Shown here one piece after another: positions 1-64,000 of a stretch of DNA of 64,000 nt. Numbering within the stretch: position 1 is the stretch's first letter; each line of letters begins with the position of its first letter. The notes under the pieces are model-generated. The model had not been told where the DNA came from and ran no database searches. It worked only from the letters and a program-made list of their open reading frames with translations. Made by a program: the position numbers and the translations under genes. This DNA comes from Actinomycetospora sp. TBRC 11914. Lineage in GTDB: Bacteria; Actinomycetota; Actinomycetes; Mycobacteriales; Pseudonocardiaceae. The DNA lies in the NCBI RefSeq assembly GCF_012933465.1, contig NZ_JABBND010000001.1:558001-622000 (forward strand), given 5' to 3'.

Positions 1-251
1 GTCGACCGGCGGCGGACCGTCGCGAGCCACAGCGCGATCGGTCCCCACCCGCAGCCGAGGTCCAGCAGGTCGCCGCCCCGCTCGGGCTCGGGGACGTGCT
101 CCAGCAGCACCCGCGTGCCCTTGTCGAGCCGCCCGCGGGAGAACACCCCGGCGTCGGTCGTCACGGTGAGCGAGAGGCCCGCGACGTCGAGGCGCGCCGG
201 TTCCGGCGCGGACGGCGCCGTCGGCTGCTCGGCGAAGTACTGGTCGGCCAC
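1..251 (-). CDS. Class I SAM methyltransferase, RsmC-like (partial)
   Basis: Only the first ~83 codons lie in the window; the 3' part is cut by the edge. From a GTG at 251 the protein begins VADQYFAEQP and reaches the SAM-binding motif I LDLGCGWGPIA at about residues 68-78, after a strand-rich segment typical of RsmC/'methyltransferase small' proteins that act on 16S rRNA guanine. It starts 6 nt after the rdgB stop, so it is probably the last gene of the rph-rdgB run. Family assignment is good; the exact substrate is not shown because the NPPF-type catalytic motif would lie outside the window. Confidence 0.72.
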   Translation of the reverse strand, partial: MADQYFAEQPTAPSAPEPARLDVAGLSLTVTTDAGVFSRGRLDKGTRVLLEHVPEPERGGDLLDLGCGWGPIALWLATVRRRS

Positions 252-257
252 GGGTGC

Positions 258-866
258 TCAGCCCGACAGCAGCGACTGCAGCTTCGGCGCGAGCGCGCGG
301 AACGCCCGGGCTCGATGCGAGACCGCGTCCTTCTCCTCGGGCGACATCTCGGCGGAGGTCCGGGTCTCGCCCTCGGGCACGAAGGCCGGGTCGTACCCGA
401 AGCCGTTGAGCCCGCGCGGGGACCGGATGAGCCGGCCGGGCCACTGCTCGGTGACGACGACCTCGCGCCCGTCCGGGTGCGCGGCGGCGGCCGCGCAGAC
501 GAACGCCGCGCCCCGGCGTTCCTCGGGGACGTCGGCCATCTGGTCCAGCACCAGCGCGAGGTTGCGGGCGTCCTTGTCCCGCCGCTCCCCCGTCGACCCG
601 GACCAGCGCGCGGAGAGCACCCCCGGCATGCCGTTGAGGGCGTCGACGGCGAGGCCGGAGTCGTCGGCGACGGCGAGCATGCCGGTCGCGGCGGCCGCGT
701 CGCGGGCCTTGGCGAGCGAGTTCTCGGCGAACGTCGCGCCGGTCTCCGGGGCCTCCGGGAACGGCTCCACCTCGTCGAGGCCGATCACCTCGACGGCGAG
801 GCCCGACACGATCCGCCGGAGCTCCGCGAGCTTGGCGTCGTTGCGGGTCGCGAGGAGGACCTTCAC
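258..866 (-). CDS. rdgB: RdgB/HAM1 non-canonical purine NTP pyrophosphatase
   Basis: A 202-residue house-cleaning enzyme that hydrolyses dITP, XTP and ITP to monophosphates and so keeps deaminated purines out of DNA. It has the family start KVLLATRND (substrate/phosphate-binding), then [13 protein letters not shown], the [10 protein letters not shown] loop with catalytic Asp residues, and [12 protein letters not shown] near residue 150. The GTG start at 866 overlaps the rph stop in a GTGA, indicating translational coupling. The pair rph-rdgB is conserved in actinobacteria (Rv1340-Rv1341). Length is normal for the family. Confidence 0.95.
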
Positions 867-1606
867 GGCAGCTCCCCCGGGTAGGGCTCGGCGAGCGCGG
901 CGGCCTGGATCTCGGTGAGCCGGGCGATGCCCGCCAGCGCCGAGTCGAGCATCGCGTCCAGCGTCGCCCGCGTGTAGGTGGCGCCCTCCCCGGTGCCCTG
1001 GACCTCGACGAGCGTGCCCGCGTCGGTGGCGACCACGTTCATGTCGACCTCGGCGCGGCTGTCCTCGTCGTAGGGGAGGTCGAGCCGGACGCGGCCGTCG
1101 ACGACGCCGACCGAGACCGCGGCGATCGAGCACGACAGCGGCTGCGGGTCGGCCAGCTTCTTCTTCGCCCCCAGCCACGTGATCGCGTCGGCCAGCGCCA
1201 CGTACGCGCCGGTGATCGCGGCGGTGCGGGTGCCGCCGTCGGCCTGGAGCACGTCGCAGTCGAGCTGGATGGTGTTCTCGCCGAGCGCCTTGAGGTCGAT
1301 CGCCGCGCGCAGCGAGCGCCCGACGAGCCGGCTGATCTCGTGCGTCCGCCCGCCGACGCGGCCCTTGACCGACTCGCGGTCGCTGCGGGTGTGGGTGGCC
1401 GAGGGCAGCATCGCGTACTCGGCGGTGAGCCAGCCGAGCCCGGAGTCACGGCGCCAGCGCGGCACCCCCTCGGTCACGCTCGCCGCGCACAGCACCCGGG
1501 TGTTGCCGAAGGAGACCAGGACGGACCCGGCCGGGTGCTGCTGGAACCCCCGGCGGATCTCGATGGGGCGGAGCTCGTCGTCGGACCTGCCGTCGCTGCG
1601 TGCCAC
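863..1606 (-). CDS. rph: Ribonuclease PH
   Basis: A 247-residue phosphorolytic 3'-5' exoribonuclease that trims tRNA precursors to expose or prepare the CCA end. The whole RNase PH fold is present: [18 protein letters not shown] near the N-terminus, the RxxR-type segment around [17 protein letters not shown], and [21 protein letters not shown] near residue 120, which carries the phosphate-binding and catalytic residues. It starts with GTG at 1606, 36 nt downstream of the phosphodiesterase gene, and overlaps rdgB by 4 nt. Given that the three tRNA genes in this window do not encode CCA, 3' maturation by this class of enzyme is expected. Confidence 0.95.
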
Positions 1607-1642
1607 GGGCGTCCACCCTAGAGACCCGGGGGTCCGGTCGAT

Positions 1643-2401
1643 CTAGACGGTGTAGTGGGCGTCCGGCCGGACCAGCTCGGCGGGCCCGTCGAACTGGGCC
1701 CGCGCCTCGGCGAGGAGGTCCTCGCCGTCGTACCAGGCGGGGACGTGGGTGATGAGCAGCCGCTCCACCCCCGCCTCGCGGGCGACCTGCCCGGCCTGGG
1801 TGCCGGAGAGGTGGACGCCGGGCGGGCGGTCGGGCGAGTCGGTCCAGGTGGCCTCGCACAGCAGCACGTCGGCGCCGGCGGCGAGCTCGACGAGGCTGCG
1901 GCACGGCCCGGTGTCGCCGGAGTAGACGAGCGTGCGGCCCTGGTGCTCGAGGCGCACCCCGTAGGCCTCGCACGGGTGGTCGACGGGGGCGCTGGAGAGC
2001 GCGATGTCGCCGACGCCGGCCGGGCCGTCGGCGAAGAGGTGGTAGTCGAAGACGTCGGTGAGGTCGGTCGCGACGCGCTCGTCCGACGACGGCGCGTAGG
2101 CGACCGCGAGGCGGACCTCCGACTCGCTCGGCCCGTGCAGCGGCAGCACCTTCCCCGGGCCGTCGGGGTGGTAGCGGCGGTGCACGACGAGGCCGGACAC
2201 GTCGGCGCAATGGTCGGGGTGCAGGTGGGAGAGCACGACGGCGTCCAGGTCGAACGGGTCCATGTGGCGCTGCAGCGTCCCGAACGTGCCGTTGCCCAGG
2301 TCCATCACGAGGGTCGTCCCGTGGGTGCGGACGAGGTAGCCCGAGGCCGGTGAGGTGGGTCCGGCTCCGCTGCCCGAGCACCCCAGGACGATCAATTCCA
2401 C
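1643..2401 (-). CDS. Metallo-beta-lactamase-fold phosphodiesterase, Rv1339 homologue
   Basis: A 252-residue metallo-beta-lactamase-fold hydrolase with the metal-binding HLHPDH at residues 59-64 after the strand DAVVLSH, a second metal ligand region in YSGDTGPC and a terminal histidine near LITHVPAWYD. Its position between the rhomboid and rph genes matches M. tuberculosis Rv1339, described as an atypical class II cyclic-nucleotide phosphodiesterase that lowers cAMP. The start is GTG at 2401. cAMP hydrolysis is inferred from homology and synteny; an RNase Z-like or other phosphodiester substrate cannot be excluded. Confidence 0.85.
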   Translation of the reverse strand: MELIVLGCSGSGAGPTSPASGYLVRTHGTTLVMDLGNGTFGTLQRHMDPFDLDAVVLSHLHPDHCADVSGLVVHRRYHPDGPGKVLPLHGPSESEVRLAVAYAPSSDERVATDLTDVFDYHLFADGPAGVGDIALSSAPVDHPCEAYGVRLEHQGRTLVYSGDTGPCRSLVELAAGADVLLCEATWTDSPDRPPGVHLSGTQAGQVAREAGVERLLITHVPAWYDGEDLLAEARAQFDGPAELVRPDAHYTV

Positions 2402-2410
2402 GGCCGCACC

Positions 2411-3058
2411 CTACGGGCCGATCGGAGAGGGCGACACCGGACCGGTGGGAGGGCTGCCGGGCCGTGCGCGGCGGTCCGCGGCGGCGACGAGGCGGGCCGC
2501 GAGGACGCCCGCGAGCGCCCCGAACAGGTGCGCCTGCCAGGAGACGCCCGGCGTGCCCGGCAGGACTCCCCAGAGCACGCCGCCGTAGACCAGGAGCAGC
2601 ACGACGGCGAGGGCGATGTGCTTCGCGGAGCGGGCGAACACGCCGCGGAAGAGCAGGAACGCGAGCCAGCCGAAGATCACCCCGGACGCGCCCACGGTCA
2701 CCCCGTACCCCGTCAGCCACGTCAGGAAGCCCCCGAGGAGCCACACCAGCGCCGTGACCGCGATGAACTGGCCGAGGCCGCCGGCGAGCACGAGGAAGCC
2801 GAGCACGAAGAACGGCACCGAGTTCGCGATGAGGTGCTCCCAGCCCACGTGCAGCAGCGGGGCCCACAGGATCCCGTCGAGCCCGTCGACCTGGCGCGCG
2901 ACGATGCCGTCCTGGTCGAGCGAGCCGCCGAACACGAACTGGTCGACGGCCTCGACGACCCACAGCAGCGCCAGGAACAGCGCCATGCCGATCGCCGCGC
3001 GCAGCGGGTGGGCCGGGAACACCCGGGGCTTGCTCGACACCACGGCGCTGCTGGTCAC
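2411..3058 (-). CDS. Rhomboid-family intramembrane serine protease
   Basis: A 215-residue polytopic membrane protein with about six transmembrane helices. The catalytic dyad is visible: Ser125 in GASGVIFG and His177 in WQAHLFGALAG, with the HxxxN oxyanion-type motif HLIANS at residues 75-80. These are the hallmarks of active rhomboids that cleave substrate transmembrane helices. It is the counterpart of Rv1337 beside cysM. In mycobacteria murI follows; here the next gene, the Rv1339 homologue, starts only 9 nt after the rhomboid stop. The start is GTG at 3058. Substrates are unknown. Confidence 0.9.
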   Translation of the reverse strand: MTSSAVVSSKPRVFPAHPLRAAIGMALFLALLWVVEAVDQFVFGGSLDQDGIVARQVDGLDGILWAPLLHVGWEHLIANSVPFFVLGFLVLAGGLGQFIAVTALVWLLGGFLTWLTGYGVTVGASGVIFGWLAFLLFRGVFARSAKHIALAVVLLLVYGGVLWGVLPGTPGVSWQAHLFGALAGVLAARLVAAADRRARPGSPPTGPVSPSPIGP

Positions 3059-3104
3059 AGGGCTGAGGGTACGCCGGGGAGGCGTTCCCGGGTGTGAGGA
3101 GAAC

Positions 3105-4121
<1,017 letters not shown>

Positions 4122-4397
4122 TCAGCGGCCGCCGGCGACCGCGGGCAGGATCGTCACGGTGCCACCGTCGGGCACCTGCGCGTCCAGACCACCCGCGAAG
4201 CGCACGTCCTCGTCGTTGACGTAGACGTTGACGAAGCGGTGCAGCGCGCCGTCGGTGACCAGGCGGTCCTTGATGCCGGGGTGGTTCGCCTCCAGGTCGG
4301 CGATGACCTCCTGCAGCGTCGACCCGTCGGCCTTGACCTGCTTCTCCCCGCCGGTGTGGGTGCGCAGGATCGTCGGGATCGAGACGGTGGCGGACAC
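4122..4397 (-). CDS. cysO: Sulphur-carrier protein CysO (MoaD/ThiS family)
   Basis: A 91-residue ubiquitin-like carrier whose C-terminal glycine is thiocarboxylated and donates sulphide to CysM. The start is GTG at 4397, chosen because AGGAGG lies 7-8 nt upstream and the protein then begins VSATVSIPTILR like its relatives. NVYVNDEDVRFAGGL and TVTILPAVAGG are conserved. Unlike M. tuberculosis CysO, which ends at GG, this one reads GGR before its TGA, so one Arg must be removed before activation. Neighbouring mec encodes a likely candidate processing protease. See the finding on the GGR end. Confidence 0.93.
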   Translation of the reverse strand: MSATVSIPTILRTHTGGEKQVKADGSTLQEVIADLEANHPGIKDRLVTDGALHRFVNVYVNDEDVRFAGGLDAQVPDGGTVTILPAVAGGR

Positions 4398-4505
4398 GGC
4401 GTTTCCTCCTGGTGGTGCTCGGGTGCGTTCTCGAGGGCGTCGTTCTCTTCGTGGCAAGCGTCGCACGGGTACCCGTTGTTCCGGGACCGTCGCGGGAGAG
4501 GTCGG

Positions 4506-5021
4506 TCAGCCCTTGTCCGGCACGTCGTCCGCGCCGGTGTGGGACAGCATGTAGCGCTCCACCACCTGGACCTCGTCCTCCACGACCCGCCCCTCGGCGT
4601 CCAGCAGGAACGACCGCAGGTCGGGCTCGGCGTCGGGACCCGTGAGGGCGACGATCGCGAAGTGCACACCGGGCTGCAGGCCCATGTACTCGATGTCCTT
4701 GACCGACGGGTACGCCTCGGGCAGCCCCGAGTCGGTCAGCGGGCGGCGTGGCACGCGGGTGTGCGAGTGGAAGACGACGACGGTCTCCTCGTCGTTCTCC
4801 GTCGCCTGCTTGTACACCTCGAACTGCTCGCGGGAGTCGAACCGGTAGTCGCTGCCGCGGGCCTCGGCGTCGTCGGCGTTCGTCATCGGCACGTAGCGCT
4901 CGGGCCGGTCGGTGTCCTCCGGGCCCAGCAGCTGGCCGCACGCCTCGCGCGGATGGTCACGGCGCGCGTGCGCCACCATCTCCTCGACGAGATCGGCACG
5001 GATCACCAGCACGGCGTCCAC
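4506..5021 (-). CDS. mec: Mec-type JAMM/MPN metalloprotease (CysO-cysteine peptidase)
   Basis: A 171-residue JAMM metalloprotease that releases cysteine from the CysO-cysteine adduct. The general base region is Glu26 in REACGQLLG; the zinc ligands are His85 and His87 in FHSHT, with YPSVKD giving Ser106 and Asp109. The spacing between His87 and Ser106 is 19 residues instead of the usual 8, because of about 11 extra residues (RVPRRPLTDSGLP region). The start is GTG at 5021, in line with relatives beginning MxxVLVIRxDLV. It lies upstream of cysO with a 108-nt gap. Confidence 0.9.
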   Translation of the reverse strand: MDAVLVIRADLVEEMVAHARRDHPREACGQLLGPEDTDRPERYVPMTNADDAEARGSDYRFDSREQFEVYKQATENDEETVVVFHSHTRVPRRPLTDSGLPEAYPSVKDIEYMGLQPGVHFAIVALTGPDAEPDLRSFLLDAEGRVVEDEVQVVERYMLSHTGADDVPDKG

Positions 5022-5071
5022 CCTACGTGGCGGGCCGGGCGCGGTCAGCGCGACGTGGGCCGCACCCCACG

Positions 5072-5650
5072 TCAGCGCAGCAGCACCGTGACCAGCGAGT
5101 CCTGCAGCCAGGTCAACCAGTGGTAGACGGGCAGGTGGTCGGCGCGCGGGTCGTCGGGCGGGAGCTGCTCGGGCATGTCCTCGCTCACCTCGAGCGCGGT
5201 GCCCAGCGCGAGGCGCACGTCGTTCACCGCGGTCAGCCACGCCTCGGCCTGTGGCGCGGTCAGCTCGACGCGGCCCCCACCGCCGGGGAGCGACGCGAGC
5301 ATCGTCGCGATGGCCTCGCGCTTGGCCTCGATGAGCTCGGGCTCGCGCACCGAGCGGAGGGCGGCCGCGAGGGCGGCGCCGTCGGTGCCCCCGCCGGCGT
5401 CGCCGTCCGCGTCCGGCCGGTGGAACTCCGGCAGCAGCCGCGCCAGCACCGGGTCGTCCGGCGGGGTCGACGGCCCGGTGCGGATGCCGGTGAGCGCGGA
5501 GAGCTCGTCGGCGGGGGACGCGTCGGCCCGGCCGGCGAGCATGTCGTCGACCTGCCCGACGAGCCCGCGCAGCACCGAGGCCTCGGGCTGGTCGAGGACG
5601 GCGACGTAGCGGGCCCGCTCGCCACGGCCGTGGCGTCTCCAGGCGCGCAC
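5072..5650 (-). CDS. DUF2017 family protein
   Basis: A 192-residue soluble, mostly alpha-helical protein of the DUF2017 family (counterpart of Rv1332), always found next to clpS in actinobacteria. It starts with GTG at 5650, 3 nt after the clpS stop, so the two are surely cotranscribed. A low-complexity acidic/glycine stretch (DADGDAGGGTDGA) sits mid-protein, and the conserved C-terminal half contains AWLTAVNDVRLALGTAL and YHWLTWLQDSLV. No enzymatic motif is visible. Its link to ClpS suggests a role in regulated proteolysis, but this is inference from context only. Confidence 0.85.
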   Translation of the reverse strand: MRAWRRHGRGERARYVAVLDQPEASVLRGLVGQVDDMLAGRADASPADELSALTGIRTGPSTPPDDPVLARLLPEFHRPDADGDAGGGTDGAALAAALRSVREPELIEAKREAIATMLASLPGGGGRVELTAPQAEAWLTAVNDVRLALGTALEVSEDMPEQLPPDDPRADHLPVYHWLTWLQDSLVTVLLR

Positions 5651-5653
5651 GGC

Positions 5654-6001
5654 CTACGAGGCCCGCTGCATGGTCGCCCACAGCCCGGCCGCGTGGAGCT
5701 TGGCGACGTCGCCCTCCACCTTCTCCCGGCTGCCCGACGACACGGTCGCCCGGCCCTTGTGGTGCACGTCCATCATCAGCGCGGTGGCCTTGGCCTTGTC
5801 GTAGCCGAAGAGCTTCTGGAACACCCACGTCACGTAGGACATGAGGTTCACCGGGTCGTTCCAGACGATCGTCTGCCACGGGGTGTCGGCGTCGACGAGC
5901 TCGTCGGGGAGCTCCTCGACGGAGGTCGCGGGCTCGGCCGGAGCCGACAGCCGCGTGACCGGGCCGCCTCCCCGACCACCCTGTCCGACGTGCACGCGCA
6001 T
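5654..6001 (-). CDS. clpS: ATP-dependent Clp protease adaptor ClpS
   Basis: A 115-residue adaptor that recognises N-degron substrates and hands them to ClpC/ClpA-ClpP. The signature [21 protein letters not shown], with the Asn-Asp pair of the N-degron pocket, is at about residues 41-61, followed by HHKGRA and the C-terminal [14 protein letters not shown] helix. The ~35 residues before it are flexible, as usual for ClpS. The ATG start at 6001 faces pncB across a 60-bp divergent region, the same arrangement as Rv1330c/Rv1331. Confidence 0.95.
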
Positions 6002-6061
6002 GCCCCCATCGTCTCAGCTCCGCGGCACTGCGTGCACGCGCCCGCCCCCTAGGCTGGACGG

Positions 6062-7345
6062 ATGACGAGCGGTACGGCGCTGATGACCGACCAGTACGAG
6101 CTGACCATGCTCGACGCGGCGCTCGCCGACGGCACCGCCCACCGCCGCTGCACCTTCGAGGTCTTCGCCCGCAGCCTGCCGCACGGCCGCCGCTACGGCG
6201 TCGTCGCCGGGGTCGGGCGGCTGCTCGACGCGCTCGGGCGGTTCGCCTTCGGCGCGGAGGAGCTCGACGCGCTGCGCGCGACCGGCGCGATCTCGGAGCG
6301 CACGCTGGAGCACCTGGCGTCGTCGCCGTTCGCCGGTGAGATCGTCGGCTACCCCGAGGGCGAGCTCTACTTCCCCGGGTCGCCGGTCCTCTCGGTGACC
6401 GGGACGTTCGCCGAGTGCGTGCTGCTCGAGACGCTGGTCCTCTCGATCCTCAACCACGACTGCGCGATCGCCTCGGCCGCGGCCCGCATGACGACGGCCG
6501 CGAACGGCCGCCGGCTCATCGAGATGGGCTCGCGGCGCACGCACGAGGAGGCGGCCGTCGCCGCCGCCCGCGCCGCCTACCTCGCGGGCTTCGACGCCAC
6601 GTCCAACCTCGAGGCCGCCGCGCGCTACGGGGTCCCGACGACGGGTACCTCGGCCCACGCGTTCACGTTGCTGCACGACAGCGAGGAGGAGGCGTTCGCC
6701 GCGCAGGTGGCGGCCCTCGGCGTCGGGACCACCCTGCTCGTCGACACCTACGACATCACCCGGGGCATCGAGACCGCGGTGCGCGTGGCCGGCCCCGGGC
6801 TCGGCGCGGTGCGGATCGACTCGGGCGACCTCGGCGTCATGGCCCAGCGCGCGCGGGCGCAGCTGGACTCCCTCGGGGCCACCTCGACCCGGGTGGTGCT
6901 CTCCGGGGACCTCGACGAGCACGCGATCGCCGGCCTGCGCGCGGAGCCGGTCGACGCGTACGGCGTCGGGACCTCGCTGGTCACCGGCTCGGGCGCCCCG
7001 ACCGCGGGCATGGTCTACAAGCTCGTCGAGGTCGAGGGGCGGCCGGTGGCGAAGCGGTCGTCGTCGAAGGAGTCGCGCGGCGGGGCGAAGTCCGCGGTGC
7101 GCCGGCACAAGCCCACCGGGACGGCGACCGAGGAGGTCGTGCACCGGCTCGACCAGGCCGTCGACGTCGGCGAGCACGACCGCGTGGTGCCGGTCGACCT
7201 GGTCAAGAGCGGCGAGCCGGTCGGCGTCCGGTCGACGCTGGAGCAGGCCCGCGAGCGCCTGCGCGCCAACCTCGTCGCGATCCCGTGGGAGGGGCTCAAG
7301 CTCTCCCGCGGGGAGCCGGCGATCCCGACCACCTTCCTCGACTGA
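6062..7345 (+). CDS. pncB: Nicotinate phosphoribosyltransferase
   Basis: A 427-residue NAD-salvage enzyme that joins nicotinate to PRPP with ATP hydrolysis, giving nicotinate mononucleotide. Family landmarks: TDQYELTML at the N-terminus, the phosphorylated-histidine loop GTSAHAF with His199, DTYDITRGI and the PRPP/phosphate loop AVRIDSGDLG, then AYGVGTSLVTG. It has normal family length. It is followed 38 nt later by a nicotinamidase gene on the same strand, so nicotinamide to nicotinate to NaMN is encoded as a two-gene unit here. Confidence 0.96.
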   Translation: MTSGTALMTDQYELTMLDAALADGTAHRRCTFEVFARSLPHGRRYGVVAGVGRLLDALGRFAFGAEELDALRATGAISERTLEHLASSPFAGEIVGYPEGELYFPGSPVLSVTGTFAECVLLETLVLSILNHDCAIASAAARMTTAANGRRLIEMGSRRTHEEAAVAAARAAYLAGFDATSNLEAAARYGVPTTGTSAHAFTLLHDSEEEAFAAQVAALGVGTTLLVDTYDITRGIETAVRVAGPGLGAVRIDSGDLGVMAQRARAQLDSLGATSTRVVLSGDLDEHAIAGLRAEPVDAYGVGTSLVTGSGAPTAGMVYKLVEVEGRPVAKRSSSKESRGGAKSAVRRHKPTGTATEEVVHRLDQAVDVGEHDRVVPVDLVKSGEPVGVRSTLEQARERLRANLVAIPWEGLKLSRGEPAIPTTFLD

Positions 7346-7383
7346 TCCGCGCGCCCGGGTGAGCGGCTGACTACGCTCGGGTC

Positions 7384-7950
7384 GTGGCCCGCGCGCTGAT
7401 CGTGGTGGACGTCCAGGTCGACTTCTGCGAGGGCGGCTCGATGGGGGTGGCCGGCGGGGCGGCGACCGCGGCGGCGATCACCGCGCACCTCGACGCCGAG
7501 CACGGCCGCTACGCCCACGTCGTCGCCTCCCGGGACTACCACGACGATCCCGGTGGGCACTTCTCCGAGACCCCGGACTTCGTCGACACCTGGCCGGTGC
7601 ACTGCCGCGTCGGCGAGCCCGGTGCCGCGTTCCACCCCGAGCTCGACGTCGCCCGCCTCGAGGCGGTCTTCTCCAAGGGCCACCGCACCGCGGCCTACTC
7701 GGCGTTCGAGGCCGCGTCGCCGACCGGGACGACGCTGGCCGACTGGCTGCGCGCCCGCGACGTCGACCTCGTCGAGGTGTGCGGCATCGCCACCGACCAC
7801 TGCGTCCGCGCGACCGCCCTCGACGCGGTGCGCGAGGGCTTCACCACGACGGTGCTGCTCGACCTGACCGCGGGGGTGCTGCCGGAGACCACCGAGCGCG
7901 CCGTCGGGGAGATGCGCGACGCCGGGGTGGCCCTGGCTCACTCGGCCTGA
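7384..7950 (+). CDS. pncA: Nicotinamidase/pyrazinamidase
   Basis: A 188-residue cysteine hydrolase that deamidates nicotinamide to nicotinate. The catalytic triad is visible: Asp9 in IVVDVQVDF, Lys98 in FSKGH and Cys140 in GIATDHCV; the metal-binding segment is SRDYHDDPGGHF around residues 50-61. The start is GTG at 7384. The gene is downstream of pncB, forming a salvage pair, and its 3' end overlaps by 13 nt the 3' end of the convergent membrane-protein gene. The enzyme class also activates the drug pyrazinamide in mycobacteria. Confidence 0.95.
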   Translation: MARALIVVDVQVDFCEGGSMGVAGGAATAAAITAHLDAEHGRYAHVVASRDYHDDPGGHFSETPDFVDTWPVHCRVGEPGAAFHPELDVARLEAVFSKGHRTAAYSAFEAASPTGTTLADWLRARDVDLVEVCGIATDHCVRATALDAVREGFTTTVLLDLTAGVLPETTERAVGEMRDAGVALAHSA

Positions 7951-8711
7951 CGGGCCTGACGGATCTCGCGGACGCCGACCCAGAGGGCGGCGACGGCCAG
8001 CGGGATCGACACGAACGCCATCTGGATCGCGTTGGTCCGTGCCTCCCCGGTCGCGCCGACGACGTTGAACCACACGTCGGAGCACAGCAGCGTGCCGGTC
8101 ACCGCGGCCGCGGCGGGGACGCGCGCGGGGTGCTGCCACAGGGCGGCGGCGGTCAGGAGCAGCGCGCCCGCCTCGGCGACGTCGAGGGCGATCCAGGCGA
8201 TCTTCAGGTGGTGGGCGTACTGCGCGTCGAAGCCCATCGAGGCGGCCCGGACCCAGGCGAGCACCGTCGCGACGGCGCCGAGCACGAACAGCACCGCGAT
8301 CAGTCGGTCGGTGCCCCGGCGGCGCGGCCGGGCCCCGTGGCGGGCGACGAGGATGCCGAGCACCGCGACCGGACCGACGACGACCACGGTGGCGAAGGCG
8401 GCGGCCCGCGGATTGTCCGCCGTCCCCGTGACGACGTGGAAGAAGCCGGCGCAGAGCGCGAGGGTGGCGGTCGCGGTGCTGATCATCGCCAGGTACCGCG
8501 AGCGGGCGAGGGTCAGCGCGGCGCTCACCAGCAGCCCGACCGCGAGCACCGCCAACGCCCCGGTCGCGGCCAGGGCCAGGTTCCCGACGGCGGCCACGGC
8601 GGGCTGGAAGAGGTAGAGCAGCACGATCCACGGGAGCAGCGCGACCCCGGACACGGCGAACAGGAGCGACCACCAGCGGTCCAGGGGCCGTCCGGGCGCC
8701 CCGACCGTCAT
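7938..8711 (-). CDS. Polytopic membrane protein of unknown function
   Basis: A 257-residue integral membrane protein with about seven hydrophobic segments, including WWSLLFAVSGVALLPWIVLL, a run near GALAVLAVGLLVSAALTLA and the C-terminal FVSIPLAVAALWVGVRE. I do not recognise the family; it looks like the many actinobacterial small multi-span proteins without motifs. The start is uncertain: ATG 8711 is chosen, but GTG 8726 is in frame with a slightly better purine-rich upstream region. Its last codons overlap the end of pncA on the other strand. It is divergent from dinG. Confidence 0.65.
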   Translation of the reverse strand: MTVGAPGRPLDRWWSLLFAVSGVALLPWIVLLYLFQPAVAAVGNLALAATGALAVLAVGLLVSAALTLARSRYLAMISTATATLALCAGFFHVVTGTADNPRAAAFATVVVVGPVAVLGILVARHGARPRRRGTDRLIAVLFVLGAVATVLAWVRAASMGFDAQYAHHLKIAWIALDVAEAGALLLTAAALWQHPARVPAAAAVTGTLLCSDVWFNVVGATGEARTNAIQMAFVSIPLAVAALWVGVREIRQARQAE

Positions 8712-8852
8712 CCGTGCGGTGTCCACGCCCTCAGCCTGCTCCGCCGCGGGCCCCGGGGACACGGGCCGTCCGTCCCGACCCCGGCGGGGGTTCGGAGGGA
8801 ACCGACGCGCCGTCTCCGTAGTCTGAACCGACGAGGAGGGAGGTGGTCGGCC

Positions 8853-10952
8853 GTGGCGCAGCTCGCCGACGCGGCGGTGGGTGAGGCGCCGTCCGTCGCC
8901 GACCTCCTGGCGAGCGCGGTCGAGGCCCTCGGCGGCAGCGAGCGCGAGGGGCAGCAGCGTATGGCGGCGGCCGTCGAGCGGGCGCTGCGCACCGGCGAGC
9001 ACCTGGCCGTCCAGGCCGGGACCGGCACCGGGAAGTCGCTCGCCTACCTCGTCCCGGCGATCCGGCACGCCCTCGAGGCCGACCAGGCGGTCGTTGTCTC
9101 CACAGCCACGATCGCGCTGCAGGCCCAGCTCGTCGACCGGGACCTCCCGCGGCTCACGAAGGCCCTCCGGCCGGTCCTGGGGCGGGAGCCGTCGTTCGCG
9201 ATCCTCAAGGGCCGCGGCAACTACCTGTGCCGCCACAAGATCGAGTCGGGGGCGCAGGCGGAGGACCCCGGCGACGAGCAGCTCTTCGACCCCTTCCAGG
9301 TCTCGGCGCTCGGCCGCCAGGTCACGCGGCTGCACGAGTGGGCCGAGCAGACTTCGACCGGCGACCGGGACGAGCTCGTCCCCGGCGTCCCCGACCGCGC
9401 GTGGCGGCAGGTCAGCGTCACCGCGAAGGAGTGCCTCGGGGCGTCGCGCTGCCCCGTCGCCGAGGACTGCTTCTCCGAACTGGCCCGGCACAAGGCCGGC
9501 GCGGCCGATGTCGTCGTCACCAACCACGCGCTGCTCGCGATCGACGCCATCGAGGGCCGCGCGGTGCTGCCCGAGCACGACGTCGTGGTGGTCGACGAGG
9601 CGCACAACCTCGTCGACCGCGTCACCTCGGTCGCCACCGGCGAGCTCACCTCCGCGGGCGCGGCGGCGGCGGCCCGGCGGTGCGCGAAGCTCGTCGACCA
9701 GGCGCTGTCCGACCAGCTGCTCGACGCCGCCGAGGGCCTCGGGACGGTGCTGGAGGACGCGACGCCGGGCCGGTGGGAGGCGCTGCCGGAACCGGTCGGG
9801 CGGATGCTCTCGGCGATCCGCAACGCCGCGTGGGCCTGCCGGCAGGCGCTCGGGCCGGAGCGCGAGAAGGGCGCCAAGGAGGGCGATGCCGACGCGGCGG
9901 CGCGGCGTTTCGCGACCGCACTCGTCGAGGAGGTCCACGACGTCGCCGGGCGCCTGCTCGCCGCGTTCGACCGGGAGGACCCGGCGACGCGGCCCGACGT
10001 TGTGTGGCTCTCCGAGCGGGAGCTGAACTCGACGACGATCCGCACCCTGCACGTCGCCCCGCTCTCGGTCGCGGGGCTGCTCGCGTCACGGGTCTTCGGG
10101 CAGTCGACGGTGGTGCTCACCAGCGCGACGCTCGCGCTCGGCGGCTCGTTCGACGCGCTCGCGCGGCAGTGGGGCCTCCCGGTGAAGGGATCGACGCCCG
10201 TCGAGGCGCCTCCCGACGACGGCGGTGGGCACGGCAACGACCCGGCCACGAACCTCGTCTGGCACGGCCTGGACGTCGGCTCGCCGTTCGCGCACGCGCG
10301 GGCCGGCATCCTCTACGTCGCGCGTCACCTGCCCCCGCCCGGGCGCGACGGCCTGTCGGGCGCGGTGCTCGACGAGATCGACGCGCTGGTCCGTGCCGCG
10401 GGCGGCCGCGCGCTGGGCCTGTTCTCCTCGATGCGGGCCGCGAAGCAGGCGGCCGAGGACCTCCGCGGGCGCTGGGACGGCACGGTGCTCTGCCAGGGCG
10501 ACGACGCGACGAACACCCTCGTGCAGAAGTTCGCGGCGGAGACCGGCAGCGTGCTGTTCGGGACGATCTCGCTGTGGCAGGGCGTCGACGTTCCCGGGGA
10601 GTCACTGCAGCTGGTCATGATCGACCGCATCCCGTTCCCGCGTCCCGACGATCCCCTGGTGTCGGCCCGGCAGCGCGCGGTCGACGCCCGGGGCGGGAAC
10701 GGCTTCCTGACGGTGTCCGCGACGCACGCCGCGCTGCTGCTCGCCCAGGGCGCCGGCCGGCTGCTGCGCGGGACGGGTGACCGCGGGGTGGTCGCGATCC
10801 TCGACTCGCGGGTGGCGACGAAGCAGTACGGCGGGTTCCTGCGCGGGTCGCTCCCGCCGTTCTGGACCACGCAGGACCCGGCGGTCGTGCGCGGGGCCCT
10901 GGAGCGGCTGCGCGACGCGGGCGGGACGTCGGCAGACCCGGCCGACGGGTAG
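8853..10952 (+). CDS. dinG: DinG/XPD-family Fe-S ATP-dependent helicase
   Basis: A 699-residue superfamily 2 5'-3' helicase. Walker A is QAGTGTGKSLAYL near residue 55, and the DEAH box is VVDEAHNL near residue 250. Between them four cysteines (YLCRHK, then ECLGASRCPVAEDC) form the expected iron-sulphur cluster site. Late motifs include LFGTISLWQGVDVPG and the arginine-rich GRLLRGTGDRG. The family unwinds D-loops, R-loops and forked DNA during repair. The start is GTG at 8853, supported by GAGGAGGGAGG about 9 nt upstream. Counterpart of Rv1329c, which also neighbours pncB in mycobacteria. Confidence 0.93.
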   Translation: MAQLADAAVGEAPSVADLLASAVEALGGSEREGQQRMAAAVERALRTGEHLAVQAGTGTGKSLAYLVPAIRHALEADQAVVVSTATIALQAQLVDRDLPRLTKALRPVLGREPSFAILKGRGNYLCRHKIESGAQAEDPGDEQLFDPFQVSALGRQVTRLHEWAEQTSTGDRDELVPGVPDRAWRQVSVTAKECLGASRCPVAEDCFSELARHKAGAADVVVTNHALLAIDAIEGRAVLPEHDVVVVDEAHNLVDRVTSVATGELTSAGAAAAARRCAKLVDQALSDQLLDAAEGLGTVLEDATPGRWEALPEPVGRMLSAIRNAAWACRQALGPEREKGAKEGDADAAARRFATALVEEVHDVAGRLLAAFDREDPATRPDVVWLSERELNSTTIRTLHVAPLSVAGLLASRVFGQSTVVLTSATLALGGSFDALARQWGLPVKGSTPVEAPPDDGGGHGNDPATNLVWHGLDVGSPFAHARAGILYVARHLPPPGRDGLSGAVLDEIDALVRAAGGRALGLFSSMRAAKQAAEDLRGRWDGTVLCQGDDATNTLVQKFAAETGSVLFGTISLWQGVDVPGESLQLVMIDRIPFPRPDDPLVSARQRAVDARGGNGFLTVSATHAALLLAQGAGRLLRGTGDRGVVAILDSRVATKQYGGFLRGSLPPFWTTQDPAVVRGALERLRDAGGTSADPADG

Positions 10953-10989
10953 GTCGACGAGCCCGGACGTTGCGCGGCGCAGACCGGGC

Positions 10990-11012
10990 GCCCCTGCCCC
11001 GCGGCGAGGGGC
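10990..11012. terminator. Candidate bidirectional terminator hairpin
   Basis: The 104-bp gap between convergent dinG and the ATP-grasp gene holds a GC stem, GCCCCTGCC pairing with GGC(g)AGGGGC with one bulged G. There is no T-run, which is normal in GC-rich actinobacteria. Nothing else is evident in the gap. Confidence 0.4.
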
Positions 11013-11056
11013 ACTGGGCGCAGCCCGCGCGGTCGTCTTGCCCCGTGTGCTCCTGA

Positions 11057-11908
11057 TCAGAGCGTCGCGAGCAGCGCGTCCGCCAGCAGCCCGGGCGCGT
11101 CCGGGGAGCGGCGCAGGAAGAGCTCGGGCTCGATGAGCTCGAGCTCCATCACCACCGGCTCGCCGTCGAGGCGGACCAGGTCGACCCGGGCCGCGTGGAC
11201 CGGGGCGGGCGAGCACGCCAGCGCCGCCTCGGCCACCTCGAGCTCCCGCGGGGTCGGCCGGTGGTCCTCGAGCCGCCCGCCGTGGCGCTCGTGCACGAGG
11301 AAGCCCCCGGCCGCCGGGACCTTCCGCACCGCGTGCGACCACCGGGTCCCGAGCCGGATCAGCGACACCTCGCCCTCGGTCCCGATGCTGTCGACGGCGG
11401 GCTGCACGAGGGCGTCACCGACCGCGACGAGCCCGGCGAGCACCTCGTCGAGCTCGGGACCCAGCCCGCGGTGGGTCCCGCGGCCGCCGGCGGAGACGGC
11501 GGGCTTGACCACGACGCGGCCGGGGCCCAGCGGGGCGGGCGCGGTGCCGGCGGGCACGGGCCGCGTCGGGACCACCGGCACCCCGGCGTCGGCCAGCTCC
11601 AGCAGGTAGCGCTTGTGGGAGTTCCAGGTGAGGACGGCGAGCGGGTTCTGCAGGACCGAGTCGGCCGCGACCCGCGCGGCCCAGGCGAGGAACTCGTCGC
11701 GCCGGTCGCTGTAGTCCCAGGTGGTGCGCACGGCCACGAGGTCGGCGGCCGACCAGCCGACGAGGTCCTCGTCGGAGTCCCACGGCTCGACCCGCGCGGC
11801 CGCGCCCCGCGCCTCGAGGGCGGCCACCAGCGGCCGGTTCTCGGCGGCCGAGCGCTCGGAACGCACCCGGCTGCCGGCGACGACGACCCGCGGTGCGCTG
11901 CTCCCCAC
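11057..11908 (-). CDS. ATP-grasp domain protein
   Basis: A 283-residue protein with the ATP-grasp fold: an N-terminal Rossmann-like half (RVVVAGSRV, then VRTTWDYSDRRDEFLAW), the nucleotide-binding VVVKPAVSAGGRGTHR around residues 136-151, and the metal-binding carboxylates in VMELELIEPELFL near the end. Such stand-alone enzymes (RimK/DcsG-like) ligate a carboxylate to an amine with ATP. It follows the Pth2-like gene by 36 nt on the same strand, so it may be the last gene of the ctaD-serB run. Substrates cannot be read from sequence. Start is GTG at 11908. Confidence 0.8.
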   Translation of the reverse strand: MGSSAPRVVVAGSRVRSERSAAENRPLVAALEARGAAARVEPWDSDEDLVGWSAADLVAVRTTWDYSDRRDEFLAWAARVAADSVLQNPLAVLTWNSHKRYLLELADAGVPVVPTRPVPAGTAPAPLGPGRVVVKPAVSAGGRGTHRGLGPELDEVLAGLVAVGDALVQPAVDSIGTEGEVSLIRLGTRWSHAVRKVPAAGGFLVHERHGGRLEDHRPTPRELEVAEAALACSPAPVHAARVDLVRLDGEPVVMELELIEPELFLRRSPDAPGLLADALLATL

Positions 11909-11944
11909 GGCGTCACCCTCTCGCGGCCGGCTGATCGTCGTGGG

Positions 11945-12750
11945 TCAGGGACGGCGGGCTGCGATGCAGGTCACGGTGCCGGGCGCCACCTCGGTGAAGC
12001 CCGCGTCGCGCACCGGCGCGAGGCCGTGCTCCTCCCAGGCCGTCCGCCCGGACGCGTCGCGGTCCAGGACCGCGCACCAGCGCTCCCAGTCCGCGGTGTC
12101 CGCGGGGCGCACGGTCGCCGTCGTCACCGCGTCCACCGTCGGGTCGTCCGCCCCGGTCCACGCCAGCACCGTCGCGAGGATCATGCTCGCGTGCCCGACC
12201 TGCGCCGCCGCCTTGCCGGTGGACTGCTCCACGGTCGGGTTGAGCCAGATGACGGGCCGGTCGGGGTCCGGCGGGCCGGGCCGGTCGTCGGGGAGGTCGG
12301 TCCCGCCGATCTGCAGCCGGTGGACCTCGTGGGGCACCTCGTCGACGGGGCCCGGCACGAGCGCCCGCACCTCGCCGCCGCCGGCCTCGGGGTCCCCGAC
12401 GGCGACGGTGAGCCCGTCGACGTCCTGGACGGCCCGCCAGTGCGCGGTGCGCGCCCGGCGGGCGAGCTTGCGGATGCGCCCGGCGCCGGCCCAGGCGGCG
12501 ACGGCGTCGTACCACGGCCCGTCGGGGGCGGCGCGCTCGTCGAGGCAGAGCCCGACGGCCGCGGCGGCGGCCGCCTCGAGCAGCGCGGTCGCGGCCGGCG
12601 GGGTGGACCGCTCGATTCGCAGCACCAGCGGCATCGCCCGCACCGGCCCGGTCCCGTCGTCGGGGGGCACGTCGACGTCGGACGCCGCCCACGGGCACAC
12701 GCGCGCGGCGAGCGGGGCCAGCGCGGCCAGGCGCTCGGTGACGTCCCCCA

Positions 12751-12751
<1 letters not shown>
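11945..12751 (-). CDS. Peptidyl-tRNA hydrolase, Pth2-like
   Basis: A 268-residue protein whose middle-to-C-terminal part carries the Pth2 (bacterial/archaeal type) motif LNPTVEQSTGKAAAQVGHAS at about residues 182-201, including the Lys and Gln-x-x-His elements used to cleave peptidyl-tRNA. An N-terminal ~150-residue alanine-rich extension precedes it; this two-part layout is usual for actinobacterial members. The ATG start at 12751 overlaps the serB stop (TGATG), showing translational coupling. Hydrolase activity is inferred from the family; canonical Pth1 would be encoded elsewhere. Confidence 0.8.
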
Positions 12752-16081
<3,330 letters not shown>

Positions 16082-16145
16082 AACGCGACGGAACGTTACA
16101 CGGCGGATGAACGCCGGCCGTCAGGGGGGTCCTTGGCCTCCGGCC

Positions 16146-16187
16146 CGTGCGTGCGTTCCCGTCTCCTGGTACGGGAACGCACGCACG
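16146..16187. terminator. Perfect 17-bp hairpin after the DsbA-like gene
   Basis: CGTGCGTGCGTTCCCGT and its exact reverse complement flank an 8-nt loop, ending 5 nt before the stop of the DsbA-like gene read on the minus strand. It is a likely terminator between that gene and tRNA-Ala; with no T-run it could equally be an RNA-stabilising or repeat-family palindrome. Confidence 0.65.
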
Positions 16188-16192
16188 AGGCG

Positions 16193-16987
16193 TCAGCCCA
16201 ACGCCGCGGCGAGGGCCGGGTCGTTCGGGCTGACCGTCTTGCCGTTGACCACGATCGTCGGCGTCCCGAAGCCCTTCTGGCCGTTCGACTCCTGCTGCAG
16301 GGCCGGGTCGGACACGGCCTGCTGGTAGTTCTGGGCCACCGCGGCGCCGTAGGTGTTGTTGCGCACGCAGGCCTCGTAGCCCGGCCCGGCGCCGGAGTTC
16401 TTGCCCAGGGTGACGAGGTCGTCGACGGTGTAGCCCGCCCCGCCCTCCTCGGGCTGGCGGTCGTAGAGCGTCTTGTGCAGCGTCGCGAACGCCCCGTTCT
16501 GGGCCGCGCACATGATCGCGTTGCCGCCGAGGGTGGAGTAGCCCGGCGGGTTCGAGCTCTGGTCGAGCAGGTTGACCATGTGGTACTTCACGGTCAGCTT
16601 CCCGGCGTTGAGCCCGTCGGTGATCTTCTGCCCGTCGAGCGCCTCGAACTGCTTGCAGGCCGGGCACTGCGCGTCCTCGTACACGTCGAGGGTGGTGGGC
16701 CCGTTGCCGGCGACGACGACGGTGCCGTCGACGCGGGTCTGGTAGCTCGCGGCCACCGGGGTGACCGGCTGGTTCGCCGGCTGCGCCGCCGTCTTGTTCT
16801 GGTTCGCCGAGTAGACCGCGACGGCGATCACGGCGACGAGGACCACGAGCACGACCACGGCGATGATCGTCGGCGTCCGCGACTTCCCGCCGCCCGAGGG
16901 CGACGACCGGCGCCCGCTCGAGACCGGGTTCCGGCCCCGGCCCGCCGTGTTCGGCCGCGTCCGGCCCGACTGCTGACTCCTCGCCAT
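16193..16987 (-). CDS. Membrane-anchored DsbA/thioredoxin-like protein
   Basis: A 264-residue protein with a basic, disordered N-terminus (~40 residues rich in Arg/Ser/Gly), one transmembrane anchor at about residues 41-60 (IIAVVVLVVLVAVIAVAVY), and an extracytoplasmic DsbA-like domain. The active-site CPAC is Cys108-Cys111 in EDAQCPACKQFE, and the cis-proline loop GFGTPTIVVNG lies near residue 240. Such proteins introduce or reshuffle disulphides in exported actinobacterial proteins. The start is ATG at 16987, 43 nt downstream of the photolyase gene, so the three minus-strand genes here may be cotranscribed. Confidence 0.88.
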   Translation of the reverse strand: MARSQQSGRTRPNTAGRGRNPVSSGRRSSPSGGGKSRTPTIIAVVVLVVLVAVIAVAVYSANQNKTAAQPANQPVTPVAASYQTRVDGTVVVAGNGPTTLDVYEDAQCPACKQFEALDGQKITDGLNAGKLTVKYHMVNLLDQSSNPPGYSTLGGNAIMCAAQNGAFATLHKTLYDRQPEEGGAGYTVDDLVTLGKNSGAGPGYEACVRNNTYGAAVAQNYQQAVSDPALQQESNGQKGFGTPTIVVNGKTVSPNDPALAAALG

Positions 16988-17030
16988 GTCGACAACCGTA
17001 ACGACGCCCGGTCAGGCCCCCATGAGGGGT

Positions 17031-18635
17031 TCAGAACGCGGTGCGCCCCTTCTCCTGCTCGAGCACCGCGTCGAGATCATCGAGCCGCTCCATCGTCGCG
17101 ACCGCACGCGCGGTGCGCTGGTTGCCCCGCAGCAGGTCCTGGTGGCGGTGGACGAACTGCCAGTACCCGGCGGTGAAGGGGCAGGCCTTCTCCCCCACGC
17201 GGACCTTGGGGTCGAAGGCGCAGTCGCCGCAGTGGTCGGTCATCTTGTTGAGGTAGGCGCCGCCGGAGGCGTAGGGCTTCGTCGCGAGCTTGCCGCCGTC
17301 GGCGTGCTGGCTCATCCCGACGACGTTGGGCGGCATCACCCACGCGAAGCCGTCGACGAAGGACGTGGTGAACCACTCCGAGAGCTCGCTCGGCCGGTAC
17401 CCGCGCTGCAGGGCGAAGTTGCCGAGGATCATCAGCCGCGGGATGTGGTGCACCCAGCCGCGGTCGCGGACCCCGCCGAGGGTGTCCGAGAGGCAGGCGG
17501 CGGTCACGGCCTCGCCGTCGAGCTCGGTCCACCAGCGCGGCAGCTTCGTCCGGGCCTGCAGCTTGTTGTTCCGGTGGTAGCCCTTCCCGAAGTGCCAGTA
17601 CAGGTGCCAGATGTACTCGCGCCACCCGAGGACCTGGCGCACGAAGCCCTCGACGGAGTTCAGGCGGGCCGTCCCGTCGTGGTAGGCCTCCTCGGCCGCC
17701 GCGACCGCCTCCAGCGGGTGCAGGACGCCGAGGTTCAGCGGCACCGAGAGCAGCGAGTGGGCCATGGTCCAGTCGCCGGCGAGGACCGCGTCCTCGTAGG
17801 GCCCGAAGGGGTCGAGCCGGTGGTCGACGAACTGCCGCAGTGCCTTCCGGGCCTCGTCGGGGGTGACCGCGAACAGGCGCGGGCCGTCGGCACCGACGGT
17901 GGGGAGCGCCATCGCGTCGAGGTCGGCGCGGACCTGCTCGTCGATCCCGTCCTCGGTGGGGAACCAGGGCGGGTCGACCCCGAGGGTCCGCGTCTTCTTC
18001 GGCGGGGGCTCCCGGTTCTCGTGGTCGAGGTTCCACTTCCCCCCGACGGGCGAATCGCCCTCCATGAGCACGTCGAAGCGGGTGCGCTGGTTGCGGTAGA
18101 AGGTCTCCATCGTGAACGACGAGCCGTTCCCCCGGCTCGGGCTCCGCGTCGCTCCGCCTCCCTCGCCCGCCCACGCGGCGAACTCGGTCTTGGGCCGGGC
18201 GAAGGTCGTCGTCGGCAGGATCGCCGCGACGAGGCCCTCGGCCTGCAGCCGCTCGACGAACTCCTTCGCCGCGTACGACGTCGGCTCGTGCACGACGACG
18301 GGTCGCCCCACCTTCTCGAGCGCCTCGCGGTAGGTCGTCGTCCGGTGGTAGGTCGACCGGTCGCCGAGCTCGTCGTCGAGGTGGCGCATCCCCGAGAGCA
18401 GCAGGTGCAGCTTCTGGCGGTGGTAGGGCCGGCGGCGCAGCACGGCGGAGGACTCGACGAGGACGACGTCGCGGTGGGCGTGCTGGGGCAGGCCGTGCAC
18501 TGCCGGCCCGAGCTGGTCGCCGAAGCACCACAGCGGCGCCTCGGGGTCCACGCCGTCGAGAGCGGCGTCGACGGCGTCGCCGTAGGTCTCGACGATCCCC
18601 TCCGGGACCTGACCGGCCGCGCCGCGCCTGCTCAT
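17031..18635 (-). CDS. Fe-S (6-4) photolyase / cryptochrome-like protein (PhrB/CryPro type)
   Basis: A 534-residue member of the prokaryotic Fe-S photolyase group. The N-terminal antenna-type domain begins PLWCFGDQLGPAVHGLP, and the helical FAD domain contains GWREYIWHLYW and MPPNVVGMSQHADGG. Four cysteines, Cys381, Cys469, Cys472 and Cys485, have spacings 88, 3 and 13, the same as I recall for the [4Fe-4S] ligands of Agrobacterium PhrB. The family repairs UV (6-4) photoproducts with light. The ATG at 18635 overlaps the MFS stop (ATGA), so the two are translationally coupled. Repair activity is inferred from the family. Confidence 0.9.
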   Translation of the reverse strand: MSRRGAAGQVPEGIVETYGDAVDAALDGVDPEAPLWCFGDQLGPAVHGLPQHAHRDVVLVESSAVLRRRPYHRQKLHLLLSGMRHLDDELGDRSTYHRTTTYREALEKVGRPVVVHEPTSYAAKEFVERLQAEGLVAAILPTTTFARPKTEFAAWAGEGGGATRSPSRGNGSSFTMETFYRNQRTRFDVLMEGDSPVGGKWNLDHENREPPPKKTRTLGVDPPWFPTEDGIDEQVRADLDAMALPTVGADGPRLFAVTPDEARKALRQFVDHRLDPFGPYEDAVLAGDWTMAHSLLSVPLNLGVLHPLEAVAAAEEAYHDGTARLNSVEGFVRQVLGWREYIWHLYWHFGKGYHRNNKLQARTKLPRWWTELDGEAVTAACLSDTLGGVRDRGWVHHIPRLMILGNFALQRGYRPSELSEWFTTSFVDGFAWVMPPNVVGMSQHADGGKLATKPYASGGAYLNKMTDHCGDCAFDPKVRVGEKACPFTAGYWQFVHRHQDLLRGNQRTARAVATMERLDDLDAVLEQEKGRTAF

Positions 18636-19891
18636 GCGGCGCGGGTGCCCGCCTCCTCGGGGGGCGAACCCCGCGCGCCGGCGATCACGCCGGGGGTCGT
18701 CGTGGTCAGCCAGACGACCACCGCGACCAGGGCGACCGCGCCGGAGACGCCGAAGGCCACCCCGAACCCGGCGTGCTCGGCCAGCGCGCCGGCGGCGACG
18801 GGACCGACGACGGCCCCGACGTCGGAGGCCATCTGGAACCCCGACAGCGCCGGGCCCCCGGAGCGCCGGCTCCCGACGAGGTCGGCGACCGCCGCGCCCT
18901 GGGCGGGCTGGAGCAGCCCCGACCCGGCGCCGGCCACGAGCGAGGCCACCAGCAGCACGACGAGGTCCGGCAGCACGCCCAGGCAGGCGGTGCCGACGGC
19001 GACCAGCACGAGGCCGGCGACGACGACGGGCCGGCGGCCGCGCCGGTCGGACAGCCCGCTGGTGACGAGCAGCAGCACGCCGTCCCCGACGGCGAACAGG
19101 GTCAGCGACACCCCCGCCCACACCGGCTCGCGGCCGAGGGCGACGGCCACGAACAGCGGGATCAGCGCGACCCGCACGCCCTGCACGGCCCAGCCGGTCG
19201 CGAGTCCCGAGGTCAGCGCGGCGCGGTAGGTGGGGCTGCGCAGCGCCCGGCTGATCGTGAGCGGCTCCACGCCCGGCTCGGGCGGGCGCACGCCGACCCC
19301 GCTCGAGCGCGCGAGCAGGCCGCCGACGACGGCCGTCGCCACGACCAGCGCCGCGGCGTAGACCACGAACGGGGCGTGGAGGTCGACGGCGACGAGCAGG
19401 CCCCCGAGCGCCGGCCCGGAGATCCCGCCGAGCAGGAACGACCCGGTGAACATGCCGCTGACCTGGCCCCGGCGCCCGGGCGGGGCGAGCCGGAAGACCA
19501 ACGAGAACGCGGAGACCGTGAACATCGTGGAGCCGATGCCGCCCAGTCCCCGGAAGACGAGGAGCTGCGGGTAGCTCGTGGCCAGCGCGCACGCCCCCGT
19601 GGAGGCCGCGACGACGAGCAGCCCGGTGAGGTACATCGCGCGCTCCCCGACGCGGGCGACGAGCCGGCCGGACACGGGCGCGAACAGCAGCCGGAGCACC
19701 GGCAGGGCGCTGACGACGGCGGCGGCGGCCGTGACCCCGACCCCGAAGCTGCGGGCGAAGACCGGCAGGGCGGGCGCGACGACGCCGTACCCGGCGGCGA
19801 CGAGGAAGCTGCCCGCGAGCAGCGCCCAGACCTCCCACGGCAGGGCCGCCCGCGGCACCGGCCCGGGCCGGGCGTGGTCGTGCGCGGACAT
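18632..19891 (-). CDS. MFS transporter
   Basis: A 419-residue, twelve-span major facilitator. Typical elements: VAPALPVFARSFGV in helix 1, the helix 2-3 loop GRLVARVGERAMYL, the motif C-like GGISGPALGGLL and the cytoplasmic DRRGRRPVVV after helix 8. It looks like a drug-proton antiporter of the YajR/MdtG sort, substrate unknown. Start ATG 19891 is preferred over GTG 19894; GAGGAG lies very close upstream, so the exact start is uncertain. Its stop overlaps the photolyase start, suggesting a functional pairing under the same promoter. Confidence 0.85.
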   Translation of the reverse strand: MSAHDHARPGPVPRAALPWEVWALLAGSFLVAAGYGVVAPALPVFARSFGVGVTAAAAVVSALPVLRLLFAPVSGRLVARVGERAMYLTGLLVVAASTGACALATSYPQLLVFRGLGGIGSTMFTVSAFSLVFRLAPPGRRGQVSGMFTGSFLLGGISGPALGGLLVAVDLHAPFVVYAAALVVATAVVGGLLARSSGVGVRPPEPGVEPLTISRALRSPTYRAALTSGLATGWAVQGVRVALIPLFVAVALGREPVWAGVSLTLFAVGDGVLLLVTSGLSDRRGRRPVVVAGLVLVAVGTACLGVLPDLVVLLVASLVAGAGSGLLQPAQGAAVADLVGSRRSGGPALSGFQMASDVGAVVGPVAAGALAEHAGFGVAFGVSGAVALVAVVVWLTTTTPGVIAGARGSPPEEAGTRAA

Positions 19892-19953
19892 CACGCTCCT
19901 CGCCGCCGGGTCGCGGAACCGCCTCCGCGGACCCTACGACAGCCGGGGAGGGC

Positions 19954-21690
19954 TCAGGAGCCGGCCGCGAGCACCGTCTGCGCGGTGGCCGGGGTGGTGG
20001 TCGGCGGGGCGGTGGTGGTCGTCGCGGCGGCCGCCTGCGCCTCGGTCGAGGTGGTCCCGGTCGACGTGGTCCCGGTCGCGGTGGTCCCGGTCGAGCTACT
20101 GGACCGGGAGGCGGCCGACGACGTCGACGTGGCGGTGCTCGAGCTCGTCGGCGGGGTCGTCGTGGTCCGACGCGCCGTGGAGGTCGGCGTGGTGGTGGTC
20201 GGCTGGGTGGTGGTCGACCGGGTGGTCGGGTGCGTCGGGTCCGTGGTCGGTTGCGTCGGGTCCGTGGTCGGCCGGGGCGTGCGCGACACGGGCGGCGGGG
20301 ACGCCGACGGCTGGTCGGAGGATTCCTCGGACGACGACCGGTCGGTGGTCGACGGCGGCGGCGCCTCGGAGCGCACCGCGGCCCGGGAGGCCACGCCCAC
20401 CGCGGTGAGCCGGGACCCGCCCGACGCTCCCCCGGTCTCGCCGGTCTCGCCGGTCCACGTGCCGCCACCGCCCGAGGACGTGCCGGCGTCGGTGGCCTGG
20501 GGCAGCAGCGGCGAGGCCGGCACGGCCGAGGGCGCCGAGGCGCCGATCTCGGCCTGCGCGTCCTGCCGGACGAAGTGGGACTCCCCCGCCCAGATCACGA
20601 GGCCCGAGGCGAGCGCGAGCGTCGCGGTGGCCGCACCGAGGACACCGGCGCGTCGGGCCCGGCGGCCGGCCGCACCCGGGGCGGCGGGCGGCGCCGTCCC
20701 CGCGCGTCCCCGGGGGCGGCGGGCGGGCCGGGCGGCCAGGGCGGGCGGGACCACGCACTCCGTCGGCTCGTCCGACGCGGCCGGGCTCTCGGACCAGGAC
20801 GCGACGACCGGGACGAGCCGGGCCGGTGCCGCCCGGCCCTCGCGGACGGCCGCGCCGCGTCCGACGCGGACGAGCTGCTCGGAGAGCACGGCCGCGCTCG
20901 GGGGCTCGGCCTCCACGTCCCGCAGCAGTGCGGCCAGCGGCGAGGCCGTGGCGTCGTCCCGCTGCGTCGGGCGGGTCACCGCCTCGGGGTCGTCGCCGCC
21001 GACGGCGGCGGCCGCGTGCTCGACGACCTCGGTGAGGATGGCCGCCAGGGCGCGGACGTCGGCCGCGCGGCGCCGGGCGGCGTCCTCGCCGTCGTCGTCG
21101 GGATCCTCGCCCACCACCGGCAGCGGACCCGAGAGCGAGGCCGTCAGGCCGACGAGCCAGGCGTCGGCGTGGGCCCGGTCGACCAGGATGCTCGCGGCGC
21201 CGATGGCGCCGTGCTCGACGCCGTGGGCGTGCGCGTGGGCGAGCGCCGACGCGAGCTGGGCGCCCATCCGGGCGAGGTCGGACTCGGCGATCGGGCCCTC
21301 ACGCAGCACGAGCGCCAGCGGCTCACCGGGGACGTTCTCGAGCACGAGCGTGCTCTCGGTGTCCGGCGCCAGGCCGTCGACGTCGTAGACCTCGAGCAGG
21401 TGCGGGTGGTGCAGGCGCGCGAGGTGGCGGACCTGCTCGATCCGCTCGGAGAGCACGTCCCCGGTGGCCGGCGGCAGCGTCACGAGGCGGACCTCGCGGC
21501 CGAGGACCTCGTCGACGCCGCGGACGGCGTCGTCGGCGGCCCCGATGGTCAGGGCGCCGGTGGGGGCGTCCGACGCGTCGTCGGTGATCGCGCTGGCGGT
21601 GATCGCCTCGGCACTCTCCGTGCGCGGGACAGGGAGCGCGTCACCGTCCGGGGTGGACCTGGTCTTCTCGACCGGCGCCTGGGAGGTCAC
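19954..21690 (-). CDS. Membrane pseudokinase with Thr/Ser-rich extracellular tail
   Basis: A 578-residue protein whose first ~280 residues keep a serine/threonine-kinase fold (HLARLHHPHLLEVYDVDG, LVLENVPGEPL) but lack all catalytic residues: no glycine loop, no VAxK lysine, the catalytic loop reads HGAIGAASIL (Asp to Ala162, Lys to Gly164, Asn to Ser167), and there is no DFG. A single transmembrane helix at ~349-368 is followed by ~200 residues very rich in Thr, Ser and Pro. The DNA there holds short tandem repeats (three 15-bp units near 20058-20101 and two 21-bp units near 20228-20270). GTG 21690 is chosen for the AGGGGGAG upstream. Likely a signalling scaffold at the envelope. Confidence 0.8.
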   Translation of the reverse strand: MTSQAPVEKTRSTPDGDALPVPRTESAEAITASAITDDASDAPTGALTIGAADDAVRGVDEVLGREVRLVTLPPATGDVLSERIEQVRHLARLHHPHLLEVYDVDGLAPDTESTLVLENVPGEPLALVLREGPIAESDLARMGAQLASALAHAHAHGVEHGAIGAASILVDRAHADAWLVGLTASLSGPLPVVGEDPDDDGEDAARRRAADVRALAAILTEVVEHAAAAVGGDDPEAVTRPTQRDDATASPLAALLRDVEAEPPSAAVLSEQLVRVGRGAAVREGRAAPARLVPVVASWSESPAASDEPTECVVPPALAARPARRPRGRAGTAPPAAPGAAGRRARRAGVLGAATATLALASGLVIWAGESHFVRQDAQAEIGASAPSAVPASPLLPQATDAGTSSGGGGTWTGETGETGGASGGSRLTAVGVASRAAVRSEAPPPSTTDRSSSEESSDQPSASPPPVSRTPRPTTDPTQPTTDPTHPTTRSTTTQPTTTTPTSTARRTTTTPPTSSSTATSTSSAASRSSSSTGTTATGTTSTGTTSTEAQAAAATTTTAPPTTTPATAQTVLAAGS

Positions 21691-21841
21691 GACAGCTCCC
21701 CCTGCCTCCTCTGCGTGGAACGGATGCGGGCCCGCATCGCTCGGCCGGGTGATGTTAGCCCCGGACGGGGACCTTGGTCGACGGGTATTGAGGAGATCCA
21801 CAGTGGAGCCTCAGGAACCCGCGGAGCCGGGCCCGCGGACG

Positions 21842-21878
21842 ACGACGGCCGGAGAGCGTGGTGCTCTCCGGCCGTCGT
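21842..21878 (-). terminator. Terminator of the tmRNA gene
   Basis: A perfect 16-bp stem, ACGACGGCCGGAGAGC with its reverse complement, around a 5-nt loop, 7 nt after the mature tmRNA 3' end. In the other orientation it lies in the upstream region of the pseudokinase gene. Confidence 0.85.
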
Positions 21879-21884
21879 GGGGGG

Positions 21885-22260
21885 TGGAGGTGCCGGGAAT
21901 CGAACCCGGGTCCTCCGAACACTCGTCAGGACTTCTCCGTGCGCAGTCTGCGTCGTCTCTGCTCGGGTCCGCCGATCGTGCAGACACGCCGGCGTGACGA
22001 CCCCAGTCACTGTTCGGTGTCCCGCCGGGCCCCGTGACCGGGCCCGACGGTGGAGTTCCCTAGCTGATGCCGGCTACCGGGTCGGGAACGAACCCGGGCC
22101 GACAGACCTCAGAACCTGCTGTCAGGCAGCAAGCTGGAGGTCGCGCTGAGTACTGTTCTCGGCGCTTATTTCTTTGCGACGGGTGGTTATCGAGATCATC
22201 GTCGCCTTCCTCGGCACGCTTCTCCTGATCAACCGCTCGGAGTCGAAACCAGTCACCCCC
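21885..22260 (-). ncRNA. ssrA: Transfer-messenger RNA
   Basis: A 376-nt one-piece tmRNA. The 5' GGGGGTG pairs with 3' CACCTCC to make the alanine-type acceptor stem, GACTGGTTTCGAC follows at the 5' end, and the T-arm CCGGGTTCGATTCCCGG lies near the 3' end. The mRNA-like part at 22163-22122 encodes the tag AENSTQRDLQLAA followed by TGA, with the Ala-Ala end recognised by Clp proteases. CCA is not encoded. It works with SmpB, encoded 1.1 kb upstream, to rescue stalled ribosomes. One gene, an amidohydrolase, separates ssrA from smpB. Confidence 0.96.
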
Positions 22261-22264
22261 TTCT

Positions 22265-22297
22265 CCCACCGAGGTGTCCGGTGGGCTGTCCATCATA
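22265..22297 (-). promoter_or_regulatory. tmRNA promoter -10 and leader hairpin
   Basis: TATGAT, a good -10 hexamer, lies at 22297-22292 on the minus strand, about 32 nt before the mature 5' end. The intervening leader can form CCCACCG/CGGTGGG (22265-22285). A short precursor leader removed by RNase P fits. No clear -35 is visible. Confidence 0.5.
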
Positions 22298-22357
22298 ACG
22301 CCCGACGGGCCGGTGATCTTCCCCCGGCGTCGGGGCCGGGACAGAGGCCCGAGATCC

Positions 22358-23305
22358 TCACAGGCTCAGCATCGCCGCCGGTGCGTCGTGGAGCACCGAG
22401 CGCAGGAACGGCTCCCCCAGCCGGTCGTCGGCGGTGGCCCACCCGCGGATCGCCTCGAGCTGGCGCCAGTAGGCGTACGGGATGTTGGGGAAGTCGGTGC
22501 CCAGCACCACCCGGCCGGCCCCGGACAGCTCGGCGAGCCGCGCCGACCAGTCCGCCGGCAGCGGCGCGAAGCCCTCGGTGAACGGGGTGCCGACCATGGT
22601 GGTGTCGAGCCGGACGGCCGGGAAGCGCTCGGCGAGGCGCAGGGCCTCGTCGTACTCCGGCAGCCCGGCGTGGGCGAGCACCAGCGGCAGCCGCGGGTGG
22701 CGCTCGAGGACCTCGGTGATGATCCCCATGCCGGTGTAGTTGCCGGTCCGCGGGCCGTCGCCGCAGTGCGTGATCACCGGGACGCCGGCCTCGGCGAGCA
22801 TGCCCCACGCCGGGTCGAGCAGCGGATCCCGCGGGTCGTACCCGCCGACCTGCACGTGCGCCTTGACCACCCGGGCGCCGCGCCCCAGGGCGTCGCCGAG
22901 GTAGTCGGTGACCGACCCCTCCGGGAAGATCGTCGCCGAGGGCACCGCCTCGGGGATCGTCGCCGCCCAGTCCAGCGCCCACCCGGTCAGCCAGGCGGCC
23001 ATGTCGGGCTTGTGCGGGTAGACCAGCGGCGCGAAGGCCTCGACGGCGAACGAGCGCAGGAGCGCCAGCCGCTCCTCCTCGGGCCGCTTGTAGTGGATCG
23101 GCCACTCGTAGCCGTAGTTCGCCGTGGCGTCGTCGAAGAAGGCCCACACCTTGCGCAGCACGTTGTCGGGCAGGAAGTGGACGTGCACGTCGACGAGGCC
23201 ACCCTCGCCGTCGCCACCCAGACCGAGCGAACGCACCCAGGGCGCGACGTCCTCGTCGGAGGTCAGCGGGGTGTCGAGCGCGTGGCCGGGCGTCACCGGG
23301 TCCAT
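22358..23305 (-). CDS. Amidohydrolase_2 family metal-dependent hydrolase
   Basis: A 315-residue TIM-barrel amidohydrolase of the Amidohydro_2 (ACMSD-like) group. The metal site starts with the HxH motif VDVHVHF (His41, His43), then VITHCGDG, LVLAHAGLPEYD and VVLGTDFPNIPY with the catalytic Asp. Members hydrolyse or decarboxylate small cyclic or aromatic substrates; this one cannot be assigned further. The start is ATG at 23305 with AGGGGAG upstream. It is inserted between smpB and ssrA and lies 46 nt after smpB, so it may be read through from the smpB transcript. Confidence 0.85.
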   Translation of the reverse strand: MDPVTPGHALDTPLTSDEDVAPWVRSLGLGGDGEGGLVDVHVHFLPDNVLRKVWAFFDDATANYGYEWPIHYKRPEEERLALLRSFAVEAFAPLVYPHKPDMAAWLTGWALDWAATIPEAVPSATIFPEGSVTDYLGDALGRGARVVKAHVQVGGYDPRDPLLDPAWGMLAEAGVPVITHCGDGPRTGNYTGMGIITEVLERHPRLPLVLAHAGLPEYDEALRLAERFPAVRLDTTMVGTPFTEGFAPLPADWSARLAELSGAGRVVLGTDFPNIPYAYWRQLEAIRGWATADDRLGEPFLRSVLHDAPAAMLSL

Positions 23306-23351
23306 GGTCGAGCTCCCCTGTCGGCGTGCTCCCCCGAGTGCTGCGTGTTCC

Positions 23352-23894
23352 CTACCACCCCTTGATCCGGCGCCCGACGATCCGCTCGGCCTCGCGCTTG
23401 GCGTCGCGCTCGGCCATGGCCTCGCGCTTGTCGTGCTTGGCCTTGCCGCGCACGAGCGCGAGCTCGACCTTGGCCAGGCCGCCCGCGAAGTAGATCGACA
23501 GCGGGACCAGGGTCAGGCCTCCCTCGCGGGTCTTGCCGACGAGCCGGGCGATCTCCTCGCGGTGCAGCAGCAGCTTGCGGTGCCGGCGCGGCTCGTGGTT
23601 GGTCCAGGAGCCGAAGTCGTACTCCTGGATGTGCAGGCCGCGCAGCCACACCTCGCCGTCGGTGACGGTCGCGAAAGCGTCCGCCAGCGACACGCGCCCG
23701 GCGCGCAGGCTCTTCACCTCGGTGCCCTGGAGCGCGATCCCGGCCTCGTAGACGTCGAGGACGGTGTAGTCGTGGCGCGCCTTGCGGTTGGTGGCGACGA
23801 CCTTGCGCCGCTCCTCCGGACGGTTGGAGGAGGCGGACTTGCGCGCCTTCTCCTTCGCGCGCCCCGAGTCCGTCGGGACGGCCGTCTTCGCCAC
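23352..23894 (-). CDS. smpB: SsrA-binding protein SmpB
   Basis: A 180-residue OB-fold RNA-binding protein that delivers tmRNA to stalled ribosomes. Conserved segments: [58 protein letters not shown], and the C-terminal basic helix [19 protein letters not shown] that enters the empty mRNA channel. An N-terminal basic extension of ~30 residues is typical for actinobacteria. Start GTG 23894 is chosen because AGGAGG lies 8 nt upstream; that RBS overlaps the ftsX stop, so ftsX and smpB are tightly linked. Confidence 0.96.
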
Positions 23895-23905
23895 GGCTGG
23901 ACCTC

Positions 23906-24811
23906 CTAGTTCCGCACGTACAGGCGCAGGGTGACATACCCCGTCGCCGTCGCGATGGCCGCTCCGACGACCACCAACAAGGGTGCAACGAACAACAGGA
24001 CGTCGCTCATCCCGACCGCCGGGATCGCGTTGGAGATCAGCCGGCCGCCCAGCAGCCGGTCGATGAAGAAGAGCTTGCCGAGCACCAGGCCGCCGGTCGC
24101 GAGGAGCGCCCCGACGACGCCGGTGATCACCGCCTCGATGAGGAACGGCACCTGGGTGTACCAGCGGGTGGCGCCGACCAGCCGCATGATCCCGACCTCC
24201 GTGCGCCGGGTGAACGCCGAGACCTGGATGGTGTTGGAGATCAGCAGCAGGGCCGCGAGGGCCTGGATACCCGCCAGCCCGAACGCCGCGTTGCGCACGC
24301 TGCCGAGGAAGGTGAACAGGTCCTGCACCAGGGCGCGCTGGTCGACCACGTTGCGCACCCCGGGCCGCCCGGAGTACTCGGAGACGATCGCGTCGCCGCG
24401 GGTCGGGTCCTTGAGCGTCACCCGCAGCGTCGCGGGCAGGCTCTGCGGGCGGACGAGCTGCAGGATCGACTGCCCTGCGTAGATGCGCAGGAACCGCTGG
24501 TAGGCCTGGTCCCGGCTCTCGTAGGAGACCGCGGCGACGAGCGGGTCGGCGGTGAGCTCGCCGCGCAGGCCGGTGCACGTCGGGCTGGTGCAGTCCTGGT
24601 CGCCGGCGCTCGTCGGCTCGTCGAGGGCGACCTGGACGGCGAGCTGGGAGTAGTAGAGGTCCTGGGTGCGGTCGATGGTGCGCACCGCGAGGAGCCCGGC
24701 CCCGAGCATCCCCAGCGAGATCGCCGTGGTCAGCATCATCGCGATGCTCATGGTGACGTTGCGGCGCAGGCCGGCGAGGGCCTCGCGCCACACGAAGGCC
24801 AGGCCATTCAC
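23906..24811 (-). CDS. ftsX: Cell-division protein FtsX
   Basis: A 301-residue four-span membrane protein that, with FtsE, transmits the divisome state to extracytoplasmic peptidoglycan hydrolases. The first helix is at ~25-45 ([21 protein letters not shown] region), a large extracellular loop of ~130 residues follows (with the pair of cysteines in DCTSPTC), and the last three helices are near residues 165-300. The GTG start at 24811 overlaps the ftsE stop as GTGA. Order ftsE-ftsX-smpB matches Rv3102c-Rv3101c-Rv3100c. Confidence 0.95.
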
Positions 24812-25497
24812 CGGGTGGCCCCGTAGACGCCGCGCGCGTCGTCGCGGGCGAGCTTCCCGAGGTGGAGCTCGACGACCCGGCGGCGCATGGCGTCGACGAT
24901 CTGGCGGTCGTGGGTGGCCATGACCACGGTGGTGCCGGTCCGGTTGATCCGGTCGAGCAGCAGCATGATGTCGTCGCTGGTCTCGGGGTCGAGGTTGCCG
25001 GTGGGCTCGTCGGCGAGCAGCACCAGCGGCCGGTTGGCCAGGGCGCGGGCGATCGCGACGCGCTGGGCCTCGCCGCCGGAGAGCTCGGCGGGCATCCGCT
25101 CGCCCTTCCCGTCCAGGCCCACCAGCTCGAGCATCTCGGGCACGACGGTGCGGATCGTGTGGTCGGACTTGCCGGTCACCTCGAGGGCGAACGCGACGTT
25201 CTCGGCCACCGTCCGGTCGCCCAGCAGCCGGAAGTCCTGGAACACGCAGCCCATCCGCTGGCGCAGCTTGGGCACCTTGCGGTTCGGCAGCCGGGCGACG
25301 TTCCAGTTGGCGACGAACACGTTGCCGCTGGAGGGGCTCTCCTCGCGCAGGAGCAGCCGCAGCAGCGTCGACTTGCCGGAGCCGGACGGGCCGATGAGGA
25401 ACACGAACTCGCCGCGGTCGACGTCCATCGAGACGTCGTCGAGCGCCGGTCGCACGGACGTCGGGTACAGCTTCGTGACGTGTTCGAGCCGGAGCAC
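24808..25497 (-). CDS. ftsE: Cell-division ATPase FtsE
   Basis: A 229-residue ABC ATPase, partner of FtsX. Walker A is GPSGSGKST at residues 36-44, the signature is [15 protein letters not shown], and Walker B is [12 protein letters not shown], followed by the H-loop TVVMATHD. FtsE is usually this short because it is a minimal nucleotide-binding domain. The start is GTG at 25497. A 123-bp gap separates it from prfB; this holds TTGATC- and AT-richer sequence (GTCAAAAAAGCG) that may include a promoter, but I cannot place one with confidence. Confidence 0.96.
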
Positions 25498-25620
25498 GGG
25501 CCGGGATGCTACTTGGCGGTGTCGATCTTCCCGGACGGGCGAGCGTTCACGTCAGGAACGACTCGTTGCAGACACTGAGCGTCAAAAAAGCGGCGTTGAT
25601 CACGGTCGGGATCGGACGCC

Positions 25621-26736
25621 CTACGCGGCGGCCTCGGTCTGCTTGCGCCAGCGGATGCCCGCGTCGAGGAAGTCGTCGATGAACCCGTCGAGCACCTGGC
25701 TGGTCTGCGAGGTCTCCTGGTTGGTCCGCAGGTCCTTGACCATCTGGTACGGGTGCAGGACGTACGAGCGCATCTGGTTGCCCCAGCTCGAGCCGGAGTC
25801 CTTCAGCGAGTCGAGCAGCGCCCGCTCCTCCGCGCGGCGGCGCTCGAGCAGCTTGGCCGCGAGCACCGTCATCGCGGTCGCCTTGTTCTGGAGCTGCGAG
25901 CGCTCGTTCTGGCAGCTCACGACGATGCCGGTGGGCAGGTGGGTCAGGCGGACCGCCGAGTCGGTGGTGTTGACGCCCTGGCCACCGGGCCCGGAGGAGC
26001 GGTAGACGTCGACACGCAGGTCCTTCTCGTCGATCTCCACGTGGTCGGTGGACTCGACGACGGGGGCGACCTCGACGCCCGCGAACGACGTCTGCCGGCG
26101 GCCCTGGTTGTCGAACGGCGAGATCCGGACGAGCCGGTGGGTGCCCTGCTCGACGGACAGCGTCCCGTACGCGTAGGGCGCCGAGACCTTGAAGGTGGCG
26201 GACTTGATGCCCGCCTCCTCGGCGTAGGAGGTGTCGTAGACCTCGGTCGGGTAGCCGTGGCGCTCCGCCCAGCGCAGGTACATGCGCATGAGCATCTCGG
26301 CGAAGTCGGCGGCGTCCACCCCGCCGGCCTCGGCGCGCACCGTCACCAGCGCGTCGCGCTCGTCGTACTCGCCGGAGAGCAGCGTCCGGACCTCGAAGGC
26401 GCTGATGTCGGCGTGCAGGCTCGCGCGCTCCGAGTCGGCCTCCGCGGCGAGCTCGGTGGCGTCGGCGCCCGACTCCTCGTCGGCCATCTCGTAGAGGGTC
26501 GAGAGGTCGTCGAGCCGGGAGCGCAGCGACTCGGCCTTCTTGAGGTCGGCCTGCTTGTGCGTGAAGTCGCTGGTGAGCTTCTGCGCGGTCTCGGGGTCGT
26601 CCCAGAGGTCCGGCGCCGCGACCTGGGTCTCCAGCTCGGCGACCTGGCGCCGCAGACCGTCGAGGTCCATCGCCGCCTCCACCGAGTCAAGGCTGGCGGC
26701 GAGGTCCTTCAGTTCGGTCGCGGTCGTGTCGTCCAC
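25621..26736 (-). CDS. prfB: Peptide chain release factor 2
   Basis: A 371-residue class I release factor for UGA and UAA. The tripeptide anticodon SPF is at residues 206-208, and the catalytic GGQ at 251-253 in [12 protein letters not shown]. The frame is open from the start to the end with no internal UGA, so the programmed +1 frameshift of enterobacterial prfB is absent, as usual in actinobacteria. It heads the minus-strand run prfB-ftsE-ftsX-smpB. A 73-bp gap to the DUF3500 gene lies upstream. Confidence 0.97.
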
Positions 26737-26809
26737 GTCTCCAGGGTAATGCCGTGCTCCCGGGCGACCGGCGGGTGCGGGGCCGCTCGGTCGCGGCCCC
26801 GTCCCCGGG

Positions 26810-27949
26810 TCAGTGGTGCGCGCGGCGGTGCTCGGCCAGGACGTCGCGGCCGAACTCGTGCCCCGCGGCCCGCCACACCGAGTGGGCGTGGTTGACCCCG
26901 CGCTGGGTGTTGTCCCACTCGGCGAGCAGGTGGGGCCCCTGGAGCCGGTAGTAGTGCGGCTCGCCGCGCTCGTGCCCGCCGGCCCACGCGAAGTGCACGG
27001 CGTCCAGGGCGTCGCCGTCGAAGCGGGCCCGCTCGCGCTCCACCAGGCCCGGGGGCATCCGCCCGACGTAGACCTCGAGCAGCTCGCGCAGCACCGCCCG
27101 CTGGGACTCGGCCAGGTCGCGCCCGGCGATCCCCTTCGGCTCCGCGGTGATCTCGGTGGCCGCGCGGTCGGCCTCGGTGACGCCGAGCTGGGCCTCCAGG
27201 CCGTCGTGCATCGACCACAGCCGGTCCTCGAGCGCCTGGTCGTCGAAGTGGCCGCGCCACAGGTCGGGCAGCGGGATCAGCCGGTCGCCGGGCGAGACCT
27301 CGACGCGGTTGGCGCCGATGATGTCGGCCGGCGCGATAGGGGTGAGCACCGCGGCCGCGCGCTGGTCGGTGTCCAGGGCGTGCAGCAGCGCGCGGCCGAT
27401 GTCCTCGATCCCGCCGAGCGGACGCAGTTCCCGGCCGCCCAGGAGCGGGGAGACCATCGGGTCCGCGCCGAGGAAGCACGGCGACCCGGCGACCGCCTCG
27501 CCGCCGACCACCAGGTGGTTGACCGAGACGTGGTGCCCGCCGAAGCGCCAGCCCCACGGACCCGTCCCGGAGGGATCGCCGAACACGCGCAGGTAGTACA
27601 TGCCGGGGTCGCGCCCGCGGTCGCGGGCGAACCCGGTGGTGAAGCCCTCGGTCCGGTCGAGGACGTTCTCCAGGCCCATGATCGTCGAGGCGCTGACGTA
27701 GCCGGGCTCGGACAGCCCGCTGGCGAGCAGCCGCATGGCGCCGCGCTGCTGGTGCGGCAGCTGCTCGTGCAGCGTGAGGCCACCGTGGTCGGTGGGCGTG
27801 TAGTACCAGGTCAGCCGTTCGGCCTCGGCCGCCTTGGACCCCGGCCAGGCCCATCGGCCCTGCGCCGCCTGCTCGTCGTCGAGGGTCTCCAACCAGGCGG
27901 CCGCCGCCTCGGCCATGGCCGAGGCGACGGTCGCGGGGGTGGCACTCAC
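26810..27949 (-). CDS. DUF3500 family protein
   Basis: A 379-residue protein of the DUF3500 family. Recognisable pieces: [45 protein letters not shown] near residue 135 with several histidines, and [18 protein letters not shown] near the end, which resembles metal-binding or redox surfaces in this uncharacterised family. No signal peptide is evident. Its GTG start at 27949 overlaps the stop of the preceding monooxygenase-domain gene (GTGA), so the two are translationally coupled. Function is unknown; partnership with a small monooxygenase is inferred from the overlap. Confidence 0.85.
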
Positions 27950-28272
27950 TTGATGCGCTTGAGCCGGGTGATGACGAGGCCCTCGGAGCCGCCGGCGAGC
28001 AGGTCCTCGAGCTTGGAGGCGAAGTCCACCAGGTGCTGGGCACCGAGGTGGGCGTCGAGCTTCCCGCCGGACTCCCAGTTCTCGTAGAAGAAGAAGGTCG
28101 CCGGGTCGTCCTCCGCGACGTGCAGGTCGTAGTTGACGCAGCCGTCCTCCTGGACGGTGATCGGCACGAGCGCCTCGAGCGCGCTGCGCAGATCGTCCTC
28201 CTTGCCCGGCTTCGCGGTCATCCGCGCGATCACGGTGAGCAGGTTCGGGTTGTCGTCGGTGGGGGTGGCCAC
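27946..28272 (-). CDS. Antibiotic biosynthesis monooxygenase (ABM) domain protein
   Basis: A 108-residue dimeric alpha+beta barrel protein: LLTVIARMTAKPGKEDDLRSAL is strand 1 and helix 1 of the ABM fold, and TFFFYENWESGGKLDAHL is the typical second repeat. YgiN-like members oxidise quinones or act on small substrates without cofactors. GTG 28272 is chosen because AAGGAG lies 8 nt upstream; a longer in-frame start at 28311 lacks an RBS. It is coupled to the DUF3500 gene. Confidence 0.85.
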   Translation of the reverse strand: MATPTDDNPNLLTVIARMTAKPGKEDDLRSALEALVPITVQEDGCVNYDLHVAEDDPATFFFYENWESGGKLDAHLGAQHLVDFASKLEDLLAGGSEGLVITRLKRIK

Positions 28273-28336
28273 GGATGCGACTCCTTCGTCGTGGGGGGTG
28301 ACGCCGGTCATGCCACCAGGTCCGTAGCCGACGCGC

Positions 28337-28368
28337 GGCCCCGCCTACCCGATCGGGCAGGCGGGGCC
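28337..28368 (-). terminator. Hairpin terminator after the acyl-CoA dehydrogenase pair
   Basis: GGCCCCGCCT and AGGCGGGGCC form a perfect 10-bp outer stem; the interior CCCGATCGGG can pair too. It lies 13 nt beyond the tandem repeat that ends the upstream acyl-CoA dehydrogenase gene. Confidence 0.6.
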
Positions 28369-28381
28369 GGCGGTCCGAGGC

Positions 28382-28471
28382 CTAGAAGGTCAGCGCCTAG
28401 AAGGTCAGCGCCTAGAAGGTCAGCGCCTAGAAGGTCAGCGCCTAGAAGGTCAGCGCCTAGAAGGTCAGCGC
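28382..28471. repeat. Six 15-bp tandem repeats over an acyl-CoA dehydrogenase stop codon
   Basis: The unit CTAGAAGGTCAGCGC occurs six times without change. On the minus strand it reads GCG CTG ACC TTC TAG, that is Ala-Leu-Thr-Phe-stop, in frame with the gene. The copy at 28471-28457 encodes the real C-terminus and the other five repeat it after the stop, giving six in-frame stops. Confidence 0.98.
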
Positions 28472-29572
28472 CGCCAGGTGCTCGCGGTGCTCCTCGGCCG
28501 ACCCGAACAGCGGGGCCCGCCGCCGGGCGCGCTTGTAGAAGAAGTGGGCCTCGTGCTCCCACGTGAAGCCGATGCCGCCGAAGAACTGGATCATCGCGCC
28601 GGTGGCCTCCCACGCGGCGTCGGAGGCCTTCGAGCCGGCCACCGCGACCGCGGCCGCCGTCCCGGGGTCGTCGGTGTCCAGCGCGTGCGCCGCGAAGAGC
28701 ACCGCGTGCTCGGCCATCGTCACCGCGACGTGCAGGTCGGCCATCCGGTGCTTGATCGCCTGGAACGACCCGACGGGCACACCGAACTGGGTGCGCTCGC
28801 GGTCGTAGGCGACGGTGCGCGAGAGCGCCTCCCGGGCGACCCCGACGAGGTCGGCGGCGTTGAGCACGGCGCCGCGCGCGAGCAGCGCCGTCACCGCGTC
28901 GGGCCCGCCGGCCGCGAGCGGCTCGGCCGGGGTGTCGGCCAGGTCGACGGCGCCGACGCGGGCCGTGCCGTCGTAGGTGTGCTGGTCGCGCACCGACAGC
29001 CCGCTCGCGCCCGCCTCGACCAGGTACAGGCCCGGGGTGCCGGACGCGTCGGTGGCGGCGACGACGATCAGGCCCGCGACGTTCGCGTAGTCCACCGGCG
29101 ATGCCGACCCCGAGAGCCTGCCCGCGCCGTCCCCTTCCGGGCTGTTGGCGTCCACGGTGATCCCGGACCCGTCCCAGGCCCCGCCCTCGCCGCGCAGCGC
29201 GACGGTGCCCACCGTCTCGCCGGCCGCGAGCGCGGGCAGCCAGCGGGCCTGCTGCTCGGCCGAGCCGGCCAGCCGGATCGCCTCGGCCGCGAGCACCGTC
29301 GCGAGCCACGGGCCCGGTGCGACGCCCGCGCCGAGGGCGCGCGCCACGACCTGCGCGTCGACGAGGCCGAGCCCGAGCCCGTCGTGCTCCTCGGGGACGA
29401 GGACGGCGAGCGCGCCCTGGTCGGCGAGGCCCTTCCACAGCGTCAGCGGGTGCCCGTCGCCGTCGGGATCCTCGACGACGCCGCGGACGGCCTCGAGGTC
29501 GAAGCGGTCGGCGAGGAACTCGGAGACGGTCGAGGCGAACGCCTCCTGCTCCTCGGTGAGTGCGAAGAACAC
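28457..29572 (-). CDS. Acyl-CoA dehydrogenase, smaller subunit-type (FadE)
   Basis: A 371-residue flavin acyl-CoA dehydrogenase. It has the N-terminal helical domain (MFFALTEEQEAFASTVSEFL), a divergent middle beta domain, and a C-terminal helical domain with DRERTQFGVPVGSFQAIKHRMAD and FFGGIGFTWEHEAHFFYKRA. This composition resembles the partner subunits of heteromeric mycobacterial FadE pairs used on CoA-linked steroid side chains. It follows the 390-residue dehydrogenase gene by 10 nt. Its stop codon lies within a perfect tandem repeat. Substrate not determinable from sequence. Confidence 0.88.
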   Translation of the reverse strand: MFFALTEEQEAFASTVSEFLADRFDLEAVRGVVEDPDGDGHPLTLWKGLADQGALAVLVPEEHDGLGLGLVDAQVVARALGAGVAPGPWLATVLAAEAIRLAGSAEQQARWLPALAAGETVGTVALRGEGGAWDGSGITVDANSPEGDGAGRLSGSASPVDYANVAGLIVVAATDASGTPGLYLVEAGASGLSVRDQHTYDGTARVGAVDLADTPAEPLAAGGPDAVTALLARGAVLNAADLVGVAREALSRTVAYDRERTQFGVPVGSFQAIKHRMADLHVAVTMAEHAVLFAAHALDTDDPGTAAAVAVAGSKASDAAWEATGAMIQFFGGIGFTWEHEAHFFYKRARRRAPLFGSAEEHREHLAALTF

Positions 29573-29582
29573 GCGGGGCCTC

Positions 29583-30755
29583 CTACCGCGGCAGGCCGAG
29601 CACGCGCTCGGCGACGATGTTGCGCTGGACCTGCGACGAGCCGCCCCAGATGGTCACCGACCGGGACCAGTGGTCCTGCGCGTGGAAGGGCGTGAGGTCG
29701 ACGTCGGGGCGCGGGGCGGCCAGCGTCGCCTCGGGGCCGAGGACCTTCTCGAAGGCCTCCCAGAGGTCCTGGAACGCCTCGGACCACTGCAGCTTCGTCA
29801 TCGAGGACTCCGCGCCGAGGTCCTTGCCCTGCTCGGTCCGGGTGAGGATGTGCATCGCGTGGTAGCGCAGGCACTCCAGCTCGACCAGGCAGCGCGCGAG
29901 CTCCTGGCGGGCCACCGGGTCGTCGGCGCGGCCGAACCGCTTCGCCTCGGCGACGATCTCGTCGTACTGCCGGCGGAACTCGGTGTACTGACCCACGCCG
30001 GAGGCGCCGCGCTCGAAGGAGAGCAGCAGCATCGCGGTCCGCCAGCCCTGGCCGATCTCGCCGAGACAGTCCTTGGCGGGCACCCGAGCGTCGGTGAAGA
30101 AGACCTCGCCGAACTCGCTGGCCCCGCTCATCTGCTTGAGCGGGCGGGCCTCGACGCCGGGCTGGTCCATGTCGATGAGCAGCATCGAGATGCCCTTGTG
30201 GCGCTCGGACCCGGCCTCGGTGCGCACCAGCGTGAAGATCTTGTCGCCGTGCATGGCGTTCGTCGTCCAGATCTTCTGGCCGTTGACGACGAAGTCGTCG
30301 CCATCGCGCACGCCGCGGGTCGCGACCGCCGCCAGGTCGGAGCCGGCGCCGGGCTCGGAGAAGCCCTGGCACCAGATGACCTCGTTGCGCAGCATCGGGC
30401 CGATGATCTCGGCCTTCTGCTCCGGGGTGCCGATCGCCATCACGGTCGGCGCGAGGAAGGTCAGCCCGAGGGTGTTGACGGTCTGCGGGGCGTGCGCCCG
30501 GATCGTCTCCTCGTCGTAGATCGCCTTCATGCCCGGGGTGCCGCCGCGGCCGCCGTACTCCACCGGCCACTGGATGCCCGAGAAGCCCGCGGCGGTCTTG
30601 CGGGCCTCCCACTCGCGACGCTTCTCGAACGACTCCGTCGTGTCGAGCGAGGCCCAGTACCCGGGGCGGGTCCACTCCTCGGGGATGTTCTCCGCCAGCC
30701 AGGTCCGCAGTTCCGTGCGGAACTGCTCCTCCTCGGCGGTGTACGTCAGGTCCAC
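29583..30755 (-). CDS. Acyl-CoA dehydrogenase (FadE), larger partner
   Basis: A 390-residue acyl-CoA dehydrogenase with a full FAD-binding middle domain: CQGFSEPGAGSDLAAV and FVVNGQKIWTTNAMHGDKI are the two standard signatures, and WGGSSQVQRNIVAERVLGLPR is the C-terminal signature. GTG 30755 is chosen (start VDLTYTAEEEQFRTEL) because TTGGAG lies just upstream and relatives begin here; an in-frame upstream ATG at 30836 would add an unsupported tail. With the adjacent 371-residue gene it probably forms an alpha2beta2 enzyme, as in FadE26-FadE27-like pairs; this pairing is inferred. Confidence 0.9.
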   Translation of the reverse strand: MDLTYTAEEEQFRTELRTWLAENIPEEWTRPGYWASLDTTESFEKRREWEARKTAAGFSGIQWPVEYGGRGGTPGMKAIYDEETIRAHAPQTVNTLGLTFLAPTVMAIGTPEQKAEIIGPMLRNEVIWCQGFSEPGAGSDLAAVATRGVRDGDDFVVNGQKIWTTNAMHGDKIFTLVRTEAGSERHKGISMLLIDMDQPGVEARPLKQMSGASEFGEVFFTDARVPAKDCLGEIGQGWRTAMLLLSFERGASGVGQYTEFRRQYDEIVAEAKRFGRADDPVARQELARCLVELECLRYHAMHILTRTEQGKDLGAESSMTKLQWSEAFQDLWEAFEKVLGPEATLAAPRPDVDLTPFHAQDHWSRSVTIWGGSSQVQRNIVAERVLGLPR

Positions 30756-30864
30756 ATCGGCTCCAAGGCTGTCCGCGGTCGGCCGGTACGCACCCGGCAC
30801 GCGCTGCACTCTCGCAGGTCCGTCGGGGCCCTGCACTACCGGCGGGTAGCCCAGGGGTGGGGCA

Positions 30865-32076
30865 TCAGCAGTGCAGGATCCCCCGCGCTTCCTTGAGGGC
30901 GAGCACGCGGCGCACCGCGTCCTGCGCCCGGGCCGCGAACGCGGGGTCGCGGGCCGCCGTCGTGATGGCGTCCAGCATCGGTGTGAGGTCGCCCGGTCGC
31001 ACGGTGAGCACGAGGTCCCCGCCGGCGGCGAGGAACCGCGTGGCCCGGGCGCCCACCGGGGTGTCGGCCAGCGCCTGCGCCACCCCGACGTCGTCGGTCA
31101 TGATCACGCCGCGGAAGCCCAGCTGCCCGCGCAGCAGGTCACGCATGATCTTCGAGGAGAAGAGCGCCTGGTGGCCAGGGTCGATCTTCGCGTACTGGGC
31201 CGACGACATCATCACCAGCGGCGCCCCCGCCCGGATGCCGGCCGCGAAGGACTGCAACGACGGCGAGTCCGCGCCCGTCGCCGTGTCCACCACGCCACCG
31301 GCGAAGTCGGTGTTCTGGCGGACCGCGCCGAGGCCCGGGAAGTGCTTGAGCGTGGACGCGACCCCGGCGTCGGCCATCCCGCCGACGAACGCGGTGACGG
31401 CCGGCGCGACGGTCGCGACGTCGGTGCCGAACTGCCGCCCGTACTTGCCGTCGGTGGCGTTCGCCGTCCCCAGGTCCGGGTCGACGACGTCGGCCACCGG
31501 CGCGAGGTCCGCGGTCACCCCGACGTCCCGCAGCTCCTTCCCCCAGGTCCGGGCGTCGCCGCGCAGCGCCTCCGCGTCCCTGCCCTGGGTGGTGCCCGGC
31601 GGGATGCGGGTGAACCCGGGGCCCTTGAGCTGCTGGACCTGCCCGCCCTCCTGGTCGGTGGTGACGAGCATCGGGACGTCCGCCCCGCCGGTGGCCTGCG
31701 CGCTCGTGACGACCTGCGTGACGTCGTCGGTGCTCGCCGTCGCCCCGTCGGTGAGGATGATCCCGCCGGGCTCCTTCGCCAGTGCCGCCCGTGCGGCCTG
31801 GCTCACGCCGCCGGCCGGGACACCGACGACGACGAGCTGCGCCCACCGCTGGGCGGGCGTCAGGCGGTTCCAGGTGGCGGTGACGCACGCCGAGTCGGTG
31901 GGCGCGGCCGGCGTCGTCGGGGTGGCCGTCGTCGGGGTGGCGGTGGTCGGGGCCGCCGCCGTGGTGGGCGTGGGCGCCGGGGCCTGTCCCGCCCCGCACC
32001 CGGCGGCGAGCGCCGCGGCCAGCAGGGCGGCCCCCGCGAGACGGAGCGGGCGGCGGTCCGGTCGGGGCGGGGTCAT
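30865..32076 (-). CDS. Lipoprotein glycoside hydrolase family 3 (NagZ-like beta-N-acetylhexosaminidase)
   Basis: A 403-residue exported lipoprotein. A signal peptide ends in the lipobox LAAGC with Cys27, followed by a Thr/Pro/Ala linker (TTATPTTATPTT). The GH3 barrel contains TTDQEGGQVQQL, the KHFPGLGAV motif and the nucleophile region GVIMTDDVG. NagZ enzymes cleave N-acetylglucosamine from muropeptides or cell-wall glycans. The start is ATG at 32076. It is divergent from the alpha/beta-hydrolase gene with a 70-bp spacer. Confidence 0.9.
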   Translation of the reverse strand: MTPPRPDRRPLRLAGAALLAAALAAGCGAGQAPAPTPTTAAAPTTATPTTATPTTPAAPTDSACVTATWNRLTPAQRWAQLVVVGVPAGGVSQAARAALAKEPGGIILTDGATASTDDVTQVVTSAQATGGADVPMLVTTDQEGGQVQQLKGPGFTRIPPGTTQGRDAEALRGDARTWGKELRDVGVTADLAPVADVVDPDLGTANATDGKYGRQFGTDVATVAPAVTAFVGGMADAGVASTLKHFPGLGAVRQNTDFAGGVVDTATGADSPSLQSFAAGIRAGAPLVMMSSAQYAKIDPGHQALFSSKIMRDLLRGQLGFRGVIMTDDVGVAQALADTPVGARATRFLAAGGDLVLTVRPGDLTPMLDAITTAARDPAFAARAQDAVRRVLALKEARGILHC

Positions 32077-32146
32077 CGCGGGCCAGGGTAGGGAGCGCGC
32101 GGGCCCGGTCGACCCCGGGTAGCCCGAACGAGGGCGGCGCAGGACG

Positions 32147-33079
32147 ATGACGCCCATGGTCTCCACGCGGCGGACGGTCACCCTGCACGGCCACCCGATG
32201 GCGTGGATCGAGGCGGGCCCCGAGCGCGGGGAGCCCTCCGAGGTCGTCGTGCTCCTGCACGGGGTCGCCGGGAGCTCATCGACGTGGGAGCCCGTCCTCG
32301 AGCGCCTCGCGGGGAGCCGCCGCCTCCTGCTCGCCCCGGATCTGCTCGGGCACGGCGAGTCGGCGGGCCCGAGCGGGGACTTCTCGATGGGCGCCTTCGC
32401 GAACGGGCTGCGCGACCTGCTCGCCGCGCTGGGGCACCGTCGGGTCACCGTCGTGGGGCACTCGCTCGGCGGGGGCGTCGCGATGCAGTTCGCCTACCAG
32501 TTCCCGGAGATGTGCTCGCGGCTGGTGCTGGTCTCCTCGGGCGGCCTGGGCCGTGGGGTGAGCCCGACGCTGCGCCTGGCCGCGCTGCCCGGCGCCGGGG
32601 TCGTCGTGCCGCTCCTCGCCCGCACCGGGGCGCTCGGCCTGGGGGTCGCGGCGCTGCGCGCGGCCGCCGCCCTCCCGCTGCGCCCGGCCGACCAGGTGTC
32701 GCTGCGCGAGTACGCCCGCCACGCCGGGTCCCTGATCGAGCGCGCCCACGCCGACGCCTTCGTCGACACCGTCCGGGGCGTCATCGGGCCGTGGGGCCAG
32801 CGGGTCACCGGCACCGACCGGCTCTACCTCACCGAGGGCCTGCCCACCCTCGTGGTGTGGGGCCGCCGGGACCCGATCATCCCGGTCGGGCACGCCTACC
32901 GCGCCGCCTCGCTGATGCCGGGCAGCCGGCTGGAGGTCTTCGACTCCTCCGGGCACTTCCCGCACTGCGACGAGCCGGGGCGCTTCGCCGCCCTGCTCAC
33001 CGAGTTCTGCGACGCCACGGAGCCCGGCCGCCTGGACGCGGCGTCGCTCGGGCCGCGCCTGGGTGGCTTCGCCTCGTGA
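32147..33079 (+). CDS. Alpha/beta hydrolase
   Basis: A 310-residue alpha/beta hydrolase. The oxyanion-hole region is VVLLHGVAGSSSTW, the nucleophile elbow GHSLGGG carries Ser106, the acid is the Asp in VVWGRRDPIIP near residue 245, and the catalytic His is in SSGHFPHCDEP. No signal peptide is seen. The family covers esterases, lipases, epoxide hydrolases and C-C hydrolases; the substrate is unknown. ATG 32147 is used; ATG 32156 is a close alternative. Two inverted repeats (GGGTCCGC/GCGGACCC and CGCCGAG/CTCGGCG) in the 81-bp gap before the convergent methyltransferase may terminate both. Confidence 0.88.
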   Translation: MTPMVSTRRTVTLHGHPMAWIEAGPERGEPSEVVVLLHGVAGSSSTWEPVLERLAGSRRLLLAPDLLGHGESAGPSGDFSMGAFANGLRDLLAALGHRRVTVVGHSLGGGVAMQFAYQFPEMCSRLVLVSSGGLGRGVSPTLRLAALPGAGVVVPLLARTGALGLGVAALRAAAALPLRPADQVSLREYARHAGSLIERAHADAFVDTVRGVIGPWGQRVTGTDRLYLTEGLPTLVVWGRRDPIIPVGHAYRAASLMPGSRLEVFDSSGHFPHCDEPGRFAALLTEFCDATEPGRLDAASLGPRLGGFAS

Positions 33080-33160
33080 GCGCCGGGGTCCGCGCCGAGC
33101 GGACCCCCACGGCTCGCCGAGCAGCCCTCACGGCCCACTCGGCGGGCACGTGACCCGTCG

Positions 33161-33757
33161 TCAGGACCCGGTGTTGCGGCACTGGTAGGCCAGCGCCGGC
33201 GGCACGTTGCGCCACACCGTGGGGGTCACGCGCACCTCGTCGAAGCTCTGCTCGAGCAGCTCGCGGAAGCGCCGTTGGGTCGGCAGGTTCATCACGTGGC
33301 GGTAGGCGAAGGTGGTGAACACCCCGCCCGGCACGAGCACCCGTGAGACCTGCTCCATGATCCCGCGCTGCGCCTCGCGGGAGAACAACGTCCACGGCAG
33401 GCCGCTGACGACGGTGTCGACGCGGGTGATGCCGATGTCGGCGAGGAGCTTCTGGAGGTCCTTCGCGTCTCCGCGCACGACCTCGAGCCACGGCCGGGTG
33501 CGCGCGAGGTGGCTGACCATCCCGGGGTCGATCTCGACGGCGACGTGGCGGGCCTCGGGCGCCATCCGGCGGCGCAACGCCTGGGACACCACCCCGGTGC
33601 CCGGCCCGAGCTCCACCACCGTCGCGGACCCGTCCTGGGGGGCGACCGACGCGAGCAGGTCGCACAGCGCGCGGCCGCTCGGGGCGACCGCGCCGATCAC
33701 CGCGGGGTTGCGCACCGCCGAGGAGGCGAACGCGAGGAGGTCACGAGCAGGCGTCAC
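33161..33757 (-). CDS. Class I SAM-dependent methyltransferase (phospholipid/rRNA-dimethylase-like)
   Basis: A 198-residue methyltransferase: motif I is VVELGPGTGVVSQAL near residue 47, the acidic motif II is HVAVEIDPG, and motif IV reads VVSGLPWTLF, close to the N/SGLPW form found in PmtA-like phospholipid N-methyltransferases and KsgA/Erm relatives. It lacks the C-terminal domain of KsgA. It lies 59 nt downstream of the yggT-family gene on the same strand. Target is unknown; a membrane lipid is plausible. Confidence 0.82.
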   Translation of the reverse strand: MTPARDLLAFASSAVRNPAVIGAVAPSGRALCDLLASVAPQDGSATVVELGPGTGVVSQALRRRMAPEARHVAVEIDPGMVSHLARTRPWLEVVRGDAKDLQKLLADIGITRVDTVVSGLPWTLFSREAQRGIMEQVSRVLVPGGVFTTFAYRHVMNLPTQRRFRELLEQSFDEVRVTPTVWRNVPPALAYQCRNTGS

Positions 33758-33816
33758 GTGCGGAGACTCTCAGGTCCGGGGCGGGGGGACCACCGGGGAG
33801 GGGCTTCGTCACGGCC

Positions 33817-34116
33817 TCACCGCGGATCGATCACCCGCATCACGATGTAGACCACGATCAGCAGGATCATCATCGACAGGTCGAGGCTGATGTTGCCGAT
33901 GCGCACGGCCGGGATGAGCTTCTTGAGCAGCTTCACCGGCGGGTCGGTCACCCGGTACATCAGCTCGAGGCTCACCGCGGTCCCGCCCGCCGGCCGCCAG
34001 TCGCGCGCGAAGCCCCGGACCACCTCGACCACGAGCCGCCCGATGATGAACAGGTAGAACACGAACAGGACGTAGTAGACGACCAGCAGGATCGTGTCCG
34101 TCGGGCTCGCGAGCAT
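33817..34116 (-). CDS. YggT family membrane protein
   Basis: A 99-residue protein with two hydrophobic helices flanking the YggT core: LLVVYYVLFVFYLFIIGRLVVE, then MYRVTDPPVKLLKKLIPAVR and NISLDLSMMILLIVVYIVMRVI. YggT/YlmG proteins are small envelope proteins, often near sepF in the division cluster; this copy stands elsewhere. ATG 34116 is chosen for the typical length. Confidence 0.88.
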   Translation of the reverse strand: MLASPTDTILLVVYYVLFVFYLFIIGRLVVEVVRGFARDWRPAGGTAVSLELMYRVTDPPVKLLKKLIPAVRIGNISLDLSMMILLIVVYIVMRVIDPR

Positions 34117-34202
34117 GGCTCCACTATGCCGTTCCCCGCCCGCGGCGGAGCCGACCCCTGCCCCGCTCCGCGCCCCTCGGGTTCGCTGCGAGGCTGGGCG
34201 GC

Positions 34203-34559
34203 GTGATCCTCCACATCTGCCCCCGCGCGGACTGGGACGCGGCGGGCGAGCTCCTGCGGCCGGCCTCGCTGGACTCCGAGGGCTTCGTGCACTGCTCCGA
34301 CCCCGGCACCGTCGCGCTCCCGGCCTCCCGGCTCTACCCCGCACGGACCGACCTGGTGCTCCTCGAGGTCGACCCGGGCCGCCTCGGGGTGCCGGTGCGG
34401 TGGGAGCCGGGGGTGCGGGACGGGCAGGTGGAGGCGTCCGGCCCGTGGTTCCCGCACGTCTACGGGCCGCTGCCGCGGGCCGCCGTCGTCGGGGTGCACG
34501 ACTTCCCGCCCGAGGCGGACGGGACGTTCCGACTGCCGGTCTCGCTGGCCGAGCGCTGA
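34203..34559 (+). CDS. DUF952 family protein
   Basis: A 118-residue protein of the DUF952 family (ADP-ribosyltransferase-like fold in structural studies): ILHICPRADWDAAG at the N-terminus, SLDSEGFVHCSDPGTVALPA in the middle and PHVYGPLPRAAVVGVHDF near the end. It is a small cytoplasmic protein without known reaction. The start is GTG at 34203, divergent from yggT. An imperfect hairpin (CCGGTTGATGACC with GGTCACGAACCGG) at 34587-34618 may end the transcript. Confidence 0.85.
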   Translation: MILHICPRADWDAAGELLRPASLDSEGFVHCSDPGTVALPASRLYPARTDLVLLEVDPGRLGVPVRWEPGVRDGQVEASGPWFPHVYGPLPRAAVVGVHDFPPEADGTFRLPVSLAER

Positions 34560-34660
34560 GCACTGCCGGGCCGACGGTACGAACGGCCGGTTGATGACCT
34601 TCTCGGGTCACGAACCGGTCGCTCGTGCCCCGGACCCGCGTGCCGACCCTCGGGAACGAC

Positions 34661-34695
34661 GAAGGCCCCCGACCCGTGCTGGGTCGAGGGCCTTC
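34661..34695 (-). terminator. Terminator of the first initiator tRNA gene
   Basis: A 15-bp stem with one mismatch (GAAGGCCCCCGACCC region with GGGTCGAGGGCCTTC), loop GTGCT, 9 nt after the tRNA 3' end on the minus strand. It is nearly identical to the terminator of the second copy. Confidence 0.8.
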
Positions 34696-34703
34696 GTCGC
34701 AAG

Positions 34704-34777
34704 TAGCGGGGACAGGATTCGAACCTGTGACCTCTGGGTTATGAGCCCAGCGAGCTACCGAGCTGCTCCACCCCGCG
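34704..34777 (-). tRNA. Initiator tRNA-fMet (anticodon CAT), copy 1
   Basis: The minus strand reads CGCGGGGTGGAGCAGCTCGG at the 5' end. Initiator hallmarks are present: no Watson-Crick pair at 1-72 (C1 opposite T72), and three G-C pairs in the anticodon stem, GGGCTCATAACCC. The T-arm is ACAGGTTCGAATCCTGT. CCA is not encoded. The 74-nt sequence is identical to copy 2. Confidence 0.95.
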
Positions 34778-34870
34778 CCGCACCGGTGCGTCCCGGTGAT
34801 GGCGTCAAGACTACCGCCCGGTGAACCGGGGCCGCGCACGGGGGGTGGGGCATCGGGGCTCCGGGGCTCG

Positions 34871-34922
34871 AGGGAGTCGCTGCGCGCCGAACGGATCTCC
34901 ACGAGCCGCGCAGTGACTCCCT
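34871..34922. repeat. Inverted repeat between the two initiator tRNA genes
   Basis: AGGGAGTCGCTGCGCG pairs with CGCGCAGTGACTCCCT (16 bp, one mismatch) around a 20-nt loop. It occupies the 187-bp interval between the tRNAs and otherwise I see no gene there. Confidence 0.7.
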
Positions 34923-34964
34923 GATCATGACCAGCCGGGCCCGTCCGGGACACGAGGGCGGACA

Positions 34965-35007
34965 CGACGAAGGCCCCCGACCCGTGGTGGGTCGAGGGCC
35001 TTCGTCG
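34965..35007 (-). terminator. Terminator of the second initiator tRNA gene
   Basis: A 19-bp stem with one mismatch around the loop GTGGT, directly after copy 2 of the initiator tRNA on the minus strand; its core matches the copy 1 terminator base for base except in the loop. Confidence 0.8.
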
Positions 35008-35012
35008 TGTAG

Positions 35013-35086
35013 TAGCGGGGACAGGATTCGAACCTGTGACCTCTGGGTTATGAGCCCAGCGAGCTACCGAGCTGCTCCACCCCGCG
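35013..35086 (-). tRNA. Initiator tRNA-fMet (anticodon CAT), copy 2
   Basis: Same 74-nt sequence as copy 1, with C1 opposite T72 and the GGG/CCC anticodon stem that mark an initiator. The discriminator is A and CCA is not encoded. It lies 56 bp downstream of the end of the UPF0182 gene on the same strand. Confidence 0.95.
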
Positions 35087-35142
35087 TCGCACTGGGAACA
35101 CTACGCGACGCGGGGTGGCCGGCGATCACCCGGGGGTCCGGG

Positions 35143-38103
35143 TCACTGCGCGCCGGTGGCCGCCCGGTACTGGTTGATGGCGTTGGCCAGGTCCTGCTGG
35201 GCCTTGCCGATGCCCGCGAAGTCGCCCTGCTGCTGGGCGGTCCGCAGCTCGTCGAGCGCCGTGTTCATCGCGGTGACCGACGCGCTGACCTGCGGCGAGG
35301 CCGCGTTCGGGGCCGCCCCGGCGGGGGCCTGGGCGGCGCCCTGCTGGGGTGCGGCCGCGGCCGGGACCTGGGTCTGCGGCACCGCCGCCTGGCCCGGCGT
35401 CGTCGTCGCCGTCCCGGAGGAGCCGAACACCTGGGTGAGGGCCTCCGCCAGCGTCGGCGCGTAGCCGATCTTCCCGCCGAAGCTGACGAGCACCCGGGAC
35501 AGCTGCGGGAACGACGACTCCTGGTTGGACCGCTCGATGTAGACGGGCTCGACGTAGAGCAGCCCGCCCGCGATCGGCAGCGTCAGGAGGTTGCCGTAGA
35601 GCACCTGGGTGCCCTGCTGGCGCAGCAGGTTGAGCTCCGTCGACACCTGCGGCGAGGACAGGAACTGCGTCTGCACCTGCTGCGGGCCCTGGGTCTGGGT
35701 GTCGGTCGGGAGCTGCAGCAGCGTCATGTGCCCGTAGCTGCCCGGGTCCGAGCTCACCGACAGGTAGGCCGAGAGGAACTCGCGGCGCAGGCTCACCAGC
35801 GCCGTCGTCAGCTGGAACTGCGGCGACGTGCTCGCCCCGCGCCGCGGGTCGTCGGCGAGCAGGTAGTACGGGGGCTGCGGGTCGCCCGCCGCGGCCGCGG
35901 CGTCGCTCGTCGGGTCGGACGGGACGTCCCAGAAGGAGACCGTCGAGTAGAACTCGCTCGGGTCGGACACGTGGTAGCGCGTCAGCAGGTCACGTTGGAC
36001 CTTGAAGATCCCCTCCGGGTAGCGGAAGTGCGCCCGCAGGTCCGGCGGGACCGCCGAGATCGGCTTCACCGTGCCCGGGAACGCCTTCTCCCACGTCTGC
36101 AGCACCGGGTCGGTCGGGTCGTTCTCGTAGAGGTCGACCTGCCCGGTGTAGGCGTCGACGGTGGCCTTCACCGAGTTGCGCATGTAGCCCGCGGTCTGCG
36201 GGGCGAGCGTGCCGGTGTTCGCCGAGTCGCGGGTCGCGTCGCCGAGCGAGACCTGCTGCGCGTAGGGGTAGCGCGGCAGCGTCGTGTAGCCGTCGACGAT
36301 GTACTTGATCTGGCCGTCGACGACCGCCGGGTAGACGTCGTTGTCGAGCTCCAGCCACGGCGCGACCTTCTGGACACGCTCCAGCGGGTCGCGGTTGTAC
36401 ATGATCCGCGAGTTGTCGCCGATCGAGGAGTTGAACAGGATGTTCCGCTCGAAGCCGTAGTAGGCGAAGAACGCCAGGCGCGAGAGCGGGTTGGACAGCG
36501 GCACGCCGCCCGGCCCGGTGTAGGTGAACTGCTTGGTGTCGGTGTCGTACTCGCGCGGCGGGGCGCCCGCGTCGGCGCCGACGATCGCGTAGTCGTCGGG
36601 GTTGTTGACGAGCTCGCCGTAGTAGATGCGCGGCTGCTGGAGACCGAACGGTCCCGGGGTGTCGACGTCGGAGACCTGGAACTGCGGGTAGCCGCCCTGC
36701 CCGCCGTTGGAGTCCACCGCGGCGTTCACGGTGTTCGCGGGCGCCGCGATGAAGCCGTTGCCGTGGGTGTAGACGAGGTGGCGGTTGATCCAGTCCTGCT
36801 GGTTGCCCACCAGGTTGTCCGGGTCGATCTCGCGGGAGGCGACCACGTAGTCCTGGGTCTGCCCGCCCAGCGTGTAGCGGTCGACGTCGAGGGTGGGCGC
36901 GAAGCCGTAGAAGTTGCGGCGCTGCTCGAGCTGGGTGAACGTCCGCGACAGCCGGTTCGGGTCGAGCAGGCGGATGTTCGGCACCGTGCCCTGGTCGGTG
37001 GTGATGGCCTGCTGGACCGACGCCGCGCTCTGGTCGGTGGTGCCGGCGTAGGGCTGCACGGTGACGTTCTGCGGGGTGATCCCGAAGGCGTCCCGCGTCG
37101 CCTGGATGTTGCGCCCGATCGACACCGCCTCGCGCTGGTTCGCGTTGGGGCGGACCGAGAACTGCTCGAGCACCGCCGGCCACGCGGCGCCGATGAGCAC
37201 GCTGGAGAGGATCAGCAGCGCGAGCGCGATCGCGGGGATCTGCAGGTTGCGCAGGAACACCGCGGCGAAGAACGCGGCCGCGCAGATCACCGCGATGAGC
37301 AGCAGGATCAGCTTGGCCGGCATCGCGGCGTTGAGGTCGGTGTAGCTCGCGCCGAAGAAGTTGGCGCCGCTGATGGAGGCCTTGCGGTCGGAGAAGAGCA
37401 GCTCGTAGCGGTCGAAGAAGTACGCGATCGCCTTGAGCAGCACGAACGTCCCGGCCAGCACCGCGAGGTGGGCGCGGGCCGCGGTGGCGAGCGAGCCGTT
37501 GCGCCCGGCCAGCCGGATCCCGCCGAAGACGTAGTGCGCGACGAGGGCCGCGAGGAAGCTGATCCCCACGCCCACGAACAGCCACGACAGCACCGAGCGC
37601 CAGAACGGCAGCGCGAAGACGTAGAAGCTGATGTCGTGGCCGAACACCGGGTCGGTGACGTTGAACGGCGTCTGGTGGAGGAAGAGCTGCGTGGTCTCCC
37701 AGTCCCCCTGCGCCGAGAGCGCCGCGATGATCGCGACGAGCAGCGGGATGCCGATCGCGAAGAGCCGCAGGTGGGCCAGGACCACGGTGCGGTAGCGCGC
37801 GACCGGGTCCTCCGGCCCGGCGACGGGCACGAACACCGGCCGGGTCCGGTAGGCGATGTAGAGGTTCAGCGCGATGAGCCCGCCCATGAACACCGCGGCG
37901 ATGACCGCCTGCACGATGCGGGTGACGAGCACCGTCGAGAAGACGCTGCGGAAGCCGACCTCGCCGAACCACGCCCAGTCGACGTAGACGTCGACGAGCC
38001 GGGCCAGGGCGACCAGCACCACGAGGACGACCGCGCCCACGATGAGCAGGGTCTTCGTTCGCCGGGACAGCTGCGGGTTCCCGGTCGCCGGCCGGTTGGC
38101 CAC
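35143..38103 (-). CDS. UPF0182 family large membrane protein
   Basis: A 986-residue protein (Rv3193c counterpart). The first ~330 residues hold about seven transmembrane helices (LLIVGAVVLVVLVALARLVD first), followed by a large extracytoplasmic part rich in Tyr/Gln/Asn with GTHRLV-free but family-typical segments such as WINRHLVYTHGNGFIAAP and ARNILFNSS-like EERNILFNSSIGDNSRIMY. The C-terminal ~110 residues are an Ala/Pro/Gln-rich low-complexity linker ending in a coiled-coil-like segment. Function unknown; conserved in actinobacteria and cyanobacteria. It is oriented with the PDZ protease gene upstream, 155 bp away. Confidence 0.93.
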   Translation of the reverse strand: MANRPATGNPQLSRRTKTLLIVGAVVLVVLVALARLVDVYVDWAWFGEVGFRSVFSTVLVTRIVQAVIAAVFMGGLIALNLYIAYRTRPVFVPVAGPEDPVARYRTVVLAHLRLFAIGIPLLVAIIAALSAQGDWETTQLFLHQTPFNVTDPVFGHDISFYVFALPFWRSVLSWLFVGVGISFLAALVAHYVFGGIRLAGRNGSLATAARAHLAVLAGTFVLLKAIAYFFDRYELLFSDRKASISGANFFGASYTDLNAAMPAKLILLLIAVICAAAFFAAVFLRNLQIPAIALALLILSSVLIGAAWPAVLEQFSVRPNANQREAVSIGRNIQATRDAFGITPQNVTVQPYAGTTDQSAASVQQAITTDQGTVPNIRLLDPNRLSRTFTQLEQRRNFYGFAPTLDVDRYTLGGQTQDYVVASREIDPDNLVGNQQDWINRHLVYTHGNGFIAAPANTVNAAVDSNGGQGGYPQFQVSDVDTPGPFGLQQPRIYYGELVNNPDDYAIVGADAGAPPREYDTDTKQFTYTGPGGVPLSNPLSRLAFFAYYGFERNILFNSSIGDNSRIMYNRDPLERVQKVAPWLELDNDVYPAVVDGQIKYIVDGYTTLPRYPYAQQVSLGDATRDSANTGTLAPQTAGYMRNSVKATVDAYTGQVDLYENDPTDPVLQTWEKAFPGTVKPISAVPPDLRAHFRYPEGIFKVQRDLLTRYHVSDPSEFYSTVSFWDVPSDPTSDAAAAAGDPQPPYYLLADDPRRGASTSPQFQLTTALVSLRREFLSAYLSVSSDPGSYGHMTLLQLPTDTQTQGPQQVQTQFLSSPQVSTELNLLRQQGTQVLYGNLLTLPIAGGLLYVEPVYIERSNQESSFPQLSRVLVSFGGKIGYAPTLAEALTQVFGSSGTATTTPGQAAVPQTQVPAAAAPQQGAAQAPAGAAPNAASPQVSASVTAMNTALDELRTAQQQGDFAGIGKAQQDLANAINQYRAATGAQ

Positions 38104-38258
38104 TGTCGGTCACGCTCCAAGCGGGGACGGGTGGTGCGGGTCGAGGGGGTGCCGAGCGCCGCGGGTGCCGGCCCGGTGGGAGAACTCTACGAACGCCGTG
38201 TGGGTTCCCTGTGCTCCGATGTTCCTCGTGTCGGGTTCTCCGGGCGCCGCGACCCTGG

Positions 38259-39284
38259 TCAGCAGGTCGGCGGCGTCCGACCGGCGGCCAGGTCCTGCAC
38301 GGCCGCCACACCCTCGCGCAGGTCGGACACGCGCGCCAGCACCAGGCCCGACGGCGCGGTGCGCACCGCCTCGGAACAGTTGCCGGCGGGCACCAGGAAC
38401 GCGGTGGCCCCGTCGGCGCGGGCGGCGTCCATCTTGAAGCGGATGCCCCCGATCGGGCCCACCCGGCCGTCGGCGTCGATCGTCCCGGTGCCCGCGACCT
38501 CCTTGCCGCCGGTGAGCTCGCCCGGCGTCAGCTTGTCCACGATCGCGGTCGCGAAGATGAGCCCCGCCGACGGGCCGCCGACGTCCGCGAGGCCGATCTT
38601 GATGGTGGCCGGCGAGACGACCTGCGAGGCCGCGGTGATCCCGAGGTAGCCCTTCGTCGGGTCGCCCGGGCGGGCCGCCGTCGTCACCGTGACGTCGAGG
38701 GTCTGGGCGCCGCGCTGGATCCGGACGGGCACCGGGGTGTTCGGGGGGACCCCGCCGACGGCGTCGACGACGTCCTGCGGCGTCGTCACCGCCCGCCCGC
38801 CGACGGCGAGCAGGCGGTCGCCGGGCTTGAGCAGCGCCGACGACGGCCCGGGGGTGGTCACGTCGCCGACCTCGACCGCCGACGGGTAGCCGAGGTAGCG
38901 CAGGGCCGCGGTCTGGGCGTCGTTCTCGGACTGCGAGAACTGCCGGGTGTTCTCGGCGTCGACCTGCTGGCTGGTCTGCCCGCTGGGGTAGACCTGCTCG
39001 CGCGGCACCACCTCGTGCGAGCCGGTGACCCACATGGCGATCGCGGCGAAGAGGGTCACCTGGCTCGTCACCGCCACGGTCGTCATCCGCAGCTGGCCCG
39101 ACGTCGGGTAGGTCGGCACCGGGCCCGACACGTCGATGATCGGCGTGCCCGACTGGTCGCCCAGCACGTCGAAGGTGGGCCCGTCGCCGAGGGCGACGAA
39201 CGGCACCCGCACCGTGGCGCCGGCGAGCCCCAGGACCGCGGCGAGCACGAGCCCGAGGGCGATCGTCGCGCGCAGTCGGGTCAC
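38259..39284 (-). CDS. PDZ-domain Lon-like secreted serine protease (YlbL family)
   Basis: A 341-residue membrane-anchored protease (Rv3194c counterpart). An N-terminal helix spans ~5-25, a PDZ domain lies at about 130-215 (PGPSSALLKPGDRLLAVGG), and the Lon-type Ser-Lys dyad follows with Ser239 in VGGPSAGLIF and Lys284 in GGIRFKMDAA, 45 residues apart as in Lon. It ends in a Cys residue, and another Cys is in PAGNCSEA, so a disulphide is possible. It should act outside the membrane. A ~128-bp divergent region separates it from the metalloprotease gene. Confidence 0.93.
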   Translation of the reverse strand: MTRLRATIALGLVLAAVLGLAGATVRVPFVALGDGPTFDVLGDQSGTPIIDVSGPVPTYPTSGQLRMTTVAVTSQVTLFAAIAMWVTGSHEVVPREQVYPSGQTSQQVDAENTRQFSQSENDAQTAALRYLGYPSAVEVGDVTTPGPSSALLKPGDRLLAVGGRAVTTPQDVVDAVGGVPPNTPVPVRIQRGAQTLDVTVTTAARPGDPTKGYLGITAASQVVSPATIKIGLADVGGPSAGLIFATAIVDKLTPGELTGGKEVAGTGTIDADGRVGPIGGIRFKMDAARADGATAFLVPAGNCSEAVRTAPSGLVLARVSDLREGVAAVQDLAAGRTPPTC

Positions 39285-39412
39285 GGGCGGGCAGGGTAGT
39301 GATCGACGCTGTGGGGTCCGCGTCCGGTGTTCGCTGAGGGCTTGCCGAGAAGTCGCTGAGCGCCTCCGTCGGGCGGGCGTCGGGAGAGGGTGTCGCGCGT
39401 ACCGTGGGCGGC

Positions 39413-40939
39413 ATGAGTGACCTGCCCTTCGGTTTCGGCCCGTCCGACCCCGACGACTCCCGCCGCGAGGGGTCCTCCGGGTCCGGCGACGGCGGCTCCG
39501 GTTCCGAGGGATCGGGGCACGGCGGCTTCGGGTTCGGCCCGGGCGGCGCCGGCGGCAACCCGTTCGCGGCCTTCGGCGGTGGCGCCGGGGGCCCCGGCGG
39601 GTTCGACCTCGGCCAGCTCGGTCAGATGCTCACCCAGCTCGGGCAGATGCTGTCCTCGAGCGGGGGCCCCGGGGGCGGTGACGGCCCGGTCAACTACAAG
39701 CTGGCCGCGCAGATGGCCCACCAGCAGATCACGGTGAAGGGCGCGCCCACCGCGGAGCAGCGCACCGCCGTCGAGGAGTCGGTGCGGCTGGCCGAGCTGT
39801 GGCTCGACGACGCCACGACGCTGCCCTCCGGCGTCTCCACCGTGACCGTGTGGTCGCCGGACGACTGGGTCGACGCGACCGTGCCGACCTGGCAGCGGCT
39901 GTGCGACCCGGTCGCGCGCCGGGTCGCCAACGCCTGGGTCGAGGGGCTGCCCGGTGAGGCCCGCGAGATGGCGGGCCCGATGCTCGGCATGATCTCGCAG
40001 GTCGGCGGGATGGCGTTCGGCTCACAGCTCGGTTCCGCGCTCGGCCAGCTCGCCGGGGAGGTCCTCACCTCCTCGGACATCGGCCTGCCCCTCGGACCGG
40101 AGGGCACCGCGGCGCTGCTGCCCGACGCCGTCGCCCGGTTCACCGAGGGCCTCGACCGTCCCGCGGGCGAGGTGCTCGTCTTCCTCGCCGCGCGCGAGGC
40201 CGCCCACCACCGCCTCTTCGGCCACGTGCCGTGGCTGCGCCAGCGGCTCCTCGCCACCGTCGAGGAGTTCGCGCACGGCATCACGATCGACACCTCGCGG
40301 ATCGAGGAGCTCGCCCGCGACCTCGACCCGTCCAACCCGGCGGCGATCGAGCAGGCGATGTCCTCGGGGCTCTTCGAGCCGCAGACCACCGAGGCGCAGA
40401 AGGCCGCGCTGACCCGCCTCGAGACGCTGCTGGCCCTCGTCGAGGGCTGGGTCGACCTCGTCGTCGCGCAGGCGGTCGGCGACCGGCTCCCCGGGGCCGA
40501 CGCGCTGCGCGAGAGCATGCGCCGCCGCCGCGCCTCCGGCGGTCCGGCCGAGCAGACCTTCGCGACGCTCGTCGGGCTGGAGCTGCGCCCGCGCCGCCTC
40601 CGCGACGCGTCGGAGCTGTGGCGCCGGCTGGGCGAGGAGCGCGACGTCGACGGGCGCGACGCGGTCTGGGCGCACCCGGACCTGCTGCCCACCGCCGAGG
40701 ACCTCGACGACCCGGCCGCGTTCGTCCGCGGCCGCTCGGCTCTCGGCGAGGAGGGTGGCGACGGCGGGTCGTTCAGCGACCTCGACGACCCGATCGCCCG
40801 CCTCGAGCAGGAGATGCGCGCCGAGAAGGAGTCCGGGACCTCCGCTCCGGACGAGGGCTCGACGGGCACGGCCGAGGGCAAGGGCGGGGGCACGGACGGG
40901 AGCACGGACGACGAGGGGCCGGGCGAGCCGAAGGGCTGA
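39413..40939 (+). CDS. Zinc-dependent metalloprotease-like protein (DUF2342)
   Basis: A 508-residue protein (Rv3195 counterpart). The first ~95 residues are Gly/Ser-rich and disordered, with a short amphipathic FDLGQLGQMLTQLGQML; the folded part follows and includes FLAAREAAHHRLFGHVPWLR, the family's metal-site helix, and LALVEGWVDLVVAQAV. The C-terminal ~50 residues are acidic and Gly-rich. The canonical HExxH is absent, as in the whole family, so protease activity should be treated with caution. ATG 39413 is preferred to GTG 39404. Confidence 0.85.
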   Translation: MSDLPFGFGPSDPDDSRREGSSGSGDGGSGSEGSGHGGFGFGPGGAGGNPFAAFGGGAGGPGGFDLGQLGQMLTQLGQMLSSSGGPGGGDGPVNYKLAAQMAHQQITVKGAPTAEQRTAVEESVRLAELWLDDATTLPSGVSTVTVWSPDDWVDATVPTWQRLCDPVARRVANAWVEGLPGEAREMAGPMLGMISQVGGMAFGSQLGSALGQLAGEVLTSSDIGLPLGPEGTAALLPDAVARFTEGLDRPAGEVLVFLAAREAAHHRLFGHVPWLRQRLLATVEEFAHGITIDTSRIEELARDLDPSNPAAIEQAMSSGLFEPQTTEAQKAALTRLETLLALVEGWVDLVVAQAVGDRLPGADALRESMRRRRASGGPAEQTFATLVGLELRPRRLRDASELWRRLGEERDVDGRDAVWAHPDLLPTAEDLDDPAAFVRGRSALGEEGGDGGSFSDLDDPIARLEQEMRAEKESGTSAPDEGSTGTAEGKGGGTDGSTDDEGPGEPKG

Positions 40940-40968
40940 AGCTGATCCTCGTGATCACGAGCACGTAA

Positions 40969-40996
40969 GGCAGGTCCGGCGGGCCCGGAACCTGCC
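40969..40996. terminator. Bidirectional hairpin between the DUF2342 and M48-type genes
   Basis: GGCAGGT pairs with ACCTGCC, then CCGG with CCGG across a bulge, loop of 5 nt. It lies in the 82-bp convergent gap. Confidence 0.5.
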
Positions 40997-41021
40997 CCAC
41001 GTGCCCCTCACCGGGCAGGCG

Positions 41022-41609
41022 TCACCCGTCGTCGTCCGCGTCCCCGTCCGCCTCGCCGCCGATCTCGAGCCCGGCCCCGGCGGACAGTCCCTCGAGGTAG
41101 CCGATCGCGCGCTCGCTGCGCGGGTAGCGGGCCTCGAGGGCCCGGAACGCCGGGCCGTGGCCGGCCTCGCGCAGGTGGGCGAGCTCGTGGACCAGCACGT
41201 GGTCGAGCACCCAGCCGGGGACGTCGCGGAGCCGCTCGCTGACCCGGATCGTGCCGTCGACGGGCGTGCACGACGCCCACCGGGTCCGCATCGGCCGGGT
41301 CCAGCGCACCGACACGGGGCGGGGCCAGCGGCCGTCGGGACCCACGGCGTCGAGGTGCTCGCGGGCGAGCCGGTCGGCGCGGGAGGCGAGCTCGTCGTCC
41401 CCGGCGCGGCGGCCCGGCCGACGACGCTGCTCCGAGCGCTCCAGCCGCCGCAGCATCTCCTCGACCCAGTGCGCCTCCTGCGCCCGGCTCATCGACGCGG
41501 GCACCGAGACGATCACGGTGTCGCCCTCGCGGCGGGCGTCGACGGTGCGGCGCCGCCGGGCGCTGCGGCGGACCACCACCTCGGGACGCTGCGCTTCCGA
41601 CTCGGCCAC
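41022..41609 (-). CDS. M48/YgjP-type zinc metallopeptidase (SprT-like)
   Basis: A 195-residue YgjP-family protein. The zinc site is HELAHLREAGHGPAFRAL, with the HExxH-type HELAH and the third ligand in GHGPAF; upstream MRTRWASCTPVDGTIRVS is the conserved WGSC-like strand. These proteins are predicted metalloproteases; some partner type I restriction systems, but none is seen here. The start is uncertain: GTG 41609 gives the usual length, TTG 41657 would add 16 residues. The divergent ThiF-like gene starts at 41663, leaving 53 bp for promoters. Confidence 0.85.
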   Translation of the reverse strand: MAESEAQRPEVVVRRSARRRRTVDARREGDTVIVSVPASMSRAQEAHWVEEMLRRLERSEQRRRPGRRAGDDELASRADRLAREHLDAVGPDGRWPRPVSVRWTRPMRTRWASCTPVDGTIRVSERLRDVPGWVLDHVLVHELAHLREAGHGPAFRALEARYPRSERAIGYLEGLSAGAGLEIGGEADGDADDDG

Positions 41610-41662
41610 ATCCGGCACCGTAGGCGAGGGATCCGACAGCCTCCCGGCCGCGTCCAATCCGG

Positions 41663-42649
41663 GTGAGGCCCCTCCCCCGTGACCCCGCCGACCGCCCGGT
41701 GCTGCTCTGGCGTGACGCCGCCACCGCCCAGTTCGGCTCCGACCCCGCCACCGCGCTCATCCTCGCGGGCCTGAGCCCGCCGCTCGCCGCGCTCGTCCGC
41801 GCCCTGGACGCCGGGGTCCCACCGGCCCGCGCCGTCGCCGAGGTGCTCGCGCGGGGCGGCGCGCCGGGAGAGGTCGCCGCCGTGGTGGCCGCGCTCGCCG
41901 GCGCCGGGCTCGTCGCGGCGCCCCGGCCCGCGCCGGGGCCGTCGTACGTGCGGGTGCACGGCGCCGGCCGGTTGGGCACGGCCGTCGCCGTGGCGCTGGC
42001 GGCGGCCGGGGTGGGCCGGGTCGCGGTCCGCGCGCGGTGCGCGGTGGCGCCGGCCGACGTCGGGACCGGGCTGCGCGACGCCGACGTCGGGCGCCCCGCG
42101 CTCGTCGCCGTCGCCGAGGCGCTCGCCCGCACCGCACCCGCCGTCGTCGTGTCGGAGCCCACACGGCGCCGTCCGGACCTCGTCGTCCTCGTCGGTCCGG
42201 CCGCCACCGACCTGGTGCTGGCCGCCCGGCTGTCGGCCCGCCACCAGCCCCACCTCGCGGTCACCGCGCACGGCGGCCGGGGCGTCGTCGGGCCGCTCGT
42301 CCTCCCCGGGCGCGGGTCGTGCCTGCGGTGTGCCGAACGCCACCGCGCCGCGGCGGATCCGGCCTGGCCACGGCTGGCGGCGCAGCTCGCGGGCCGCCCG
42401 GCCGGGGTCGGTCCGACGACCGCCACCGCGGTCGCCGCGCTCGCCGTCGAGCACGTCCTCGCCCACCTCGCGGGGACGCCGACGCTGGTCGACGCGGCCC
42501 TGGAGCTGGACCTCGCCGGCGGCGCCGTCACCCGGCTCGACCGCCCGGCGCACCCGGCCTGTGGTTGCGCGCCTCGCCCGGAGGGGGTGCGCCCTGGACG
42601 AGCCGACGCCGTGGTGCCGGGGGACAATCGACCACGTGTCGTCCGATGA
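41663..42649 (+). CDS. ThiF/E1-like protein with Cys4 zinc site (Rv3196 position)
   Basis: A 328-residue alanine-rich protein. A winged-helix-like N-terminal region (~1-90) is followed by a Rossmann-like segment (VHGAGRLGTAVAVALAAAGVGRVAV, near 100-125) and a likely structural zinc site formed by Cys220 and Cys223 (GSCLRCAE) and Cys300 and Cys302 (PACGCAP). This is the layout of E1-like/TOMM cyclodehydratase partner proteins, but the ATP-binding and catalytic residues of E1 enzymes are not evident. Its end overlaps the aarF start by 14 nt. It lies where Rv3196 sits in mycobacteria; function unknown. Confidence 0.75.
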   Translation: MRPLPRDPADRPVLLWRDAATAQFGSDPATALILAGLSPPLAALVRALDAGVPPARAVAEVLARGGAPGEVAAVVAALAGAGLVAAPRPAPGPSYVRVHGAGRLGTAVAVALAAAGVGRVAVRARCAVAPADVGTGLRDADVGRPALVAVAEALARTAPAVVVSEPTRRRPDLVVLVGPAATDLVLAARLSARHQPHLAVTAHGGRGVVGPLVLPGRGSCLRCAERHRAAADPAWPRLAAQLAGRPAGVGPTTATAVAALAVEHVLAHLAGTPTLVDAALELDLAGGAVTRLDRPAHPACGCAPRPEGVRPGRADAVVPGDNRPRVVR

Positions 42650-43952
42650 CATCCCACGCCGAACGGTCCAGCGCTCCGCGCGGCTGGCGTCGCTCCCCCT
42701 GGGATTCGCGTCGCGCACGGCGGCCGGCTGGGGCAGGCGGCTCGCGGGCGGCGACGCCGGCGAGATCTCCGCCGACGTCGCCCGGCGCGGCGCCGAGCAG
42801 CTCTTCGCCGTGCTCGGCGAGCTCAAGGGCGGCGCCATGAAGTTCGGGCAGGCCCTGTCGGTGTTCGAGGCCGCCGTCCCCGACGAGCTCGCCGAGCCCT
42901 ACCGGGAGGCGCTGACCCGGCTGCAGACCGCGGCGCCCCCGATGCCGGCCGCGCGCACCCACCGGGTGCTCGCCGAGCAGTTCGGCCGCGGCTGGCGTGA
43001 GCGCTTCCGCGAGTTCGACGACACCCCGGCGGCGTCGGCGAGCATCGGGCAGGTGCACCGCGCGGTGTGGGGCGACGGGCGCGAGGTCGCCGTCAAGGTC
43101 CAGTACCCGGGCGCGGAGGAGGCCGTCATGGCCGACCTGCGCCAGCTGCAGCGCTTCGCCCGCCTCATCCAGCCGATGGTCCCGGGCATGGAGATCCGCC
43201 CGCTGCTCCAGGAGCTGCGCGACCGGATGGCCGAGGAGCTCGACTACCGCGACGAGGCCGACGCACAGCGCCAGTTCGCGGCCGCGTTCGAGGGGGACGA
43301 GCACGTCGTCGTGCCCCGGGTGGTCGCGTCCGCGCCGAAGGCGATGGTCTCGGAGTGGATCGAGGGCACGCCGCTCTCGCAGATCATCCGCACCGGCGAG
43401 CCCGAGGAGCGCGACCGCGTCGGGCGGCTGCTCTCGACCTTCCACTTCTCCGCGCCGGCCCGCGTCGGGCTGCTGCACGCCGACCCGCACCCCGGGAACT
43501 TCCAGATCCTCCCCGACGGCCGGCTCTGCGTGATCGACTTCGGGGCGGTCGCGCGGCTGCCCGACGGGCTGCCGGTCGAGCTCGGCCACATGCTCGCGCT
43601 CGCGGTCGACGACCGCTCCGACGAGCTGCTCGAGCTGCTGCGCACGCTGAACTTCGTGCTCCCGGGCACGGACATGTCGCCCGACGAGGCGGCGGCCTAC
43701 CTGGGCCCGCTCGTCGACCCGCTGCGCACCGACAAGTTCCACTTCACCCGCGAGTGGATCCGCGGCCAGGCCGAGCGGCTCGGCGACCTGCGCCGCCCCG
43801 AGTTCGAGACCGGGCGCGGGCTGAACCTGCCGCCGCAGTACCTGCTGATCCACCGGGTCACGCTGGCCTCGGTGGCCGTGCTCTGCCAGCTCGACGCCGA
43901 GGTCCCGATGCGGGCGATCTTCCAGGAGTGGCAGCCCGGCTTCGACGTCTGA
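42636..43952 (+). CDS. AarF/ABC1/UbiB-family atypical kinase
   Basis: A 438-residue ABC1-family protein kinase-like ATPase. The family's KGGAMKFGQALSVF (the KxGQ motif) is near residue 65, the nucleotide-binding ASIGQVHRAVW with AVKVQYPG follows, then EELDYRDEADAQRQF, and the catalytic loop LLHADPHPGNFQI with the metal-binding CVIDFGAV. ABC1 proteins support isoprenoid-quinone or lipid metabolism; in actinobacteria without ubiquinone the role is probably in menaquinone or lipid handling (inferred). GTG 42636 is used. It precedes whiB7 in convergent orientation, the mycobacterial order Rv3197-Rv3197A. Confidence 0.92.
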   Translation: MSSDDIPRRTVQRSARLASLPLGFASRTAAGWGRRLAGGDAGEISADVARRGAEQLFAVLGELKGGAMKFGQALSVFEAAVPDELAEPYREALTRLQTAAPPMPAARTHRVLAEQFGRGWRERFREFDDTPAASASIGQVHRAVWGDGREVAVKVQYPGAEEAVMADLRQLQRFARLIQPMVPGMEIRPLLQELRDRMAEELDYRDEADAQRQFAAAFEGDEHVVVPRVVASAPKAMVSEWIEGTPLSQIIRTGEPEERDRVGRLLSTFHFSAPARVGLLHADPHPGNFQILPDGRLCVIDFGAVARLPDGLPVELGHMLALAVDDRSDELLELLRTLNFVLPGTDMSPDEAAAYLGPLVDPLRTDKFHFTREWIRGQAERLGDLRRPEFETGRGLNLPPQYLLIHRVTLASVAVLCQLDAEVPMRAIFQEWQPGFDV

Positions 43953-43956
43953 GCTG

Positions 43957-44097
43957 CCGGTTCTTAAGCGAAGGGCACCTCCGCTCGGGGAGACCGGCGA
44001 GGGGCGCCCACGGCCAGGACCCGGCCGGGGGCACCGGGTTGCGAGCGAAGGGCACCATCGCTCGATCTGGTCGACCGATGGTGCCCTTCGCTCAGGA
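43957..44097. repeat. Dispersed palindromic repeat, copy A
   Basis: About 140 bp between aarF and whiB7. It contains a left block (GCGAAGGGCACCTCCGCTCG), a middle block with AGGGGCGCCCAC at 44000-44011, and a perfect 18-bp stem (44043-44060 with 44076-44093, GAGCGAAGGGCACCATCG). The same blocks in the same order recur at 51971-52108. It could terminate both convergent genes. Confidence 0.8.
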
Positions 44098-44124
44098 CGG
44101 CCCGGGTCCCGACGACGGCGGGCC

Positions 44125-44442
44125 TCACGCCACGCCGGCCGCCTGCCGCGCGGCGGCGAGCTCGGCGTCCCGGGCGAGGTCGGCCTTGCTCGGCCGGCCC
44201 CGGGGCCGCTTGCGGGCGATGACGGATCCCCGGTCGAGGATCTCGCCGCCCCAGACGCCGGCGAACTCCCGCCGTTCCAGGGCACCGGCCAGGCACCGGC
44301 GGCGGATCGGGCAGGAGCCGCACAGCACCTTCGCCTGCTCGAGGTCGGCGGGGCTGTCGGAGAACCACAGGTCGTCGGTCTCCTCCCGGCAGGGGAGCGG
44401 GACCGACCCGGGTATCTCGGGGGCAGAAGGGACGGGATACAT
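44125..44442 (-). CDS. whiB7: Transcriptional regulator WhiB7
   Basis: A 105-residue iron-sulphur WhiB protein that binds the primary sigma factor and activates intrinsic antibiotic-resistance genes in actinobacteria. The four cluster ligands are Cys18, Cys41, Cys44 and Cys50; GVWGGE at 62-67 is the sigma-contact turn; and RGRPSK at 81-86 is the AT-hook that only WhiB7 carries among WhiB proteins. The ATG at 44442 has AGGAGG about 7 nt upstream. It sits between aarF and uvrD2 as in mycobacteria, and has a ~470-nt leader with attenuation features (separate entries). Confidence 0.97.
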   Translation of the reverse strand: MYPVPSAPEIPGSVPLPCREETDDLWFSDSPADLEQAKVLCGSCPIRRRCLAGALERREFAGVWGGEILDRGSVIARKRPRGRPSKADLARDAELAAARQAAGVA

Positions 44443-44524
44443 GCTCGGACCTCCTACGGCGGGTGTTCGGGGATCACCCGGGAACCGCGGAGTCCTCGTG
44501 CGTCTCGAGGGCCGGAGACGACGA

Positions 44525-44553
44525 AGGCCGCGAACCCGGGGGGTCCGCGGCCT
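44525..44553 (-). terminator. Intrinsic terminator (attenuator) in the whiB7 leader
   Basis: On the minus strand AGGCCGCGGACCC pairs with GGGTTCGCGGCCT, 13 bp with one G-T, loop CCC, followed by TCGTCGTC. It starts 16 nt after the stop of the upstream ORF and ends 82 nt before the whiB7 start. A second copy of GGCCGCG abuts the upstream ORF start (44642-44636) and a second CGCGGCC lies at 44705-44699, so alternative pairings are possible. Confidence 0.8.
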
Positions 44554-44569
44554 GGCGATCGGGGGTGTG

Positions 44570-44635
44570 TCAGGCACACCCGCCGCTGGGACGCGGACGA
44601 TGGGGGTCGAGATCGACGTGCTGGCGCTGGCTCAT
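44570..44635 (-). CDS. Upstream ORF (leader peptide) of whiB7
   Basis: A 21-codon ORF reading MSQRQHVDLDPHRPRPSGGC plus a final Ala, stop TGA at 44572-44570, just before the attenuator. Its start codon follows directly on the GGCCGCG element that duplicates the 5' arm of the terminator. No strong RBS is visible. The same frame is open upstream to an ATG at 44854, so a 94-residue version is possible; I prefer the short form because known whiB7 leaders use short ORFs, and the RxHVDL string resembles other actinobacterial leader peptides. Its proposed role is to sense slow translation caused by ribosome-targeting antibiotics. Confidence 0.55.
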   Translation of the reverse strand: MSQRQHVDLDPHRPRPSGGCA

Positions 44636-44640
44636 CGCGG

Positions 44641-44676
44641 CCGGGTTCGCACCCGGGCGCGGGGAGATCTCTCCCC
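44641..44676 (-). promoter_or_regulatory. Paired stem-loops in the whiB7 leader
   Basis: Two adjacent perfect hairpins: CCGGGT/ACCCGG at 44641-44656 and GGGGAGA/TCTCCCC at 44661-44676. They lie just before the upstream ORF start on the minus-strand transcript and could gate access to it. Confidence 0.6.
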
Positions 44677-44915
44677 GGACGCCGGACACGACCGGGACGG
44701 CCGCGAAGGCACGCGTCCGGGCGAGCCCCGTGAACGGGACCTCCTGCGCGTACGGCGTGGAGCAGCGCGACGCGACCGGCGATATGCCGGTCACCGCGAT
44801 CACGTCGGTCACCCGGGACGGGGAGACGGGTGCACCCGTGAGGAACAGCTTCATGATCGGCGCACCCCCTCGTCGCAAGCGTCTCGACCCGGCACGTCAC
44901 GCGCCGGTGGATGCG

Positions 44916-44954
44916 AACCTAGGGGCCCCCGCGCGAGGGCCGCAACGGAATTTC
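44916..44954 (-). promoter_or_regulatory. whiB7 promoter with AT-rich WhiB7-type element
   Basis: On the minus strand: GAAATT (44954-44949), three bases, -35 TTGCGG (44945-44940), an 18-bp spacer, -10 TAGGTT (44921-44916). An AT-rich tract three bases upstream of the -35 is the known WhiB7/SigA recognition arrangement, so autoregulation is likely. It lies 22 bp beyond the uvrD2 stop, giving a leader of roughly 470 nt. Confidence 0.75.
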
Positions 44955-44976
44955 CCGCGAGATCCGAGAAGTTTTC

Positions 44977-47097
44977 TCAGCCGACGTGGTCGCGGACCAT
45001 CGTGAGCACGTCGTCGCCGTAGCGCTCCAGCTTCGACGCGCCGATGCCGGGGATCGTGACGAGCCCCTTCGGGTCGGTCGGGCGCTGCTCGGCGAGGGCG
45101 ACGAGGGTGGCGTCGGTGAACACGACGTAGGCCGGCACCGACCGCTGCTTGGCCTCGTTCGACCGCCACGCCCGCAGCGCGTCGAGCAGCTCGACGTCGA
45201 CGTCGGAGGGGTGCTCGGTGCAGCGGCCGATCTTCTGGGCCGCCGGGTCGGACAGCGCCTTCCCGCACAGCCGGCACCCGGCCTTGGTCACCTTGGCCTT
45301 GGGCCCGCCGTCGACCCCCGACCCCGGTTTGCGTGCCGCCGGGTGGTCCTCGGGCACCAGCCCGTAGAGGAAGCGGCTGCGGCGCCGCGAGCGCCGCCCG
45401 CCCGCCGAGCGGGAGAGCGCCCACGACAGCCGCAGGTGCACCCGCGCACGGGTCACCCCGACGTAGAAGAGCCGGCGCTCCTCCTCCACCGCGTCGTCGT
45501 CGCCGTCGGCGTGCTGGATCGGCAGCGTCCCGTCGGTGAGCCCGACGAGGAACACGGCGTCCCACTCCAGGCCCTTCGCGGCGTGCAGCGACGCCAGCGT
45601 GACCCCCTGCACCGTCGGCGGGTGCTGCGCCTGCGCCCGGGCGTTGAGCTCGGCGAGGAAGCCGCCCAGGGTCGTCGTCGGGACGCTCTCGACGAGGTCG
45701 GCGGCGAGCTCGGCGAGGGCGCGCAGCGACTCCCAGCGCTGGCGCTGGGCGCCGTCGGCGGCCCCGCCGGGCGGCGGCGTCTCGGTGAGGCCCTGCTCCC
45801 CCAGCACCGCCCGCACCGCCGTGACGACGTCGGTCCCGACGACGCCCTCGGGTCCCCCCTCGACCCGGCCCGCCGTCGTGCGCAGCGCGGCGATCGCGGT
45901 GCGGACCTCGGCGCGCTGGAAGAAGCGCTCGCCGCCGCGGACCTGGTAGGCGATGCCGGCGTCGGCCAGCGCCTGCTCGTAGACCTCGGACTGGGCGTTG
46001 ACGCGGTAGAGCACGGCGATCTCGGCGGCGGGCACGCCGTCGTCGATCAGGTCGCGGATCTGGTCGGCGACGGCGGTGGCCTCGGTCGGCTCGTCGTCGT
46101 GCTCGGCGAAGTCCGGCGCGGGACCGGGCGGGCGCTGCCCCTCGAGGCGCAGCCGCGACCCGGCGGCCCGCCCGCGCGCCGCCCCGATGACGGTGTTCGC
46201 GGCGGCGACGACCTGCGGGGTCGAGCGGTAGTCGCGGACCAGGCGCACGACGGCGGCCTCGGGGAAGCGGCGCGGGAACTCCAGCAGGTAGCTCGGGCTG
46301 GCGCCGGCGAAGGAGTAGATCGTCTGGTTGGCGTCGCCGACGACGGTGAGGTCGTCCCGCCCGCCGAGCCACGCCGAGAGCAGGCGGTGCTGCAGCGGCG
46401 TGACGTCCTGGAACTCGTCGACGACGAAGCAGCGGTAGCGCTCGCGGAACTCGTCGGCCACCTCGGCGGAGCCCTCGAGCGCGCCGGCGGTGTGGATCAG
46501 CAGGTCGTCGAAGTCGAGCTGCTCGGCGCGGTTCTTGAGCTGCTCGTAGGAGTCGTAGACGCGGGCGACCTGCTCGACGGGCGCCGGGGTGTCGCGCTGG
46601 GCCTTGGTCGCGGCCTGCGCGTACGCGTCGGGCGCGACGAGGCAGGCCTTGGCCCACTCGATCTCGCTCGCGAGGTCGCGCAGGGACTCCCGGGTGGTCG
46701 GCGCGTCGGCCCGCTGGGCGGCCTGGCCGACGAAGCGCAGCTTGTTCTCCAGCACCGGCCACACCTCGCCGCCGACCGAGCGCGGCCAGAAGTAGCGCAG
46801 CTGCCGCAGCGCGGCGGCGTGGAACGTCCGGGCCTGCACGCCGCCGACGCCGAGGTCGCGCAGCCGGGTGCGCATCTCCCCCGCGGCGCGCGCGGTGAAG
46901 GTGACCGCGAGGACCTGGCCGGCCCGCACCTGCTCGGCGCGGACCAGGTGGGCGATCCGGCGGGTGATGGTGCGGGTCTTGCCCGTGCCGGCGCCGGCGA
47001 GCACGCAGACCGGGCCGCGCGGGGCGAGCACCGCGGCCCGCTGCTCGGGATCGAGCCCCTGCTCCGGGGTCTGGCCGGGCGCCGCGGTCACCGTCAC
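44977..47097 (-). CDS. uvrD2: ATP-dependent DNA helicase UvrD2
   Basis: A 706-residue SF1A helicase. Walker A is [15 protein letters not shown] near residue 36, motif II is VVDEFQDVT, and motif VI is [17 protein letters not shown]. After residue ~590 it has the tetracysteine zinc motif of the UvrD2 group (CRLCGKAL and GRCTEH region) and then an HRDC domain ([18 protein letters not shown]). Mycobacterial UvrD2 unwinds 3'-tailed DNA and is linked to DNA-damage tolerance. The start is GTG at 47097. Its stop lies just upstream of the whiB7 promoter; both are minus-strand genes. Confidence 0.95.
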
Positions 47098-47212
47098 CGC
47101 CCCATCGTCTCAACCCGGCCCGACGTCGTGGGGCGGGACGGCCCGGCGGGTCGCGGCGGATCGGGTTCGGCCTGGTCGGGGCGAGCGGCCGGCGAAGCTG
47201 ACGGTCATCGGC

Positions 47213-47443
47213 GTGACCTCCGACGAGTCCGGCGCCTCGCTCGTCCTCGACATCGACGCCCGCTCGGAGCAGGGCCGGCAGCGGTGGCGGCTCACACTGG
47301 ACCGAGCACTGGCCGACCTGACGGACGAGCAGGCCTCGCTCGAGTCGGCAGCCCTGATCGTCAGGGCGAACGTCGAGGAGTGGTGGCACCTCAAGGACGT
47401 CGAGCCCCACACAGGACGGATGGCCGTCCTCGTCGAGGGCTGA
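47213..47443 (+). CDS. Small conserved-looking hypothetical protein
   Basis: A 76-residue protein from GTG 47213, sequence VTSDESGASLVLDIDARSEQ onward, ending MAVLVEG. It has strong G/C third positions and an alternating beta-strand then helix (DRALADLTDEQASLESAAL) pattern that looks protein-like. No domain recognised and no clear RBS. It is divergent from uvrD2 (115-bp gap) and convergent with the AraC gene, where a short GGCCTC/GAGGCC hairpin may terminate it. Confidence 0.5.
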   Translation: MTSDESGASLVLDIDARSEQGRQRWRLTLDRALADLTDEQASLESAALIVRANVEEWWHLKDVEPHTGRMAVLVEG

Positions 47444-47470
47444 GCCGGGCCTCGCTCCGCGGGAGAGGCC

Positions 47471-48181
47471 TCACAGCGACCGTGCACGCCGGCGGAACTG
47501 GCCCGGCGTCTCCCCGGCGAGCCGGGTGAACTGCCGGGTGAAGGCGGGCTGGTCGTAGAACCCGCAGGCCAGCGCGATCTCGACCAGGGGCCGGTCGGTG
47601 TCGGTGAGCAGTGTGCGGGCCCGGTCGATGCGGGCGCGCAGCACGAACTGGGCGGGGGCGAGCCCGAACACCGCCCGCATGCGCCGTTCGAGCGCGGACG
47701 GCGACAGCCCGGCCGTCGTCGCCATCTCCTCCACCCGCGGCGGGTCGTCGAGGCGGGACTCCACGAGGTCCACCACCCGCGAGAGCGCGGGCATCGCGGG
47801 ATCGGCGGCGTCGGCCGAGCGGAGGTCCTCGGAGACGCTGACGACGCCGGTGACCGCCCCGTCCGCATCCCAGACCGGGATCTTCGTCGTGAGGTACCAG
47901 CCGGGGCTGCCGCCCTCGCGGCGGATCAGCTCCAGCTCGTGGCGCAGCGGCCGGCCGTCGGCGAGCACGCGGGCGTCCTGCTCCTCGTAGCGCTCGGCCA
48001 GCGCCGCCACGAAGAGCTCGCCGGCGCGGCGGCCGATCACCCCCGCGCGGGTGCGCTGGTTCGTGCGCCGGACGAAGGCGTCGTTGACCTCGACGTAGCG
48101 CCCGTCGGCGTCCTTCGCGCAGAACATGACCCCGGTGAGCTCGGCGAAGAGCGCGACCAGGGCCGGGGCGGGCACGTCCAT
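47471..48181 (-). CDS. PAS-AraC family transcriptional regulator
   Basis: A 236-residue regulator. Residues ~8-115 form a PAS domain (LTGVMFCAKDADGRYVEVND, then VVSVSEDLRS); residues ~150-236 carry two AraC-type helix-turn-helix units (PRVEEMATTAGLSPSALERR and LACGFYDQPAFTRQFTRLAG). A PAS domain as sensor suggests a redox, light or small-ligand input. ATG 48181 is chosen because GGAGGTG lies 6-11 nt upstream. It is divergent from putA with a 149-bp spacer, so it probably controls proline catabolism (inferred). Confidence 0.9.
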   Translation of the reverse strand: MDVPAPALVALFAELTGVMFCAKDADGRYVEVNDAFVRRTNQRTRAGVIGRRAGELFVAALAERYEEQDARVLADGRPLRHELELIRREGGSPGWYLTTKIPVWDADGAVTGVVSVSEDLRSADAADPAMPALSRVVDLVESRLDDPPRVEEMATTAGLSPSALERRMRAVFGLAPAQFVLRARIDRARTLLTDTDRPLVEIALACGFYDQPAFTRQFTRLAGETPGQFRRRARSL

Positions 48182-48330
48182 CGCACACCTCCGGCCATCG
48201 CGAGGGGAGGATCGGGTCGCTCTACCCGCACGAGGGTTCCCCTCGCGCGGGAGGCCGGTTGGCGCCACCCCCCGCGCAGGGAGCGGGAACGGTACAAGAC
48301 GGGCACGCCCGACCGGCGCACGATGGACCC

Positions 48331-51300
48331 ATGAGCGAGCAGGTGATCGCGCCCACCGCCGAGATCGACGAACCGATGGTGGAGCGGGCGGTCGGCCGCG
48401 CGGCCCGGTGGAGCGAGGCCAGCGTCTCGGGCGGCCACGACACCGCCACCCGCCGCCTCGCGTCCCTGGTCCACGACCCCGACGGCGTCGAGTTCGCCCT
48501 GCGCTTCGTCGACCGGGTGGCCCGGCCCGACGACGACCGCGTCGCGGCCCGCGAGCTCGCCCGCCTGGCCGGGCGGGGTGCGACGCTGCCGGGGTTCGCG
48601 AACCTCGTCGACCGGACGATGCTGCGGGCCGGCGCGGTCCTCGCCCCGCAGGCCCCGCGGCTCGTCGTGCCGCTCGCCCGCCGGCGCCTGCGGGCCCTCG
48701 TCGGGCACCTCGTCGTCGACGCCTCCGGCCGCACCCTGCGCCGTCACCTCGCCGCCGCGCGCGCCCAGGGGCGGCGGCTGAACCTCAACCTGCTCGGCGA
48801 GGCGGTGCTCGGCGAGGCCGAGGCCGACCGCCGCCTGGAGCGCACCCTCGCGCTGATCCGCCGGCCCGACGTCGACTACGTGTCGGTCAAGGCCTCGGCC
48901 GTCGCGAGCCAGCTCGTGCCGTGGGACCTCGAGGGCAGCCGCGACCGGCTCGTCGAACGCCTGACGCCGCTGGTCGAGGCCGCCCGCGACGAGGGCGTCT
49001 TCGTCAACCTCGACATGGAGGAGTACAAGGACCTCGACCTCACGCTGGCCCTGTTCACGACGCTGCTCTCCCGGCCCGGGCTCGAGGGGTACTCGGCGGG
49101 CATCGTCCTGCAGGCCTACCTGCCGGACTCGGTGGCGGCGCTCGAGCAGGTCGCGGCGTTCGCCCGACGACGGGTCGCGGCCGGTGGTGCGCCGGTGAAG
49201 GTCCGGCTGGTCAAGGGCGCGAACCTCGCGATGGAGCGGGTCGACGCGGCGCTGCACGACTGGCCGCAGGCGCCCTACGCCACCAAGGCCGAGGTGGACG
49301 CCAACTACGTCCGGCTGCTCGACCACGCGCTGCGTCCGGAGCTCGCCGACGCGCTGCGGGTCGGCGTCGCGAGCCACCACCTCCACCACGTGGCGCTCGC
49401 CGTGGAGCTGGCAGCCGCCCGCGGGGTGGAGCGCCAGATGGACGTCGAGATGCTCCAGGGCATGGCCCCGGCGCAGGCCGACGCGGTGGCGGCGGACCTG
49501 CCGTCGGACGAGAGCCTCGTGCTCTACACCCCGGTGGTGCACCGCGAGGACTTCGACGCCGCGGTGAGCTACCTCGTCCGCCGGCTCGAGGAGAACGCCG
49601 GGCAGGAGAACTACCTGTACGCGATGTTCTCGGCGGCCGGCCCGTCGTCGTACGTGGACCGGTTCCGCGCCTCGGTGCGCGACCGCGACACCGTCGCCGA
49701 CTCGCCGCGCCGGACGCAGGACCGGTCGGCCGAGATGGAAGCAATGGCGCATTCCTTGCACCTGACGCCAGGACGGCGCCGTTCGCCCGCCGACGAGGGT
49801 GGCTTCCACAACGAGCCCGACACCGACCCCTCGCTGCCCGCGAATCGGGACTGGGCGCGGCGCGCCGTCGCGGCCACCCCCGCCGTCGAGCGGGAGCCCG
49901 AGCTGACCGACCCGGCCGCCGTCGACGTCGTCCTCGACCGGGCCGCCGCGTCCACCTGGGGCACCACCGCCCCGGAGGAGCGCGCCCGGCTGCTCCGCGA
50001 GGCCGCGCGCGCCCTGGCCGTGGCGCGCACCGAGCTGCTCACCGTGATGGTCGGTGAGGCGGGCAAGACCGTCGCCGAGGCCGACCCGGAGATCTCGGAG
50101 GTGATCGACTTCGCCGCCTACTACGCCGACCGCGCCGCCGAACTGGCCCCGACCAGGTTCTCCCCGGCCCGGGTCGTCGTCGTGACCCCGCCGTGGAACT
50201 TCCCCGTGGCGATCCCCCTCGGCGGCTGCCTCGCCGCGCTCGCCGCCGGGGCAGCCGTCGTCATCAAGCCGGCACCGCAGGTCCGGGCGTGCGCCGAGGT
50301 CGGCGTCGCGGCGCTGCACCGCGCCGGCATCCCCGCCGACGCCCTGCAGCTGGTCCACACCGACGAGGGCGCGGCCGGGCAGCGGCTGATCACGCACCCG
50401 GCGGTGGAGCGGGTGGTGCTCACCGGGGCGAGCGCGACGGCGGCGCTGTTCCGGTCGTGGCGCCCGGACCTGCCGCTGATCGCCGAGACCTCCGGCAAGA
50501 ACGCCCTGGTCGTCACCCCGGCCGCCGATCCCGACCTCGCCGTCGCCGACCTCGTCCGCTCCGCGTTCGGGCACGCCGGGCAGAAGTGCTCGGCGGCGTC
50601 GCTGGCGATCCTCGTCGGGCCCGCGGGCGACCCGCGCTCGGCGATCGGGCGGCGGCTGCGGCGCCAGCTCGTCGACGCGGTCACGACGCTGCGCGTGGGC
50701 GACGGCCGCGATCTCGGCACGACGATGGGCCCGCTGGTGGGCGAGCTGACCCCGCAGCTCGAGCGGGCGCTGACCACGCTCGACGACGGCGAGTCCTGGC
50801 TGGTCGAGCCCCGCCACCTCGGGGGCGCGCAGTGGACGCCCGGGGTGCGCGACGGTGTGGCGCCCGGGTCGTGGTTCCACCGCACCGAGTGCTTCGGGCC
50901 GGTGCTCGGGCTGATGACGGCGGCGACGCTGGACGAGGCGATCGCCTGGCAGAACGACACCGGCTTCGGCCTGACCGGCGGCCTGCACTCGCTCGACGCC
51001 GACGAGATCGAGTACTGGGGCGAGCGGGTCGAGGTGGGGAACGCCTACGTCAACCGGCACATCACCGGGGCGATCGTGCAGCGGCAGTCGTTCGGCGGGT
51101 GGAAGGGCTCGGTGGTGGGGCCGGGCGCGAAGCCGGGCGGGCCGAACTACGTGGCGCAGTTCGGGACGTGGCGGGATCCTTCCGAGCTGCCCGCCGCGCC
51201 GGTCACCGGCCCGGCCGCGGACCTGCTGGCCGCGATAGCGCCCTCGGTGGCCGCCGACGACCTGGCGTGGCTGCGTGCGGCGGCCGGCAGCGACGCGGCG

Positions 51301-51684
51301 GCGTGGCGCGACGAGTTCGGCGTCGAGCACGACCCGACCGGCATCGCCGCCGAGGCCAACGTCTTCCGCTACCGGCCGCTGCCGTCGCTGCGGCTCGTGG
51401 TCGGGGTCGGCGCCGCGCCGCGGGACGTGCTGCGGGTCCGGCTGGCGGGCGCGTGCGCCGGCGTGGCGGTGGTGGAGGTGGGTGACGACGTCGAGCCGGT
51501 GCCGGGTGAGCGGTTGCGCGCGGTGGGCGAGGTCCCGACGACGCTGCGGCGCGCGGCCGCCGAGGTGGGGGCGTCGCTGGTGGACACCCCGGTGCTCGCC
51601 GACGGGCGCCGGGAGATGCTGTCGGTGCTGCGTGAGCAGGCGGTCAGTGTGACCCGTCACCGGTTCGGCCACGTGGAAGCGTGA
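48331..51684 (+). CDS. putA: Bifunctional proline dehydrogenase / L-glutamate gamma-semialdehyde dehydrogenase PutA
   Basis: A 1117-residue enzyme that oxidises proline to glutamate in two steps. The N-terminal ~450 residues are the FAD proline-dehydrogenase barrel (YVSVKASAVASQLVPWDLEG, VRLVKGANLAMER, RQMDVEMLQGMAP). Residues ~530-1010 are the NAD-dependent aldehyde dehydrogenase with Glu719 in AETSGKNA and the nucleophile Cys753 in GQKCSAASLA. About 100 extra C-terminal residues follow. There is no N-terminal ribbon-helix-helix DNA-binding domain. In mycobacteria the two activities are on separate proteins. It is inserted between uvrD2 and mycoredoxin relative to that order. Confidence 0.95.
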   Translation: MSEQVIAPTAEIDEPMVERAVGRAARWSEASVSGGHDTATRRLASLVHDPDGVEFALRFVDRVARPDDDRVAARELARLAGRGATLPGFANLVDRTMLRAGAVLAPQAPRLVVPLARRRLRALVGHLVVDASGRTLRRHLAAARAQGRRLNLNLLGEAVLGEAEADRRLERTLALIRRPDVDYVSVKASAVASQLVPWDLEGSRDRLVERLTPLVEAARDEGVFVNLDMEEYKDLDLTLALFTTLLSRPGLEGYSAGIVLQAYLPDSVAALEQVAAFARRRVAAGGAPVKVRLVKGANLAMERVDAALHDWPQAPYATKAEVDANYVRLLDHALRPELADALRVGVASHHLHHVALAVELAAARGVERQMDVEMLQGMAPAQADAVAADLPSDESLVLYTPVVHREDFDAAVSYLVRRLEENAGQENYLYAMFSAAGPSSYVDRFRASVRDRDTVADSPRRTQDRSAEMEAMAHSLHLTPGRRRSPADEGGFHNEPDTDPSLPANRDWARRAVAATPAVEREPELTDPAAVDVVLDRAAASTWGTTAPEERARLLREAARALAVARTELLTVMVGEAGKTVAEADPEISEVIDFAAYYADRAAELAPTRFSPARVVVVTPPWNFPVAIPLGGCLAALAAGAAVVIKPAPQVRACAEVGVAALHRAGIPADALQLVHTDEGAAGQRLITHPAVERVVLTGASATAALFRSWRPDLPLIAETSGKNALVVTPAADPDLAVADLVRSAFGHAGQKCSAASLAILVGPAGDPRSAIGRRLRRQLVDAVTTLRVGDGRDLGTTMGPLVGELTPQLERALTTLDDGESWLVEPRHLGGAQWTPGVRDGVAPGSWFHRTECFGPVLGLMTAATLDEAIAWQNDTGFGLTGGLHSLDADEIEYWGERVEVGNAYVNRHITGAIVQRQSFGGWKGSVVGPGAKPGGPNYVAQFGTWRDPSELPAAPVTGPAADLLAAIAPSVAADDLAWLRAAAGSDAAAWRDEFGVEHDPTGIAAEANVFRYRPLPSLRLVVGVGAAPRDVLRVRLAGACAGVAVVEVGDDVEPVPGERLRAVGEVPTTLRRAAAEVGASLVDTPVLADGRREMLSVLREQAVSVTRHRFGHVEA

Positions 51685-51709
51685 GGCGGGTCGGCGCGTT
51701 GTTCCACAC

Positions 51710-51970
51710 ATGGCGCAGATGACGATGTACACGACCAGCTGGTGCGGGTTCTGCCGGCGGCTGAAGAGCCAGCTGGACCGCGAGGGCATCGGCTACGACG
51801 AGGTCGACATCGAGCGCACCCCGGACGCCGCCGAGACCGTCATGCGGGTCAACGGCGGCAACCGCACGGTGCCGACCGTCGTCTACCCCGACGGGTCAGC
51901 CGCGACCAACCCGAGCTTCGCCGAGGTGAAGAGCGCGCTCGCGAAGGCCGAGGCCGCGTCCGGCATCTGA
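51710..51970 (+). CDS. mrx1: Mycoredoxin
   Basis: An 86-residue glutaredoxin-fold protein with active-site CGFC (Cys12, Cys15; CGYC in M. tuberculosis Mrx1) in YTTSWCGFCRRLK, cis-proline TVPTVV and the NPS near the end. Mycoredoxin-1 reduces mycothiol-protein mixed disulphides. It lies 25 nt after putA but is the counterpart of Rv3198A by position next to uvrD2/nudC. ATG 51710 gives the usual length. Confidence 0.93.
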   Translation: MAQMTMYTTSWCGFCRRLKSQLDREGIGYDEVDIERTPDAAETVMRVNGGNRTVPTVVYPDGSAATNPSFAEVKSALAKAEAASGI

Positions 51971-52108
51971 GGTACCGGTTCCGAGCGAGGGCACATTCGC
52001 TCGGATAGAGCGGCCAGGGGCGCCCACCGCCGGAACGGCCGGGCCGCCGTCGTACTGGCCGAAGGGCCCCCTCGCTCGAGTAGATCGAGCGAGGGGGCCC
52101 TTCGCTCG
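51971..52108. repeat. Dispersed palindromic repeat, copy B
   Basis: Fills the gap between convergent mrx1 and the MFS exporter. It shares with copy A the left block (GCGAGGGCACATTCGCTCGG), AGGGGCGCCCAC at 52016-52027, GGCCGGG, and a terminal palindrome: a perfect 20-bp stem at 52060-52079 with 52085-52104, loop 5 nt. A terminator role for both genes is likely. Confidence 0.8.
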
Positions 52109-52109
52109 T

Positions 52110-53618
52110 TCAGGAGGTCGGCGCCTCCGCAGCCGGAGCCGGCTCCGGAGCCGCCACCACCGCCGGACGGGCCCGGACCCAGACCGCCACGACCACCGCC
52201 GCCACCAGCGCGGCCACCCCGGCGACCGTGAACACCCGGTCCAGCCCGGCCGCGAACGCCTGGTGCACCAGCGCCGTCGTCGCGTCCCCGGCCCCGACCA
52301 CCTCGGCGGCCCGGCCGCCGGCCAGCGCGTTCGCCGTCGCCGTCGGGTCGGACGTCCCGGCCGCCGCGAGCACCGTCGTGACCCGCCCCGCGAAGATCGT
52401 CCCCAGCACCGCGAGCCCGACTGCGAGACCGAGCTGGCGGAACGTGTTCACCGCGGCGCTGCCCACGCCGGCACGGGCCGGCGGGAGCACCGCGAGGGTC
52501 GCCGAGACGAGGACCGGGGTCGCGAGCCCGACGCCGAGCCCCGCGACGACCAGCCCCGTGACCAGCACCCACGGCCCCGACGTCGGCGCCACCAGCGTCA
52601 TCAGCAGCACCCCGACGCCGATCAGCGCCAGACCGCCGGCGATCGGGCGCGCGGGGGATCCGCCGTGCAGGAACCGCCCCGCCGACACCGAGACGACGAA
52701 GGACGCCAGGCTCAACGGCAGCGCGACCAGGCCCGCCCGGATCGGGGAGAGCCCGAGCACCGACTGGAGCCAGATCGAGACCAGGGCGAGGTGCGCGAAG
52801 GCGGCGGCCTGCAGGACGGCGGCCGCGGCCAGGAGCGCGGCGAACGACCGGTTCGCGAACAGCGCGAGGTCGAGCATCGGCGCCGCGGCCCGTCGCTCCA
52901 CGACCACGAAGGCGACGAGGGCGACCGCCGCGAGCACCAGGGCGACCACGGTCGCCGTCGCACCCCACCCGTCCTCGCCCACGGAGACCAGGCCGTAGAC
53001 CAGCGCCGCCGAGGCGACGGTGAAGGTCGCGGCGCCCGCCACGTCGACGCGGGCTCCGCCTCCCGCCCCGGACCCACTCACGACGACGAGGGTGAGCACG
53101 ACGGCGAGCACCGCGACCGGCAGGTTGACCAGGAAGATCGCCCGCCAGCCCCAGGCCTCGGTGAGCAGGCCGCCGAGCAGCGGGCCGCACGCGGCGGCGA
53201 GTCCGTTGACCGCGCCCCAGACGCCGAACGCCGTGCCGCGCTGCCGGCCGTGGTAGGTGGTCGCGATGAGGGCCGCCGTCGTCGCGAACATCGCGGCGCC
53301 GCCGACCCCCTGCACGACCCTGGCCGCGACGAGCGCACCGACGGACGGGGCCAGGCCGCAGGCCAGCGACGCCACCGCGAACACCCCGAGGCCGACGAGG
53401 TACAGGCGACGGCGGCCGAACCGGTCGGCGAGCGTGCCCGTGACCATCAGCAGGGCCGCGAGGGCGAGCGCGTAGCCGTCGATCACCCACTGCAGGCCGC
53501 CGAACGACGTACCCAGGGACGCGGCGATCGGCGGCAGGGCGACGTTCACGATCGTGACGTCGACGAGCAGCATGAAGGTGCCCAGGCAGACGGCCACCAG
53601 GGGCCACCACACACGCAT
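52110..53618 (-). CDS. MFS drug exporter, DHA2 (EmrB/QacA) family
   Basis: A 502-residue, fourteen-span major facilitator. TMLLVDVTIVNVALPPIAASLG is helix 1 with motif D1, LADRFGRRRLYLVGL is motif A, and GPLLGGLLTEAWGWRAIFLVNLP is the motif C/helix 5 region typical of DHA2 multidrug-proton antiporters. ATG 53618 has a GAGGAGGACC upstream. It is divergent from an Lrp-type regulator across 130 bp, the usual local-repressor arrangement. Confidence 0.93.
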   Translation of the reverse strand: MRVWWPLVAVCLGTFMLLVDVTIVNVALPPIAASLGTSFGGLQWVIDGYALALAALLMVTGTLADRFGRRRLYLVGLGVFAVASLACGLAPSVGALVAARVVQGVGGAAMFATTAALIATTYHGRQRGTAFGVWGAVNGLAAACGPLLGGLLTEAWGWRAIFLVNLPVAVLAVVLTLVVVSGSGAGGGARVDVAGAATFTVASAALVYGLVSVGEDGWGATATVVALVLAAVALVAFVVVERRAAAPMLDLALFANRSFAALLAAAAVLQAAAFAHLALVSIWLQSVLGLSPIRAGLVALPLSLASFVVSVSAGRFLHGGSPARPIAGGLALIGVGVLLMTLVAPTSGPWVLVTGLVVAGLGVGLATPVLVSATLAVLPPARAGVGSAAVNTFRQLGLAVGLAVLGTIFAGRVTTVLAAAGTSDPTATANALAGGRAAEVVGAGDATTALVHQAFAAGLDRVFTVAGVAALVAAVVVAVWVRARPAVVAAPEPAPAAEAPTS

Positions 53619-53748
53619 CGGTCCTCCTCCGGACGGATCCTCTCGACGACGGGTGCCGCCGGTGCCACCATCGTCGACACCCGGTGGGTCGATGGACGCG
53701 TCACCACCGCCACCTCGGCGGGTATCGACATCGAGGAGGCTCGCGACG

Positions 53749-54714
53749 GTGGAATTCGACGACCTCGACAGTGCCCTCCTGCACGCGCTCCAGGTCGACG
53801 GGCGGGCGCCGTTCCGGCGGATCGCCGAGGTCCTCGGGGTGTCCGACCAGACGGTCGCCCGCCGCTACGCGCGGCTGCGCTCGGCGCAGGCGCTGCGGGT
53901 GATCGGCGTCAGCGACCCCGCGGTCGTCGGGGACGACCAGTGGATGGTCCGCGCCCGGTGCGCCCCGGACGCCGCGCCCGAGATCGCGGACGCGCTGGCC
54001 CGGCGCCCGGACACGTCGTGGATCAGCCTGAGCTCGGGCGGGACCGAGGTCACCTGCTCGCTGCGGGCCCGCGACACGGCCGCGGCCGGGGAGATGCTGC
54101 TCGCCAAGCTCCCCCGCACCCCGCGGGTGCTCGACGTGAGCGCGCACCAGGTGCTGCACGTCTTCTACGGCGGCGCGCACGAGCCGTACAGCAAGGTCGG
54201 ACCGCTCGACGACGAGCAGGTGGCGCGGCTGAGCGAGCACGTGCCGGCCGCGGGGCCGCCGCCGCGGCTCGACGACGTCGACCGGCGGATCCTCCGGCTG
54301 CTGCGCGCGGACGGGCGGACCCCGGTGGAGGACCTCGCGCGCGAGGGCGGGACCTCGCCGTCGACGGTGCGGCGGCGGCTGCACGACCTGCGCGCCGGCG
54401 GGCTGCTCTACCTCGACGTCGACGTGGCACCCGAGTCCCACGCGCTGCCGATGCGCACGATGCTCTACCTGTCCGTGCTGCCGGCCGACCTCGACGCGGC
54501 CGGGCGGGCCCTCGCGCACCACACCGAGGTCCCGTTCGCGGCGGCGACGACGGGGCGGACGAACGTGTACGCGTCGGTGGCGAGCCCCGACGCGCCGTCG
54601 CTCTACCGGTACCTGACGACGAAGGTGGCGGCGCTGCCCGGCGTGCAGGGCGTCGAGACGGCCCCGGTCATCCGCACGGTCAAGGCCGCGGGGACGGTCT
54701 ACCCGTCGCGGTGA
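53749..54714 (+). CDS. Double-length Lrp/AsnC-family transcriptional regulator
   Basis: A 321-residue protein made of two Lrp/AsnC modules. The first HTH is DLDSALLHALQVDGRAPFRR to VSDQTVARRYARL, the second starts near residue 173 (LDDVDRRILRLLRADGRTPV, SPSTVRRRLHDL); each is followed by a RAM-like ligand domain. Fused double modules resemble a pseudo-dimer. GTG 53749 has AGGAGG about 10 nt upstream; an earlier in-frame GTG is possible. It likely represses the divergent exporter (inferred). The 130-bp spacer has partial dyads but no operator I can assign. Confidence 0.88.
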   Translation: MEFDDLDSALLHALQVDGRAPFRRIAEVLGVSDQTVARRYARLRSAQALRVIGVSDPAVVGDDQWMVRARCAPDAAPEIADALARRPDTSWISLSSGGTEVTCSLRARDTAAAGEMLLAKLPRTPRVLDVSAHQVLHVFYGGAHEPYSKVGPLDDEQVARLSEHVPAAGPPPRLDDVDRRILRLLRADGRTPVEDLAREGGTSPSTVRRRLHDLRAGGLLYLDVDVAPESHALPMRTMLYLSVLPADLDAAGRALAHHTEVPFAAATTGRTNVYASVASPDAPSLYRYLTTKVAALPGVQGVETAPVIRTVKAAGTVYPSR

Positions 54715-54724
54715 GGTCCGGTGT

Positions 54725-54797
54725 CGGTGTGGCTTTCCGGACGGTGAGTGTCAGCGGTGTCGCATCGCAGACGTTCACCGTCCGAAAAGCCACACCG
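54725..54797. terminator. Very long hairpin between the Lrp-type gene and nudC
   Basis: A 28-position stem with one mismatch and two G-T pairs: CGGTGTGGCTTTCCGGACGG on the left, its complement on the right, loop of 17 nt. It fills the 97-bp convergent gap and should terminate in both directions. Its length also suggests a dispersed palindromic element. Confidence 0.75.
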
Positions 54798-54811
54798 TCG
54801 CGGCCCGCCGA

Positions 54812-55888
54812 TCAGCCCGCCGCCGCCCACGCCTCGAGCATCGCCCGCGCGATCGACACCCCGCCGGGCAGGATGAGGTCGCGGTCCTCCCCCGCCTCGA
54901 AGGCGGTCCCCCCGACCCCGCGCGCCCCCGAGAGCCGCGTCAGCGGGCTCTCGCCCTCGCGGGTCATCCAGTCGCCGGCGGCCAGCGCCTCGCGCAGCTC
55001 GTCCCGCGTCACCCAGCGGGCGTTCTCGATCTCGCCCTGCTGGAGCTTCATCGGCGCGTCCGGGTCGGCCACCGCCGAGAACCCGATCATCAGCGAGCGC
55101 GGGAAGGGCCAGGGCTGCGACCCGAGGTAGGTGATCGTCGAGACGGCGACCCCGACCTCCTCGGCGCACTCCCGCGCCACGCACGCCTCCAGCGACTCGC
55201 CGGCCTCCACGAACCCGGCCAGCACCGAGTACCGGCCCTCGGGCCAGATCGGCTGGCGGGCCAGCAGCACCCGGTCGGCGCCGTCGTGGACGAGGCAGAT
55301 CATCGACGGGTCGGTGCGGGGGTACTCCTCGTGGTCGTGGGCCTCGCAGAGCTGCGCCCACCCGGCTTTGATCGCGCGCATCGGGGAGCCGTCGTGGCCG
55401 CAGAACCGGGAGCGCTCGTGCCAGGACAGCAGCGCCACGGCCGTCGTCAGGAGCCCGGCCGAGCGGGAGTCGAGGTCGCCGCCGGAGATCCGCAGGTCGC
55501 GCCAGAGCTCCAGCGCCGAGAAGCCGGACCCGGCATCGTTGGACTCGTCCGGATCCGGCACCCGCACACCCCAGTAGGTGGTGCCGTCCTCCTCGCCGAG
55601 CAGCACCGCGCCCTCGGGGACGGTGTCCCCGAAGTCGCGGGCCGGGGCGGTGACCAGGCGCAGCGACCCGTCGTCGGTCTCCTCCACCGGGGTGCGCCCG
55701 CGCGGGTCCACCCGGACCACCCGCGACAGGGGCCACGTCGACGCGACGTGCTCGGGGTCGTCGCGCACCTGCTCGCGCCGGTCCACCGTCGACCGGGACA
55801 GGCGGGGCAGGGTGTCCAGGTGGAACGCGCCCCTCAGGTCCGGACCCGAGGTCGCCGAAGTGCCCGAGGTCGCCGAAGTGGTCGTCAC
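54812..55888 (-). CDS. nudC: NAD(+) diphosphatase / RNA-deNADding enzyme NudC
   Basis: A 358-residue Nudix hydrolase that cleaves NADH and NAD-capped RNA ends. The Nudix box is GFVEAGESLEACVARECAEE, and SQPWPFPRSLM is the NudC-specific motif. A zinc-ribbon segment precedes it (SRFCGHDG and AQLCEAH), though only two cysteines are visible and the other ligands may be His residues. The GTG start at 55888 overlaps the upstream M16 stop (GTGA). Counterpart of Rv3199c. Confidence 0.93.
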   Translation of the reverse strand: MTTTSATSGTSATSGPDLRGAFHLDTLPRLSRSTVDRREQVRDDPEHVASTWPLSRVVRVDPRGRTPVEETDDGSLRLVTAPARDFGDTVPEGAVLLGEEDGTTYWGVRVPDPDESNDAGSGFSALELWRDLRISGGDLDSRSAGLLTTAVALLSWHERSRFCGHDGSPMRAIKAGWAQLCEAHDHEEYPRTDPSMICLVHDGADRVLLARQPIWPEGRYSVLAGFVEAGESLEACVARECAEEVGVAVSTITYLGSQPWPFPRSLMIGFSAVADPDAPMKLQQGEIENARWVTRDELREALAAGDWMTREGESPLTRLSGARGVGGTAFEAGEDRDLILPGGVSIARAMLEAWAAAG

Positions 55889-57336
55889 GCCTTCGATGAT
55901 CCCCCGGGAACGCGGATCCCACCGAGCGCGGTGAGCGACGCCGCCGTCGTGGCCGCGTCGGCGACGACGACGCCGGTGAACCGGGCGGGCGCCAGGAACT
56001 CGGCGGCCGCGGCGGCCGCCTCCTCCGCGGTGACCGCCTCGAGACGCTGCGGGTGCTCGCGCACCCACGCCGAGGACAGCCCCACCCCGGCGAGCCCGGC
56101 CAGCGTCGAGGCCAGCCCGGCCTGGGTGGTCATCGAGATCAGCAGCGAGCCGATCGCGTACCGGCGGGCGGACTCCAGCTCGGTCGCCGAGGGCGGCACG
56201 ACGGCGGCCCGCCCCAGCTCGTAGCGCATCTCCAGCAGGGCCGCGGCGGTGACCTCGGAGGCGCAGTCGGTCTCGACGAGCAGCGCGGCGCCGTACGGGT
56301 CGAACTCCAGCGAGGACGACGCGTGGTAGGTGTAGCCCTTGTCCTCGCGGAGGTTCTCGACCAGCCGCGAGGAGAAGTAGCCGCCGAACGCCAGGTTGGC
56401 CAGCTGCAGTGCGGGATAGCGCCGGTCCGTGCGCGGGATCGCGGCCGCGGAGAGCCGCAGCTGCGACTGCACGGCGCCCGGCCGGTCGACCAGCAGCAGC
56501 TCCGAGCCGTGCAGCTCGGGCAGCGGCGGCAGCACGGCCGCCTCGCCGGGGGAGTCCCACGCCGCGAGCGCCGCCTGCACCGCGGCGACGGCGGCCTCGG
56601 GGTCGAGGTCGCCGACGAGCACGAGCACCGACCCCGAGGGCACCACCATGCGGCGGTGCAGGGCGAGGAGCTCCTCGGTGCCGACGCCGAGGACCTCGTC
56701 GACCTCGGGCATCTCCCGGGTGACGGGGTGGTCGCCGTAGCGGTGACGCTGCAGGGCCCGGCGGGCGATCACCGACGGCTGCGCGGCCGCGACCTGGATG
56801 CGCTCGGCGAGCCGCTCCCGCTCGCGCTCGACCTCGTCCGCGGGGTACGTGGCGGAGGTCAGGACGTCGGCGACGACGTCGAGCAGCGTCGGGAGCCCCT
56901 CGGCGAGGGCGTGCCCGGCGGCGGCGAGCCGCTCGGGGTCGACCGAGAAGCCGAGCTCGCCGCCGACGCCGGCGAGGTCGTCGTCGAGGGAGACCCGGCT
57001 GCGCCGCGACGTCCCGGACAGCGCCGTGGAGGCGAGGACCTCGGCGACGGCGGTGTGCCGCGGGTCGGAGTCGGAGAACGGGATCCGCAGCCGGACCTCG
57101 ACCATCGGCACGGCCGGGCGGCGGACCGCGATCACCCGCAGCCCGGAGGACAGGACGGTGTCGACCTCCTCGGGCGCCGGGACCTCCGGCTGGGGGCGCA
57201 GCGGGGGCAGCTCGCGGGGACCGGTGGGGGTCCGCCCGATCTCGGCGGCGGAGCGGCGGGTGGCGGTGGTGGGGGGAGACGCCCCATCCGAGGGAGCGCT
57301 CCGGTCGGGGAGCTGGACCGTGGATTCGGCGCTCAT
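55885..57336 (-). CDS. M16-family peptidase subunit, non-catalytic (R/Y type)
   Basis: A 483-residue M16 protein. The HxxEH zinc motif is missing at the equivalent place (HTAVAEVLAST), while the substrate-binding R/Y motif is present in FGGYFSSRLVENLREDKGYTY. The first ~60 residues are disordered and Pro/Thr-rich. It should pair with the adjacent 447-residue catalytic subunit, as in heterodimeric M16B proteases and mitochondrial processing peptidase. ATG 57336 overlaps the partner's stop (ATGA), so both are made together. Start and stop overlaps bind the three genes M16-M16-nudC into one unit. Confidence 0.92.
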   Translation of the reverse strand: MSAESTVQLPDRSAPSDGASPPTTATRRSAAEIGRTPTGPRELPPLRPQPEVPAPEEVDTVLSSGLRVIAVRRPAVPMVEVRLRIPFSDSDPRHTAVAEVLASTALSGTSRRSRVSLDDDLAGVGGELGFSVDPERLAAAGHALAEGLPTLLDVVADVLTSATYPADEVERERERLAERIQVAAAQPSVIARRALQRHRYGDHPVTREMPEVDEVLGVGTEELLALHRRMVVPSGSVLVLVGDLDPEAAVAAVQAALAAWDSPGEAAVLPPLPELHGSELLLVDRPGAVQSQLRLSAAAIPRTDRRYPALQLANLAFGGYFSSRLVENLREDKGYTYHASSSLEFDPYGAALLVETDCASEVTAAALLEMRYELGRAAVVPPSATELESARRYAIGSLLISMTTQAGLASTLAGLAGVGLSSAWVREHPQRLEAVTAEEAAAAAAEFLAPARFTGVVVADAATTAASLTALGGIRVPGGSSKA

Positions 57337-58676
57337 GCGTTCGCTCCCGGGGTGAGGACGAGCAGGGCGCGGGCGTCGGGGCGCAGCGCGGCCGCCGCCG
57401 CGGCGACGGTCTCGGGGGTGACGGCGGCGATGGCGGCCGGGAGCTCGTCGGACAGCTCGGCGCGCCCGTGGACCAGCTCGGCCGACCCGAGGGCGAGCAT
57501 CCGGTTCATCAGCCGGTCGTGCTCGCGGTAGAGCGCCGCGGACCAGCGCGCGGTCACCCGCCGGAGCTCCTCCGGGTCCGGGCCGCCGGCGGCGAGGCCG
57601 GCGAGCTCGGCGTCCACGGCGTCGACGATGCGGCGGGGCTCGACCCCGTCGGGGTGGACCGCGGTGATCGTGAACGTGTCGGGGTCGCGGGCGTCGAGCG
57701 GGGCGCCCATGAGCCCGGGCGAGGCGGAGAGGTCGGTGACCAGCCCGTCGCCGTAGACCAGCCGCTGGGTCAGCCGGGCGGCCTCGCCGTCGGTGAGCAG
57801 GCTCGCGAGCACCGCGTGGGCGAGGTAGCCCGGCAGGTCGGTCCCCGGGTCGGGCATCCGGTAGCCCAGCGCGAGCGCCGGCAGCGGGGCGTGCGCGTCG
57901 ACGACCGACTCGGTGCGCTCGCCGTCGGGACCCGGCTCGCCGAACGACGGCCGAACGGGCACCGGCCGCGCCGGGATGTCGCCGAAGTGTCGCTCCACCA
58001 GCGCCGCCGCGTCCTCGACGTCGAAGTCGCCGACCACGGTGAGCACCGCGTTGCCCGGCGCGTAGTAGGCGTCGAAGAACGCCGCGGCGTCGTCGAGGGA
58101 GGACCGCTCGAGGTCGGTGAAGTCGCCGTAGCCGTTGTGGGCGTTCGCGAAGGTCGAGTAGAGCACCGGCGGGAGCAGGATCCAGGGGAACCCGCCGTAG
58201 GGCCGGTTGAGGACGTTGAGCCGGATCTCCTCCTTGACCACGTCGATCTGGTTGGCGAGGTTCTCCGGCGTCAGCTTCGGGGCCCGCAGCCGGTCGGCCT
58301 CGAGGAAGAGCCCCCGCTCCAGCGCCGCGGCCGGGAGGATCTCGAAGTAGTCGGTGTAGTCCTGGTGGGTCGAGCCGTTGAACACCCCGCCCGAGCCCTG
58401 CACGTGCCGGAAGTGCGCGAGCTTCTCCAGGCTCTCCGAGCCCTGGAACATCAGGTGCTCGAAGAGGTGGGCGAACCCGGTGCGTCCCTCGGGCTCGCTG
58501 CGGAACCCGACGTCGACGTGGACCGCGACCCCGACGACGGGGTTGGCGGTGTCCGGCGCGAGCAGCACCCGCAGGCCGTTGTCGAGCGTGAGGCGGTGGC
58601 GCTCCGCCCCTCGCGCGGGGGAGCTGGGTGGTGCCGGGGCGGCACCGGGGATCGGGGGGCGGGCGGCCGTACTCAC
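57333..58676 (-). CDS. M16-family zinc peptidase, catalytic subunit
   Basis: A 447-residue M16 metallopeptidase with the inverted zinc motif HLFEH at residues 70-74 (GFAHLFEHLMFQGSE) and the downstream glutamate in IDVVKEEIRLNV. It clears peptides in a clamshell chamber with its partner. The start is GTG at 58676. It heads the coupled run catalytic M16, R/Y M16, nudC, and lies 9 nt after the stop of the preceding membrane protein gene. Confidence 0.93.
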   Translation of the reverse strand: MSTAARPPIPGAAPAPPSSPARGAERHRLTLDNGLRVLLAPDTANPVVGVAVHVDVGFRSEPEGRTGFAHLFEHLMFQGSESLEKLAHFRHVQGSGGVFNGSTHQDYTDYFEILPAAALERGLFLEADRLRAPKLTPENLANQIDVVKEEIRLNVLNRPYGGFPWILLPPVLYSTFANAHNGYGDFTDLERSSLDDAAAFFDAYYAPGNAVLTVVGDFDVEDAAALVERHFGDIPARPVPVRPSFGEPGPDGERTESVVDAHAPLPALALGYRMPDPGTDLPGYLAHAVLASLLTDGEAARLTQRLVYGDGLVTDLSASPGLMGAPLDARDPDTFTITAVHPDGVEPRRIVDAVDAELAGLAAGGPDPEELRRVTARWSAALYREHDRLMNRMLALGSAELVHGRAELSDELPAAIAAVTPETVAAAAAALRPDARALLVLTPGANA

Positions 58677-58685
58677 GCCCCGACC

Positions 58686-59414
58686 CTAACGGCGACGGCG
58701 AGCAGTGGCTGGGCGCCGGGCGGAGGCGCCCGCGGCCGATCGCGTGGTCCGCACCCGCGTGGGGCGCACGGCGTGGGGACCGTGGGTGCGCCGCGGCCCC
58801 GCCGGCCGGCGGCGCTGGGTCGGGACGCGGCCGGTGCCGGCCCGGGGGGCCGGCCGCCGCGTGTTCCCGCGGGCGACGACGAGCAGGGAGCCGGCGCCCA
58901 GCGCCGCGGCCACGGCGAGCGCGAGCTCGAGACGCGCGACCAGGGGCGAGACGCCCTGCCCGGCGACGTCGGTGGTCGCCGTCGGGGTCCGGGCGCCGCT
59001 GCCGGCGACCGTGACGGGCCCGGAGAAGTGCCCGTCGGCGGGGACCACGACCGGCACCGGGGTGCCCGGGGGACGACCGCAGCCGTCGAGCACGGCCGGG
59101 TGGGCGGTGCCGCCGAGGTTCATGACCACCTGGTCGTGCGGCTCGGCCGACACGCACGAGGCGGTGGCGGTGACGACCGCGGTCACCGTGACCATCGGGA
59201 CCGGGGCCGGGGCCGGGGCGGCGGGCGCCATCCCGATGGTGCGGGCGAGCACGGGCACCTGGGGGACCACCACGACGACGACGGCCATGGCGCCCAGCGC
59301 GAGCGCGACGAGCACCCCGAGCGTGCGCCCCGCGGGGCGGCGCGCCGGTCTCGCGGCGCGGTCGGCGAGCACCGGGACGCGACCGTGCGAGGCGAGGGCA
59401 CCGGGGAGTGACAC
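58686..59414 (-). CDS. Two-span membrane protein of unknown function
   Basis: A 242-residue protein with a transmembrane helix at ~30-50 (LGVLVALALGAMAVVVVVV), an extracytoplasmic Ala/Pro/Val-rich region of ~110 residues containing two cysteines (TASCVSAE and LDGCGRPPG, possibly a disulphide), a second helix near 165-185, and a very basic Arg-rich C-terminal tail. No family recognised. The start is GTG at 59414. The 220-bp gap upstream holds no gene I can support; a hairpin at its far end is listed separately. Confidence 0.6.
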   Translation of the reverse strand: MSLPGALASHGRVPVLADRAARPARRPAGRTLGVLVALALGAMAVVVVVVPQVPVLARTIGMAPAAPAPAPVPMVTVTAVVTATASCVSAEPHDQVVMNLGGTAHPAVLDGCGRPPGTPVPVVVPADGHFSGPVTVAGSGARTPTATTDVAGQGVSPLVARLELALAVAAALGAGSLLVVARGNTRRPAPRAGTGRVPTQRRRPAGPRRTHGPHAVRPTRVRTTRSAAGASARRPATARRRR

Positions 59415-59608
59415 GGACGTGATTCTGCCGACGCCGCGCCGGACCCGATCGAGGGATCCCCGCCTCGCTACCCACGATGACCGACTGCTACACCTACGGG
59501 TTTCCGCGGCGCCGACCGGCGACCCGCACGGCCCTGCTGCCGCCGAACGGGACGCCGGGTCCGCGACGGCGAGTGCGCGGGGTCGACGCCGACTTCCTGA
59601 CGCCCGAT

Positions 59609-59631
59609 GTCCGGAACGAGTCGTTCCGGAC
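59609..59631 (-). terminator. Hairpin after the M20 peptidase gene
   Basis: GTCCGGAAC and GTTCCGGAC form a perfect 9-bp stem around GAGTC, 3 nt beyond the stop of the M20 gene on the minus strand. Confidence 0.65.
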
Positions 59632-59634
59632 GGC

Positions 59635-61050
59635 TCAGCGGGCCCGCTCCCCCTGCAGCCGCCACAGGTGCGCGACCGCCTCGGCGCCCGCCAGCAGCAG
59701 CGGCAGGACCGCGCGCTCGTCCGGGGCGTGGATGCGGTCGCCCGGCAGCATCACGCCGAGGAAGGCCAGCGGCGCGCGGAGCTCGGTGGACAGCAGCGCC
59801 TCCGGCCCGCTGCCGCCCTCGCGGGCCGGGAGGACCTCCGCGCCGAGCGCGATGCCCATGGCCTCCCGGATGGAGGCGACGAGGTCGGAGTCGAGGTCGC
59901 AGATCAACGGCGGGACCCCGGGGCCGCCGGTGGACACCTCGGCGTCGATGCCCGCCGGGATGCGCTCGGACACGAACCGTTCGACGAGGGCCTTGATGCG
60001 GGCCGGGTCCTGGTCGGCGACCAGCCGGAAGGTCATCTTCAGCGACGCGCGGTGCGGCACGATCGTCTTGTGGCCGGGCCCGGCGTAGCCGCCGTGCAGG
60101 CCGTTGACCTCGGCCGTCGGGCGCGCCCAGAGCCGCTCGTAGGTGCTCCAGCCCGCCTCGCCCGCCGTCGCGGTGGCGCCGGCGGCCGAGCCCGCGAGCC
60201 AGGCGGGCTCGTCGAAGGGCAGCGCTGCCCAGGCCTCGCGCTCGCGGGCGGTCGGCTCGCGGACGTCGTCGTAGAAGCCCGGCACGGCGACCCGGCCCGC
60301 GTCGTCGTGGAACGCCGCGACCAGGGTGGCGAGCTCGGTCACCGGGTTGGGCACGGCGCCGCCGAACTGGCCGGAGTGCAGGTCGACCGAGGCGCCGTGG
60401 AAGACGACCTCGAGGTCGACCATGCCGCGCATCCCGGTGCAGACGGTCGGCACCTCGCGGTCGACCATGCCGGTGTCGGTGACGACGATCTCGTCGCAGG
60501 CCAGGGCGTCGGCGTGTGCGGCGAGGAGCTCGGCCAGGTGGGCCGACCCCGACTCCTCCTCGCCCTCGACCAGGAGCTTCAGCGACACCGCGGGCGCGGC
60601 GGCGCCGGTCGCCGCGAGGTGGGCCCGCACCCCGAGCAGCACCATCGCGATGTGGCCCTTGTCGTCCGAGGCGCCGCGGCCCCGCAGCTCCTCCCCGACG
60701 ACCCTGGGGTGGAAGGGCTCGAACGACCAGCCGTCGGAGAGGTCGGCGGGCTGGACGTCGTGGTGGCCGTAGACCAGCACCGTGGGGGCGTCGGGGTCGG
60801 CCGCCGGCCAGTGGGCGTACACCGCCGGCAGCGCCTCGGTGTCCGACCACACCTCGACGGTGGGCCAGCCGTCGCGGCGCAGCGTCGCCTCCAGCCAGGC
60901 CGCGGAACGGGCGACGTCGCCGTGGTACCCGGGGTCGGCGCTGATCGAGGGGATCCGCAGCCACTGGGAGAGCTCCTCGACGAAGGCGTCGGCGCGCCGG
61001 GCGACCTCCGCCTGCTCGACGGTCCCGGACAGCGGCACGGTGCTCGTCAC
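59635..61050 (-). CDS. M20-family dipeptidase
   Basis: A 471-residue di-zinc M20 peptidase (carnosinase/DapE-like dipeptidase). Metal ligands and bases are visible in VLVYGHHDVQPAD, RGASDDKGHIAM, VEGEEESGSAHL and VVTDTGMVDREVP, and the lid/dimer domain contains DLHSGQFGGAVPNPV. No signal peptide. The start is uncertain: GTG 61050 is used, GTG 61059 is in frame just upstream and neither has a strong RBS. It lies 23-24 nt after doxX on the same strand. Confidence 0.9.
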   Translation of the reverse strand: MTSTVPLSGTVEQAEVARRADAFVEELSQWLRIPSISADPGYHGDVARSAAWLEATLRRDGWPTVEVWSDTEALPAVYAHWPAADPDAPTVLVYGHHDVQPADLSDGWSFEPFHPRVVGEELRGRGASDDKGHIAMVLLGVRAHLAATGAAAPAVSLKLLVEGEEESGSAHLAELLAAHADALACDEIVVTDTGMVDREVPTVCTGMRGMVDLEVVFHGASVDLHSGQFGGAVPNPVTELATLVAAFHDDAGRVAVPGFYDDVREPTAREREAWAALPFDEPAWLAGSAAGATATAGEAGWSTYERLWARPTAEVNGLHGGYAGPGHKTIVPHRASLKMTFRLVADQDPARIKALVERFVSERIPAGIDAEVSTGGPGVPPLICDLDSDLVASIREAMGIALGAEVLPAREGGSGPEALLSTELRAPLAFLGVMLPGDRIHAPDERAVLPLLLAGAEAVAHLWRLQGERAR

Positions 61051-61073
61051 GACGGCCACGGTAGCCCGGGAGC

Positions 61074-61493
61074 TCAGGCCCGCGTCACGAGCGCGGCGGT
61101 CCCGGTGCGTCGGGTCCGGGCGATCACCACGAGGAGCGCCCCGACGATCACCGGGGTGTACCAGTAGCCCGCGTCGAGGAAGAACAGCTGCGCGGCGGTG
61201 GCCCCGACCATGAGGGCGATGAGACAGGTGGCGGCGAGGCCGGCGAGGCGCGGGACGAGCAGCCCGAGACCGCCCGCCACCTCGCACAGCCCGACGACGA
61301 TCCGCAGCCACTGGCCGGAGCCGAGCTCGTCGAAGATCTGCACGGCGTAGGACTCGCCGACCAGCTTGGGCAGGCCCGACCCGCCCACGAACAGGAGCGC
61401 GAGCAGCACCTGCAGCGTCCACAGGCCCGCGGTGACGGTGCGCGGCCGGCCCGGGGCGGCGGGGGCGGACTCGGGGCGGGTGGCGGTGGTCAT
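61074..61493 (-). CDS. DoxX family membrane protein
   Basis: A 139-residue four-span protein: LWTLQVLLALLFVGGSGLPKLVG, IVVGLCEVAGGLGLLVPRLA, ATCLIALMVGATAAQLFFLD and YTPVIVGALLVVIA. DoxX proteins are quinone-linked or redox-related membrane proteins. ATG 61493 is supported by GAGGAG about 7 nt upstream. The promoter region contains TTGACA with a CTCAA...TTGAG dyad (see separate entry). Confidence 0.9.
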   Translation of the reverse strand: MTTATRPESAPAAPGRPRTVTAGLWTLQVLLALLFVGGSGLPKLVGESYAVQIFDELGSGQWLRIVVGLCEVAGGLGLLVPRLAGLAATCLIALMVGATAAQLFFLDAGYWYTPVIVGALLVVIARTRRTGTAALVTRA

Positions 61494-61553
61494 CGCGGTT
61501 CTCCTCTGCCGGTGACGCTCCGGCGGGGGCTGCGGGAGCGATACGGGTACTCT

Positions 61554-61596
61554 GCTCAATCGAACCGTTGAGTGTCAACAACGCACTGACAGATAT
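61554..61596. promoter_or_regulatory. Divergent overlapping promoters of doxX and the gamma-glutamyltransferase gene
   Basis: Plus strand: -35 TTGAGT (61568-61573), 17-bp spacer, -10 AGATAT (61591-61596). Minus strand: -35 TTGACA (61578-61573), with no good -10. The two -35 boxes share TTGAGTGTCAA, itself a palindrome, and CTCAA/TTGAG (61555-61559, 61568-61572) forms a candidate operator. Confidence 0.45.
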
Positions 61597-61650
61597 TGTT
61601 TTCGTATCTCACCTCCTGCGAGCAGCGGTGTCGTGCGCGACGATGCGGTG

Positions 61651-63471
61651 ATGAGCTTCGGTCGGCCGCCCGCGTTCACCACCCGGCCCACGCTCGAGGG
61701 CACCGTCGGGATGGCCGCCTCCACGCACTGGGCCGCCTCGGCGACCGCGATGGCGGTGCTCGAGCGCGGCGGGAACGCGTTCGATGCGGCGGTCGCGGCG
61801 GGCTTCGTGCTGCAGGTCGTCGAGCCCCACCTCAACGGGCCGGGCGGGGACCTCACCGCGGTGTTCACCACCGCGGACGACCCGACCCCGCGAGTCCTCG
61901 ACGGGCAGGGCCCCGCGCCCGCGGCCGCGTCGGCGGCCCGCTACCGCGACGAGGGCCTCGACCGGGTGCCCGGGGCCGGCGCGCTCGCGGCCGCGATCCC
62001 CGGGGCCACCGACGCCTGGCTCCTGCTGCTGCGTGACCACGGGACGTGGGAGGTCGGCGACGTCGTCGGCCCGGCGGTCTGCTACGCCCGGGACGGGTTC
62101 CCGGCGGTGGCGCGGGTCGGCTCCACCATCGGCGCGGTCGCCGACCTCTTCCGGGAGCACTGGCCCTCGTCGGCGGCGCTGTGGCTGCCCGGGGGACGAC
62201 TGCCGGGGCCGGGCGAGGTGCTGCGCAACCCGGCCTGGGCGGACACCCTCGGCCGGCTCGCCGACGCGGCCCGGGGCCCGACGCGCGAAGCCCGGGTCGA
62301 CGCCGTGCGCACGGTCTGGGCCGAGGGGTTCGTCGCCGAGGCGGTCGAGGCCTTCTGCCGCAAGCCGCACCGGCACGCGTCGGGCACCGACCACGCCGGC
62401 GTGCTGACCGTCGCCGACTCGGCGGGCTGGCGGGCGTCGGTGGTCGACGCGTTCGTCGGGACCTTCCGCGGGCACCGCGTCGCCAAGACGCCGTCGTGGG
62501 GGCAGGGCCCGGCGCTGCTGCAGATGCTCGCGCTGCTCGAGCCGTACGACGATGCCGCGCTCGACCCCTCGACCGAGGCCGGCGCCCACCTCGTGCTCGA
62601 GGTGATCAAGCTGGCGCAGGCCGACCGGGACGCGTGGTTCGGGGACGTGCCCGACGCGGTCGTGCTCGCCGACCTGCTCGACCCGGCCTACCTCGACGCG
62701 CGGCGGTCGCTGATCACCGAGGACGCCTCGCCCGATCTCCGGCCCGGGCGGGTGGGCGGCCGGGAACCGCGGCTGGCCGAGCTGGCGGTGGCCGGGGCGG
62801 CGCCGGGGGTCTCGGCGAGCTCGGCGGTCGGTGAGCCCACGGTGACCCTCGAGGGCGAGCCCGGGACCGACGGCGAGGTGCGCGGGGACACCTGCCACCT
62901 CGACGTCGTCGACCGGTGGGGCGCGGTGGTGTCGGTGACGCCCTCCGGCGGCTGGCTGCAGTCCTCGCCCGTCATCCCGGAGCTCGGGTTCGCGCTGGGG
63001 ACACGGCTGCAGATGACGTGGCTGGAGGAGGGGCTGCCCTCGACGCTGACGCCCGGGCGGCGCCCGCGGACCACGCTGACCCCGACGCTCGTGCTCGACG
63101 ACGAGGGCCGCCCGGTCACCGCCGTCGGCTCCCCCGGCGGCGACCAGCAGGACCAGTGGCAGCTGCTCTACCTGCTGCGCACGCTCGTCGGGGGGTGGTC
63201 ACCGCAGGCGGCGATCGACGCGCCCGCGCTGCACTCGACGTCGGCGCCCGGCTCGTTCTGGCCGCGCGACCGGGAGCCCGGCGGGGCGGTCGTCGAGGAC
63301 CGGCTCGGCGACGCGGTGATCGCCGGGCTGGCGCGCCGGGGGCACCGGATCTCGCGGGCCGGCGACTGGGCGCTCGGGCGGCTGTCGGCCGTCGGGATCG
63401 ACCACGCGCGCGGGGTGCTGTGGGGGGCGGCGAACCCGCGGGGGATGCAGGGGTACGCGGTCGGCCGGTGA
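61651..63471 (+). CDS. Gamma-glutamyltransferase family protein
   Basis: A 606-residue Ntn hydrolase. Such enzymes self-cleave before a Thr; here Thr414 in GEVRGDTCHLD is the expected nucleophile, followed by VVSVTPSGGWLQ and SPGGDQQDQWQ, the donor-binding GSPGGD motif. The large-subunit part begins AASTHWAASATAMAVLERGGNAFDAAVAAGF. No signal peptide is visible, so it may be cytoplasmic, unlike many GGTs. Start ATG 61651 is preferred; GTG 61633 is in frame. Confidence 0.9.
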   Translation: MSFGRPPAFTTRPTLEGTVGMAASTHWAASATAMAVLERGGNAFDAAVAAGFVLQVVEPHLNGPGGDLTAVFTTADDPTPRVLDGQGPAPAAASAARYRDEGLDRVPGAGALAAAIPGATDAWLLLLRDHGTWEVGDVVGPAVCYARDGFPAVARVGSTIGAVADLFREHWPSSAALWLPGGRLPGPGEVLRNPAWADTLGRLADAARGPTREARVDAVRTVWAEGFVAEAVEAFCRKPHRHASGTDHAGVLTVADSAGWRASVVDAFVGTFRGHRVAKTPSWGQGPALLQMLALLEPYDDAALDPSTEAGAHLVLEVIKLAQADRDAWFGDVPDAVVLADLLDPAYLDARRSLITEDASPDLRPGRVGGREPRLAELAVAGAAPGVSASSAVGEPTVTLEGEPGTDGEVRGDTCHLDVVDRWGAVVSVTPSGGWLQSSPVIPELGFALGTRLQMTWLEEGLPSTLTPGRRPRTTLTPTLVLDDEGRPVTAVGSPGGDQQDQWQLLYLLRTLVGGWSPQAAIDAPALHSTSAPGSFWPRDREPGGAVVEDRLGDAVIAGLARRGHRISRAGDWALGRLSAVGIDHARGVLWGAANPRGMQGYAVGR

Positions 63472-63550
63472 CTACCGTGGATGCCAGCGGAGCGTCGTTG
63501 CTTGCATCCAGTGGCAGGAAAGGCCCGTCGTCGTCTGGGAAGGTGATCAC

Positions 63551-63955
63551 ATGCGCCTCCCCTCGCTGCGCCGCCGTCGTCCCCGCCCCGACCCGGCCGC
63601 CCGACGCGCCGCCCTGCTCGCCGGCCCGCTCGTGGGCATGGGCGTGCTGCACTTCGCGGTGCCCGCCCCGTTCGACACGATCGTGCCGCCGTGGATCCCC
63701 GGCCCGGCCCGCTTCTGGACCTACGCGAGCGGGGTCGCCGAGCTCGCCGTCGGGACCGCGATCGCCCGGCCCGCCAGCCGCCGCCTCGGGGCGACGGCCG
63801 CCGTCGGGCTCTTCCTCGCCGTCTACCCGGCGAACCTGCAGATGGCGTGGGACTGGCGGCGCAAGCCGTGGCCGCTGCGCGCGGCCGCCGTCGGACGGCT
63901 ACCGCTGCAGTACCCGATGATCACGCACGCGCTGCGGGTGCGCGCCGAGGCCTGA
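63551..63955 (+). CDS. Small DoxX-like membrane protein
   Basis: A 134-residue membrane protein with about four hydrophobic segments (ALLAGPLVGMGVLHF, FWTYASGVAELAVGTAI, LGATAAVGLFLAVYPANLQM) and the DoxX-like end LQYPMITHALRVR. ATG 63551 has GGGAAGGTGATCAC upstream. The 79-bp gap before it has a 7-bp inverted repeat TGGATGC/GCATCCA at 63478-63510. The last 45 bases of the window show no feature. Confidence 0.75.
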   Translation: MRLPSLRRRRPRPDPAARRAALLAGPLVGMGVLHFAVPAPFDTIVPPWIPGPARFWTYASGVAELAVGTAIARPASRRLGATAAVGLFLAVYPANLQMAWDWRRKPWPLRAAAVGRLPLQYPMITHALRVRAEA

Positions 63956-64000
63956 GCTCCCGGGCGCCTCACAACGGGTGAGGGACGCCGAGCAGCCCGG

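Follow-up and report, generated by a model that had tools for sequence, protein, structure and literature searches.

The leader of whiB7 in the Actinomycetospora window (the whole 64-kb stretch of DNA analysed here, taken from the 6.5-Mb genome of a soil bacterium of the Pseudonocardiaceae) is, with a probability that we put at roughly 0.83, a transcription attenuator controlled by an upstream open reading frame (uORF), in which the progress of ribosomes along the frame would decide between an antiterminator pairing, P1, and an intrinsic terminator. The attenuator is real and conserved, and the leader fits the known class of whiB7/wblC uORF attenuators. The first-pass annotation of this DNA had named the system a uORF attenuator of whiB7, and that identity stands, the anatomy of promoter, uORF and terminator matching the published mycobacterial and Streptomyces class. 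Transcription attenuation of whiB7 and wblC mediated by a uORF was reportedly described by Lee, Lee and Roe in 2022 and by Burian and Thompson in 2018. In the portions available to us, eight papers bear on such attenuation (PMC10727445, PMC11550727, PMC9618640, PMC13393426, PMC13236596, PMC12421871, PMC4128351 and PMC12121999), and the same portions of the first three support the mechanism proposed below. Two parts of the earlier reading are corrected, namely the length of the uORF, which is 94 codons, and the antiterminator strand, which is placed near the uORF 3' end and not at 44705. The corrected reading provides testable parts (a start codon, a strand) for a switch of intrinsic antibiotic resistance across the Actinomycetes.

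The gene downstream of the leader is an orthologue of whiB7 with an AT hook (44125..44442, on the minus strand, as are all features of the leader given below). Its product of 105 amino acids scores 52.3 bits against PF02467 for the WhiB domain and 16.3 bits against AT_hook for an AT-hook-like stretch, just below the cut-off of 17.4, and in a search of its own genome the best match is the protein itself, the remaining WhiB-like loci reaching E values of 6e-9 or weaker. The flanks are occupied by a gene for a UvrD/PcrA-type helicase (44977-47097, minus strand) and, on the other side, by a gene resembling MABP-1, a macrolide-binding ATPase (42330-43952, plus strand; 540 bits, the cut-off of 800 not being reached); we take the same two neighbours to accompany mycobacterial whiB7. 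Sixteen of 18 genomes of the genus contain a match to whiB7, and the two without a match are 59% and 83% complete. The genus loci (L001, L009-L023) fall into two clades: WhiB7 of clade A has a MYPVP- or MFPVP-like beginning behind AGGAGGTC-type sites, and that of clade B has a GTG start and a longer N-terminus, MSPAGL.

The promoter of the first-pass annotation was found in all its parts on the minus strand: the AT-rich element GAAATT (44949..44954), the 3 bp CCG, a -35 hexamer TTGCGG (44940..44945) and, across a spacer of 18 bp, a -10 hexamer TAGGTT (44916..44921). The start of transcription is estimated at about 44908, for a leader of about 467 nt, and a promoter of the same form precedes all 16 leaders of the genus. 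Members of the whiB7/wblC class have an autoregulated promoter with an AT-rich box upstream of the -35 element and are induced by ribosome-targeting drugs or amino-acid starvation. Such an element is presumably where the AT hook of WhiB7 binds in whiB7 promoters, and GAAATT, which is in place upstream of the -35 hexamer here, is a candidate for that role as judged from its letters. The pattern AAATTNNNTTGC has a single occurrence in the 6.5-Mb genome, at the whiB7 promoter itself, and further WhiB7 targets, if any, must therefore use looser sites.

Between this promoter and whiB7 lies the presumed sensor, a uORF of 94 codons (44570..44854) that begins at ATG 44854, ends with the stop codon 44572-44570 and is preceded, at a distance of 8 nt, by the Shine-Dalgarno sequence GAGGGGGTG (44863..44871; duplex energy -12.0). 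The 21-codon ORF proposed at first from ATG 44635 proved to be the end of this longer frame, since that codon is an in-frame internal ATG with the same stop; by eye it has no Shine-Dalgarno-like sequence in front of it, and an ATG 15-29 codons ahead of the stop is present in 3 of 16 members of the genus. For comparison we assembled 147 leaders, from the 16 genus members, 120 further members of the family (of 187 matching non-genus genomes), 8 Geodermatophilus and 3 Mycobacterium, of which 145 contain the terminator pattern; the pattern missed L062 and L073, though hairpins are listed for both. A finder that accepted ATG or GTG starts, at least 35 codons and a stop 0-50 nt before the terminator returned a uORF in all 145 leaders with a terminator, with a median of 80 codons and a range of 54-133 apart from L012, where it took a 35-codon frame although 90 codons fit.

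Frame, Shine-Dalgarno sequence and position concur in predicting that the uORF of this long leader is translated. The Shine-Dalgarno energy was -8 or lower in 142 of the 145 leaders, a value reached by 8.8% of dinucleotide-shuffled sequences (5 shuffles for each leader) and by 17 of the 145 leaders when the reverse strand was read. The gap from stop codon to terminator is 15-35 nt in 143 of 145 leaders, and its lower bound might correspond approximately to the downstream cover of a ribosome positioned on the stop codon. Within the genus, every one of the 16 leaders has its uORF behind a Shine-Dalgarno sequence and ending just ahead of a GGCCGCGGACC-type terminator; these uORFs have 62-100 codons (finder values, L012 apart) and a stop-terminator spacing of 15-30 nt.

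The conservation of the open frame with a good Shine-Dalgarno sequence throughout the genus could also be expected if the 94 codons encoded a small protein with a function of its own and the terminator in the leader were incidental, and some pairs of genomes do appear constrained (L019-L021, ratio 0.36). We consider such a protein very improbable. In clade A, the 11 of 21 pairs whose pN is below 0.3 give uORF pN/pS ratios of 0.71-1.29; in clade B, all 36 pairs were used, and the ratios span 0.36-2.49 apart from one that is undefined. The corresponding values for the whiB7 core are 0.17 and 0.20. Moreover, the 94-residue product has no match in Pfam at E<=1 or in NCBIfam at E<=0.01, and the tails of the uORFs differ widely across genera. 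With a frame that is kept and ratios near 1, it is therefore translation, and not the peptide, that seems to be under selection. By eye, the 94-residue translation shows no stretch of regulatory codons for a single amino acid.

The intrinsic terminator between the uORF and whiB7 was found as first described, a predicted hairpin of 13 bp with one G.U pair and the loop CCC (44525..44553; -26.0 kcal/mol), whose stem begins 16 nt 3' of the uORF stop codon and whose tail, TTCGTCGTCT, is T-poor. Its arms are not peculiar to the lineage: arms of the GGCCGCGGA...CCGCGGCC type recur across the family and the class. The T-poor tail in the genus would be in keeping with termination that is mainly Rho-dependent, or that comes about through the uncoupling of translation from transcription, with the hairpin in a minor role, and Rho is reported, in the title of one paper, to act on translated uORFs in mycobacteria. 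On the other hand, the pairing of the terminator is kept in 98.5% of the cells of an alignment (A1) of 41 of 44 sequences (L055, L078 and L154 being left out), many relatives have T-rich tails after the hairpin, and the slowing of ribosomes on the uORF would raise the access of Rho, which is the opposite of the published induction. We regard a main role for Rho or uncoupling as improbable, if slightly less so than the small protein.

Copies of both arms had been proposed to allow terminator and antiterminator folds that exclude each other, and both 7-mers exist: CGCGGCC, a copy of the 3' arm, at 44705-44699 within TTCGCGGCC (44699..44707), and GGCCGCG, a copy of the 5' arm (44636..44642), directly against ATG 44635. 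As terminator and antiterminator partners they do not hold up, for folding predicts that one copy binds the other, at a mean probability of 1.00, and gives 0.00 for pairing with the terminator. They are also lost in close relatives, an outcome that the first-pass annotation had named as refuting, CGCGGCC being found in 5 of 16 genus members (18 of the 145 uORFs) and GGCCGCG-ATG in 1 of 16, a loss that leaves attenuation as such untouched. A scheme with a 21-codon uORF from ATG 44635, in which GGCCGCG competes with an antiterminator strand CGCGGCC, can draw on the existence of all three elements in the genome itself and on the 9 pairs that TTCGCGGCC could make with the terminator 5' arm. We find it as hard to credit as the small protein, in view of the rarity and mutual pairing of the copies, the start codon already described, and a swap test across leaders in which the region of the CGCGGCC element (-140..-102) gave no signal of complementarity to a leader's own arm (z 0.0-1.5). 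The three-element scheme was set aside after folding, the swap test and the genus counts; reading a single genome picks out repeats that comparison does not support.

The strand that is likely to serve as antiterminator is GTCCGCG (44592..44598), 26-20 nt before the uORF stop codon, as judged from its letters, from comparison and from modelled folds. This 5' side of P1 (44598-44592) is complementary to CGCGGAC (44543..44549), the 3' side, which lies within the 5' arm of the terminator, and the pairing of the two would enclose a predicted hairpin, P3 (GGGTGTG-CCTGA-CACACCC, 44563..44581), that has the stop codon of the uORF in its loop. A P1 motif, GTCCG or GTTCCG, is present at -45..-8 from the stop codon in 125 of 145 leaders, as compared with 30 and 15 of 145 for two equal windows upstream. 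The two forms of the motif follow the terminator arm: arms with GGAC accompany GTCCG in 80 leaders and GTTCCG in 1, and arms with GGAAC accompany GTTCCG in 35 and GTCCG in 3, which gives 115 leaders in agreement, 4 in disagreement and 26 others (20 with neither element, 3 with both and 3 with another arm type). The base after GGA frequently has no pairing partner within the terminator (C.A in 46 and A.A in 39 of the 145 leaders) and therefore points to an upstream partner as the match that is required.

The match of P1 to the leader's own arm was compared with that to swapped arms. When each genus or family contributed one leader (N=64), z was 5.0-5.5 and 0 of 2000 swaps did as well; with one leader per family (N=24), p was 0.0035-0.0375 in five draws; and for 15 other families alone (families f10-f19 left out) the test failed, with p 0.10-0.25. 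The association between arm type and element type across the family has p 2e-24 in a Fisher test, which we do not count as evidence because the tree contains very few independent changes, the covariation of element and arm coming down to 3 supported independent pairs, of which 1 is concordant, 0 are contrary and 2 are without a difference. When single leaders were compared with their codon-shuffled tails, most were not significant (10 of 145 had p<=0.05, and the median p was 0.18). P1 taken by itself shows modest covariation on A1: both sides differ in 3 cells, a number that 15 of 500 shuffles attained, and 1 of 500 attained the score. On the 41-sequence alignment, 77.7% of the cells of P1-P2-P3 pair, versus 29-40% when the pairing is slid, and 9 of 17 pairs change on both sides. 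In the minimum-energy folds of the segment between the P1 strands, a helix contains or encloses the stop codon in 143 of 145 leaders (a shuffled expectation exists for the energy only); the energy has a median z of -2.29, with 83 of 145 leaders below -2. An antiterminator built from overlapping uORF and terminator sequence is thus found by prediction and comparison, the codon shuffle and the small number of independent changes being its weak spots.

For the leader RNA of the window up to the 5' arm of the terminator, the predicted probability of P1 is 0.99, and once the full terminator is included the terminator is predicted at 0.98-1.0. Among the nascent RNAs of 125 leaders that end at the 5' arm, 69% have P1 above 0.5, including all 16 of the genus, and in the full-terminator RNA the terminator reaches a mean of 0.95 with P1 near 0. 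Since equilibrium folding favours the complete terminator, the decision would have to be kinetic and be made during transcription. A ribosome footprint on the stop codon reduces the leaders with P1 above 0.5 to 30% of the 125 and to 7 of 16 in the genus, and in the window a footprint parked there leaves P1 at 1.0; a ribosome over the P1 element brings P1 to 0 by construction of the model.

The attenuator might then operate as follows. RNA polymerase would start near 44908, and ribosomes would load onto the uORF at 44854. Ribosomes moving at normal speed would cover the 3' end of the uORF, clearing GTCCGCG and opening the stop-codon hairpin while the terminator is made, and the 5' arm, thereby left free, could enter the 13-bp terminator and stop transcription before whiB7. 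Ribosomes that lag or halt at an earlier point of the frame would leave GTCCGCG to pair with the emerging CGCGGAC of the 5' arm, with the stop-codon hairpin stacked inside P1, and the polymerase might get past before the 3' arm displaces P1; WhiB7 would then probably activate its own promoter. A long uORF with an unconstrained peptide could in this way act as a timer of progress and would sense any inhibitor, wherever on the frame it brings ribosomes to a halt. The prediction is that the length of the uORF and the stop-codon hairpin would matter and the sequence of the peptide hardly at all.

Comparison with known systems places the leader among the whiB7/wblC attenuators, which, in the parts of two papers available to us, share with it the whiB7 gene, a long leader, a uORF and a Rho-independent terminator as well as an antiterminator built from uORF and terminator sequence (PMC10727445, PMC11550727). 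The window differs in its uORF of 94 codons and its genus in an extra hairpin inside the uORF. The whiB7 leader of M. marinum and M. bovis is likewise said, in what we saw of the source, to have a uORF behind a Shine-Dalgarno sequence and, close to the 3' end of that uORF, a conserved stem-loop at which attenuation occurs (PMC4128351), whereas the Mycobacterium loci examined have a terminator arm GGCCACGG with the uORF element GTCCGT(GG), shorter uORFs and an alanine-rich uORF tail of a kind that is lacking in the window. Such alanine-rich runs were seen in the Mycobacterium-type tails of L045, L050, L203, L207 and L209, and would fit the reported response to alanine starvation. In ilvB1/trp-type attenuators, according to the excerpt consulted, the position of the ribosome in the uORF also selects terminator or antiterminator, but their uORFs contain regulatory codons for the amino acids sensed (PMC13236596); with no such run and an unconstrained peptide, the uORF of the window does not qualify as that of an amino-acid attenuator. 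The leaders of the actinomycete ABCF genes are5sc and tiaA resemble it, in the sections of the source seen, in a uORF and a terminator/antiterminator pair that answer ribosome inhibitors, and differ in having leader peptides of 3-9 residues and stalling at the start codon (PMC12421871). According to the part of PMC12121999 available to us, stalling within the whiB7 uORF had yet to be tested. No description of the stop-codon hairpin or of an Actinomycetospora whiB7 leader was found in the literature, which we covered in part and without the full text of Lee 2022, and this is no proof of absence.

A covariance model of the terminator plus the stop hairpin extends the comparison to the class, where it matches 231 of 296 genomes at E<=0.01, a count that may include tRNA-terminator look-alikes. 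Among 90 class loci (the 30 best matches and 60 picked for family spread; L191 repeats a family genome), a terminator is present in 86 and a WhiB-type gene lies downstream in 82, from 26 families, and 72 of these 82 loci, from 24 families, have a uORF with a Shine-Dalgarno energy of -8 or lower. The Rfam covariance models gave no match to 44400-45000 up to E=1. It is possible, though we hold it somewhat doubtful, that the whiB7 leader represents a structured RNA that occurs throughout the class and is missing from Rfam 15. On this reading, a long uORF with a drifting peptide would time the progress of the ribosome, and the antiterminator would form a single uninterrupted arm, made up of P1 with the 5' arm of the terminator, an inner helix and the stop-codon hairpin, that is dismantled only by a ribosome that reaches the end of the frame; in Actinomycetospora, the extra hairpin in the uORF would pause RNA polymerase so that polymerase and ribosome advance together.

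That hairpin (44766..44804, +50 to +88 in the window) is a genus-level feature, which in the window and L009-L023 spans roughly +36 to +94 with letters that vary by species (GACGCCGTTGGTCGGCGTC vs GGCGTCGTTGAACGACGCC), and it may act as a pause hairpin for RNA polymerase. The mean z at +50 is -1.46 in the genus vs -0.24 over all loci, and with codon shuffling it is -0.73 in the genus and -0.33 overall, 8 of 145 leaders being below -2. A family-wide early uORF hairpin was dismissed, the signal outside the genus being weak or absent.

Searched in its own genome at E<=10, the covariance model gave 11 matches, of which numbers two and three by rank proved to be tRNA genes followed by their terminators, the fourth is the other strand of the whiB7 leader, and the rest have E values above 1; no further copy of the module appeared among the four best matches. 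One mimic of the module within the window is a tRNA-Met(cat) gene with its terminator (34964-35024; 33.2 bits with the model), and a tRNA-Pro gene with a terminator (L174) behaves likewise. The ends of whiB7 and the MABP-1-like gene converge, and between them lies an inverted repeat (44043-44093; 23 nt, 96% complementary, 5-nt loop; GAGCGAAGGGCACCATCG...), of which a 21-nt direct copy, 90% identical, lies 77 nt off at 43967-43987; the repeat is probably a two-way terminator or a small repeat.
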